Assembly (NCBI GenBank): GCA_004367505.1
Contig: SFCB01000130.1
Span: forward strand, 1 to 40,020
From: Chloroflexi bacterium OHK40
GTDB lineage: Bacteria; Chloroflexota; Chloroflexia; Chloroflexales; Chloroflexaceae
Length of the DNA stretch: 40,020 bases
Reading direction: 5' to 3'
The translations under genes and the position numbers were made by a program. Of the stretch, positions 1 through 40,020 are shown piece after piece (the first letter of the stretch is position 1; the number at the start of each line of letters is the position of its first letter). Below the pieces are notes generated by a model, which worked only from the letters and a program-made list of their open reading frames with translations, did not search any database and had not been told where the DNA came from.

Positions 1-306
1 GGGGCCAATCACACCCCACGGGGGCCAATCACACCCCACGGGGGCCAATCACACCCCACGGGGGCCACCCACACCCCGGGGGCCAATCACGCCCCACGGG
101 AACCACCCACACCCCGGGGCCAATCACACCCCACGGGGGCCAATCACACCCCACGGGGGCCAATCACACCCCACGGGGGCCACCCACACCCCGGGGCCAA
201 TCACACCCCACGGGGGCCAATCACACCCCGGGGGCCAATCACACCCCGGGGGCCACCCACACCCCGAGGGCCAATCACACCCCGGGGGCCAATCACACCC
301 CGGGGG
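1..306. repeat. GC-rich minisatellite, 16 imperfect tandem units of 17-20 bp
   Basis: Units start at about 1, 21, 41, 61, 79, 99, 116, 136, 156, 176, 193, 213, 231, 249, 267 and 285. Two unit types alternate: GGGGCCAATCACACCCCACG (20 bp; an 18-bp form lacks one CA) and GGGGCCACCCACACCCCG (17-18 bp). The order is quasi-periodic: three AAT-type units, one ACC-type, one AAT-type, one ACC-type, three AAT-type, one ACC-type, and so on. This suggests a higher-order duplication. There are no unique spacers, so it is not a CRISPR array. The array touches the window edge and may be longer. It ends about 50 bp before the start of the decarboxylase gene, so it occupies that gene's upstream region. Confidence 0.95.
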
Positions 307-355
307 CGTCTCTGCGGTATCATAACAGCAAGCACTGCTAGCGAGGAGCACCCCG

Positions 356-1768
356 ATGCAACCCGATGAGTTTCGCCGGATCGGCCACGCGCTGATCGAC
401 TGGGTGGCCGCCTATCGCGAAGGTGTGGCCGGGCTCCCGGTCTGGTCGCAGGTTACGCCCGGCGCGATCCGCTCCGCTCTGCCCGCCGAGGCCCCGGAGC
501 TACCTGAGCCCTTCGAGGCTGTGCTGGCCGATCTGGAGCGGATTATCGCGCCCGGACTTTCCCACTGGCAGCACCCGCGCTTCTTCGGCTACTTCCCCGC
601 CAACGCCGCCCTCGCCTCGGTGCTGGGCGACCTGGTGAGCTCGGGACTCGGGCAGCTCGGCCTGAACTGGCAGTCGAGCCCGGCCCTCACCGAGCTGGAG
701 GAGCAGATGGCCGGCTGGATGCGTCAGCTCTGCGGCCTCTCCGAGGCCTGGTGCGGCGTCATCCAGGATACCGCGAGCACCTCTACGCTGGTGGCCTTGC
801 TCTGCGCCCGCGAGCGCAGTACGAGCTACGGCCAGGCCCGTGGCGGCCTGCAAGCCGAGGAGTTGCCCCTCACCCTGTACTGCTCGGCCCAGAGCCATAG
901 CTCGGTAGAGAAGGCCACGCTGCTGGCTGGCTTTGGCCGGGCCAATCTGCGGGCCATCGCCACCGATGCCGACCACGCTATGCGCACCGATATGCTGGCC
1001 GAGGCCGTGGCCGCCGATCTGGCCGCCGGGCGCCGCCCTTGTGCCGTGGTGGCGACGGTGGGAACGACGGCGACTACCGCCGTAGACCCGCTGGAGCCTA
1101 TCGCGGCGATCTGCCGCGAGCATGGGCTCTGGCTGCACGTCGATACGGCCATGGCCGGCTCGGCCATGATCCTGCCCGAGTGCCGCTGGATGTGGGCCGG
1201 GATTGAGGGCGCCGATAGTCTGGTGCTCAATCCGCACAAGTGGCTCGGCGCCGTCTTCGACTGCTCGATCTTCTACGTGCGCGATGCCCAGCATCTGATC
1301 ACGGTGATGTCAACGAACCCCAGTTACCTCCAGACGGCGGCCGACAGCGCGGTAACCAACTACCGCGATTGGGGTATTCCGCTCGGGCGTCGCTTCCGGG
1401 CACTCAAGCTCTGGTTCCTGCTGCGGCTGGAGGGCGCCGCTGCCCTGCGCGCCCGCCTGCGCCGCGACATGGCCCTGGCGCGCTGGCTCGCCAGCGAAGT
1501 GGATGCTGCTGCGGGCTGGGTGCGCCTCAACCCGGTGCATTTGCAGACGGTCTGTGTGCGCCACGAGCCGCAGGGTCTGGAAGGTGAGGAGCTCGACCGG
1601 CATACGCTGGGGTGGGTCGGGCGGATCAACGCCTCGGGCGCGGCCTACCTTACCCCGGCGCTGCTCGATGGGCGCTGGATGTGCCGGGTGAGTATCGGTG
1701 CCGAGACGACTGCGCAGGCGGATGTTGAGGCGCTCTGGGCGCTGATGCGTGAGGAGGCCAATCGCTGA
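356..1768 (+). CDS. PLP-dependent group II amino acid decarboxylase (aromatic-L-amino-acid decarboxylase family)
   Basis: 470 residues, the usual length for the family. The hallmark NPHKW motif carries the Schiff-base lysine (Lys295). Upstream are HVDTAMAGSA (Asp that contacts the pyridine nitrogen) and HPRFFGYFPAN near residue 75, the segment typical of dopa/tryptophan decarboxylases. The family removes the alpha-carboxylate of an L-amino acid in the cytoplasm. The substrate cannot be read from the sequence: aromatic amino acids are most likely by family, but relatives also decarboxylate aspartate or glutamate. The ATG start has a GAGGAG ribosome site 8-10 bases upstream. The gene converges on panE with only 6 bp between the stop codons, and its upstream region is the tandem-repeat array. 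Confidence 0.9.
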   Translation: MQPDEFRRIGHALIDWVAAYREGVAGLPVWSQVTPGAIRSALPAEAPELPEPFEAVLADLERIIAPGLSHWQHPRFFGYFPANAALASVLGDLVSSGLGQLGLNWQSSPALTELEEQMAGWMRQLCGLSEAWCGVIQDTASTSTLVALLCARERSTSYGQARGGLQAEELPLTLYCSAQSHSSVEKATLLAGFGRANLRAIATDADHAMRTDMLAEAVAADLAAGRRPCAVVATVGTTATTAVDPLEPIAAICREHGLWLHVDTAMAGSAMILPECRWMWAGIEGADSLVLNPHKWLGAVFDCSIFYVRDAQHLITVMSTNPSYLQTAADSAVTNYRDWGIPLGRRFRALKLWFLLRLEGAAALRARLRRDMALARWLASEVDAAAGWVRLNPVHLQTVCVRHEPQGLEGEELDRHTLGWVGRINASGAAYLTPALLDGRWMCRVSIGAETTAQADVEALWALMREEANR

Positions 1769-1774
1769 GCTCCG

Positions 1775-2695
1775 TTAGCTGATCCGTTCGGCGGCTGTTT
1801 GCTCCAGAGCAGCCACCAGGGCCGCGAGGGCGCTGTTGAGCGGTGTAGGCACCCCGAGCCGGGCGCCCTCGCGAACCACCGCGCCGTTGATCGTTGCGAT
1901 CTCGGTGGCGCCGCCGCGCAGCACATCCTGCAGGGTCGAGGAGCGATTCGCGGCGGTGGCCCGCGCCACGCCCTCAACGTGTGCCACCGGGTCGGCGTAG
2001 GGGAGGCGCACCCCGCGAGCTGCGGCTACCGCTGCGGCTTCCTCAACCGCACCAGCCAGCACGGAACGCGCCGCAGGCGCCCCGAGCAGCGCGCCGTTCG
2101 GCACACGCAGCAGGGCCGTGAGCGCGTTGATGCCCACGTTCACAACGAGCTTGCCCCATACCAGAGACTCCAGATCGTCGCTCACGTTGGCCGGGAGCCC
2201 GCCGGCAGCGAAGCAGGTGGCCAGCGCCTCGGCCCGTGCCCGATCAGGCGCGGCCCCAAGCATGGTCGGGCCTATCCCCGCGTGGCGCACGTGGCCTGGC
2301 CCTAGCAGGGTGCCCCCGAGCGAGGTAACGCCCTGGCCAGCCCGGTATTCGCCGAGGGTTGCGGCCAGCACCTCGCGGTTGCCGAGGCCGTTCTGGAGGG
2401 TGTAGGCCACCCCGCCGGGGGCGAGCAGCGCGCCGGCAGCCTCGGCGGCCCAGGGTGTGCGCGCCGCCTTCACCAGGACGATCGCGACGTCGCACGGGCC
2501 GGCATCGGCCGGGACCGTCGTGGCGCGCACCGGGCGCGCGATGGTGGCGCCCTCCCGCTCGCAGCGCAGGCCGGCAGCGTTGATCGCGGCGACGTGCTCG
2601 GCCCAGGGATCGACCAGAACCACGTCGGCTACGTTGGCGAGGTAGAAGCCGATCACGCCGCCGATGGCGCCCGCACCAATGATGGCGATCCTCAC
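1775..2695 (-). CDS. panE: 2-dehydropantoate 2-reductase (ketopantoate reductase)
   Basis: 306 residues. It catalyses the NADPH-dependent reduction of ketopantoate to pantoate, the second step of pantothenate synthesis. The N-terminus RIAIIGAGAIGG is the Rossmann GxGxxG loop of the ApbA/PanE family. The C-terminal helical domain contains LVWGKLVVNVGINALTALL, which holds the catalytic Lys and substrate-binding Asn of PanE. I start it at the GTG at 2695, five codons before the glycine-rich loop. A longer open frame runs upstream but lies inside panB. The panB stop codon ends 5 bp before this start, so the two genes are one transcript (panB first). Confidence 0.93.
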   Translation of the reverse strand: MRIAIIGAGAIGGVIGFYLANVADVVLVDPWAEHVAAINAAGLRCEREGATIARPVRATTVPADAGPCDVAIVLVKAARTPWAAEAAGALLAPGGVAYTLQNGLGNREVLAATLGEYRAGQGVTSLGGTLLGPGHVRHAGIGPTMLGAAPDRARAEALATCFAAGGLPANVSDDLESLVWGKLVVNVGINALTALLRVPNGALLGAPAARSVLAGAVEEAAAVAAARGVRLPYADPVAHVEGVARATAANRSSTLQDVLRGGATEIATINGAVVREGARLGVPTPLNSALAALVAALEQTAAERIS

Positions 2696-2699
2696 GGCA

Positions 2700-3566
2700 T
2701 CACCCCGCTCCGTGTCCCGGCCGGTCCGTAGTGTCCCCCAGCGCGCGCAGGATCTGCTCGTCGAGCGGGAAGCTATTCTCGGGGCCTGGGAAGGCGCCCG
2801 AGCGCACGTCCTCGGCGAACTGAGCGATCCCCTGGCGCATAAGCGCGCCCGCATCGGCGTAGCGGCGGCCAAAGGGCAAGCCGAAGCCGGGGAAGAGCCC
2901 GAGCATCTCGTGGGTCACCAGCACCTGGCCATCTACGTCCGGGCCGGCACCGATGCCAATCGTCGGCACGCTGAGGCGCCGGGTGATCAGTGCCGCCAGG
3001 GGCGCGGGTACCGCCTCCAGCAGGACGGCCCAGCAGCCGGCCTGCTCCATGGCGAGGGCATCGTCGAGCAGACGCCGGGCGGCCGCCAGATCCTTCCCGC
3101 CAACCACCGTCATCCCACCGAGACTGGCAGCCGTCTGAGGGGTCAGGCCGATATGGCCAATCACCGCGATCCCAGCATCGACGATGGCGCGGGCGATCGG
3201 GGCCTGCCTGGCCGTCCCCTCCAGCTTCACGCAGTCCATGCCGGCCTCCTTGATATGCCGGCCCGCGTTGCGGATGGCCTCGGCCGTGTCGGCCTGATAG
3301 GACATGAAGGGCAGATCGCCGACCAGCAGCGCCCGCCGGGCCGTGCGGCCCACGGCCCGAGCGTGGTGCAGCATCTCATCCATCGTCACCGGGGCGGTGC
3401 CCGCGTACCCGAGCATCACCATGCCCAGCGAGTCGCCCACCAGGATCACGTCGATGCCGGCCTCGTCCACCAGGCGTGCCATCGGTGCGTCGTAGGCGGT
3501 GAGCATCGTGAAGGTGCGCTGGCCCTTCCAGGACTGTACCTCGGGAATGGTGAGCTTGGTAGTCAC
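2700..3566 (-). CDS. panB: 3-methyl-2-oxobutanoate hydroxymethyltransferase
   Basis: 288 residues, the normal PanB length. It makes ketopantoate from 2-oxoisovalerate and 5,10-methylene-THF. Family signatures are visible: MLTAYDAPMARLVDEAGID, ILVGDSLGMVMLGY (metal-binding Asp), KLEG, HIGLTPQ (second metal ligand region), and IGIGAGPDVDGQVLV close to the C-terminus. I use the GTG at 3566, which has a GAAAGG ribosome site about 9 bases upstream. The frame stays open to 3680, but that extension runs through a dispersed repeat and is not PanB-like. First gene of a panB-panE pair; panC and panD are not in the window. Confidence 0.95.
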   Translation of the reverse strand: MTTKLTIPEVQSWKGQRTFTMLTAYDAPMARLVDEAGIDVILVGDSLGMVMLGYAGTAPVTMDEMLHHARAVGRTARRALLVGDLPFMSYQADTAEAIRNAGRHIKEAGMDCVKLEGTARQAPIARAIVDAGIAVIGHIGLTPQTAASLGGMTVVGGKDLAAARRLLDDALAMEQAGCWAVLLEAVPAPLAALITRRLSVPTIGIGAGPDVDGQVLVTHEMLGLFPGFGLPFGRRYADAGALMRQGIAQFAEDVRSGAFPGPENSFPLDEQILRALGDTTDRPGHGAG

Positions 3567-3622
3567 TGTGGTTCGCCTTTCTAGCTGGCTTGCGCTGAGC
3601 CCCGCGCCGCAGAATCCCTGGC

Positions 3623-3725
3623 CCTTCGATCGCGAACGGGTGAGCCATCCGTGGATGGCTGAAGCGCGTCCGAGTGCCATCCGCGCGACGCTCCAGTTCC
3701 TGGTGTTCGGTTCTTTGCGCTCGCG
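3623..3725 (-). repeat. Dispersed ~100-bp element, copy A
   Basis: Read on the minus strand this matches, with scattered substitutions, the segments at 4811-4909 and 15565-15672 (minus strand) and 22969-23055 (plus strand). Shared landmarks in order (minus strand) are a GCAAAGAACC-like start, an ACCAGGAA block, GGAGCGTCGCGCGGATGGC, a TCGGACGCGCTTCAGCC block, ATCCACGGATGGCTCACC and TTCGCGATCG. It lies in the 382-bp gap upstream of panB in the same orientation as the gene, and in-frame stop-free extension of panB runs through it. Confidence 0.7.
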
Positions 3726-3734
3726 TCGCTCATG

Positions 3735-3826
3735 TGCCTCAGGCGTGCAGCCGACCCCTGGCGAGCCGCCCCGCAGGCCGCCAGCGGGGCCGGATCAAGC
3801 TGGCGCGGGCCGGCTTCGCCGAGCGC
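3735..3826 (-). repeat. Second dispersed repeat family, copy 1
   Basis: On the minus strand this reads AGCGCTCGGCGAAGCCGG, then CCCGCGCCAGCTTG, TCCGGCCCC, GGCGGCCTGCGGGGCGG and on to a GCACGCC...GGCAC end. The same series occurs at 32009-32102 on the plus strand. The first 65 bp are colinear with about nine mismatches by eye; the rest is more diverged. It occupies the rest of the panB upstream gap (3567-3948), where I see no gene. Confidence 0.65.
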
Positions 3827-3948
3827 TCGCCCGCAGCGTGAGCCGCCAGGGGTGTGGGAGGCCCACGCACCGCCGTGCTGCCGCCGTGGGCTGGGCGCAC
3901 AACCTGCCGGGTTCCAGGCATCTCCGCGCTGATGGTACCACCGTTGCG

Positions 3949-4782
3949 CTAGCGCGCCAGCGCGAGCACCAGCAGAGGCTCCAGCGCCAGGGCGGCGCCC
4001 GCTGCGATGAGGATGGCGCCGGCGACAAGGGCCACTACGGGGGCGTGGGCGGCGAGGGTGACCTGCAGGCGGCGGCTGGCGCCCACAGCGAGCAGCGGCA
4101 GGAGGAGCAGCACGCCCATGGCCAGAGCAAAGCCGAAGACCAGGGCGGCACCGGCGAGGGCTGAGCTGGTGCTGGCGCCGAGCGCGGCCACACCGGCGAG
4201 GTAGGGGCCGCAGCAGCCCGCGCAATAGACGGCGAAGGCGGCCCCGGCGCCGAAGGGGCGCCGCAGCGAGGCCCGGCCTGTGAGGATGAGCCAGCGCGGG
4301 CCGCGACAGCCCGGAAGCGCCCGCCGGGGCAGCACCCGCAGCACGGCGAGCCCGAGGGCCGCGATGAGCGCGCCCCCAACCGCCTGCAACGCGAAGGACC
4401 AGGCGGCCAGGGCCTGCCCTGCAAGGCCAAGGACGAGCGCGGCCACAGCATAGACCCCGAGGAAGCCGGCGGCGAAGGTGAGCCCGGGCCGCAGGAGCGC
4501 GCGCCCCGCGCTCACGGCGAGCCCGGCCGTGGCGGCTACCAGCACGGTGGTGAGCTGGAGCAGGCACGGAGCCATCACCGCCAGGGCCGCCGGGGCGAGG
4601 GCCGCAGCCACCACGGGCAACGGCGGGCCGACCACCTGGCAGAGCAAGCCGATCGGTGTGGCGGAACCTGCCGCTACAACGTGACCCTGAGCGACCACAC
4701 CGGCCATTCCCAGAGCCAGCGCGGCGCCTCCTGCGGCCAGCAGCGCGGCAACTCGATGAGACCGATTGAGTGCGTGGAGCAT
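3949..4782 (-). CDS. CcdA/DsbD-like transmembrane thiol-redox protein
   Basis: 277 residues, almost entirely hydrophobic, with about seven or eight membrane segments. Two cysteine sites sit where the CcdA/DsbD transmembrane domain carries its redox pair: APCLLQ (Cys73) at the start of one helix and AVYCAGCCGPYLAG (Cys187, Cys190, Cys191) at the start of another, the latter followed by the usual G-P-Y/F. The family moves electrons from cytoplasmic thioredoxin to extracytoplasmic thiols, for cytochrome c maturation or other thiol proteins. I choose the ATG at 4782 (AGGA 8 bases upstream) over the in-frame GTG at 4803. The DUF1326 gene upstream on the same strand is about 107 bp away, and most of that gap is a dispersed repeat. 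Confidence 0.75.
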   Translation of the reverse strand: MLHALNRSHRVAALLAAGGAALALGMAGVVAQGHVVAAGSATPIGLLCQVVGPPLPVVAAALAPAALAVMAPCLLQLTTVLVAATAGLAVSAGRALLRPGLTFAAGFLGVYAVAALVLGLAGQALAAWSFALQAVGGALIAALGLAVLRVLPRRALPGCRGPRWLILTGRASLRRPFGAGAAFAVYCAGCCGPYLAGVAALGASTSSALAGAALVFGFALAMGVLLLLPLLAVGASRRLQVTLAAHAPVVALVAGAILIAAGAALALEPLLVLALAR

Positions 4783-4810
4783 CGCCGTCCTGGAGTGGGC
4801 CACCCACTCT

Positions 4811-4909
4811 CAACGCATATCGCGAAAAGGTCGAGCCGTCTGCGGAGAACATGAGCGCGTCAGCACAACATCCACGTGCCGTTCTCTGGTTACTGGTTTT
4901 TGCTCGCAT
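4811..4909 (-). repeat. Dispersed ~100-bp element, copy C
   Basis: Minus-strand landmarks shared with copies A and B: GCGAGCAAAAACCAGTAACC, a GGCACGTGGATG block, CTGACGCGCTCATG, TCCGCAGACGGCTCGACC and TTTTCGCGATATGCGTTG. It fills the gap between the DUF1326 gene and the CcdA-like gene. Its first bases form the last codons and the stop (TAA at 4890-4892) of the DUF1326 gene, so the element supplies the C-terminal residues of that protein. Confidence 0.7.
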
Positions 4910-5507
4910 GCTCAAGCCGGAAGTGGCCCTGGATGGCGTTGCGGCCCTTGAGATCGATCTGCCAGCCCAACTCGGGCACGCTCGCGGTATAGTGCTCAGC
5001 CTTCGCCACATAGGCCGGCGAGCCGGGGATGGTCGAAAAGATCGAGTTGTTCAGGGTGGTGACGCTGCCGTCGGGGCCGGTGTAGGGCGCCATCGCCACG
5101 TCCACCACGTCGTCAACCCGCAGCACCCCCCGGCCACCCTCTACAGTGAAGGTGATCCGGGCGCGCTTGACAGCGACAACCTCACCCACAAGGCGGGCGC
5201 CGTCGGCAAGGGGGCCGCCGAGATCGCCGCGAAAAGCCCGCAGGATCGCCGCGAACTGCTCATCGCTGGCCCGATCGTCGATATAGCGCACCACGCGGTA
5301 GCCACCGTGCAGCACGTTGCCAGGAATGTGGGCCGCCACGGCGAAGGTCAGGCCGGAAACGTCCACCCCCTCGATCACGCCCCGGTCGATGCGGTAGGCC
5401 AGGGCCGAGTCACAGCTGCCGTTGTCCGGATCCTCGCCGATCCAGCACGGGCAGAGCACCCCACAATCGCAGACCTCGAGCAGGCGGCCTTCGAGCGAGT
5501 AGGCCAT
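4890..5507 (-). CDS. DUF1326 domain protein, Cys-rich N-terminus
   Basis: 205 residues. It matches the DUF1326 family, whose function is unknown. The N-terminus carries a dense cysteine motif C-D-C-G-V-L-C-P-C-W at residues 13-22, followed by GEDPDNG. The middle holds a domain starting GVDVSGL that ends near SIFSTIPGSP. The ATG at 5507 has a GGGGGA ribosome site and starts immediately before the conserved AYSLEG. The last four residues (SKNQ) are encoded by the start of a dispersed repeat and may not be ancestral. The next gene on this strand is a CcdA-like thiol-redox membrane protein, which suggests a shared redox role for the four cysteines; that is inference. Confidence 0.85.
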   Translation of the reverse strand: MAYSLEGRLLEVCDCGVLCPCWIGEDPDNGSCDSALAYRIDRGVIEGVDVSGLTFAVAAHIPGNVLHGGYRVVRYIDDRASDEQFAAILRAFRGDLGGPLADGARLVGEVVAVKRARITFTVEGGRGVLRVDDVVDVAMAPYTGPDGSVTTLNNSIFSTIPGSPAYVAKAEHYTASVPELGWQIDLKGRNAIQGHFRLEHASKNQ

Positions 5508-5594
5508 GCTTCCCCCTTCGCGGCTGACAATCTTTCCCGGGCCGGTCGTCGGTGGGGCCATTGTAGCCGAGGGGAGCGGGGAGCGTCAACCAGC

Positions 5595-5623
5595 TTGCGA
5601 AGGCCGGGTGGAAGTGTTAAAAT
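5595..5623 (+). promoter_or_regulatory. Sigma-70-type promoter for the aminotransferase
   Basis: TTGCGA (5595-5600), a 17-bp spacer and TAAAAT (5618-5623). It lies 80 bp upstream of the GTG start at 5704, in the gap between the divergent DUF1326 gene and the aminotransferase. Confidence 0.6.
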
Positions 5624-5703
5624 CTCGTCTACCGCAACACGAAGGAAGCGCAGAGCCGCCATCAGCGCCGTACGCGGGGCACGTTGCCCTACTGGAGGCC
5701 CTT

Positions 5704-7044
5704 GTGTCGATCGAGACAGAACTCGTCCAGGCGGATCAGGAGCACCTACTCCACCCGCTCTACCACCCCAGCGCCCACCAGGAGCCGAAGGTCTGGGTGG
5801 AGGGCCGTGGGGCGATCGTCAAGGACATGAGCGGCCGCGAGTTTATCGATGGCCTGAGCGGCCTGTGGAACGTGCACGTGGGCCACGGTCGGGAAGAGTT
5901 GGCCCGGGCCGCCTACGAGCAGATGAAGGAACTGGCTTTCTACTCGGCCTACGCGGGCTCTACCAACCCGCCCGCGATCCGCCTGGCGGAGAAGCTGGCG
6001 GAGCTTTTTTACCCCTCGATCAACACCTTCTTCTTTACAAGCGGCGGTGCCGAGAGCACCGAGACGTCGTTCAAGACGGCGCGCTTTTACTGGAAGGCCG
6101 TGGGTAAGCCCGAGAAGTGGAAGTTCATCTCGCGCATGAAGGGCTACCACGGGGTGACGATGGCGGCCATGGCCGCCACGGGCCTGCCGGCCTACTGGCC
6201 CATGTTCGAGCCACGCACGCCTGGCTTCGTGCACATCGAGTCGCCTTACCCCTACCGCTTTGTGAATAAGACGCCTGAGGTGAGCGATGGGGTAGCCGCC
6301 GCCAATCTGCTGGAAGAGGCGATCCTGCGCGAGGGCCCCGAGACGGTGGCCGGCTTTATCGCTGAGCCGGTGCAGGGCGCTGGCGGGGTCATCCCGCCCC
6401 AGGAGGATTATTTCCGGCGTGTGCGCGAGATCTGTGATCAGTACGAGGTGCTGCTGATCGCCGACGAGGTGATCACCGGCTTCGGGCGTACCGGTCGCTG
6501 GTTCGGCCTGGAGCACTACGGGGTTGAGCCCGATATCGCGCAGTTCGCCAAGGGGATTACGTCGGGCTATGTGCCCCTCGGCGGGATTGGTGTGAGCGAT
6601 CGGATCCGCGATGCGATCGAGCGCGTGCCGCCTGAGCAGCGCTGGATGCATGCTTATACCTACTCCGGCCACCCCACCTCCTGCGCGGTGGCGCTCGCGA
6701 ACCTCGCGATTATCGAGCGGGAGGGCCTGGTGGAGCGGGCCGCCGAAGTGGGCGCCTATATGAACCGGGCGCTCCAGGAACTGGAGGAACTGCCCTCCGT
6801 GGGCAATGTGCGCGGCCTGGGGATGATGGCGGCCGTCGAGCTCGTGGCCGATAAGGCGACCCGGGAGGCATTCCCGGCCTCCGCCAACGTCGGCCCACGG
6901 GTGCAGAAGGAACTGATCAAGCGCGGCCTCTATACGCGCATCGTCGGCGATACGATCTGCCTCGCCCCGCCCCTCGTCACCCCGGTGGAGACGATCGACC
7001 GCATCGTGCAGATCCTCGGCGAGTCGATCGCGGCAGTGGTGTGA
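5704..7044 (+). CDS. Class III PLP aminotransferase (omega-amino acid : pyruvate type)
   Basis: 446 residues. The class III signature LLIADEVITGFGRTGRWFG is present, with the PLP lysine in FAKGITSGYVPLGG (Lys283). The N-terminus HLLHPLYHPSAHQEPKVWVEG and the W-N-V-H-V-G-H-G segment are typical of beta-alanine/omega-amino acid-pyruvate, putrescine or taurine transaminases. The substrate is not decided by the sequence. The GTG start at 5704 has TGGAGG 7-8 bases upstream. The frame is open further upstream, but that part overlaps the promoter and the opposite gene. It precedes the ECF transporter operon by 116 bp on the same strand. Class III transaminases that use beta-alanine would fit the nearby pantoate genes, but this is only context. 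Confidence 0.88.
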   Translation: MSIETELVQADQEHLLHPLYHPSAHQEPKVWVEGRGAIVKDMSGREFIDGLSGLWNVHVGHGREELARAAYEQMKELAFYSAYAGSTNPPAIRLAEKLAELFYPSINTFFFTSGGAESTETSFKTARFYWKAVGKPEKWKFISRMKGYHGVTMAAMAATGLPAYWPMFEPRTPGFVHIESPYPYRFVNKTPEVSDGVAAANLLEEAILREGPETVAGFIAEPVQGAGGVIPPQEDYFRRVREICDQYEVLLIADEVITGFGRTGRWFGLEHYGVEPDIAQFAKGITSGYVPLGGIGVSDRIRDAIERVPPEQRWMHAYTYSGHPTSCAVALANLAIIEREGLVERAAEVGAYMNRALQELEELPSVGNVRGLGMMAAVELVADKATREAFPASANVGPRVQKELIKRGLYTRIVGDTICLAPPLVTPVETIDRIVQILGESIAAVV

Positions 7045-7160
7045 ACGACGAACGCGGAGGGCTGCAAATCACGAAGGGCCGCGAACGCGGCAGTCCGGCG
7101 CTACACCGGGATCGCCGGTGACGCGCACCGTGCATTCCAGTTGTCGGGAAGGAGAGACCA

Positions 7161-8252
7161 ATGGCCGTCACGACGAAGTCCCAGGACATGGCCGGGTTGT
7201 CGCGGAGCCAGTACACGGTTCTCGCCGGGGCGTTGCTGCTGGTGGTGTCGTTTTTCTTGCCCTGGGCCAATACGAGCGCTGGCAGCCCCAGTGCCCTCGC
7301 CATAGCCCAGAACCCGGCGGCCCTTGAAGCGCTCGGTCCGGTCAACACGGCAATGCCGGACGGGGGGACGAACGCCTTTCTTGCGGCGATCAACAGTAGC
7401 ATCTACCCGCTGCTCTACCTCGTCCCCGTGCTCGGTCTGGTGATCGCCGGGCTCGCCTTCGTGCGCCAGCGCACGGTTGGCTGGGTGATCGCCGGTCTCG
7501 GACTGCTCGCCTTCCTGATCGTGGCGCTCTTCTACCTGCTGCTGAACAACACCGCGACGATCGCGGCGATCCTCGGCGCCAATGGCTGGCCCCTCGGCTC
7601 TTATGGCATCGGTCTGTGGCTCGCCATGGCCGCCTCGATCGCTGTCGGCTTTGGCGCCTTCGGGCTCCTGCGCGACTACGCCCCCCCCGGCGCGGCCCTC
7701 AGTACGCGCCGGATCGCCACCGCCGGGATGCTCGGCGCCATCGCTGTGGCGCTCGCCGTCACCCGCCTCGGCTTTATCCCGGTGCCCAACGCCACTGGCG
7801 CCGCGACGATTATGCACCTGCCGGTGATCGTAGGCGCGGTGCTCGAGGGTCCCGTCGTTGGCTTGATCGTCGGCCTGATCTTCGGTGTGTTCAGCCTGAT
7901 CCAGGATACGACCGGGCTCTTCGTCAATCCGCTCGTCTCCGTCGTTCCGCGCCTGCTGATCGGTCCGGTGGCCTGGCTTGTCTACCGCGCGCTCACCCGC
8001 AGCAACCGCGATGCCGCCGCCGTGATCGCCGGTGCGGCCGGTACCCTGACCAATACCGTCGGCGTGCTCGGGATGATCATCCTGCTCGGCCTGCTCCCGG
8101 CCTCGGTTATTCCCTTCATCCTCCCGCAGGCGACGGTTGAGCTGATCCTTGCCGCGATTATCACGCCGCTGATCGTGCGCGGCGTGAGCCTGGCCCGCTC
8201 CGGCCGGACCACCGCCGAGGAGAGCGGGCCGCGCGAGAAGTCGTATTTCTAA
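7161..8252 (+). CDS. ECF transporter substrate-binding (S) component with N-terminal membrane extension
   Basis: 363 residues. The C-terminal half (about 185-350) is an ECF S component: it opens with the family's S-T-R-R-I-A-T-A-G-M-L-G-A-I segment and has MHLPVIVGAVLEGPVVGL and GLIFGVFSLIQD, close to the folate/pantothenate-type S family. The N-terminal half (1-180) adds about four membrane helices with a polar loop after the first and is not part of a usual S component (around 170-200 residues). A strong AAGGAGAG ribosome site precedes the ATG. The next gene starts right at its end. The vitamin carried cannot be named from the sequence. Confidence 0.85.
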   Translation: MAVTTKSQDMAGLSRSQYTVLAGALLLVVSFFLPWANTSAGSPSALAIAQNPAALEALGPVNTAMPDGGTNAFLAAINSSIYPLLYLVPVLGLVIAGLAFVRQRTVGWVIAGLGLLAFLIVALFYLLLNNTATIAAILGANGWPLGSYGIGLWLAMAASIAVGFGAFGLLRDYAPPGAALSTRRIATAGMLGAIAVALAVTRLGFIPVPNATGAATIMHLPVIVGAVLEGPVVGLIVGLIFGVFSLIQDTTGLFVNPLVSVVPRLLIGPVAWLVYRALTRSNRDAAAVIAGAAGTLTNTVGVLGMIILLGLLPASVIPFILPQATVELILAAIITPLIVRGVSLARSGRTTAEESGPREKSYF

Positions 8253-8253
8253 C

Positions 8254-10080
8254 GTGCTCTCGGTTACGAACCTCGCTTTTGCCTACAATGCCGGCAAGCC
8301 GGACGCGATCCCTGCGCTGCGCGGGGTGAGCTTTACCGTGGCTCCCGGCGAACTGGTGGCGGTACTCGGCCAGAATGGGAGCGGCAAGAGTACGCTCGCC
8401 AGGCTGCTCGCTGGCATCCTCACGCCCACCAGCGGGAGCTTCAGCGTGGACGGGGTGGCCGCTACCGAGGAGCATCTCTGGGAGATCCGCCGCCGGGTCG
8501 GCATGGTCTTCCAGCGCCCCGACGACCAGCTGATCACCAATGTCGTGGTCGATGATGTGGCCTTCGGCCCGGAGAACCTTGGCCTTCCCCGGGCCGAGAT
8601 CGAGGCGCGGGTGAGCGAGAGCCTCGCGGCTCTGGGCCTTGAGGCTCTGCGCCATAAGCAGATCAGTGAGCTCTCTGGCGGCGAGAAGCAGCGCGTGGCG
8701 ATCGCCGGGGTGCTCGCTATGCGCCCGAGCTATCTCATCCTCGATGAGCCCACTACCATGCTGCCGCCGGCCATGGCACGCCAGGTGGTGCGCCTGGCCC
8801 ACGAACTGCGCGACCGCCAGGGCCTGGCGGTGCTCCATATCACCCACTTCATGCACGAGGTGGTTGGTTTCGATCGCCTGATCGTGCTCGATGCCGGCCA
8901 GATCCTCATGGACGGTCCGCCCCGCGAGGTCTTCGCTCGTGGTGATGAGCTCCGCGCGATCGGCCTCGAGGTGCCCCGGGTGACCGAGCTCGGCCGGCGC
9001 CTGCGGGCCCGGGGGGTCGAGCTTCCCGAGACCGTGCTCTCCCCCGAGGAGCTCGCTACGGCCCTCGCCGGTTACGGGGGGCGGGCGAGCGAGCGCGTGG
9101 GGGAGGAGGAGCGCCTCGCGGGGCTCGAACACAATGCCGATGTCGACTCCCCTCCCCCTCGGTCGGCTCCGCTGATCGAGGCGATAGACCTCCAGTTCAC
9201 CTACATGGAGGGCACGCCGCTGGCCCAGCCCGCGCTGCGGGGCCTCAGCTGCGCCATCTACGAGGGCGAGACGGTCGCGATTCTTGGTGGTACCCAGGCC
9301 GGGAAGAGCACGCTGATCGACTTCTTCGCCGGCCTGCGTCGCCCTGAACCGGGCCAATTGCGCTTCGCCGGCACCGATGTGCGCGACCCGACCTTCGATA
9401 GCGAGGCCCTTGCGCGGGCCGTGAGTATCGTCTTCCAGCAGCCGGAAACCCAGCTGATCGAGGAGACAGTCGGCAAGGATGTGGCCTTCGTGCCACGACG
9501 CCGTGGCCTGGCCCCCGCTGAGTCGCGGGCCCTCGTTGAGCAGGCCCTGACGGCAGTGGGCCTGGACTACGAGACCTTTCGGTTACGTTATGTCTACGCT
9601 TTGAGCGGCGGCCAGAAGCGGCGGGTCGCGATCGCCGGCGCCCTGGCGGCCCAACCCCGGGTGCTGATCCTCGACGAGCCGGTGGCAGGGCTGGACCCCC
9701 GGGGCCGCAGCGAGCTCGCCCGGCTGATCGGCAATCTGAGCCGCCGCGACGACCTGACCGTCATTATTGTCGGCAACTCGATCGATGAGCTCGCCGAGCT
9801 TGCCGACCCGGCGATTGTGCTGCACGAGGGCCAGGCCACCATGGCCGGGCCACTGCGTGAACTGCTGCGTCGCGCCGATGAGCTCTATGCCATGGGCCTC
9901 GACCTGAGCGAGCCAGCCCGGATCGCCCTCGCGCTGCGCCCCCACTTTCCGACGCTTCCAACTGCGGTGCTCACCCTCGACGAGCTCGAGCATGCTCTGG
10001 CCGAGCAGCTCGGGCTGCCACCCCCGGCGGAGCCATGGCCATCGAGTTCTCCCGCAACATCACCTTCGGCCAGTACCTGA
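8254..10080 (+). CDS. Fused EcfA-EcfA energy-coupling ATPase of an ECF transporter
   Basis: 608 residues, two ABC ATPase domains joined by a polar linker (about 275-310). Domain 1: Walker A GQNGSGKST (39-47), Q-loop FQRPDDQL, signature LSGGEKQ (140-146), Walker B ILDEP (Asp164, Glu165), switch His198. Its D-loop reads MLPP (Pro171) where the family has LD. Domain 2: Walker A GGTQAGKST (Lys351), Q-loop FQQPETQL, signature LSGGQKR (450-456), Walker B ILDEP (Asp474, Glu475), normal D-loop GLDP, but Asn508 where the switch histidine should be. The two composite ATP sites should therefore be unequal. The GTG start follows the S gene directly; the 3' end overlaps the T gene by 46 bp, so its Ser/Pro-rich tail is read from the overlap. 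It powers vitamin uptake with the neighbouring S and T proteins. Confidence 0.93.
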   Translation: MLSVTNLAFAYNAGKPDAIPALRGVSFTVAPGELVAVLGQNGSGKSTLARLLAGILTPTSGSFSVDGVAATEEHLWEIRRRVGMVFQRPDDQLITNVVVDDVAFGPENLGLPRAEIEARVSESLAALGLEALRHKQISELSGGEKQRVAIAGVLAMRPSYLILDEPTTMLPPAMARQVVRLAHELRDRQGLAVLHITHFMHEVVGFDRLIVLDAGQILMDGPPREVFARGDELRAIGLEVPRVTELGRRLRARGVELPETVLSPEELATALAGYGGRASERVGEEERLAGLEHNADVDSPPPRSAPLIEAIDLQFTYMEGTPLAQPALRGLSCAIYEGETVAILGGTQAGKSTLIDFFAGLRRPEPGQLRFAGTDVRDPTFDSEALARAVSIVFQQPETQLIEETVGKDVAFVPRRRGLAPAESRALVEQALTAVGLDYETFRLRYVYALSGGQKRRVAIAGALAAQPRVLILDEPVAGLDPRGRSELARLIGNLSRRDDLTVIIVGNSIDELAELADPAIVLHEGQATMAGPLRELLRRADELYAMGLDLSEPARIALALRPHFPTLPTAVLTLDELEHALAEQLGLPPPAEPWPSSSPATSPSAST

Positions 10081-10859
10081 GCCTGGAGTCGCCCTTGCAC
10101 CGGCTTGACCCCCGGGTCAAGCTGGTGGCGACGGGCCTGCTGATGGTCGCCCTGGTGCTCAGCCGCAGCTTCACAGCGCTGGCGATCGGCCTGCTCGTCG
10201 CCGCCCTGGTGCAGGTCCTTTCACGGGTGCCCCTGGGCTACACCCTGCGCGGGATGCGCTTGCTAGTCAATACGCTGCTGATCGTGATCAGCTTCCAGGT
10301 GCTCTTCTACCCTACGCCGGTCACGATCTACTGGCAGTGGTGGGTGCTCTCCCTCTCGCTGGAGGGCCTGCTCCAGGGTCTGCTGCTGATGATCCGGGTG
10401 GTGCTCTTGTACCACCTCGTCTCCATGCTGCTCTTCACCACCTCGCTTGTGGAGCTGGCCGATGGCATTGACACGCTCTTCGGGCCGCTCAAACGCCTGG
10501 GGCTGCCGGTGAACGAGCTGGTGATGACCTTTGTGATCGCGCTGCGCTTCGTGCCGCTGCTGGTGGCCGAGCTGGAGCGGCTGGTGAAAGCGCAGGCGGC
10601 CCGGGGCGAGCGCCTGGACACGGGCGGGCCGATCGTGCGGGCGCGCAAGCTTGGCGCGCTGCTGGTGCCGCTCTTCGTCAGCGCCTTCGACCGCGCCGAG
10701 AAGCTGACCACTGCGATGAACGCGCGCTGCTACCGGGGCGGCCAGGGCCGCACCAAGCGGCGGGTGCTGCGCATGGGCTCCGCCGATTGGTTCGCGCTAC
10801 TGGCCACCGTAGCCCTCGCCGGGGCGATGTTCGCCGCCGGGCGGATGGGCCTGCCGTAA
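10035..10859 (+). CDS. ECF transporter transmembrane (T) component
   Basis: 274 residues. About five or six membrane segments. Both EcfT coupling motifs are present: A-Q-A-A-R-G-E-R in the first cytoplasmic coupling helix and T-A-M-N-A-R-C-Y in the second, which dock onto the two ATPases. The N-terminus SPLHRLDPRVKL is the standard EcfT opening. It starts 46 bp inside the ATPase gene and ends 10 bp before the M20 peptidase, so all four genes are likely one operon. Confidence 0.93.
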   Translation: MAIEFSRNITFGQYLSLESPLHRLDPRVKLVATGLLMVALVLSRSFTALAIGLLVAALVQVLSRVPLGYTLRGMRLLVNTLLIVISFQVLFYPTPVTIYWQWWVLSLSLEGLLQGLLLMIRVVLLYHLVSMLLFTTSLVELADGIDTLFGPLKRLGLPVNELVMTFVIALRFVPLLVAELERLVKAQAARGERLDTGGPIVRARKLGALLVPLFVSAFDRAEKLTTAMNARCYRGGQGRTKRRVLRMGSADWFALLATVALAGAMFAAGRMGLP

Positions 10860-10869
10860 ACGAGCTGCG

Positions 10870-12108
10870 ATGACCAATCCGACCGACCGCGCCCTGGCCA
10901 GGCTGGATATTCCGGCGCTGGAGGCCTTCCTCCAGCAGCTAGTGCGCACACCGAGCGTCTACCTCCCCGGGGTGCCCGGCGCCAATGAGGCCGCAGCCGC
11001 CCGCCTGGTCTTCGAGCTGCTGGAGGGCTGGGGATTCGCGCCACGCTGGGAGGAGGTGGCCCCGGGGCGACCGAATGTCATCGCCGATCTGCCGGGCGCC
11101 GACGGCGCGGGGCCGCTGCTACTCCTGGAGGGCCATACCGACGTGGTGACGCCCGGCGATCCGGCTGCCTGGAGCGACGAGCCCTTCTCCGGGCGTGTGG
11201 TGGGCCGGCGCCTCTACGGCCGTGGCGCCGTCGATATGAAGGGCGGGCTGACGGCGATGCTCTTCGCTGCGCGCGCCCTGCAACTGGCCGGCGCACCTTT
11301 CCGGGGCAGGCTGCGGCTGCTGGTGCCGGTGGACGAAGAAGGCCTGATGCTCGGTATCAAGCAGCTGGTTGACCGAGGCTACGCCGACGGAGCCGCCGGC
11401 TGTATTGTCTGCGAGCCGGAGGGCGGCGAGCTGTGCGTGGCCCAGAAGGGCTCGCTGCGGCTGCGGCTGCGCTCCTTCGGCCGTATCGCCCATGGCGCTA
11501 TGCCACGCACCGGGGTGAATGCCCTCGCTGGCATGGTGCGCTGGCTCGGCCAGGTGCTGGATCTGGAGGCGGCGCTGCAGCGCGAGCACGACGCCCATCC
11601 GCTCCTCGGGCCGTGCTTCATCAGCCCAACCGTCGCCCGGGCCCCCGTCAGCGGCGACGCATCACAGATCAACTGCCTGCCCGACGAGTGTGATGCGTTC
11701 CTCGACATCCGCACCGCGCCTCCGGTGCAACACGAGGCGCTGATCGCCCGCATCACCGCCCTTGGGGACGCGGTTCGCGCCACTCACCCCGCCTACCGCT
11801 TCGAGGTCGAGGTGGTCGACGACCGGCCCGCCACCGAGATCGACCCGGCCCACCCGCTCGTTCGGGCTGTGGCCGGGGCTCACGCCGCCGTCTACGGCGC
11901 GCCGCCGCCCCTCGGCGGCGTGCCTGGCTCTACCGACGGCACGATCATCGCCCGTGAGCGTGGGGTGCCCGTGGTTGTCTATGGCCCCGGCGATAAGTGG
12001 CTGCCCCACCAGCCCGACGAATACATCGACCTCGATGAGGTCGCCCGGGCCGCCAGGGTCTATGTGATTGCGGCCCTGGGGTTCCTCGCAGCGGGGGACC
12101 GGGTGTGA
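10870..12108 (+). CDS. M20 family metallopeptidase / deacylase (ArgE-DapE type)
   Basis: 412 residues. Zinc ligands of the M20 family: GHTDVV (His89, with Asp91 that supports it), GAVDMKGG (bridging Asp122), VDEEG (general base Glu156 and ligand Glu157) and a final His in LPHQPDEY. The middle region (about 190-300) is the dimerisation lid. The family hydrolyses N-acyl-amino acids, succinyl-diaminopimelate or dipeptides. It starts 10 bp after the ECF T gene, so it probably acts on what the transporter imports, for example an amide-linked vitamin precursor or breakdown product. That is inference. Confidence 0.9.
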   Translation: MTNPTDRALARLDIPALEAFLQQLVRTPSVYLPGVPGANEAAAARLVFELLEGWGFAPRWEEVAPGRPNVIADLPGADGAGPLLLLEGHTDVVTPGDPAAWSDEPFSGRVVGRRLYGRGAVDMKGGLTAMLFAARALQLAGAPFRGRLRLLVPVDEEGLMLGIKQLVDRGYADGAAGCIVCEPEGGELCVAQKGSLRLRLRSFGRIAHGAMPRTGVNALAGMVRWLGQVLDLEAALQREHDAHPLLGPCFISPTVARAPVSGDASQINCLPDECDAFLDIRTAPPVQHEALIARITALGDAVRATHPAYRFEVEVVDDRPATEIDPAHPLVRAVAGAHAAVYGAPPPLGGVPGSTDGTIIARERGVPVVVYGPGDKWLPHQPDEYIDLDEVARAARVYVIAALGFLAAGDRV

Positions 12109-12511
12109 CGTATGGTGTGCACCCGCCCGGCCCCGGTTAGTGGCCCGGCGCCCGCCCCGGCGTCTGGTTAGTCGCCCGATTGGCTACCGCACCGCCTTCG
12201 CCAGCAGCGGTACAAGCCGGTCCCGCTGGCTCTGGATGATGGGCAGGCTACCGATCCGCTCCAGCAATGCCTGTTGCTCCCTGGCGCCCCCCTGAGCGCC
12301 AGGCTGTCCATCGCCGGGACGGATGCAGCGCGCGGCGCATGCTCATACCGCGCATTGTATCAGAACATATGTTCAACTTCATGTTCTCTACCGAACGTCA
12401 TCCTGGAACCACGGCGATCTCTACCTCCGCATCCCCCCTTCTTCACTGCCCGCGTGGTGCCAGGCGCTGTATCCTCGCAACACGGTGAAACAAACAGCGA
12501 GGAGGACGACT
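12109..12511. other. 403-bp intergenic region with short repeats and a possible decayed ORF
   Basis: Short direct repeats CGGTTAGTGGCCCGG and TGGTTAGTCGCCCGA lie at about 12131-12176. On the minus strand 12311-12184, an ATG-initiated frame (MDSLALRG) and a second frame ending EQQALLERIGSLPIIQSQRD...LLAKAVR-stop would join into a protein of about 42 residues if one base changed in the C6 run at 12287-12292. I do not recognise it. It may be a small frameshifted gene or a remnant. The LexA-like palindrome lies just upstream of it. Otherwise I see nothing coding. Confidence 0.35.
12363..12374. promoter_or_regulatory. 12-bp palindrome resembling a Gram-positive-type LexA box
   Basis: GAACATATGTTC is a perfect palindrome and fits GAAC-N4-GTTC, the core of the Bacillus-type SOS box. 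On the minus strand a TACAAT -10-like hexamer follows two bases after GTTCTGA. A further ATGTTC half-site lies at 12381-12386. It is 138 bp from the Lnt-like start and about 50 bp from the possible small minus-strand ORF. Confidence 0.35.
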
Positions 12512-14059
12512 GTGGAGCGTCAGATCTATCCAATCCGGGACCGCCGCAGCTGGCTCTGGCTGGGGCTCAGCGGCGTACTCGGGCTCTTTACCTTTGGCGC
12601 CTGGCTGGTGCCGGGCCTGGCCTGGGTGGCGCCGATCTTCACGCTACGCTTCCTGCGCACGCAACCTGTGCTCAGGGGCTTTGCGGCGGCCCTGCCCGTG
12701 GCGGCGGCCACGCTCGCCGTGATCCTGCGCGGTGCAGTGCCCATTCCGGGAGTGGGCTACCCGATCTTCATCGCGGTCACTGCGGTGGTGGGGCTCCTGC
12801 CCTATCTGCTCGACCGGCTGCTGGCGCCACGGCTGCCGGGCCTGGCGGCTACGCTGGTCTTTCCGCTGGCCGTTATGAGCCTGGAGTTCCTGAACGCTCA
12901 GGGTGAGTGGGGCACCTGGGGCAGCACGGCCTACACTCAGGCGAGTAACCTGCCATTGAGCCAGCTGATCGCGCTCACCGGCATCTGGGGCCTGATCTTC
13001 CTGATGACCTGGCCAGCTGCCCTGGTGTGCTGGGCGTGGGAGCAGGGCTGGAGCTGGCGGCGCGTGCGCGGCCCGGCGTTATTCTACGGGGCGCTGGTTG
13101 CCCTGGCCCTCGGCTATGGCTACACTCGCCTGGCCACACCGCCACCCGGCGCCACCGTGCGGGTGGCCGCTATCCCGGCAGAGCGACCAGCGCTGATCAA
13201 TCAGAGCGAGGCCGAAGACGCGCTTGTGGAGCGGGTGATTGCCGGGGAGGCTGGCGCCGAGGAGCTCGCGGCGGCGCGAGCGCTCTTCGAGGCCAGTAAC
13301 GCGCGGCTGCTGGAGCGGAGCGCGAACGAGGCCGCGGCTGGCGCGCAGATCGTCTTCTGGGCCGAGGGGAACGCCGCGGTGCTGAAGGACGATGAGGCCG
13401 CGCTGATTGCGCGCGGGCAGGCCCTGGCACGCGAGCGGAGCGTCTACCTGGGTATGGCGCTGGGGGTGCTGACGCCCGGGGCCGAGCGGCCGCTGGAGAA
13501 CAAGATCGTGCTGGTGACGCCCGAGGGCGAGGTGGGCTTCGAGTACCTCAAGGCCTTCCCCGTGCCCGGCGGCGAGGCGGCGGCCAGTGTGCTCGGCCCG
13601 GCCGAACTGCCCACGCTCGATACGCCTTTCGGGCGCATCGGCGCGGCGATCTGCTTCGATATGGACCATCACGCCTACATCCGGCAGGCGAGTGAGCAGG
13701 GCGTGGACATGCTCTTCGCGCCGGCGAACACCTGGCCCGAGGTGGCCCGGACCCATGCCGATATGGCCCGTACCCGGGCGATCGAGAACGGGTTCAGCCT
13801 GCTGCGCCCTGCCAGCAATGGGCTCGCGATCGCAGCCGATCCCTACGGGCGGCTGCTGGGGCAGAGCGACTTCTGGCAGACGGGCGGGGCCACACTGGTG
13901 GCGAGCGTGCCGGTAGCGCGTATCCCCACCCTCTACGGGCACATCGGCGACGCCCTGGCCTACGGCGCCGTGGCCGGGCTTGCCGGGCTGGTATGCTGGG
14001 GGCTAGTGCGCGGGTTACGGCTGCGGGGGAGCCTCCGCCAGGAACGCTCGGCGACGTAA
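12512..14059 (+). CDS. Apolipoprotein N-acyltransferase-like protein
   Basis: 515 residues. The N-terminal half (about 1-205) has six to eight membrane segments; the C-terminal half is a carbon-nitrogen hydrolase domain followed by a last helix. The nitrilase triad can be placed: Glu in FWAEGN, Lys in EYLKAFPVPGGE, and Cys in AAICFDMDH. This order and the membrane context are those of Lnt, which N-acylates the lipid-modified cysteine of lipoproteins at the outer face of the membrane. The residues after the catalytic Cys (FDMD rather than YE) are unusual for proteobacterial Lnt. The GTG start at 12512 has a GAGGAGG site 6-7 bases upstream. Single gene, convergent with the ferric-reductase-like gene. 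Confidence 0.82.
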   Translation: MERQIYPIRDRRSWLWLGLSGVLGLFTFGAWLVPGLAWVAPIFTLRFLRTQPVLRGFAAALPVAAATLAVILRGAVPIPGVGYPIFIAVTAVVGLLPYLLDRLLAPRLPGLAATLVFPLAVMSLEFLNAQGEWGTWGSTAYTQASNLPLSQLIALTGIWGLIFLMTWPAALVCWAWEQGWSWRRVRGPALFYGALVALALGYGYTRLATPPPGATVRVAAIPAERPALINQSEAEDALVERVIAGEAGAEELAAARALFEASNARLLERSANEAAAGAQIVFWAEGNAAVLKDDEAALIARGQALARERSVYLGMALGVLTPGAERPLENKIVLVTPEGEVGFEYLKAFPVPGGEAAASVLGPAELPTLDTPFGRIGAAICFDMDHHAYIRQASEQGVDMLFAPANTWPEVARTHADMARTRAIENGFSLLRPASNGLAIAADPYGRLLGQSDFWQTGGATLVASVPVARIPTLYGHIGDALAYGAVAGLAGLVCWGLVRGLRLRGSLRQERSAT

Positions 14060-14095
14060 CGGGGCAGAGCTCCACACCCCGACCAGGAGTGGAAG

Positions 14096-14851
14096 CTACG
14101 AGTGCCCGCGCGCGGCCATCAACACCCGGTAGACGGTGAGAAAAAGAACGCTCCCACCGCTCGACCAGTACAGCACCTGGGCCGGCCTGGTTACACTGTC
14201 GCTGCCACTCATCACCCCGTGAGCCAGGGCCAGCGCGAAGACCACAAAGCTGAGCAGATGCACGAGGCGCCAGAGCCGCTGTCCCAGGTGGCTCCGCACA
14301 TAGAAGCTGAGACCAACCAGCACTAGCCCGTAGAGGGCCACCTGCCCGAGGCCCACCCACAGCGGCGCATAGCCGCTGTAGGCAAAGGGTACGAGGATCT
14401 GAGCAAGTGTCGCGGCGACGAAGCGGTCGCCGAGCAGGATGAGCGCGTGAAACAGGGAGAATGCGAGCCCCAACAGGCTGGTGTGCTGATGTAATGCAAA
14501 CGCCGTGGGCCCACCCGGCCAGACACGGGCAAGCCGGTTGCTCATCAGCAGGCCAGAGAGCATCGCAAGCCAGAGCAGCGCATAGGCAACCATGGCGCTG
14601 CTACGCGCCAGCAGCCAGTAGGCCGACGGTTCGGCACCCAGGAGCGAGGCGGTGAGCCCGGGTAGCAGGGCAGGAAGCGCTGCGGCGGCCAGCAGTGCGC
14701 CGCCTGCCGCACCCAACAGGAGCACCGCCAGAGCCTGGGGCGCCAGGACGGGTGGCTGAGGGTCAACTGGCGCTGAGGACACAGCCTTGGGCGCTCTGGC
14801 CGTGTTCGCGGCCCGGATGGCTGCGAGGCGGGCAGCACGTTCATCGCTCAT
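14096..14851 (-). CDS. Ferric reductase-like (YedZ/MsrQ-type) heme membrane protein
   Basis: 251 residues. After a polar N-terminus (1-35) there are about six membrane helices. Histidine pairs typical of heme-b binding lie in two of them: ALHQH...SLFHALILLG and RLVHLLSFVVFALALAHG, the spacing expected of ferric-reductase-like transmembrane domains. It lacks the cytoplasmic FAD/NAD domains of full ferric reductases, so it needs an electron donor. Its ATG overlaps the apbE stop (ATGA), so it is translationally coupled and is the last gene of the four-gene operon. Likely role: passing electrons across the membrane to a flavin or metal acceptor. Confidence 0.8.
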   Translation of the reverse strand: MSDERAARLAAIRAANTARAPKAVSSAPVDPQPPVLAPQALAVLLLGAAGGALLAAAALPALLPGLTASLLGAEPSAYWLLARSSAMVAYALLWLAMLSGLLMSNRLARVWPGGPTAFALHQHTSLLGLAFSLFHALILLGDRFVAATLAQILVPFAYSGYAPLWVGLGQVALYGLVLVGLSFYVRSHLGQRLWRLVHLLSFVVFALALAHGVMSGSDSVTRPAQVLYWSSGGSVLFLTVYRVLMAARGHS

Positions 14852-15987
14852 GGCAAGACTCCTGCGTTTGCCGGCTCACGCCAGCGATAGGGCGCCAGGG
14901 TTGCGGTTCGGATGACACGGCCGGCAGCGGTAACGAGCAAGCCCGCAAGCTGTGGCCTGGCGGCAAGCCAGTGCAGGCCGCCATCCCGGCCCAGGAGCAT
15001 TACAACCTTCGCGGCCATCTCCGCCTCCTGGACATCTGGCCCCACGATGGTCGCCGCGAGGAGATCGGTGGTTGCTGGTTGGCCTGTCCGGGGGTCGATC
15101 AGGTGGTGCTGCTCGACGCCTCCGTGATGCCAGCGTCGCAGATCGCGACCCGAAGTTGCGACCCCGCCAGCACTCAGCAGCAGGAGGTCGAGCTCGGCCC
15201 CCGGATGAAGGGGGTCTGCCACTCCCACCGGCCACGGACTACCATCTGCGCGCGGGCCGGTTACGGCGATGTCGCCGCCGGCATCGACGAGCGCCGGCCC
15301 ATAGGCGGCGAGCTTCCGAGCGGCCCGATCGGCGGCCCAACCCTTGGCGCTGCCACCAAGGTCCAGGCCGGCCCCCGCTGGCAAGGCAATCCGCCGGCGG
15401 CCAGGATCCAGCCGGATCGCTCGCCAGTCGCGCACAGTGTCCGCTGACCGGCGCGCCGGGACTGAGTTATCCACGCCGTGACACCATGTTGCTCGTTCGG
15501 AGCCTCGTCGACGCCGCACGCTGCGTGCCCGCGCAGGCGGCCGAACGCTGGTTGCAGTTCCATTGAGCGCATCGCTCGAAAGGGTTGCGCCGTCTGCGGA
15601 TGGCTGGAGCGTATCAGAACGCCCTCCGCGCGCGGCGCTCCCACGCCTGGGTTCTGGCTCTCGATCGAGCACGGCAAAATCCCAGTCATAGCCGGCACGC
15701 TCCAGGGCAGCAAGCACCGTTGGTGTGACGAGGCCATCGCTTGCGCGCGCCGCCTCCAGGGCTGTCTCCAGCGCCGCCCACAGCGTCGGGCTGACGGTTA
15801 TCCATCCGGAGCGTGCGCGGTGATTGATCCGCGACAGCTCACTGTCGGGGCGGAAGCGACTCAAGCATTGCTCCCAGGTGGCGAACCAGCCGGGCACTTC
15901 AGCGAGGATGGCGCGTACGGCAGGCCCGGCGCTATCGACCACAGCGAGCATTTGACAGCCCATCGCCCGAAATGCGATCCTCTCCAT
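14848..15987 (-). CDS. apbE: ApbE-type FAD:protein FMN transferase with an in-frame repeat insertion
   Basis: 379 residues, larger than usual. ApbE covalently attaches FMN to a Thr/Ser of extracytoplasmic proteins. Family landmarks: FRAMGCQM near the start, FRPDSELSRINHRA, AGYDWDF (about 105), LDLGGSAKGWAADRA, VDAGGDIAVTG, a GGVATSGRD...HHLIDPRTG block and the C-terminal VVGPDVQEAEMAAK-like region. Between FAVLDREPEP and DWRAIRL, where relatives have a short linker, there are roughly 80 residues rich in Arg, Ser and Asp. About half of these (15565-15672) are encoded by a dispersed DNA element found elsewhere in the window. The frame is kept, so the protein may still work. It starts 10 bp after the small membrane protein gene and overlaps the next gene by 4 bp. 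Confidence 0.85.
   Translation of the reverse strand: MERIAFRAMGCQMLAVVDSAGPAVRAILAEVPGWFATWEQCLSRFRPDSELSRINHRARSGWITVSPTLWAALETALEAARASDGLVTPTVLAALERAGYDWDFAVLDREPEPRRGSAARGGRSDTLQPSADGATLSSDALNGTATSVRPPARARSVRRRRGSERATWCHGVDNSVPARRSADTVRDWRAIRLDPGRRRIALPAGAGLDLGGSAKGWAADRAARKLAAYGPALVDAGGDIAVTGPRADGSPWPVGVADPLHPGAELDLLLLSAGGVATSGRDLRRWHHGGVEQHHLIDPRTGQPATTDLLAATIVGPDVQEAEMAAKVVMLLGRDGGLHWLAARPQLAGLLVTAAGRVIRTATLAPYRWREPANAGVLP
15565..15672 (-). repeat. Dispersed ~100-bp element, copy B, inside apbE
   Basis: Minus-strand landmarks: CTCGATCGAGAGCC, AGAACCCAGGCGTGGGAGC, GCCGCGCGCGGAGGGCG, TTCTGATACGCTCCAGCC, ATCCGCAGACGGCGCAACC and TTTCGAGCGATGCGC. The block from CCAGG to the ATCCGCAG landmark lines up almost base for base with copy D at 22985-23040. 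It encodes the S-D-T-L-Q-P-S-A-D-G segment of ApbE. Copy A reads S-D-A-L-Q-P-S-T-D-G and copy C A-D-A-L-M-F-S-A-D-G in the corresponding frame. Confidence 0.75.
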
Positions 15988-15997
15988 GGGGTATCCC

Positions 15998-16324
15998 TCA
16001 ACGCGATGAACGTGTGATGGTCACGGGAGCCGGGCGTTCAACGATGGGAGGTTGAGGCTGCACATCGCGCAAGGCAGGGAGCGCGGCCTCACGCTCAGGT
16101 GCAACTGCCGTGTTTGCCGTGGGGAGCATGAGCGGCACGAGGGTTGGAAGCGGCGCTGGATTGATGGCGGCCCGGGACGTAGGCGTTGCGGTGGCGCTGC
16201 TGGCCGGTGTTCGATGATGTGCCAGGGCTGCCCAGCCGCCGATGGTAGCGGCAACAGCGGCGGTGGTGATGACGGCCTTGAGGCCCTGGATGGAGCTGCT
16301 GGCCGTTTTGGTTCGGCGTGCCAT
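15998..16324 (-). CDS. Small single-pass membrane protein of the apbE operon
   Basis: 108 residues. A basic N-terminus (MARRTKTASSS) is followed by one hydrophobic helix (about 17-35) and then a Pro/Ala/Thr-rich extracytoplasmic tail with no cysteines. I do not recognise the family. The ATG has an AAGGAA site. It lies between the PepSY gene and apbE with 10 bp to apbE, so it is an operon member. No FMN_bind-type flavinylation motif (S/T-G-A-T/S) is visible. Confidence 0.7.
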   Translation of the reverse strand: MARRTKTASSSIQGLKAVITTAAVAATIGGWAALAHHRTPASSATATPTSRAAINPAPLPTLVPLMLPTANTAVAPEREAALPALRDVQPQPPIVERPAPVTITRSSR

Positions 16325-16408
16325 GGGGTTTCCTTCTTGCGCGCGGTTCGGAATGGGCAGATGCCAGCTCGCTCATGGCCACGCCCTGTACCCACAACCG
16401 CAGCGCGC

Positions 16409-17104
16409 TTACTCATCCTCGTCGTCATGGTTGCCCTCGGTCTCATCCGTGCGGTGCTCCGAGGAGCCAAGCTGCGCGTACACGACCTGGCCGCTGGCGG
16501 CATCGATGTATACCTTCCCGCCGTCCGCAAACTTGACCTCGTACACCAGGGCGCCATGCTCGCGCTCCTGCTCCACCTCGCGCACCTCGCCACCACCACG
16601 GTAGGCTCGGGCCGCCTCTACCGCCTGAGCAGCGCTGATCTGGTCGCTGCGCGTCTCACTGGCGAGCAGGGTCGCGCGCTCAGCATCGATGTAGCGTGTG
16701 CCCTGGTCGAGGACGACTTCGTAGGCCAGAACGCCCTGGTAGCGCACAAGCTCGGCAGGGCGTAGGAGCGTCGCCCCCGGAGCTGTCTGGAGCGCGATCG
16801 TCTGCGCCTGCGCCGCTGAGATGACCGCATCGCTCAGGGCAGATGGCGTTGCCGCGCTCCGCTGCTGAGCAAGTTGCTGGTTTGCCTGCTCCAGCCGCCG
16901 ATTCGCTTCAGCGATCGCCGTCTGGTAGGCTGCCTCCCGCTCCGCGAAGCTCGTCGCCGAGCTCATGTCGGTCGCTGACGAGGGCTGGTCAGGTGCAATC
17001 GCCATCGGCGCCTTGCTGGTCAGGCGCCCGGCAAGCGCGCCGGCCACCACCAGGATGAAGGCGGTGAGGGCCGCCGCTGTGATCAGCATCATGCGCTGGG
17101 TCAT
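16409..17104 (-). CDS. Membrane-anchored protein with two PepSY domains
   Basis: 231 residues. An N-terminal signal anchor (about 5-26) is followed by a Gln/Glu/Ala-rich, probably coiled-coil region (50-90). Two PepSY repeats follow, each starting I-S-A-A-Q-A and ending in a Y-I-D-A motif (RYIDAERATLL and VYIDAASGQVV). The C-terminus is very acidic with two histidines (SSEHRTDETEGNHDDEDE), which could bind metal. PepSY domains are extracytoplasmic and often accompany flavin or ferric-reductase systems and two-component systems. First gene of the operon PepSY / small protein / apbE / ferric reductase; GAGGAGG ribosome site. It is divergent from the response regulator. Confidence 0.85.
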   Translation of the reverse strand: MTQRMMLITAAALTAFILVVAGALAGRLTSKAPMAIAPDQPSSATDMSSATSFAEREAAYQTAIAEANRRLEQANQQLAQQRSAATPSALSDAVISAAQAQTIALQTAPGATLLRPAELVRYQGVLAYEVVLDQGTRYIDAERATLLASETRSDQISAAQAVEAARAYRGGGEVREVEQEREHGALVYEVKFADGGKVYIDAASGQVVYAQLGSSEHRTDETEGNHDDEDE

Positions 17105-17171
17105 CGGATCCTCCTCATCGGCAGTAGCTTGTTGTACGGATCCAGCCTAGCGCGCCTGGTTTAAAAAGTGC

Positions 17172-17207
17172 TTGGAACGGGTGCTGAATGTTCCAATCTT
17201 GTTCCAA
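17172..17207. promoter_or_regulatory. Candidate response-regulator binding site in the divergent promoter region
   Basis: Two direct copies of GTTCCAA lie at 17190-17196 and 17201-17207, exactly 11 bp apart, and an inverted copy TTGGAAC at 17172-17178. An 11-bp direct-repeat period is the pattern bound by OmpR/PhoB-family dimers. The site lies between the divergent PepSY operon and the response regulator gene, so one site could control both. Confidence 0.6.
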
Positions 17208-17241
17208 TGATCACGGTGTATGCTATGGGCGAGGAGGCCCT

Positions 17242-17925
17242 ATGCGCGTATTACTGATAGAGGACGACCAGCGCCTGGCGCGGCTGCTGGCGCGCGTTCT
17301 GGAAGAAGCGCATCTCCAGGTCGATGTCGCCTACGACGGTGAAACGGGCCAGGAACTAGCCCTGCGCGGCATCTACGAGGTGGCGATCGTGGACTGGATG
17401 CTCCCCGGACGTGATGGGCCGAGCATCTGCCGGGCGGTACGCGCCGCCCGGCTACCCACGGCGCTGCTGTTGCTCACCGCTCGGGGACAGGTCGAGGACA
17501 AGCTCGCTGGGTTCGCCAGCGGCGCCGATGACTATCTGGTGAAGCCCTTCGCCTTTGAGGAGTTGCTGGCGCGCGTTCGCGCTTTGAGTCGACGATTCAC
17601 CCTGCGTCCGGATGAGACGAGCGAGCTCCGAGCAGGCAACCTGGTACTGGATCTGCGCAACTACACGGCCCGCCGGGGTAACCGGCCGCTGGAGCTGACG
17701 CCAACTGAGTGGCAGCTACTTGAATATCTGCTGCGCAATGCCGATAAGACGCTCAGCCGCCAACAGATCCTCGACTACGTCTGGTCCTATGAGCGCGACG
17801 TGCAGCCCCAGATGGTCGATGTGTACATTTCGTATCTGCGCCGGAAGCTGAACGGGCCTGGCGAGCGCGACCCGATCGTGACGGTGCGCGGCGTTGGCTA
17901 CCGGCTGGAGACAACCCATGTTTAG
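17242..17925 (+). CDS. OmpR/PhoB-family response regulator
   Basis: 227 residues. The receiver domain has the acidic pocket Glu7-Asp8-Asp9, phosphoacceptor Asp51 (IVDWMLPG), Thr in LLLTARG and Lys in YLVKPFAFEELLARV. The C-terminal winged helix (about 130-225) contains LTPTEWQLLEYLLRN and the ending ...VRGVGYRLE typical of OmpR relatives. The ATG at 17242 follows GAGGAGG; the frame is open upstream, but that would skip this site and run through the promoter. The histidine kinase gene overlaps its last 8 bp. Its likely targets are its own operon and the divergent PepSY/apbE operon. Confidence 0.95.
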   Translation: MRVLLIEDDQRLARLLARVLEEAHLQVDVAYDGETGQELALRGIYEVAIVDWMLPGRDGPSICRAVRAARLPTALLLLTARGQVEDKLAGFASGADDYLVKPFAFEELLARVRALSRRFTLRPDETSELRAGNLVLDLRNYTARRGNRPLELTPTEWQLLEYLLRNADKTLSRQQILDYVWSYERDVQPQMVDVYISYLRRKLNGPGERDPIVTVRGVGYRLETTHV

Positions 17926-19297
17926 GGGCCTGCGCCTGCGCCTGTCGCTGCTCTACACGCTGGCCGCGCTGGCCTTGCTCGCCCTGGTTGGCGGCGGAAC
18001 GTATGCGATCGTGGCGCGCTACTTCGCCGGGGTCACCGACCTGGCGCTGCAGCACAAGATGGCCCATGAGTTCCACGCGCTGGCAGCCCCCCTTCCGCCG
18101 GAGCTTGCCCACGCCGACCGCGACTGGTCGCTCCTGCGCGCCGAGGCCGGCTTGCTCGCACGCCCACGGCGTGCCGAGGTGGTCGAGGAGGAGGAAGAGG
18201 ACAACGACGAGCATGAGCGTCACGAGGCGCCTCCTGCTACGACAAGCATCCCAGACGCGGCCGAACTGGCCGCTATCATCGTCCTCCCACTCGACAGGAG
18301 CGGCCGGGTCCTCTTCCGGCCTGATGATGGTGCGACGCTGGAGCCGGACCTCGACGCCCTGAGCGCGACGCTGCGCACCGGGAGCGATCTTCGCACCGTG
18401 GAGACGGTTGACGGGCGGCGGGTGCGGCTCCTGACGTACCGGCTGACCCGCCCTGATGGCCCGGCGGCGCTCCAGCTGGGTCGGGAGCTGGGCGATCAGG
18501 AGCGCGTACTGGCCCAACTGCTCAGCGGGCTGCTCGAGCTCGGGATGGGCAGCCTGGTACTCATCGGTGGGGCAAGCTGGTGGCTTGCCGGCCGCGCGCT
18601 GCGGCCAGCCCAGGAAGGATGGGAGCGGCAGCAACGCTTTATCGCCAGTGCGAGCCACGAACTGCGCGCGCCGCTTACCCTGCTCCGGGCAAGTGCCGAG
18701 ATGGCGCTGCGCGGGCTTCCGACAAACGACAGCGACCGCCGGGAGCTGCTCGCCGATGTACTCGGTGAGGCCGACCATATGCGTCGGCTCGTGGACGACT
18801 TGCTGACACTCTCGCGAATCGACAGTGGGCACTTCCCCCTCGACCGGCAGCCAGTTGAGCTCGCGCCGCTCCTGACAGCGCTCCAGCGCGAGGTGGCACG
18901 CATCGGGGCGCAGCGCGGTGTCGAGGTACGCCTGGGCCATGTGGATGGCCGGGCACTTGGTGATGTGGAACGCATCCGCCAGGTGCTGCTCATCCTGCTG
19001 GATAATGCGCTGCGGCACACGCCCGCTCAGGGCCAGGTAACCCTCGCGGCAGTGCCGAGTGGGCGTACAGTGCGATTGCAGGTGGAGGATACGGGCTGCG
19101 GGATCGCGCCGGAACACCTACCGCACATCTTCGAGCGCTTCTACCGGGCCGACTCGGCGCGGGGACGAGCCAGTGAGCATGCGGGTCTGGGTCTGTCCAT
19201 CGCTCATGGGCTGGTAGAGGCGATGGGCGGCCGGATCACGGTCTCGAGTCGTCCCGGCCGGGGAACAACGGTCATCGTGACACTCCCGGCGGGGTAG
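17918..19297 (+). CDS. Sensor histidine kinase, partner of the upstream response regulator
   Basis: 459 residues. TM1 about 10-32; an extracytoplasmic sensor of about 170 residues; TM2 about 205-227. Then HisKA with the phosphorylated His247 (ASHELRAPLTLL), and HATPase_c with N-box LLDNALRHTP, G1 VEDTGCGIAP, F-box HIFERFYR and G2 HAGLGLSIAHG. The sensor region holds a run of acidic and His residues at 90-103 (EEEEEDNDEHERHE), which looks able to bind a cation. No full HAMP domain is visible after TM2. The ATG at 17918 lies 8 bp inside the response regulator gene, so the two are translationally coupled. Confidence 0.93.
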   Translation: MFRGLRLRLSLLYTLAALALLALVGGGTYAIVARYFAGVTDLALQHKMAHEFHALAAPLPPELAHADRDWSLLRAEAGLLARPRRAEVVEEEEEDNDEHERHEAPPATTSIPDAAELAAIIVLPLDRSGRVLFRPDDGATLEPDLDALSATLRTGSDLRTVETVDGRRVRLLTYRLTRPDGPAALQLGRELGDQERVLAQLLSGLLELGMGSLVLIGGASWWLAGRALRPAQEGWERQQRFIASASHELRAPLTLLRASAEMALRGLPTNDSDRRELLADVLGEADHMRRLVDDLLTLSRIDSGHFPLDRQPVELAPLLTALQREVARIGAQRGVEVRLGHVDGRALGDVERIRQVLLILLDNALRHTPAQGQVTLAAVPSGRTVRLQVEDTGCGIAPEHLPHIFERFYRADSARGRASEHAGLGLSIAHGLVEAMGGRITVSSRPGRGTTVIVTLPAG

Positions 19298-19496
19298 AGA
19301 TGTGAGGTGGCCTCCCGCAGGCCGGCGGCGTGTGCCCGTTCACGCGTAGTAGGGGGTAGGGACCCCAAAGTGCCACTGCCGTAGCGCCGTGGGGACGCCG
19401 CGTGCTGCGTCCCCCTACCGCCCACCCCCTCGCAGGCAGTGCTCGGTGGGCCTCCCGGCGTCGGTGCCAGCCAGGACGAGAACGGTGGGAATCCTC

Positions 19497-19502
19497 TATA
19501 AT
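19497..19502 (+). promoter_or_regulatory. -10 element ahead of the MalT-like gene
   Basis: TATAAT at 19497-19502, 58 bp before the GTG start. No clear -35 at 16-18 bp. The 263-bp gap before the gene also contains a GGGGACGC / GCGTCCCC hairpin near 19392-19415 and nothing else I can name. Confidence 0.4.
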
Positions 19503-19560
19503 GGCCTGGAGGAGACAGCGCCGCCTGATGTCCAGGTGCGCCTGACTAACGGAGGCTCGT

Positions 19561-20840
19561 GTGGCTCTCCCATCAGCACCGGCGCTGCTCGTCCCCGCGA
19601 AGCTGACGCCGCCCCAACTCAATCCCCTCTGGGTCGAGCGCGAGCGCCTGATGGCCTGCCTGAATGGCCCCCAGGCGCGCTTGACTCTGCTTGTTGCCCC
19701 CGCAGGCTTTGGAAAGTCGACCCTGGTGACGCAGTGGCTCACCACGTTGCCCGGGCCAGTCGCCTGGCTGAACCTGGACGAGCACGACCAGGAGCCGCTC
19801 CGCTTTCTGGCCTATGTCGCGGGCGCCATCACGCGGGTGCTCCCCCAGGCGCTCACCATGCTCCAGCCGCTGCTCACCGCCCATGAGCCGCCGCCGCTCT
19901 ATGTCTTCCTGCAGGCACTGCTCGTGGATCTGAGTGCCCTGCCAGACGGCCTGACCCTCGTGCTCGACGATTATCACTGGGTAACGGCTGAGCCCATCCA
20001 CCAGGCCGTTGCCTACCTCCTGCGCCACCTTCCGCCAGCCTGCCGCCTGGTGATCCTCAGCAGGGCCGACCCGCCCCTCACGCTGGCGCGCCTGCGGGCC
20101 GAGCAACAGCTCGCCGAGCTGCGCGCGGCTGAACTGCGCTTCACCTACGATGAGGCGCAGGCGGTTGTGGGCTCGCTGCTTGGCCCGACGGTCGATCGCG
20201 CCCTCGTGGCCGCCCTGCACGAGGAGACCGAGGGCTGGCCGATCGCGCTCCAGCTCGGCGCCCTCGCATGGCGTGATGCCCCCCGCGCGCCCTCCGTGAG
20301 CCACGGCTCTGACGCCATCGCCGAGTACCTTGCCGAAGAGGTCTGTGAGCGCCAGCCCCTGCCGGTTCAGCAGGCTCTCCTCAGCCTCGCTGTGCCGGAG
20401 CGCGTCTGCGCTGACCTCACGGCTATCTTCGGTCGTTCGTAGACCGTGGGCCGGCCCTGCTCCCGTTGCTCCAGGCCCTCGTCGCGCGGGGAAAGCGATC
20501 AGCCCTGGTGGCGCACGTGTTGGCGGCGCTGGCCCCCACGGTGCCGCCGGTCGAAGCCGGTCCGGTAGCCGTTCCCGCCTGGCCTATGCCTGAGACGCTC
20601 ACCTACCGCGAGCGCGAGGTGCTCACCCTGCTGGCGGAGCGGTTGTCGGACAAGGAGATCGCCGAACAGCTCACCATTGCGCCCAATACGGTGCGGAAGC
20701 ATACCAGCACGATCTACGGCAAGCTCGGGGTGAACAGCCGGCGCGAGGCGGTGGATGTTGCGCGTGCCTTCGGTCTCCTCCCCGCGCGGCAGAGCTCCAC
20801 TACCGCAATGCCCGCGCGAGTCGGGGCCGCAAATCGCTAG
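19561..20840 (+). pseudogene. MalT/LuxR-type ATP-dependent transcription regulator with the middle deleted
   Basis: The first part (19561-20442, 293 residues, GTG with GGAGG upstream) is the N-terminal NTPase of a MalT-like STAND regulator: LVAPAGFGKSTL (Walker A), LVLDDYHWV (Walker B-like), LVILSRADPPL and EGWPIALQLGA. It stops at TAG 20440-20442. The second part, in another frame from about 20430 to 20840, is the C-terminal region (RGPALLPLLQALVARG...) and the LuxR helix-turn-helix: LTYREREVLTLLAERLSDKEIAEQL and NTVRKHTSTIYGKLGVNSRREAV. Full-length relatives have about 850-950 residues; the arm and TPR-like sensor between these parts (around 450 residues) is absent. An internal deletion with loss of frame explains this best. 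Each half could still be made, the second from a TTG at 20466. Confidence 0.8.
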
Positions 20841-20942
20841 CGTCGCTCGTATGCACCAGGCGCGTAGCCGACCCCACCAGCGCGGAAACGCCCGCGCTCC
20901 CAGCCAGGGCCGGCGCGCACAAGGAGCGGGCACCGGGACAAC

Positions 20943-21899
20943 TCAGATCCCGACGTTTGTGCGCACCCTTCCCCGCAGTTGCTCCACATCGTGCCTTGGT
21001 GGCGCGCCAAAGAGGCGCTTGTACTCGCGGGTGAAATGCGAGGGGTTAGCATAGCCCACCCGGTAGCCCGCACTTGCCGCGTCGAGGCCCTCGCTCAGCA
21101 TCAAACGGCGCGCTTCCTGGAGCCGCAGGTGCTTCTGGAACTGCAACGGGCTCATCGCCGTGAGCGCGCGGAAGTGATGGTGGAATCCCGACACGCTCAT
21201 CCCCAGCGCGCGCGCCACCTCCTCCACCCGCAGCGGCTGGTTATACGCCGTTCGGAAGCGCTCGATCGCCTCCGTGATCCGATGGGCCGCGCCACCCATC
21301 GCGGCGATCTGCGCTAGCCGTCCACCCTGCTCGCTGCGGAGCAGACGGTAGACGATCTCCCGCTTTACCATTGGCGCGAGGAAGCGTGCGTCCCCCGGAG
21401 AGTCCAGCAGCCGCACCAGCCGCACCACTGCGTCCAGCAGGCCCACGTCCAGCGCGCTCACATCGATGGCGGTAACCGCAGTTGCCCCACGTGGCGCGGG
21501 CTGGGCAGCCTCAACCATAACAGAGCCAACCAGGGCCGGGGTAAGCTTGAGAATGACGCTCACGTAAGGCTGCTCTGCTGATGCCTCAGTAACCCGGCTG
21601 GCAATGGGCAATGTGGCCGTGGCGATCAGGTAGTGCAGCGGATCGTAAGAGTAGCGGTTGGTGCCCAGCAACACCTCTTTGCTGCCCTGGGCGATCACAC
21701 AGAAGCACGGCTCCGATACCCCGTGCCCGAGCCCCGTCGGCGCAGACTCCCGGCGCACCCGTAGCCCATCCAACGGCTCGATGGCGCCATCCGTGGGAAG
21801 CGCCCGCATAAGGCGCTCGACCAACTCCTCACGGATGAGTTGGGCCCACTGCGCTCCGGTTGATGCCTGGCTGCCGCGCATGGACGGCATGGTCGCCAC
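20943..21899 (-). CDS. AraC-family regulator with AraC_N cupin domain
   Basis: 318 residues. The N-terminal domain (about 40-190) is the AraC_N type: EPCFCVIAQGSKEVLLG and a YDPLHYL segment. The C-terminus has two helix-turn-helix motifs, RVEEVARALGMSVSGFHHHFRA and AGYRVGYANPSHFTREYKRLFG. Start GTG 21899 (GGAGG 8 bases upstream) or ATG 21890 (GAGGAG 8 bases upstream). It is divergent from an aldo/keto reductase, a pairing often seen for this subfamily, so it probably controls the reductase-cupin-reductase genes and itself. Confidence 0.92.
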   Translation of the reverse strand: MATMPSMRGSQASTGAQWAQLIREELVERLMRALPTDGAIEPLDGLRVRRESAPTGLGHGVSEPCFCVIAQGSKEVLLGTNRYSYDPLHYLIATATLPIASRVTEASAEQPYVSVILKLTPALVGSVMVEAAQPAPRGATAVTAIDVSALDVGLLDAVVRLVRLLDSPGDARFLAPMVKREIVYRLLRSEQGGRLAQIAAMGGAAHRITEAIERFRTAYNQPLRVEEVARALGMSVSGFHHHFRALTAMSPLQFQKHLRLQEARRLMLSEGLDAASAGYRVGYANPSHFTREYKRLFGAPPRHDVEQLRGRVRTNVGI

Positions 21900-22968
<1,069 letters not shown>

Positions 22969-23055
22969 CGCGAGCACCGCGCGCCAGGAAGCGGAACGCC
23001 GCACGTGGCTGGCGTTCTCACGCGCGCCAACCATCCGCAGCCGGCTGGGGCATAG
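22969..23055 (+). repeat. Dispersed ~90-bp element, copy D
   Basis: Plus-strand landmarks: GCGCGAGCACC, GCGCGCCAGGAAGCGGAACG, CCGCACGTGGCTGGCG, TTCTCACGCGCGCC and AACCATCCGCAGCCGGCTG. The CCAGG-to-ATCCGCAG block matches copy B inside apbE closely. It starts directly after the reductase stop codon and has the same orientation as the genes, as do the other copies. Confidence 0.65.
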
Positions 23056-23138
23056 GAAGGAGGGATGCGGGGCAGGTCAGCCCGCCCCTTGCCCGAGAGC
23101 CTGGCATGCCCTGGCCTCATCAGGAGGGACAATGCGCC

Positions 23139-23537
23139 ATGGAGATCACACGTTGTGGCTCGCGACCGTCCGGCAAAGGGCCGGCGGAGTACTTCACCGG
23201 CGCCGTCCGGATCGATCCGCTCTTTGAGGCGCCCGAACCCGCACGCGCGCGTGGCGCCAGCGTGACCTTCGAGCCCGGTGCCAGAACGGCATGGCACACC
23301 CACCCGCTTGGGCAGATCTTGATCGTGACCGCAGGCTGCGGTCTGGCCCAGCGTTGGGGCGGCCCGATCGAGGAACTCCGGCCCGGCGATGTGGTCTGGT
23401 TCGCGCCCGGTGAAAAGCACTGGCACGGCGCCACCGCGACCACCGCGATGACCCATATCGCCATTCAGGAGGCCCTTGATGGCCAGGCCGTCCACTGGAT
23501 GGAACACGTCAGTGACGAGCAGTATCAGGCTCGCTGA
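23139..23537 (+). CDS. Small cupin, (R)-hydroxynitrile lyase-like
   Basis: 132 residues, a single cupin barrel. It lines up over its whole length with the manganese cupins typified by Granulicella tundricola hydroxynitrile lyase (GtHNL). The metal ligands of that enzyme fall at the same positions: His53 and His55 (WHTHPLGQ), Gln59 and His94 (GEKHWHG). The active-site His106 and Gln110 (THIAIQ) and Ala40/Val42 also match. Most family members in genomes are annotated only as cupins of carboxymuconolactone-decarboxylase type and their natural reaction is unknown. The ATG at 23139 has AGGAGG 11 bases upstream. It lies between two aldo/keto reductases, 18 bp before the second. Confidence 0.85.
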
Positions 23538-23555
23538 AAGAGCAAAGGTAGTGAG

Positions 23556-24539
23556 ATGGAGTATCGCAAACTGGGGAACACAGGCCTGGAGGTGTCGCGC
23601 TTCTGCCTCGGCTGCATGGGGTTTGGCGACGCGACACGCTGGGTACACACCTGGGTGCTCAACGAGGACGATAGCCGCCCGGTCATCAAGCATGCCCTGG
23701 AGCTTGGCATCAATTTCTTCGATACGGCCAACATCTACTCGCTCGGGGTGAGTGAGGAGATCCTCGGACGTGCATTGCGAGATTACGCCAGACGCGATGA
23801 GGTCGTCATCGCCACGAAGGTCCACGGCAAGATGCGTGAAGGACCCAATGGCGGTGGGCTCTCACGCAAGGCCATCCTGAGTGAGATTGACCATAGCCTG
23901 CGCAGGCTACAGACCGACTACGTTGATCTCTACCAGATCCACCGGTGGGACTACGGTACCCCGATCGAGGAGACGATGGAGGCACTGCACGACGTGGTGA
24001 AGGCGGGGAAGGCCCGCTACATCGGCGCCTCGGCCATGTGGGCCTGGCAGTTCCAGAAGGCCTTGCACGTCGCCGAGCGGCACGGCTGGACGCGCTTCGT
24101 CTCGATGCAGAACCACCTGAACCTGATCTATCGTGAGGAGGAGCGCGAGATGCTGCCACTGTGCCGGGCGGAGGGCATCGGGGTGATCCCCTACAGCCCG
24201 CTCGCATCGGGCAGGCTTACCCGTGATTGGGCGTCCCAGCGCACACGACGCTCCGAGACCGACCAGATCGCCAGGAGCAAGTATGATGCGACCGCCGAGA
24301 CCGACCGGCTGGTGGTAGAGCGGGTCGCGGAGCTCGCGGAGCGGCACGGGGTGCCACGTGTCCACATTGCGCTCGCCTGGCTGCTCCAGAAGCAGCCGGT
24401 CGTCGCCCCGATAATCGGGGCGACAACGATCGCCCACCTCGACGATGCAGTCGGCGCCCTAGCGGTGAAGCTGAGCCAGGAGGAGGTTGCCTTCCTGGAA
24501 GCGCCGTATGTGCCGCATCCCATCGTCGGCCATCAGTGA
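23556..24539 (+). CDS. Aldo/keto reductase (YajO/Tas-like)
   Basis: 327 residues. Tetrad Asp56, Tyr61 (FFDTANIYSLG), Lys88 (ATKVHG) and His129 (YQIHRWD). Cofactor-binding end PIIGATTIAHLDDAV. It belongs to the longer aldo/keto reductases that act on aldehydes and sugar-like carbonyls. Immediately downstream of the cupin, so co-transcribed with it. A strong hairpin 45 bp after its stop marks the end of this unit. Confidence 0.93.
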   Translation: MEYRKLGNTGLEVSRFCLGCMGFGDATRWVHTWVLNEDDSRPVIKHALELGINFFDTANIYSLGVSEEILGRALRDYARRDEVVIATKVHGKMREGPNGGGLSRKAILSEIDHSLRRLQTDYVDLYQIHRWDYGTPIEETMEALHDVVKAGKARYIGASAMWAWQFQKALHVAERHGWTRFVSMQNHLNLIYREEEREMLPLCRAEGIGVIPYSPLASGRLTRDWASQRTRRSETDQIARSKYDATAETDRLVVERVAELAERHGVPRVHIALAWLLQKQPVVAPIIGATTIAHLDDAVGALAVKLSQEEVAFLEAPYVPHPIVGHQ

Positions 24540-24583
24540 GATCCACGGTCAGAGCTCCGAGTTGGTCGTGTTCCCCTGGATCG

Positions 24584-24625
24584 CACGAGCGCCCGCCAGC
24601 ATCCCGCTGCTGGCGGGCGCTCGTG
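24584..24625. terminator. 18-bp perfect hairpin after the aldo/keto reductase
   Basis: Arms CACGAGCGCCCGCCAGCA (24584-24601) and TGCTGGCGGGCGCTCGTG (24608-24625) with a 6-base loop. There is no T-tract, as often in high-GC genomes, so I call it a probable terminator rather than a proven one. It separates the reductase unit from the rhamnose operon. Confidence 0.65.
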
Positions 24626-24714
24626 TGGTGCGCGCCGTGGGAAGGCGCTTCGAACCCTGCGCTCCGAGACCGCACCAGGCCAGCCATGCGCCATTCGTTC
24701 CGCTTTCGATTCGC

Positions 24715-24742
24715 TTGACATTGTGAGTGAACGTGCTATAGT
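24715..24742 (+). promoter_or_regulatory. Sigma-70 promoter of the rhamnose operon
   Basis: TTGACA (24715-24720), a 16-bp spacer and TATAGT (24737-24742), 112 bp upstream of rhaA. Confidence 0.8.
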
Positions 24743-24768
24743 GTGCAAAACGAAATGTAAAAGAAACA

Positions 24769-24785
24769 AATAAGCTTCGCTTATT
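24769..24785. promoter_or_regulatory. Inverted repeat, candidate operator of the rhamnose operon
   Basis: AATAAGC-TTC-GCTTATT, perfect 7-bp arms, 27 bp downstream of the -10 element, where a bound repressor would block transcription. Between promoter and palindrome there are also AAACGAAA and AAAGAAAC words of the kind DeoR-family repressors bind. No regulator gene lies next to the operon, so the regulator cannot be named. Confidence 0.5.
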
Positions 24786-24854
24786 CAGCATTCACTACCG
24801 CCATACCGTCGCGCGGGCCGCAGGCGGGGCCAGCACCAGGCAGGAGGAAGACCG

Positions 24855-26126
24855 ATGGCATCCCACGCTGGAGCCGCCGAGGCGGCCTATGAGCACGCCT
24901 GCGAGCGCTACGCCGCCCTTGGCGTCGACACCGAGGCAGCACTGGAGCGACTCTCCCGGGTGAGCCTGAGCCTGCACTGCTGGCAGGGCGACGACGTCGG
25001 CGGCTTCGAGAACCCCGGCGGCGCGCTGGGAGGGGGCATCGCCGCCACGGGCAACTATCCCGGCAAGGCCCGTAATGGCGATGAGCTCCGCAGCGACCTC
25101 GACCTGGCCTTCCGGCTCATCCCCGGGAGCCATCGCCTCAACCTCCACGCCATCTACGCCGAAACGGGCGGCGCACGGGTAGCGCGCAACGAACTGGGCC
25201 CCGAGCACTTTGCCGCCTGGCTCGACTGGGCAAAGGCGCAGGGCCACGGCCTCGACTTCAATCCCACCTGCTTCTCCCACCCCCTCGCCGCCGATGGGTA
25301 CACCCTCGCCCACCCCGACCCGGCCGTGCGCCAGTTCTGGATCGAGCACTGCATCGCCAGCAGGCGCATCGGCGCCCACTTCGGCCGCGTGCTTGGCACG
25401 CCCTGCATCACCAACATCTGGGTGCCCGACGGCTCGAAGGACACCCCGGCCGACCGCCTCGCCCCCCGCCAGCGCCTGCGCGCGAGCCTGGATGCCGTAC
25501 TGGCCGAGCCCCTCGATCCGGCCTGGAACCGCGACGCCGTGGAGGCCAAGCTCTTCGGGATCGGCGTCGAGAGCTATACCGTAGGCTCCCACGAGTTCTA
25601 CATGGGCTATGCCATGAGCCGCCCGGGCACGCTGCTCTGCCTCGACGCTGGCCACTTCCACCCCACCGAGGTGATCTCCGATAAGCTCTCCGCCGTGCTG
25701 CTCTACATCGATGAGTTGCTGCTCCACGTCAGCCGTGGCGTGCGCTGGGACAGCGACCATGTGGTGACCCTGACCGACGAGCTCCAGGCGATCATGCAGG
25801 AGTTGGTCCGGGGCGACTTCCTTGGCCGTACCCATATCGGCCTCGACTTTTTCGATGCCAGCATCAACCGGGTAGCCGCCTGGGTGATCGGCGCCCGCAA
25901 CGCCCAGCGCGCCCTGCTCCTCGCCCTGCTTGAGCCAACCGCCCGGCTCCGCGAGCTCGAGCGCACCGGTGACAATACCGGCCGCCTGGCTCTGATGGAG
26001 GAGCTCAAGGGCCTGCCATGGGGCGCGGTGTGGGATCAGTTCTGCCTCCGCCACGATGCTCCGGTTGGCATGGCCTTCCTCGATGCGATCCGTAGCTACG
26101 AGGCGAAGGTGTTGGCACAGCGGTAG
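24855..26126 (+). CDS. rhaA: L-rhamnose isomerase
   Basis: 423 residues, the length of E. coli RhaA, and colinear with it: [74 protein letters not shown] and [21 protein letters not shown]. It converts L-rhamnose to L-rhamnulose with divalent metal held by the His and Asp residues of the LDAGHFHP and LDFFD blocks. The ATG follows AGGAGGAAG. First gene of the rhamnose operon. This is the enterobacterial/Bacillus type of isomerase, not the Pseudomonas-type RhaI. Confidence 0.96.
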
Positions 26127-26360
26127 AAGCACCGAAACGCCATCACCGCGCCACGTGAGAACCTTCCGATCACAGCGCGGCGTCATGAGCGTCAACACCC
26201 TGCGCACCCGGTCACGACGCAGCGCGCCGCTTCTCTACGGAACCTCAGAACGGCAACCCACGGACGGCGGCGTGCGATCTGGGAACGACCAGTTGCTGAC
26301 AGTGGCCCACGTGCGATGCTGGACACGGGGTTGCTCATCCGCCGCACAAGGATCTTCACT

Positions 26361-28550
26361 ATGGCACCTGAATCCCGTTTTCAGTACGTCACCTACGGCT
26401 GGGACGACTCCTATGCCGCGACGCTCGACCCGGTGGCGCGGCTCGTCTATCGCTCCAATCTCCTCGGTGGCGATCAGCGCATTACCAATACTGGCGGCGG
26501 CAACACCTCCGCGAAGCTGATCGAGCGCGACCCGCTGAGCGGTGCGCCCGTCGAGGTGCTCTGGGTCAAGGGCTCGGGCGGCGACCTGCGCACCGCCCGG
26601 CGCGAGCACTTCGCCTCGCTCTATCTGGAGAAGCTGCACGGCCTCCAGGCCCACTACCAGCGCGCCCCCGAGCGCGGCCCGAAAACGGCAATCGAGGACG
26701 CGCTGGTTGGCCTTTACGCCCACGCCACCTTTAACCTGAATCCGCGCCCCTCGTCGATCGACACCCCGCTCCACGCCTTCGTGCCGTACCGATACGTTGA
26801 CCACATGCACCCCAATGCCGTGATCGCGATCGCCGCCGCGCAAAACGCCGAGCAGCTCACCCGTGCGATCTACGGCGACGAAGTGGTCTGGACGCCCTGG
26901 CAGCGCCCCGGCTTCGACCTGGGCCTCAAGCTCCAGGCGATCGTGCGGGACAACCCGCAGGCGAAGGGGGTGATCCTCGGCGGCCATGGGCTGATCAACT
27001 GGGCAGACGACGACAGGGCGTGCTACGAGCTGACGCTGGAGTTGATTGAGCGGGCCGCCCGCTTCATCGCGGCTCACGACAAGGGCGAGCGGACCTTCGG
27101 CGGCCCGAAGTACCAGAGCCTTGCGGAGGGCGAGCGCCGCGCCACGCTGGCGGCCATCCTGCCCTGGCTGCGCGGGCAGGTGAGCCAGGAGCGGCGCTTC
27201 GTTGGCACCGTGCACGACGATGCGGCGCTGCTGCGCTTCGTCAACAGCCACGATGCCGAGCGCCTCGCCGCTCTCGGGACGAGTTGCCCCGACCACTTCT
27301 TGCGCACCAAGATCAAGCCGCTGTACGTTGACTGGAACCCACGGACCGGGGATCTGGAGGGGCTGAAGCGCAAGCTTGCCGCCGGGCTGGAACAGTACCG
27401 CCAGGATTACGCGGCGTACTACCAGGCCCACCGGCATGCCGACTCCCCCGCCATGCGTGACCCGAACCCGACGGTCATTCTCATCCCTGGCCTGGGCATG
27501 GTCGCCTGGGGCAAGGACAAGAGCGAATCACGGGTGACGGCCGAGTTCTACACCTGTGCGGTGGAGGTGATGCGGGGCGCCGAGGCGATCGACCGCTACA
27601 CGGCGCTGCCGCTCCAGGAGGCCTTCGACATCGAGTACTGGCAGCTAGAGGAGGCCAAGCTGCGGCGCATGCCTCCCGAGCAAGAGCTGGCGCGCCAGGT
27701 GATTGCCGTGGTGGGGAGCGGCAGCGGGATCGGTCGCGAGGTGGCGCTCAGGCTGGCGAACGAGGGCGCCCAGGTGGTCTGCGTGGATAAAGACGGCGCG
27801 GCGGCCGCCGCCACAGCCGAGTTGATCACCAGGCAGCACGGCCTGGGCATCGGTGTGGCTGGTACGGGCATCTCGGGCTGCGGCCCGGCGATCGGCCTGG
27901 AAGGCGACATGACCCGGCGCGCGAGTGTGCGGGCCATGCTCGATCAGGCGACCCTGGCCTATGGTGGCCTGGACGCTGTGGCCGTGACGGCGGGGATCTT
28001 TGTTGCCCCGGACACCGCCGGACGCATCCCCGACGAGCAGTGGGCCCTGACCTTTGCGATCAACGTGACCGGCCTCTACCTGGTGGCCGACGAGGCGGCG
28101 CGGCTCTGGCGAGAACAGGGGCTACCAGCCAACCTGGTGCTCACCACTTCGGTGAATGCCGTGGTGCCGAAGAAGGGCTCGCTGGCCTACGATACGAGCA
28201 AGGCGGCCGCCAATCACCTCGTCCGCGAGCTGGCTGTCGAGCTGGCACCCCTTGTGCGCGTCAATGGCGTGGCGCCAGCAACGGTGGTGCAGGGGAGCGG
28301 CATGTTCCCCCGCGAGCGGGTGATTGCCTCGCTCGCGAAATACGCGATCCCCTACAGCGAGAGCGAGCCCACCGAGGAACTGACCGCGAAGCTGGCCCGG
28401 TTCTACGCTGATCGGACGCTGCTCAAACGTCCGATCACTCCCGCCGACCAGGCCGAGGCGATCTTCCTGCTGCTCACCAACCGGCTGTGCCAGACTACCG
28501 GCCAGGTGCTCACCGTGGATGGCGGGCTGCACGAAGCCTTCCTGCGCTGA
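26361..28550 (+). CDS. Bifunctional rhamnulose-1-phosphate aldolase / L-lactaldehyde dehydrogenase
   Basis: 729 residues. Residues 1 to about 430 are a class II aldolase/adducin domain with zinc histidines His148 and His150 (DHMHPNAV) and His209 (GGHGLINW). Residues 440-729 are a short-chain dehydrogenase: cofactor loop G-S-G-S-G-I-G (452-458), catalytic Ser in TTSVNAVV, and Tyr-x3-Lys in AYDTSKAA. Fusions of this type (called RhaEW or RhaD/E, Bacillus YuxG-like) split rhamnulose 1-phosphate into dihydroxyacetone phosphate and L-lactaldehyde and oxidise the aldehyde to lactate. The ATG at 26361 has AAGGA 8 bases upstream; an earlier in-frame ATG at 26316 lacks homology. 234 bp after rhaA on the same strand; I see no gene in that gap. 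Confidence 0.93.
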   Translation: MAPESRFQYVTYGWDDSYAATLDPVARLVYRSNLLGGDQRITNTGGGNTSAKLIERDPLSGAPVEVLWVKGSGGDLRTARREHFASLYLEKLHGLQAHYQRAPERGPKTAIEDALVGLYAHATFNLNPRPSSIDTPLHAFVPYRYVDHMHPNAVIAIAAAQNAEQLTRAIYGDEVVWTPWQRPGFDLGLKLQAIVRDNPQAKGVILGGHGLINWADDDRACYELTLELIERAARFIAAHDKGERTFGGPKYQSLAEGERRATLAAILPWLRGQVSQERRFVGTVHDDAALLRFVNSHDAERLAALGTSCPDHFLRTKIKPLYVDWNPRTGDLEGLKRKLAAGLEQYRQDYAAYYQAHRHADSPAMRDPNPTVILIPGLGMVAWGKDKSESRVTAEFYTCAVEVMRGAEAIDRYTALPLQEAFDIEYWQLEEAKLRRMPPEQELARQVIAVVGSGSGIGREVALRLANEGAQVVCVDKDGAAAAATAELITRQHGLGIGVAGTGISGCGPAIGLEGDMTRRASVRAMLDQATLAYGGLDAVAVTAGIFVAPDTAGRIPDEQWALTFAINVTGLYLVADEAARLWREQGLPANLVLTTSVNAVVPKKGSLAYDTSKAAANHLVRELAVELAPLVRVNGVAPATVVQGSGMFPRERVIASLAKYAIPYSESEPTEELTAKLARFYADRTLLKRPITPADQAEAIFLLLTNRLCQTTGQVLTVDGGLHEAFLR

Positions 28551-28874
28551 GCCCGACGGGATGCGCGTGGCGCCACCGGCTTCCCCGATCAGGCCTGTAT
28601 GAACCGGCGGCGGCTGCGCCAGGAGCCGGAGACGATCTCGAACCGCCCCAATGATACTGGCCTGGTTACCCGGCTCGCCCTGCACAACGGTGGCCAACGT
28701 AGCCAGTACAGGCACCACGTGTGCGATGGCCCGCGCTGCGATCCTGGGCACCCGCGCCGCCGAGTTGAGCCGGCGGCCACCTACGCGATGCTGGACCAGG
28801 CCCACGGCGGGCGCGGCGCGGGCCTCACCGACGACGAGCCGCGCGAGAATCTCCGCGCCTTCCCTGGAGTGGCT
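28551..28874. other. 324-bp gap within the rhamnose operon
   Basis: Open reading frames exist on both strands here, as expected at this GC content, but none reads like a protein I know and none has a good ribosome site. I find no promoter or repeat. It may be the remains of a deleted gene between the aldolase fusion and rhaB. Confidence 0.4.
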
Positions 28875-30368
28875 ATGAGCGAGACGACCAACTTCATCGC
28901 TGTCGATATCGGCGCCGCGAGCGGGCGCGTGATCCTTGGTCGCTGGGCGGGCGAGCGCTTCGCCCTTGAAGAGTTGCACCGCTTCCCGAACGGGCCCGTA
29001 GAGGAGGGCGGCGCACTCCACTGGGATGCCGGGCGGCTCTGGCACGAGATCCAGGCCGGCATCGCGGCGTACACCGCCCGCGAAGCGGCGCCCCTCGCCG
29101 GGATCGGCATCGACACCTGGGCGGTGGACTACGGGCTGCTCGACGCCGAGGGCCGGCTGCTCGGCAACCCTTACCACTACCGCGACCGACGCACCGAAGG
29201 CGTGCCCGCCTGGGTCGATGCCCACATCCCGCCGGCGGAGCTCTATGCCCTGACTGGCATCCAGCGGCTGCCGCTCAACACCCTCTACCAACTGGCAGCC
29301 GCGGCCCGCGCCAGCGACCCGCAACTCGCCGCTGCCGCAACCCTGCTGCTCATGCCCGATCTGTTCCACTACTGGCTGACGGGCCGCAAAGTGGCCGAGT
29401 ACACGAACGCCACAACCACGATGTTCCTCGATGCTCACGCGCGGCGCTGGGCAACCGATCTGCTGGAGCGGCTGAGCCTCCCGACCCACATCCTGCCACC
29501 CATCGTCGCGCCGGGGACGATCCTTGGCGCCGTGCAGCCCGGCCTGGCCGCAGCCCTCGGGCTGCGCCACGAGGTACCGGTGATCGCCGTGGGCACCCAC
29601 GACACGGCCAGCGCCGTCGCGGCGGTGCCCGGCCTCGACGAGCGCAGCGCCTACATCAGCAGCGGCACCTGGAGCCTGGTAGGGGTGGAGCTAGCCGAGC
29701 CGGTGCTGAGCGAGCAGGCGCGGCGGCTGAACTTCACCAACGAGGGCGGCGTAGGCGGAACCATCCGCTTCCTGAAGAACGTCGGCGGGCTCTGGCTGCT
29801 CCAGGAGTGCCAGCGCCGCTGGCGCGAGGAAGGGCGGGACTACCGCTGGCCCGAGCTCGTGGCCCTGGCCGAGGCCGCCACCCCGCTCCGCTCCCTGGTT
29901 GACCCGGACGCGCCGGAGTTCCTTCACGTGGGCGACATGCCCGCGACGATCCGCGCCTACTGCCGCCGCACGCGCCAGCCCGAGCCCGAGGATGTAGGGG
30001 CGACGGTGCGCTGCTGCCTGGAGAGCCTGGCACTCAAGTATCGCTGGGTAATCGAGGCGCTGGAAGGGCTGACCGACCGGCGCATCGAGACCGTGCGCGT
30101 GGTGGGCGGGGGCAGCCAGAACGCGCTCCTCTGCCAGCTCACCGCCGACGCCTGCAAGCGCCCGGTCATCGCCGGGCCGGCCGAGGGCACCGCCCTGGGG
30201 AATCTCATCGTCCAGGCCGTGGCAACGGGCCACCTGCCCGATCTGGCAGCGGGGCGACACGCCGCAGGAGCCTCGGTCCCCCAGACAATCTACACACCCC
30301 GGGACTCAGGCGACTGGGATGCCGCGATCGTGAGCTTCGAGGCCCTTGTCGCCACCGTCTCCTCATGA
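28875..30368 (+). CDS. rhaB: Rhamnulokinase (FGGY kinase)
   Basis: 497 residues. It phosphorylates L-rhamnulose at C1. N-terminal FGGY domain with the phosphate loop VDIGAASGRVILG and the substrate-site segment IGIDTWAVDYGLLD; MPDLFHYWLTG and E-Y-T-N-A-T-T-T are typical of RhaB. The second domain has GTHDTASAVAAVPG, SSGTWSLVGVE and the adenosine motif VVGGGSQNALLCQL. The ATG at 28875 has GGAG upstream; the frame continues upstream but without homology. Third enzyme of the rhamnose pathway in this operon. Confidence 0.95.
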   Translation: MSETTNFIAVDIGAASGRVILGRWAGERFALEELHRFPNGPVEEGGALHWDAGRLWHEIQAGIAAYTAREAAPLAGIGIDTWAVDYGLLDAEGRLLGNPYHYRDRRTEGVPAWVDAHIPPAELYALTGIQRLPLNTLYQLAAAARASDPQLAAAATLLLMPDLFHYWLTGRKVAEYTNATTTMFLDAHARRWATDLLERLSLPTHILPPIVAPGTILGAVQPGLAAALGLRHEVPVIAVGTHDTASAVAAVPGLDERSAYISSGTWSLVGVELAEPVLSEQARRLNFTNEGGVGGTIRFLKNVGGLWLLQECQRRWREEGRDYRWPELVALAEAATPLRSLVDPDAPEFLHVGDMPATIRAYCRRTRQPEPEDVGATVRCCLESLALKYRWVIEALEGLTDRRIETVRVVGGGSQNALLCQLTADACKRPVIAGPAEGTALGNLIVQAVATGHLPDLAAGRHAAGASVPQTIYTPRDSGDWDAAIVSFEALVATVSS

Positions 30369-30421
30369 TCCGACGGCGAGATGAAACGGGATGCTCCGCG
30401 TTGGGACGCTCTGTAGGCCCT

Positions 30422-30473
30422 CACCCCCGCCCACGCGGGAGCCCAGCCCCACCGCCCACGCGGGAACCCGGCG
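30422..30473. repeat. Two-copy 25-bp direct repeat with small hairpins
   Basis: CCGCCCACGCGGGA-G/A-CCC occurs twice, 25 bp apart (from 30427 and 30452). Each copy can fold as CCCGC-CCAC-GCGGG (second copy CCGC-CCAC-GCGG). It lies 50 bp after rhaB and could help end that transcript. Confidence 0.6.
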
Positions 30474-30543
30474 CTGGAAGAGCAGATTGCCACAACTCAC
30501 GGGGGTGCAGGCCCATCCGGCACCTCCACCGCTGATCACCGGC

Positions 30544-30572
30544 TTGACAACGCGGCGCACGGGATATATACT
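30544..30572 (+). promoter_or_regulatory. Consensus sigma-70 promoter of the TetR gene
   Basis: TTGACA (30544-30549), exactly 17 bp, TATACT (30567-30572). The operator palindrome begins 3 bp after the -10. Confidence 0.88.
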
Positions 30573-30574
30573 TG

Positions 30575-30588
30575 AGACCGATCGGTCT
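30575..30588. promoter_or_regulatory. TetR-type operator, 14-bp perfect palindrome
   Basis: AGACCGATCGGTCT, between the -10 element and the TetR ribosome site, where binding would block transcription start. The core GACC-N4-GGTC recurs at 31331-31346 ahead of the next gene. Confidence 0.75.
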
Positions 30589-30605
30589 TTTTGTAGGAGG
30601 TTCGG

Positions 30606-31223
30606 ATGGGCAAGGGCGAGGAGACCCGCGAGCGCGTGGCGGCGCAGGCGGCGGCGCTGTTCAACGTCCACGGCTACGCTGGTACCTCTATGAGCGCCAT
30701 CATGGAAGCCACTGGCCTGGAGAAGGGGGGAATCTACCGCCACTTTGCCAGTAAGGAGCAACTCGCCCTTGCCGCCTTTGACTACGCCGCCAGCCAGGTG
30801 CGCCGGCGCTTCGCCGAGGGGCTCGCCGGGAAGGCCCACGCCGCCGATCGCCTGGTGGCCTTTCTGGAGGTGTTTCGTGGCTATGCCCGGCGCCCGCCTC
30901 TGCACGGGGGCTGCCCGGTGCTCAACACGGCCGTCGAGAGCGACGATACCAACCCCCTGCTCCGCGCCCGCGCCGGGGCGGTGATCGAGGAGTGGCGCGC
31001 GCTGATTGAGTCGACGGTGCGAGACGGGATCGCGCGCCACGAGATCCGCCCCGAGGTGGACGGGGCACGCCTGGCGCTGTTCCTGATCGCCACCATGGAG
31101 GGCGCGGTGATGCTCACCCGGCTGCTCGGTGATCCGGCCCCGCTAGAGTACGCCTACGAGCATCTGCGCCAGCATATCGAGAGCGCTGTCCGCCAGCCCG
31201 CGCTTGATGCTCCAGGCGGCTGA
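30606..31223 (+). CDS. TetR/AcrR-family transcriptional repressor
   Basis: 205 residues. The N-terminal helix-turn-helix (about 8-54) reads ETRERVAAQAAALFNVHGYAG, then TSMSAIMEATGLEKGGIYRHF, the classic TetR arrangement. The ligand domain contains GCPVLNTAVESDDTNP, a motif of a TetR subgroup often found with efflux or reductase genes. Strong GTAGGAGG ribosome site. Its own promoter carries a palindromic operator, so it is very likely autorepressed. Downstream on the same strand are two small membrane proteins and an MFS exporter, the probable targets. Confidence 0.94.
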   Translation: MGKGEETRERVAAQAAALFNVHGYAGTSMSAIMEATGLEKGGIYRHFASKEQLALAAFDYAASQVRRRFAEGLAGKAHAADRLVAFLEVFRGYARRPPLHGGCPVLNTAVESDDTNPLLRARAGAVIEEWRALIESTVRDGIARHEIRPEVDGARLALFLIATMEGAVMLTRLLGDPAPLEYAYEHLRQHIESAVRQPALDAPGG

Positions 31224-31330
31224 GCCGCGCGCTGATTCTGCCGCGTTCGTAAGCCCGTTGCGGGGTGGGCCGTGCTCGTGGGGCCTGCCCGGCTGGTCCT
31301 TCCCCTGATCGGGTTCCTGTGCCCAAAAAA

Positions 31331-31346
31331 GCGACCATTCGGTCGC
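31331..31346. promoter_or_regulatory. Second GACC-N4-GGTC palindrome: TetR operator or hairpin
   Basis: GCGACC-ATTC-GGTCGC, 40 bp before the membrane protein start. It shares the GACC-N4-GGTC core and, on the minus strand, GACCGA followed by GGTC with the operator at 30575. It is flanked by six A on its left, so on the minus strand it also looks like an intrinsic terminator, but no minus-strand gene ends here. I prefer an operator for the TetR protein. Confidence 0.5.
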
Positions 31347-31385
31347 TTCGGCCCATCACACTGCCCGCGCTGAAAGGAGTTCACC

Positions 31386-32009
31386 GTGTTACGCCAAGAA
31401 ACCGCCCCGCTCACGCCCGCCTCCTATGCGCCGTATCGGGCCTGGTTGCTCGGGCTACTCACCTGGGGGCTGCTCGTCACCCTGCTCGCCCGTAGCGGTC
31501 TGCTCGCCGCCCTGCCTACGCAGCTGCTGCCGCTGCCGATCGCCCTCGCCATCAGCGGGCTGCTGGCGGCCTACGCCTTCCTGCCGGGCACGCGACATTT
31601 GGCCCAGCAGCTCGATATGCGCTGGCTGACCCTCTTCAATGTCTGGCGTGTTCCGGCTGCGTTGCTCTTTTTCTGGTACGGCGCCCAGGGTCTGCTGCCG
31701 GCAACCTTCGTGCACAACGCTGGCTGGGGCGACCTGATCGCTGGCCTTGCCGCCATCCCGGTGGTGTTCTGGCTGATGCCACGGCCCCGATGGCGGCGCC
31801 CGAGCCTGCTGGCCTTTCACCTCTTCAGCTTCGCCGACTTTGTCGTCGCCGTGGGCACCGGTTTCAGCTTCAGCCTGCTCGGTAACCCGCTGATGGGCGA
31901 GCTCAAGAGCTTCCCTCTCGCGCTCATCCCGCTCTTCGGTGTGCCACTCACCGGTGCGTTGAGCGTGATCGCCCTGCACCGCCTCGCTACCGGCCGCGAT
32001 GGGAGCTAG
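31386..32009 (+). CDS. Uncharacterised six-helix membrane protein (paralogue of 33673-34209)
   Basis: 207 residues with about six membrane segments. I do not recognise the family. Its second half resembles the protein at 33673-34209: both have an Arg followed by a hydrophobic helix, then a G-x-L-P-A-x-F segment, G-D-L-x-x-G-L-A, an L-F-S...D-F-V block and a C-terminal L/F-I-P-x-F-x-V-P. The GTG start has AAAGGAG upstream. It lies 162 bp after the tetR gene, behind a second operator-like palindrome, and before the MFS gene. Confidence 0.8.
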   Translation: MLRQETAPLTPASYAPYRAWLLGLLTWGLLVTLLARSGLLAALPTQLLPLPIALAISGLLAAYAFLPGTRHLAQQLDMRWLTLFNVWRVPAALLFFWYGAQGLLPATFVHNAGWGDLIAGLAAIPVVFWLMPRPRWRRPSLLAFHLFSFADFVVAVGTGFSFSLLGNPLMGELKSFPLALIPLFGVPLTGALSVIALHRLATGRDGS

Positions 32010-32102
32010 CGCCCGGCGAAGCCGGCCCGCGCTGGCTTGCTCCGGCCCCTCCGGCGGCCTGTGGGGCGGCACGCCGGAAGCCGTGCGACCCCGGCGTGGG
32101 CA
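32009..32102 (+). repeat. Second dispersed repeat family, copy 2
   Basis: Begins AGCGCCCGGCGAAGCCGG and continues CCCGCGCTGGCTTG, CTCCGGCCCC, GGCGGCCTGTGGGGCGG. It matches 3735-3826 on the opposite strand. It starts at the stop codon of the membrane protein gene (TAG at 32007-32009 falls at its edge). Confidence 0.65.
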
Positions 32103-32165
32103 CGCGATGCCGCCGGAAGGGTGGCGTCTCCGCGCTGTCCCAGCCGCCCCTGGAAAGGGTTGTTG

Positions 32166-33572
32166 ATGATCTCCGCCACCGTCCGCCAACGCTCGCCATG
32201 GCTGGTGTTCGCGCTCACCAGCCTCGCGGTCTTCGCCGTGATGCTCGACAGCCTCGTCTTGCTGATCGCCTTCCCGGCCATCCAGCGCAGCTTCGCCGCC
32301 GTCTCCAGCGCGGAGCTTTCCTGGGTGTTGAACGCCTACACGATTGTCTACGGCACGCTGCTGGTGCCGGCCGGAAGCCTGGCCGACCGGCTCGGCCGCC
32401 GGCGGATGTTCCTGCTCGGCGCCGGGCTGTTCACGCTCGCCTCGCTGCTCTGCGGGCTAGCTCCGAGCGTGGGCTGGCTGATCGGCCTGCGGGCGCTCCA
32501 GGCCGTAGGCGGAGCGCTGCTCTCACCGGCGGCCCTGGCACTGGTGCTGGCAGCCTTCCCGATCGCGCAGCGCACCCTGGCGGTATCGCTCTGGGGCGCG
32601 GTCGGGGCGCTGGCGGTGGTCGCTGGCCCACCGCTGGGCGCCTGGGTGGTGCAGGTCTTCGGCTGGCCGGGGATCTTCTTCCTCAACCTGCCGATCGGCC
32701 TGCTGGCCATTGGCCTCGGCCGGCGCTGGCTCAGCGAATCGCGCGACCCGGCCGCGGCGACCTGGCCCGACCTGCCAGGCGCGGCGTTGCTCAGCCTGGG
32801 GGCGGGGCTGCTCACGCTGGGGCTGGTGCAGAGCGAGATCTGGGGCTGGAGTGCGCTGGCAACCCTCGGTGCGCTGCTCGGGGGCGCGCTCCTGCTCGGC
32901 GCCTTTCTGCGGCGCTCGCGGGCGGTGGCCAATCCGGTGCTCGACCCGGGGCTGTTCGCGGAGCGTGGTTTCCGGCTGGCGAACCTGGCCAATGTGCTGT
33001 TCGGGGTGGCCTTCACCGCGATGTTCTTCGGCTCGGTGCAGTTCCTGACGCGGATCTGGGGCTTTGGCCTGCTCCAGGCCGGGCTGGCGATCACGCCGGG
33101 GCCGCTGATGGTGGTGCTGGGCGCACCCCTGGCGGGACGGCTGGCCACCCGCATCGGCCAGCGCGCCCTGCTCATCCCGGGTGGGCTGCTCTACGCTGCG
33201 GGCGCGCTGCTCTTGCTGGTCGGGGTAGGGCCGCAGCCGCAGTACGTGGCCCGCTGGCTACCGGCGCAACTGCTCACCGGTCTGGGCGTGGCGCTGATCA
33301 TCCCGTTGCTGAGTAGCGTCGCGGTGCAACGGCTGCCGGCGGGGAAGCTCGCCAGCGGCAGCGGGGTCTTCCAGGCGCTGCGCCAGTTCGCCAGCGTGCT
33401 CGGCGTGGCGCTCACCGTGCTGCTCCTCGGCCAGGCGCCCAGCGAGGCCGTGACCTTCGCCCCGATCTTCGCCCTGATGGCCGGGGCCGGGCTGAGCGTC
33501 AGCATGATCTGCCTGGGCCTGCCCGCCACCCGGCGCCCCGCGCCATCGTCGCAGGTCGTGTCTACTGATTGA
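32166..33572 (+). CDS. MFS drug:H+ antiporter, DHA2 (14-helix) type
   Basis: 468 residues, about 14 membrane helices. TM1 has the acidic MLDSLVL motif (Asp28) typical of DHA2 transporters; motif A GSLADRLGRRR is at 70-80; motif C region GPPLGAWVVQVFGW follows TM5. It expels drugs or other small hydrophobic compounds using the proton gradient. The ATG at 32166 has GGAAAGG upstream; the open frame before it is repeat DNA. With a TetR repressor two genes upstream, this looks like an inducible efflux unit. Confidence 0.92.
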   Translation: MISATVRQRSPWLVFALTSLAVFAVMLDSLVLLIAFPAIQRSFAAVSSAELSWVLNAYTIVYGTLLVPAGSLADRLGRRRMFLLGAGLFTLASLLCGLAPSVGWLIGLRALQAVGGALLSPAALALVLAAFPIAQRTLAVSLWGAVGALAVVAGPPLGAWVVQVFGWPGIFFLNLPIGLLAIGLGRRWLSESRDPAAATWPDLPGAALLSLGAGLLTLGLVQSEIWGWSALATLGALLGGALLLGAFLRRSRAVANPVLDPGLFAERGFRLANLANVLFGVAFTAMFFGSVQFLTRIWGFGLLQAGLAITPGPLMVVLGAPLAGRLATRIGQRALLIPGGLLYAAGALLLLVGVGPQPQYVARWLPAQLLTGLGVALIIPLLSSVAVQRLPAGKLASGSGVFQALRQFASVLGVALTVLLLGQAPSEAVTFAPIFALMAGAGLSVSMICLGLPATRRPAPSSQVVSTD

Positions 33573-33672
33573 TGCCGCTTCCCGTTGAACCTACCGCGTA
33601 CGGAAGCTGGCCGGAGCACACGAATACGTCCGGAAAGCTGTCTATCGCTCCCATCTCGCAAGGAGGCCCGCC

Positions 33673-34209
33673 ATGACCCCGACCCAGATCTTTGCCCTGC
33701 AGGTCGCGTTGAGCCTGGTCACCTACGGCCTGGCCGCGCGCTGGTACGTGCTGCCCTGGCTGGAGCGGCTCGACCTGGTGGCCGCGCTGACCCCGCTGCT
33801 GCTCTTTCACACTCTGCGCACGATCGGCCTGGTCTTCCTCGTGCCCAGCGTGGTCGGCGGGGCGCTACCGGCAGACTTCGCCGCCCAGGGGGCCTACGGT
33901 GACCTGCTCACGGTGGGGCTGGCCTTCCTGGCGCTCGCGGCCCTCCGCGCTCGCTGGCGCGGCGCGCTGCTGCTCGTCTGGCTGTTCAGCATTGTGGGCC
34001 TGCTCGACTTTGTGAACGCCTTTGCCCTGGGGGTGCGCGCCGACATCGCCGCCCAGGAAGCGCTGGGGCCGGGTTGGTTTATTCCCACCTTTGCCGTACC
34101 AGCCTTCACCGTCGCGCACGTGCTCGCCGTCCGGCTCCTGCTCACCCGCAGCCGCGAGTATGCCACCCCCCGAGCCACCGCTGGCGTGGCCGCGCAACTC
34201 AAGAGATAA
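33673..34209 (+). CDS. Uncharacterised small membrane protein (paralogue of 31386-32009)
   Basis: 178 residues, about five or six membrane helices, basic C-terminus. Unknown function. It shares the pattern described for 31386-32009, including G-G-A-L-P-A-D-F, Y-G-D-L-L-T-V-G-L-A, L-L-D-F-V and F-I-P-T-F-A-V-P. Good AAGGAGG site. Third member of the TetR-controlled row, 100 bp after the MFS gene; converges on thiD. Confidence 0.82.
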   Translation: MTPTQIFALQVALSLVTYGLAARWYVLPWLERLDLVAALTPLLLFHTLRTIGLVFLVPSVVGGALPADFAAQGAYGDLLTVGLAFLALAALRARWRGALLLVWLFSIVGLLDFVNAFALGVRADIAAQEALGPGWFIPTFAVPAFTVAHVLAVRLLLTRSREYATPRATAGVAAQLKR

Positions 34210-34213
34210 TCGG

Positions 34214-34243
34214 GCCCGTTGCGCGTCTGTCTTGCGCAAGGGC
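34214..34243. terminator. Hairpin between convergent genes
   Basis: GCCC-G-TTGCGC pairs with GCGCAA-GGGC around a 9-base loop, one bulged G. It lies in the 51-bp gap between the membrane protein and thiD stop codons, suitable for ending both transcripts. No T-tract. Confidence 0.4.
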
Positions 34244-34260
34244 GGGCTCCTCGCTCCGCC

Positions 34261-35064
34261 TCAGCCAGCCCTGGCAACCGGCGGTAGCCCCCGGAATAGA
34301 TGGTTCACCGGGCCGTGCCCGCCCCCGATCGCCTCCGCCGCCGCAATCGCGCCCAGGAGGTAGGCGCGCGCCTCCCGCACCGCCTGCTCGACTACCAGGC
34401 CGCGCGCCAGCAGCGCCGTGATCGCCGCCGCATAGGTGCAGCCCGTCCCGTGGGTGTGCCGCGTGGGTATCCGCGCGGCGCGCAGTTCCACAAACCGCTC
34501 CCCGTCATACAGCAGATCGACAGCGTCGCCGGGCAGATGGCCGCCCTTCAGCAGAACATAGCGCGGGCCGAGGGTGTGCAACGCGCGCGCCGCTGGGGCC
34601 AGATCGGACTCCTGCGTCACCGAGCGTTCGAGCAGCACGGATGCTTCAGGCAGATTGGGGGTTACCACCAGCGCCAGCGGAAGCAATGCTCGGCACAGGG
34701 TGGCGATCGCGTCGGCGGCCAGCAGGCGGTCGCCGCTCTTGGCCACCATCACCGGGTCCACCACCAGAGCGGGCACGTTGGCGCGCCGCAGGGTCGCCGC
34801 CACCGCCTCGATGATCGCGGACGAGCCCAGCATGCCAGTCTTGACCGCATCGGCGCCGATATCGTCCAGAACGGCCCCAATCTGCGCCGTCACGAGTGCC
34901 GGATCGAGCAGTTCCACCGCGCGCACACCCAGGGTATTCTGGGCCGTGATCGCGGTAATCGCGCTGGCCCCGTAGACGCCGTGGGCCATAAAGGTCTTCA
35001 GATCGGCCTGGATCCCGGCGCCCCCACCTGAGTCGGAGCCGGCGATGGTCAGCGCTTTGCGCAT
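34261..35064 (-). CDS. thiD: Hydroxymethylpyrimidine (phosphate) kinase
   Basis: 267 residues. It phosphorylates HMP and HMP-phosphate to HMP-PP for thiamine synthesis. Signatures: [20 protein letters not shown] at the N-terminus, [33 protein letters not shown] and the C-terminal [12 protein letters not shown] with the anion hole and catalytic Cys/Asp region. The ATG at 35064 has GGAGC upstream. Last gene of thiE-thiM-thiL-thiD. Confidence 0.96.
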
Positions 35065-35080
35065 AGCAAGTGCTCCTGTG

Positions 35081-36100
35081 TCACATTGCCGCTGGGAAGT
35101 GTTCCCATCCACGCGCCTCCAGCGGCGTCTCCGTTCCATCGGGCAGCCGTACGCTGCGGCCCTCCGCAGCGGTCAGCACCTCACCGATAATCGTCACAGG
35201 CGTGCCGGTCTCACGGAGCACGGCGGCGGCGAGGCCGTCGGCCACGGCGGGTGGCACGGTGAAGCACAGCTCGTAATCCTCACCACCAGACAACGCCAGT
35301 CGCCAGGGCGCCACACCCGTGGCACCCGCAATCGCCCGCGCGTCCGCCGTGATCGGCAGGCGCTCAGCCCAGAGCCGGACGCCGACGACGCTCCGGGTGC
35401 AGATGTGGCCGATGTCGCTGCTCAGGCCGTCGCTCAAGTCGATCATCGCGGTGGCCTGACGGCTCCGGGCGATCACAGCGGCCTCCGCCAGCCGTGGGGT
35501 CGGGGCAAGGTGCCGCGCCACCAGCGCCTCGCCATCACCAACGACCTCCGCCAGCGCGGGATCGTGCAGCAGGCGCAGGCCCGCCGCCGAGTCGCCCAGC
35601 TTTCCAGTCACACAGACCAGGTCGCCAGGGCGCGCGCCCGATCGCCGCAAGAGCTCGTCGCGCCGCGCTCGGCCCAGCAGCGTGATGTCGATCCAGATCG
35701 CGCCGGACGAACGGGCCACGTTGCCGCCAACCAGCGCTACGCCCCAGCGATCGGCCTCGGCGCGCAGGCCCCGGTAGAGCTCCTCAACCCAGCTCAACTC
35801 CAGGCTGGCAGGCAAACCGAGCGAGATCAGCCCGTACTCCGCGCTGCCGCCCATCGCCGCGATGTCGCTGAGATTGACCGCCAGCGCGCGCTGGCCGAGC
35901 TGCGCCGGAGGAGTACGCTGGCGGAGGAAATGGACCCCTTCGACCTGGCTGTCAACCGTTGCCAGCAGCAACGTGTCGCCTTGCGCTGCCAGGACCGCCA
36001 CATCGTCGCCGATGCCGACGACAATGTCGGGTCGCTCGACCGCCACGATCTGCCGTAGCCGCTCAATCAGCGCGAACTCCCCGAGTTCCGCAAGCTGCAT
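35081..36100 (-). CDS. thiL: Thiamine-monophosphate kinase
   Basis: 339 residues. It phosphorylates TMP to the active cofactor TPP. PurM-like fold: IGDDVAVL (metal-binding Asp pair), [41 protein letters not shown] and [14 protein letters not shown] use the ATG at 36100 with GGAGGG 5 bases upstream. A GTG at 36115 overlaps the thiM stop (GTGA) and is an alternative that adds five residues. Confidence 0.96.
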
Positions 36101-36111
36101 TGCACCCTCCC

Positions 36112-36918
36112 TCACAGCTCGACGATCCGAACCCCGCTCGCCACCTGCTCGGGGGTTAGCTGATAGAGCTGGTCGAAGAACGCAACTTTGAAGCTGGCCG
36201 GGCCGCGCGCCTGAGCGGCCGCCAGCTCGGCGGCAAGGCCATAGCTCGCCAACGCCCCCGCAGCGGCCAGTAGATAGTCCGGCTCGACGGCGGCGAAGGC
36301 GGCGATCACCGTCGTGGCCATGCAGCCCGTGCCGGTGAGCGTCGTCAGCCAGTGATGACCATTGTCAACGCCCAGCACCCGCGTGCCGTCAGCGACAACG
36401 TCGCGCTGGCCGGTGATCGCGACCACGGTCCGTCGCTCGCGCGCGAGGCGCTGGGCCACCGCGCGCGGGTCGTTCACGCCCTCGGCGCTCTCGACGCCGC
36501 GCACCACCCCGCCTGCTCCGCTGAGCACGCCGATCTCGGCGCTATTGCCCCGCAGCACGGCGATCTGGAGCTCGTCGAGCAGCCGGGTGTTGGCGCGTGT
36601 ACGCAAGGTGGTTGCACCGACGCCCACCGGATCGAGCACCACCGGCGTACCGTTGGCATTCGCCTGACGGCCGGCGATCAGCATCGCATCTACCAACTCG
36701 GGGGTCAGGGTGCCGGGGTTGAGCACCAGCGCCCCCGCGAGGCCAGTCATCTCGGCGACCTCCTCAGCGGCGTGGGCCATCACCGGCGAAGCGCCGACGT
36801 GGAGTGTCACATTGGCGGTATCATTCATCACCACCAGGTTGGTGATGTGGTGGACGAGCGGCTTCTCGGCGCGAACGCGCGCCAGCGCCGCAGCAACACG
36901 ATCTCCGAACAGATTCAT
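36112..36918 (-). CDS. thiM: Hydroxyethylthiazole kinase
   Basis: 268 residues. It salvages the thiazole half of thiamine by phosphorylation. Family segments: PLVHHITNLVVMNDTANV, GASPVMAHA, LVLNPGTL, VLDPVGVGAT, RGNSAEIGVLSG and TGTGCMATTVIAAF with the catalytic Cys. Its ATG overlaps the thiE stop by 4 bp (ATGA). Confidence 0.96.
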   Translation of the reverse strand: MNLFGDRVAAALARVRAEKPLVHHITNLVVMNDTANVTLHVGASPVMAHAAEEVAEMTGLAGALVLNPGTLTPELVDAMLIAGRQANANGTPVVLDPVGVGATTLRTRANTRLLDELQIAVLRGNSAEIGVLSGAGGVVRGVESAEGVNDPRAVAQRLARERRTVVAITGQRDVVADGTRVLGVDNGHHWLTTLTGTGCMATTVIAAFAAVEPDYLLAAAGALASYGLAAELAAAQARGPASFKVAFFDQLYQLTPEQVASGVRIVEL

Positions 36919-37565
36919 CGCGTGCTCCTCCTTTCAACGACAATACGGCGCAGGCGCCGCGCAGCCTCTTCGGGGTCGGGCGCGCCGATCACGGCGGAGA
37001 TCACCGCAACGCCCACGGCACCGGCATCGATCACCGACGCTGCATTGTCCAGCGTGATACCGCCAACCCCAACCAGGGGCAAACGAACCGCCTCCGCAAT
37101 TGCGGCCAGACCGGCAAGGCCGATGGGCGGGTGCGTGTCGGGCTTGGACCGCGTGCCGAACAGATCGGCGACGCCGAGATAGTCGGCGCCGTCCCGCGCC
37201 GCCTGGCGAGCCTGGGCCACGGTCTCGACCGAAACCCCGAGCAGACGGTCGGGGCCCAGCAGTGGACGCGCGAGGTGGGCGGGCAGATCATCCTGCCCGA
37301 GATGCACGCCCTCGGCACCCAGCGCCAGCGCCACATCCAGGCGGTCATTGACGATGAGCGGCACACCGGCGGGGCGGGTCACGGTCAGGAGCGCCTGGCC
37401 CAGAGCCAGCAGTTCCCGAGCCGAGGCCGCTTTCTCCCGCAGCTGCACCATGGTTGCCCCGCCACGAATCGCGGCGCGCACAACATCGAGGAGCGGACGC
37501 CCCCCTGCCGTACGCCGGTCGCTGATCACATACACCGCGTAATCGGGAGAAGAACGGTTCATCAT
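36915..37565 (-). CDS. thiE: Thiamine-phosphate synthase
   Basis: 216 residues. It joins HMP-PP and thiazole phosphate into thiamine phosphate. TIM-barrel signatures: VYVISDRR, MVQLREKAASARELL, VPLIVNDRLDVALALGAEGVHLGQDDLP, and the pyrophosphate-binding loop as G-T-R-S-K-P-D rather than the more usual P-T-x-T-K. VGGI and AVGVAVISAV form the last phosphate site. First gene of the operon, right after the TPP riboswitch and its terminator. Confidence 0.95.
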   Translation of the reverse strand: MMNRSSPDYAVYVISDRRTAGGRPLLDVVRAAIRGGATMVQLREKAASARELLALGQALLTVTRPAGVPLIVNDRLDVALALGAEGVHLGQDDLPAHLARPLLGPDRLLGVSVETVAQARQAARDGADYLGVADLFGTRSKPDTHPPIGLAGLAAIAEAVRLPLVGVGGITLDNAASVIDAGAVGVAVISAVIGAPDPEEAARRLRRIVVERRSTR

Positions 37566-37590
37566 TGGGGGCTTCCTTCCTCAGGCATGC

Positions 37591-37622
37591 AAAACGCCGC
37601 TGATCGTAGGGATCAGCGGCGT
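37591..37622 (-). terminator. Riboswitch-controlled intrinsic terminator ahead of thiE
   Basis: On the minus strand a 12-bp perfect stem, ACGCCGCTGATC / GATCAGCGGCGT, closes a 5-base loop and is followed by TTTT, giving a classic Rho-independent terminator 26 bp before the thiE start. Its loop region (TCCCTACG) is exactly complementary to CGTAGGGA at the 3' edge of the aptamer. Confidence 0.9.
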
Positions 37623-37638
37623 AGCGCATCGCCAGTCG

Positions 37639-37730
37639 CTTCCCTACGCTGGTATGACCCAGGTCAGGTTCGGAGGGTCAGCGGCATCGATCGGGCCGCA
37701 CTCTCAGCCAGACTCGTCTGGCTCCCCTAG
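37639..37730 (-). ncRNA. TPP riboswitch (THI element)
   Basis: Minus strand: GGGGAGCC opening, an imperfect hairpin arm, CTGAGAGT, then CCGAACCTGACCTGGGTCAT and ACCAGCGTAGGGAAG. These are the conserved pyrimidine- and pyrophosphate-binding cores of the thiamine pyrophosphate aptamer. It lies directly upstream of thiE-thiM-thiL-thiD and is followed by a terminator, so TPP should stop transcription of the operon. Confidence 0.95.
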
Positions 37731-37768
37731 CAGTGCCACAGAGTATGTGGCGCTTATGTGTTTGCTGA

Positions 37769-37796
37769 ATTATATACCAGTTCCCCGCGTTGTGAA
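37769..37796 (-). promoter_or_regulatory. Promoter of the thi operon
   Basis: On the minus strand TTCACA (37796-37791), a 16-bp spacer and TATAAT (37774-37769), 39 bp before the riboswitch. Confidence 0.75.
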
Positions 37797-37829
37797 GCTG
37801 GCACCGCGTCGGGCGCCATTTGCCGGTTC

Positions 37830-38602
37830 TCAGTGCGCCGTTCCACTGAGGTGGCTCGAGCGGCCACGGCCTGATCGGCAAGCGGGGCGGCAGAGGAGAT
37901 ACGGGGCCAGCAGCAGCAGCGTAACGACAAAGAGCACAAGCCCGAGCAGACCAGGCGCGAGGTGCCATCGGTCCACATACCCGATGGTCCAACGGACGCC
38001 AGGCGCGGTGGCGAAGCTCGGGCTCCCGGCCAGCAGCAGCGTCCACCAGACCCAGCGCGCCCCCCCGGCGGATCCCCCCCAGCCCGAGCAGCAGCACGCC
38101 AAGCTCGTTCGAGAGCAGTACCCCACCAAAACCGGCCCGGTTGTGGGCGACCAGTACCGCCAGCCGAGCGTTGGCCTGGCGCAGCTCCTCGGCAGGGGCG
38201 CAGAGGAATGCCAGATCGGCAGCGGCCTCCTCCGCGCTCGCCTCCGGGCGGTGGGCAAGGCGAACGGCGACCCGCGTACCAGCATAGCCCCCTGCTCCAC
38301 CAGCCGCTCAACGGCAGGCGACGCGGCAGACGCCGCCAGCGCTACCGGCCCGAATTCCACTGCTCCAACCCCGAGCAGCTCAGCGCGGCCAGTGCCCGCT
38401 CGTTCCCGGGCAGCTCCGCCCCGATCATCACCGGGGCCGAAAAGCGCAGGCCGAGCAGCGTGCGCGACAGGCTCGGCGAAGGCCGAGTCTGGCCCATCAG
38501 CCCGATCAGCCCCGGGCCAGCCCGATGCGCGCCCAGGCGCTGGAGCGCGCCAATGCGGAAGAGTAGCGACCGGAACAGCGTCTGGTAGATCCAGTCGGGC
38601 AT
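37830..38602 (-). pseudogene. Frameshifted dihydroorotate dehydrogenase-like gene with C-terminal membrane helix
   Basis: Starting at the ATG at 38602 (or 38614), the first frame gives MPDWIYQTLFRSLLFRIGA...TLLGLRFSAPVMIGAELPGNERALAAL, which resembles the N-terminus of class 2 DHODH (LLF...LGL-x-F-x-x-P-V). A shift near 38375 is needed to read LLGVGAVEFGPVALAASAAS. A second near 38265 reads AVRLAHRPEASAEEAAADLAFL...LVAHNRAGFGGVLLSNELG. A third, at the two C7 runs (about 38059-38081), reads a membrane tail WHLAPGLLGLVLFVVTLLLLAPYLL. At least three frame changes mean a pseudogene, or indel errors at homopolymers. The catalytic and FMN residues of DHODH are not evident. Confidence 0.6.
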
Positions 38603-38614
38603 TGTTGGCTTCAT

Positions 38615-38937
38615 CCACCTGAAAGGGCAGGCCTGATAGGTGAAAACCGGAGGAACGCAGCGCGCCGCGTCCGTCCAGGGGCCGGCTTGCATCGCGGCGG
38701 TGTGCACCTCACGCATGGGCCACTGTTTATGTGAAATGTATCACTCGGGGAGAGGTTTGAACAGAGTTACTCCGGCTACGGCCAGGGCTGGTAAACGTCA
38801 TAGGCGGCTGTGCACGCCGAGGCCCGCGAGGTAGCGCGTTCTGATGGGGCTTGGCCAGGCCGCACCCTATCAGAACGCGAAAATGCCTACCAGTGCTCTA
38901 AATTAGAGGCCACGGGGGTAGGAGCTGGCGAGCCGGA
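38615..38937. other. Gap with an inverted repeat, no gene seen
   Basis: About 320 bp. An AT-rich patch near 38720-38745 could hold a minus-strand promoter for the DHODH-like gene (TACATT on the minus strand), but no good -35 is present. The only clear structure is the inverted repeat listed next. Confidence 0.4.
38836..38878. repeat. Inverted repeat with 10-bp perfect arms
   Basis: GCGTTCTGAT (38836-38845) and ATCAGAACGC (38869-38878), 23 bp apart. It may act as a terminator for the region or be a small mobile remnant. The word TATCAGAAC also appears at about 12357 and 15611. Confidence 0.6.
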
Positions 38938-39789
38938 CTAGCCTAGCTCGACGGGCACGCCGATCGAGCTGCCCCACTCTGTCCAGGATCCGTCGTAGTT
39001 GCGCACCTGCGGGTAGCCCAATAGGTACGTGAGGACAAACCAGGTATGGCTAGAGCGCTCGCCGATCCGGCAGTAGGCGATGATATTCTTGTCCGGGGTG
39101 ATCCCGTACTCAGCGTAGAGCGCCCGTAGCTCATCTACAGACTTGAAGGTGCCATCGTCGTTCATCGCCCGCGACCAGACGATGTTTGCGGCGCCGGGAA
39201 TGTGCCCACCGCGCTGCGAACCCTCCTGCGGGAGATGGGCGGGCGCGAGCAGCCGACCGGCAAACTCGTCGGGCGAGCGCACGTCGACGAGCGCAGCCCG
39301 GGCGGCGCCGAGGTGCTCAAGCACATCCTGCCGTAACGCGCGCAGCTCATGGTGAACGGCTGTCACCTTGTAGGTCGTCGGCGCCACGGCGGGCGCCTCA
39401 GTAGTGAGGACGTGCTGCTCGTCGAGAAGCTTCTTGCGCCCGCCATTGACCAGGCGAACATCGGCATGGTTGTAGACTTTTAGCAGCCAGAAGGCGTAGG
39501 CGGCAAACCAGTTGTGGTTGTCGCCATACAGCACAACGGTCGTATCGGAGGCGATCCCCGAGCGCGACATCAAGGCCTCGAACGCCTCGAGGGTGGGGAT
39601 GTCACGGAGGATCTGGTGCTGCGTGTCGACCTTCCAATTCCAGCCGACGGCCCCTGGAAGGTGGCCGCTGTCGTAGGCGGTTGTGTCGACATCCACCTCG
39701 ACAAAGCGCACCTGCGGGTCGCTCAGGTGCTCGATCGCCCATTGTGTGCTCACCAGGGCCTCTGGACGGGCGTAACCTACCTTGCTCAC
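38938..39789 (-). CDS. Thiosulfate sulfurtransferase (two-domain rhodanese)
   Basis: 283 residues, two rhodanese domains. The N-terminal domain is inactive; the C-terminal domain has the catalytic Cys240 in YCRIGERSSHTWFVL. The CRIGERS loop indicates thiosulfate as sulfur donor, as in the mycobacterial CysA-type rhodanese. Other landmarks: DVDTTAYDSGHLPGAVGWNW, GDNHNWFAAYAFWLLK and DVRSPDEFAGR. The GTG at 39789 has AAGGAGG upstream and begins SKVGYARPEALVST; the frame is open to 39942 but without homology. Single gene; upstream 230 bp show no gene. Confidence 0.94.
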   Translation of the reverse strand: MSKVGYARPEALVSTQWAIEHLSDPQVRFVEVDVDTTAYDSGHLPGAVGWNWKVDTQHQILRDIPTLEAFEALMSRSGIASDTTVVLYGDNHNWFAAYAFWLLKVYNHADVRLVNGGRKKLLDEQHVLTTEAPAVAPTTYKVTAVHHELRALRQDVLEHLGAARAALVDVRSPDEFAGRLLAPAHLPQEGSQRGGHIPGAANIVWSRAMNDDGTFKSVDELRALYAEYGITPDKNIIAYCRIGERSSHTWFVLTYLLGYPQVRNYDGSWTEWGSSIGVPVELG

Positions 39790-39991
39790 TGAACTCCTCC
39801 TTACTCGCAAAACAGACACTCCAATACCGCAACGGCCTTCGAGAGATGATAAAGAACGTGAAGCCTCATTGCAGCCACAATGAAGTGTAAGGGAGCGCGT
39901 TTCCAAAGACGTTTCCATTGTGCGCCACCGGCGGCTCTGCAACTTGATCGTTCCAGCGAACCGCCGGCGGCCAAAGGGGGAACGTGCCTGT

Positions 39992-40020
39992 TCATATTGG
40001 CGGCGAAGCCACCAATATGA
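39992..40020. repeat. Hairpin at the window edge
   Basis: TCATATTGG-C-GGC-GAA-GCC-A-CCAATATGA: 9-bp plus 3-bp arms with one mismatch around GAA. It reaches the last base of the window and may extend. Its AT-rich arms differ from the surroundings; it could be a terminator or the tip of a repeat element. Confidence 0.5.

Follow-up and report, generated by a model that had tools for sequence, protein, structure and literature searches.

Two apparently dead mobile repeats seem to have been absorbed in frame by apbE, a flavin-transfer enzyme gene

Results

The window, by which we mean the whole 40,020-nt stretch of DNA analysed, contains an apbE gene whose reading frame runs through copies of two dispersed repeats, here called A and C. 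Further copies of A and copies of a third repeat, B, lie elsewhere in it (Table 1).

Table 1. Positions, strands and evidence for features of the window
Feature	Position	Strand	Evidence or remark
Repeat array at the contig edge, 17-20 bp spacing (GGGGCCAATCACACCCCACGG and variants)	1-325		
Element A copy between called genes	3624..3723 (profile match 3634-3720)	+	profile and own-genome model search
Element B copy adjoining an A copy	3710..3859	+	
Element A copy	4811..4904	+	profile match; 3' end of a called minus-strand gene (4890-5507) inside the copy
apbE (ApbE family), 379 aa, with A and C insert	14848..15987	-	Pfam ApbE PF02424, E 9.5e-53
Element C copy, palindrome ATGGAACCAC...GTGGTTCCAT	15461..15569 (core about 15477-15566)	+	profile, E 4.7e-23
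Element A copy in apbE (gene on the minus strand)	15564..15669	+	nhmmer E 1.2e-22; own-genome model search, 82.1 bits; translation
Element A copy	22964..23053 (profile match 23047-22964)	-	right tip CTAG contains the stop of an aldo/keto reductase gene
Element B copy	32001..32132	-	
TPP riboswitch	37624-37738	-	69.3 bits

Between F104 and W188 the linker of this ApbE has 83 residues, as compared with 17-32 in an alignment of 32 relatives (drawn up without the distant L094; L075 and L092, whose linkers are the same, probably represent a single organism), in line with the short linker that the initial annotation had ascribed to such proteins. The excess consists of one copy of A (about residues 107-141, LDREPEPRRGSAARGGRSDTLQPSADGATLSSDAL) and an adjoining copy of C (about residues 142-171); when both are taken away, about 18 residues are left, which is a normal linker. 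The proposal of a dispersed element that lies in frame in apbE and is missing from the proteins of the 32 relatives therefore stands, as does the estimate that this element supplies roughly half of the insert. A single origin of the insert does not, since the adjoining C copy accounts for most of the remaining excess.

Outside the linker, 82 of the 85 positions that are near-invariant in relatives (counted with L063 left out) are kept, and the enzyme core looks intact as far as conservation can indicate. An AlphaFold2 model built on a four-sequence alignment (mean pLDDT 64.4, pTM 0.64; confidence outside the loop moderate) leaves residues 109-185 at a pLDDT below 50, as expected for a disordered loop, which is what the insert is predicted to form. 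The codon pattern of the gene is flattened although its protein is conserved: GC3 is 0.69 against 0.845 ± 0.038, and GC2 0.61 against 0.49 (means of called genes over 600 nt). Because GC3 is low, relaxed selection on apbE is possible.

The four segments of the window that had been put forward as similar are one repeat, all being matched by a common profile at E 1.2e-22 to 4.6e-16. They had also been placed on the same strand sense, which is wrong for the copy given as 22969-23055: it lies on the opposite strand and makes an inverted pair, the other three forming a direct family. The first profile, from which four poor copies were left out, was followed by a sequence-only model (R1) of 34 copies, since RNAalifold gave no pairs. 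Searching 41 stretches (0.835 Mb, partly chosen near element matches) with a profile yielded 58 places below E 1e-3. In the organism's own genome (6.93 Mb, 301 contigs) the model found at least 152 matches at E≤0.1, reaching down to 5.7e-28; the 150 matches listed are all at E≤4.2e-6. This count is a lower bound, 150 of 4187 first-look candidates having been scored, and some neighbouring matches may be pieces of a single copy. Counts of copies given below are based on 156 distinct copies collected at E≤1e-4.

Beyond this genome, a strictly filtered search of 157 other genomes of the class, with 24 candidates scored in each, gave no match to A at E≤1e-5. Among 40 other genomes of the family, seven contained weak matches, ten in all (E 0.001-0.008, 18-21 bits), which exceeds a nominal expectation of about 0.4, model E-values being rough; we take them as chance, although distant relics are possible. 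One near-consensus copy had no match in plasmid and phage collections. The 65 near-full copies have a mean identity of 0.806 to the consensus and of 0.736 to each other (maximum 0.884), and by this divergence A is judged to be an old family with no recent copies.

The consensus of A reads CTAG, 98 nt, CTAG, that is, about 98 bp between CTAG-like tips. At copies away from stop codons, the right end reads inwards C60% T57% A59% G83% and then (C/A)GCA, and the left end C55% (G40%/T34%) A60% G73% and then (C/A)GCA. Both ends thus read about CTAG-MGCA for some 8 bp only, the left more loosely as C(G/T)AG, with G more frequent than T at its second base (0.40 vs 0.34), which counts against the reading favoured below; the consensus as a whole is a longer imperfect palindrome. 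Among tips away from stops, 18 of 86 on the right and 8 of 85 on the left carry YTAR at the tip position, compared with 0-3 at other positions. Agreement between the left and right 4-mers amounts to 135 bases, as compared with 125.2 ± 5.2 in shuffles (86 of 2000 reaching as high a value), and target duplication by A is weakly supported. The commonest net insertion, seen in 32 of the 65 near-full copies, is 102 bp with one CTAG counted, or 34 codons, and A at a CTAG inside a gene therefore keeps the frame; the net length is divisible by three in 37 of the 65. A CTAG in a gene can occur in two phases and two orientations, and three of these four cases are open in the consensus.

A stop codon of a called gene falls exactly on the right tip of A in 32 of the 132 copies with that end (22 TAG, 7 TAA and 3 TGA), against a mean of 0.13 and a maximum of 2 when positions were shifted by 11-120 nt in 500 trials. 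The left tip coincides with a stop in 9 of 118 copies, an imbalance between the tips that a symmetric target does not predict, and about a quarter of all copies (41/156) carry a stop exactly at one tip or the other. The aldo/keto reductase gene of the window, on the plus strand, is one such case, its TAG ending at 22968. Truncation of genes by A was rejected as the general reason for this overlap: the flank beyond the element at stop-linked copies is non-coding (-3.3 vs +9.9 for gene tails, n=32), and ten of the 20 genes scanned, from the 32 that are stop-linked, end no more than 3 positions from the end of their best family profile. These ten are BchG (282/283), RuvB (327/330), a DrrA-type protein (301/302), LigA (663/664), a sodium symporter (547/547), methylmalonyl-CoA mutase (526/528), Cas4g/Cas1g (544/546), ChrA (368/368), Alx (302/303) and RpoD (631/631), and several stop-linked genes continue beyond the profile end (LigA by 35 residues, RuvB by 19). 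Three others stop 7-13 positions short (AKR 262/275, L227 447/457, MreD 147/154), three (L135, L235, L122) fall short of the best-profile end, and four are uninformative (L139, L225 and L184 without a match, L192 with a repeat match only). Truncation is possible in individual genes.

The 458 CTAG sites of the sample divide into 248 in gene interiors, 129 between genes (element tips included) and 81 at stops. By our own arithmetic, the density of CTAG per kb between genes is some 3.5 times that within them. With interior insertions lost, 39% of the remaining CTAG would be at stops, as compared with the 26% seen. The availability of CTAG can explain the stop-codon pattern, and target choice is the best explanation of the exact placement.

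Inside genes, A was recognised in at least 3 of the 156 copies, in apbE, in P0003 (a large protein without a Pfam match) and in the tail of P0002 (a PGA_cap protein), the latter two being the only copies wholly in called genes. All three are in frame. The count is a minimum with the simple gene finder used, which misses apbE, and the apbE copy is accordingly among the 146 of 156 that overlap called genes by less than 20%. Relatives of P0003 occur in 20 of the 40 other family genomes. Its A-bearing stretch has 96 residues as compared with 58-80 in the seven relatives with clean cover (L258 lacks cover of this part, and some residues of L261 are masked), and an insertion of A is supported by this comparison; the stretch varies among relatives, the nearest being only 16 residues shorter. 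A second stretch of P0003 (L140, residues 524-562) is longer than in several relatives and matches none of A, B and C. Some open frame runs across 71 of the 156 A copies, with coding signal on both sides of the spanning frame only in L140, L151 and L122, the last of these frames running antisense to a called gene.

Repeat C is a second dispersed palindromic family, with 27 copies in the first sample and 34 later. Its core adjoins A in apbE, and the segment 15483-15566 recurs at 14 other places in the organism's own genome (BLAST, E≤0.01). C adjoins A in 16 of 34 copies, in several orientations, a proportion inflated by most loci having been fetched around A copies; in a fairer sample of 40 long stretches plus the window, themselves partly chosen near matches, it does so in 6 of 18. 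Repeat B is a third dispersed family of 23 copies (also at L170, L171 and L172), four of them near A copies. No similarity was recognised among the three families. Because stops also fall at a single fixed position of the tip in B (3 of 23 copies) and in C (5 of 34), a target common to A, B and C is suggested.

Discussion

Miniature inverted-repeat transposable elements (MITEs) are in general about 70-300 bp long, multi-copy and without a transposase gene, with terminal inverted repeats and a target site duplication, and their ends are generally common to an autonomous insertion sequence. At about 98 bp plus tips and at least 152 matches, A falls within this description in size and copy number, and on the comparisons made here it appears to be a MITE-like family specific to its lineage, with no recognised counterpart in the libraries searched. 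It also looks extinct, given the 81% mean identity of its copies to the consensus, the decay of its hairpin and the lack of any recognised transposase with ends like its own.

We therefore favour, with good confidence, a reading of A as an old, apparently inactive MITE-like family with CTAG/YTAR targets, whose insertions were purged from gene interiors and tolerated at stops and in linkers. Under this reading, A would be a non-autonomous element moved in trans by a DDE transposase, either IS630-like and duplicating TA or IS5-like and duplicating YTAR, that would have pasted it into CTAG/YTAR sites. Insertions inside genes would mostly have been purged, those at a stop (C-TAG) would have left the protein complete, and a few in linkers would have been tolerated. 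In apbE, C and A, which meet at their tips in the linker beyond residue 106, would add a translated loop of about 65 residues.

Such targets have precedents. IS630-family elements insert at TA, which is duplicated (PMC2170065), and a preference of IS630 for the TA in CTAG is named in a title cited in the same paper; IS5 duplicates YTAR (PMC10359306), and MITEPsy1 is described as targeting CTAG or YTAA and duplicating 4 nt (PMC3189936). The CTAG-like tips of A would fit a TA duplication of the kind made by IS630/Tc1-mariner MITEs, with TA inside C-TA-G, but no empty site was seen.

As to a source of the transposase, A-like ends were not recognised near the matches to four Pfam families (Y1_Tnp, DDE_5, DDE_Tnp_1 and DDE_3) in the organism's own genome, in a comparison that relied only on exact inverted repeats of 9-11 bp and on profile matches, some loci being cut by contig ends. 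DDE_5, which we take to be the mark of IS701, has one copy in the genome, with ends other than those of A. DDE_Tnp_1 has eight matches, one of which is this IS701-type copy and two of which (L265, L268) are cut by contig ends, and DDE_3 has one. The IS701-type element (L263, about 1345-2918) has TTAG on both flanks and ends TACTACAACGAGGG. In L266, about 1.3 kb separate a DDE_Tnp_1 gene from a full A copy (119-223), and this proximity may be chance or may reflect a link to a parent element.

A wider proposal, which we put forward only tentatively and consider doubtful, is that CTAG specificity provides a safe harbour in a high-GC genome, with A, B and C, whose tips are alike in this respect, possibly having been served by one lost transposase. 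If this were true, the rarity of CTAG in genes and its frequency at TAG stops would mean that A lands repeatedly and exactly on stops and spares proteins, the net length of 102 bp and the mostly open frames would make some in-gene insertions survivable, and A, B and C may insert at each other's tips.

The alternatives to a purged, DDE-mobilised MITE-like family fare less well. It is unlikely that A is an IS200/IS605-type (PATE/REP) element, inserted 3' of a tetranucleotide on one strand with CTAG as a one-sided target. The internal palindrome and the stronger CTAG and stop linkage of the right tip would suit such an element, but left tips are also CTAG-like and also carry stops, and Y1_Tnp had no match in the genome, in a search whose controls matched in 5 of 14. 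The RAYT-linked REP/BIME units are palindromes of 20-40 bp that carry a GTAG or CGTC tag and are often accompanied by an IS200/IS605-type transposase (PMC3733652), and A, at about 100 bp, with CTAG-like tips and no Y1_Tnp found in its genome, lacks these features.

Quite improbable, in our estimation, is an element akin to the Rickettsia palindromic elements, the success of which would depend on translation inside genes and which would be selected for compatible frames. In keeping with such an element, the commonest net length is divisible by three, of the four gene-compatible consensus frames only one is closed, and apbE and P0002 read A in the same frame, P0003 using another open one; yet this length and openness are jointly not very improbable (about 0.05 by our own estimate), and so few copies were recognised in genes when more than half of CTAG sites lie in gene interiors. 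The Rickettsia elements, compared here by description only, are palindromes of about 150 bp translated in frame in conserved genes (PMC10969869, PMC2229807), as A is, relative to the proteins of other genomes, in apbE and P0003; nearly half of the 44 elements reported in these sources are in genes, in contrast to A. The comparison drawn by the initial annotation accordingly holds for the effect, an in-frame, open and loop-like insertion. As an account of the whole family it does not hold: of the 156 A copies, 3 alone were recognised within genes, 146 overlap called genes by less than 20%, and 41 have a stop exactly at a tip.

A functional RNA, or a terminator or REP-like hairpin kept at gene 3' ends, would agree with the exact position at stop codons, the right-tip bias and the imperfect hairpin formed by the consensus (-48.4 kcal/mol, z -2.4), but we regard it as very improbable. 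Individual copies gain almost nothing over shuffled sequences (mean z -0.32, n=40), with z at -0.09 for stop-linked copies (n=19) and -0.24 for others (n=51), RNAalifold gave no conserved pair on a 34-copy alignment, and A had no Rfam match in the window, nor at E≤1 in six A loci; moreover, exact overlap with a stop is not needed for a terminator. The sequences thus give no sign of selection on RNA structure. Finally, an ordinary expansion of a fast-evolving linker, with chance or composition behind its likeness to other segments, would fit the variable linker length among relatives (17-32) but is refuted by the model E-values down to 5.7e-28 and by an essentially empty control, the 0.835 Mb read backwards giving a single match at E 0.99.

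Among known systems, MITEPsy1 of Pseudomonas syringae, again compared by description only, is near A in size at 100 nt; unlike A, it has 18-nt terminal repeats, a suggested source in ISPsy2 and copies more than 97% identical in related strains, and a stop-codon pattern is not described in the parts of that paper drawn on here (PMC3189936). RUP of Streptococcus pneumoniae, associated with IS630-Spn1, resembles A in its 107 bp, its 108 intergenic copies and its TA-containing targets, and it lands in other mobile elements, much as A and C lie tip to tip (PMC2229807). Its copies are conserved, all six of its frames contain stops, and it has a probable parent (PMC2229807), whereas A is diverged, has three open frames and is without a recognised parent. 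The RU-1 units of enterobacteria are MITE-like and, like A, fused in frame, also at gene 3' ends (PMC2759123); in ECA3499 the unit removed the normal stop and lengthened the protein (PMC2759123), whereas the tips of A contain the stop itself.

In-frame MITEs are thus already known, from Rickettsia, Neisseria and enterobacteria (PMC2229807, PMC10969869, PMC2759123), and the exact placement on stop codons is the less familiar part of our findings; neither this repeat family nor the stop-codon pattern was found in a literature search of open-licence PMC papers.

In conclusion, two mobile repeats, apparently dead, seem to have been absorbed in frame by apbE, providing a Chloroflexota case of mobile repeats turned protein sequence, in an enzyme that is assayable with and without its insert. 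More generally, target choice alone can place about a quarter of a repeat family exactly on stop codons, and such placement might be misread as the mark of a regulatory 3' element.
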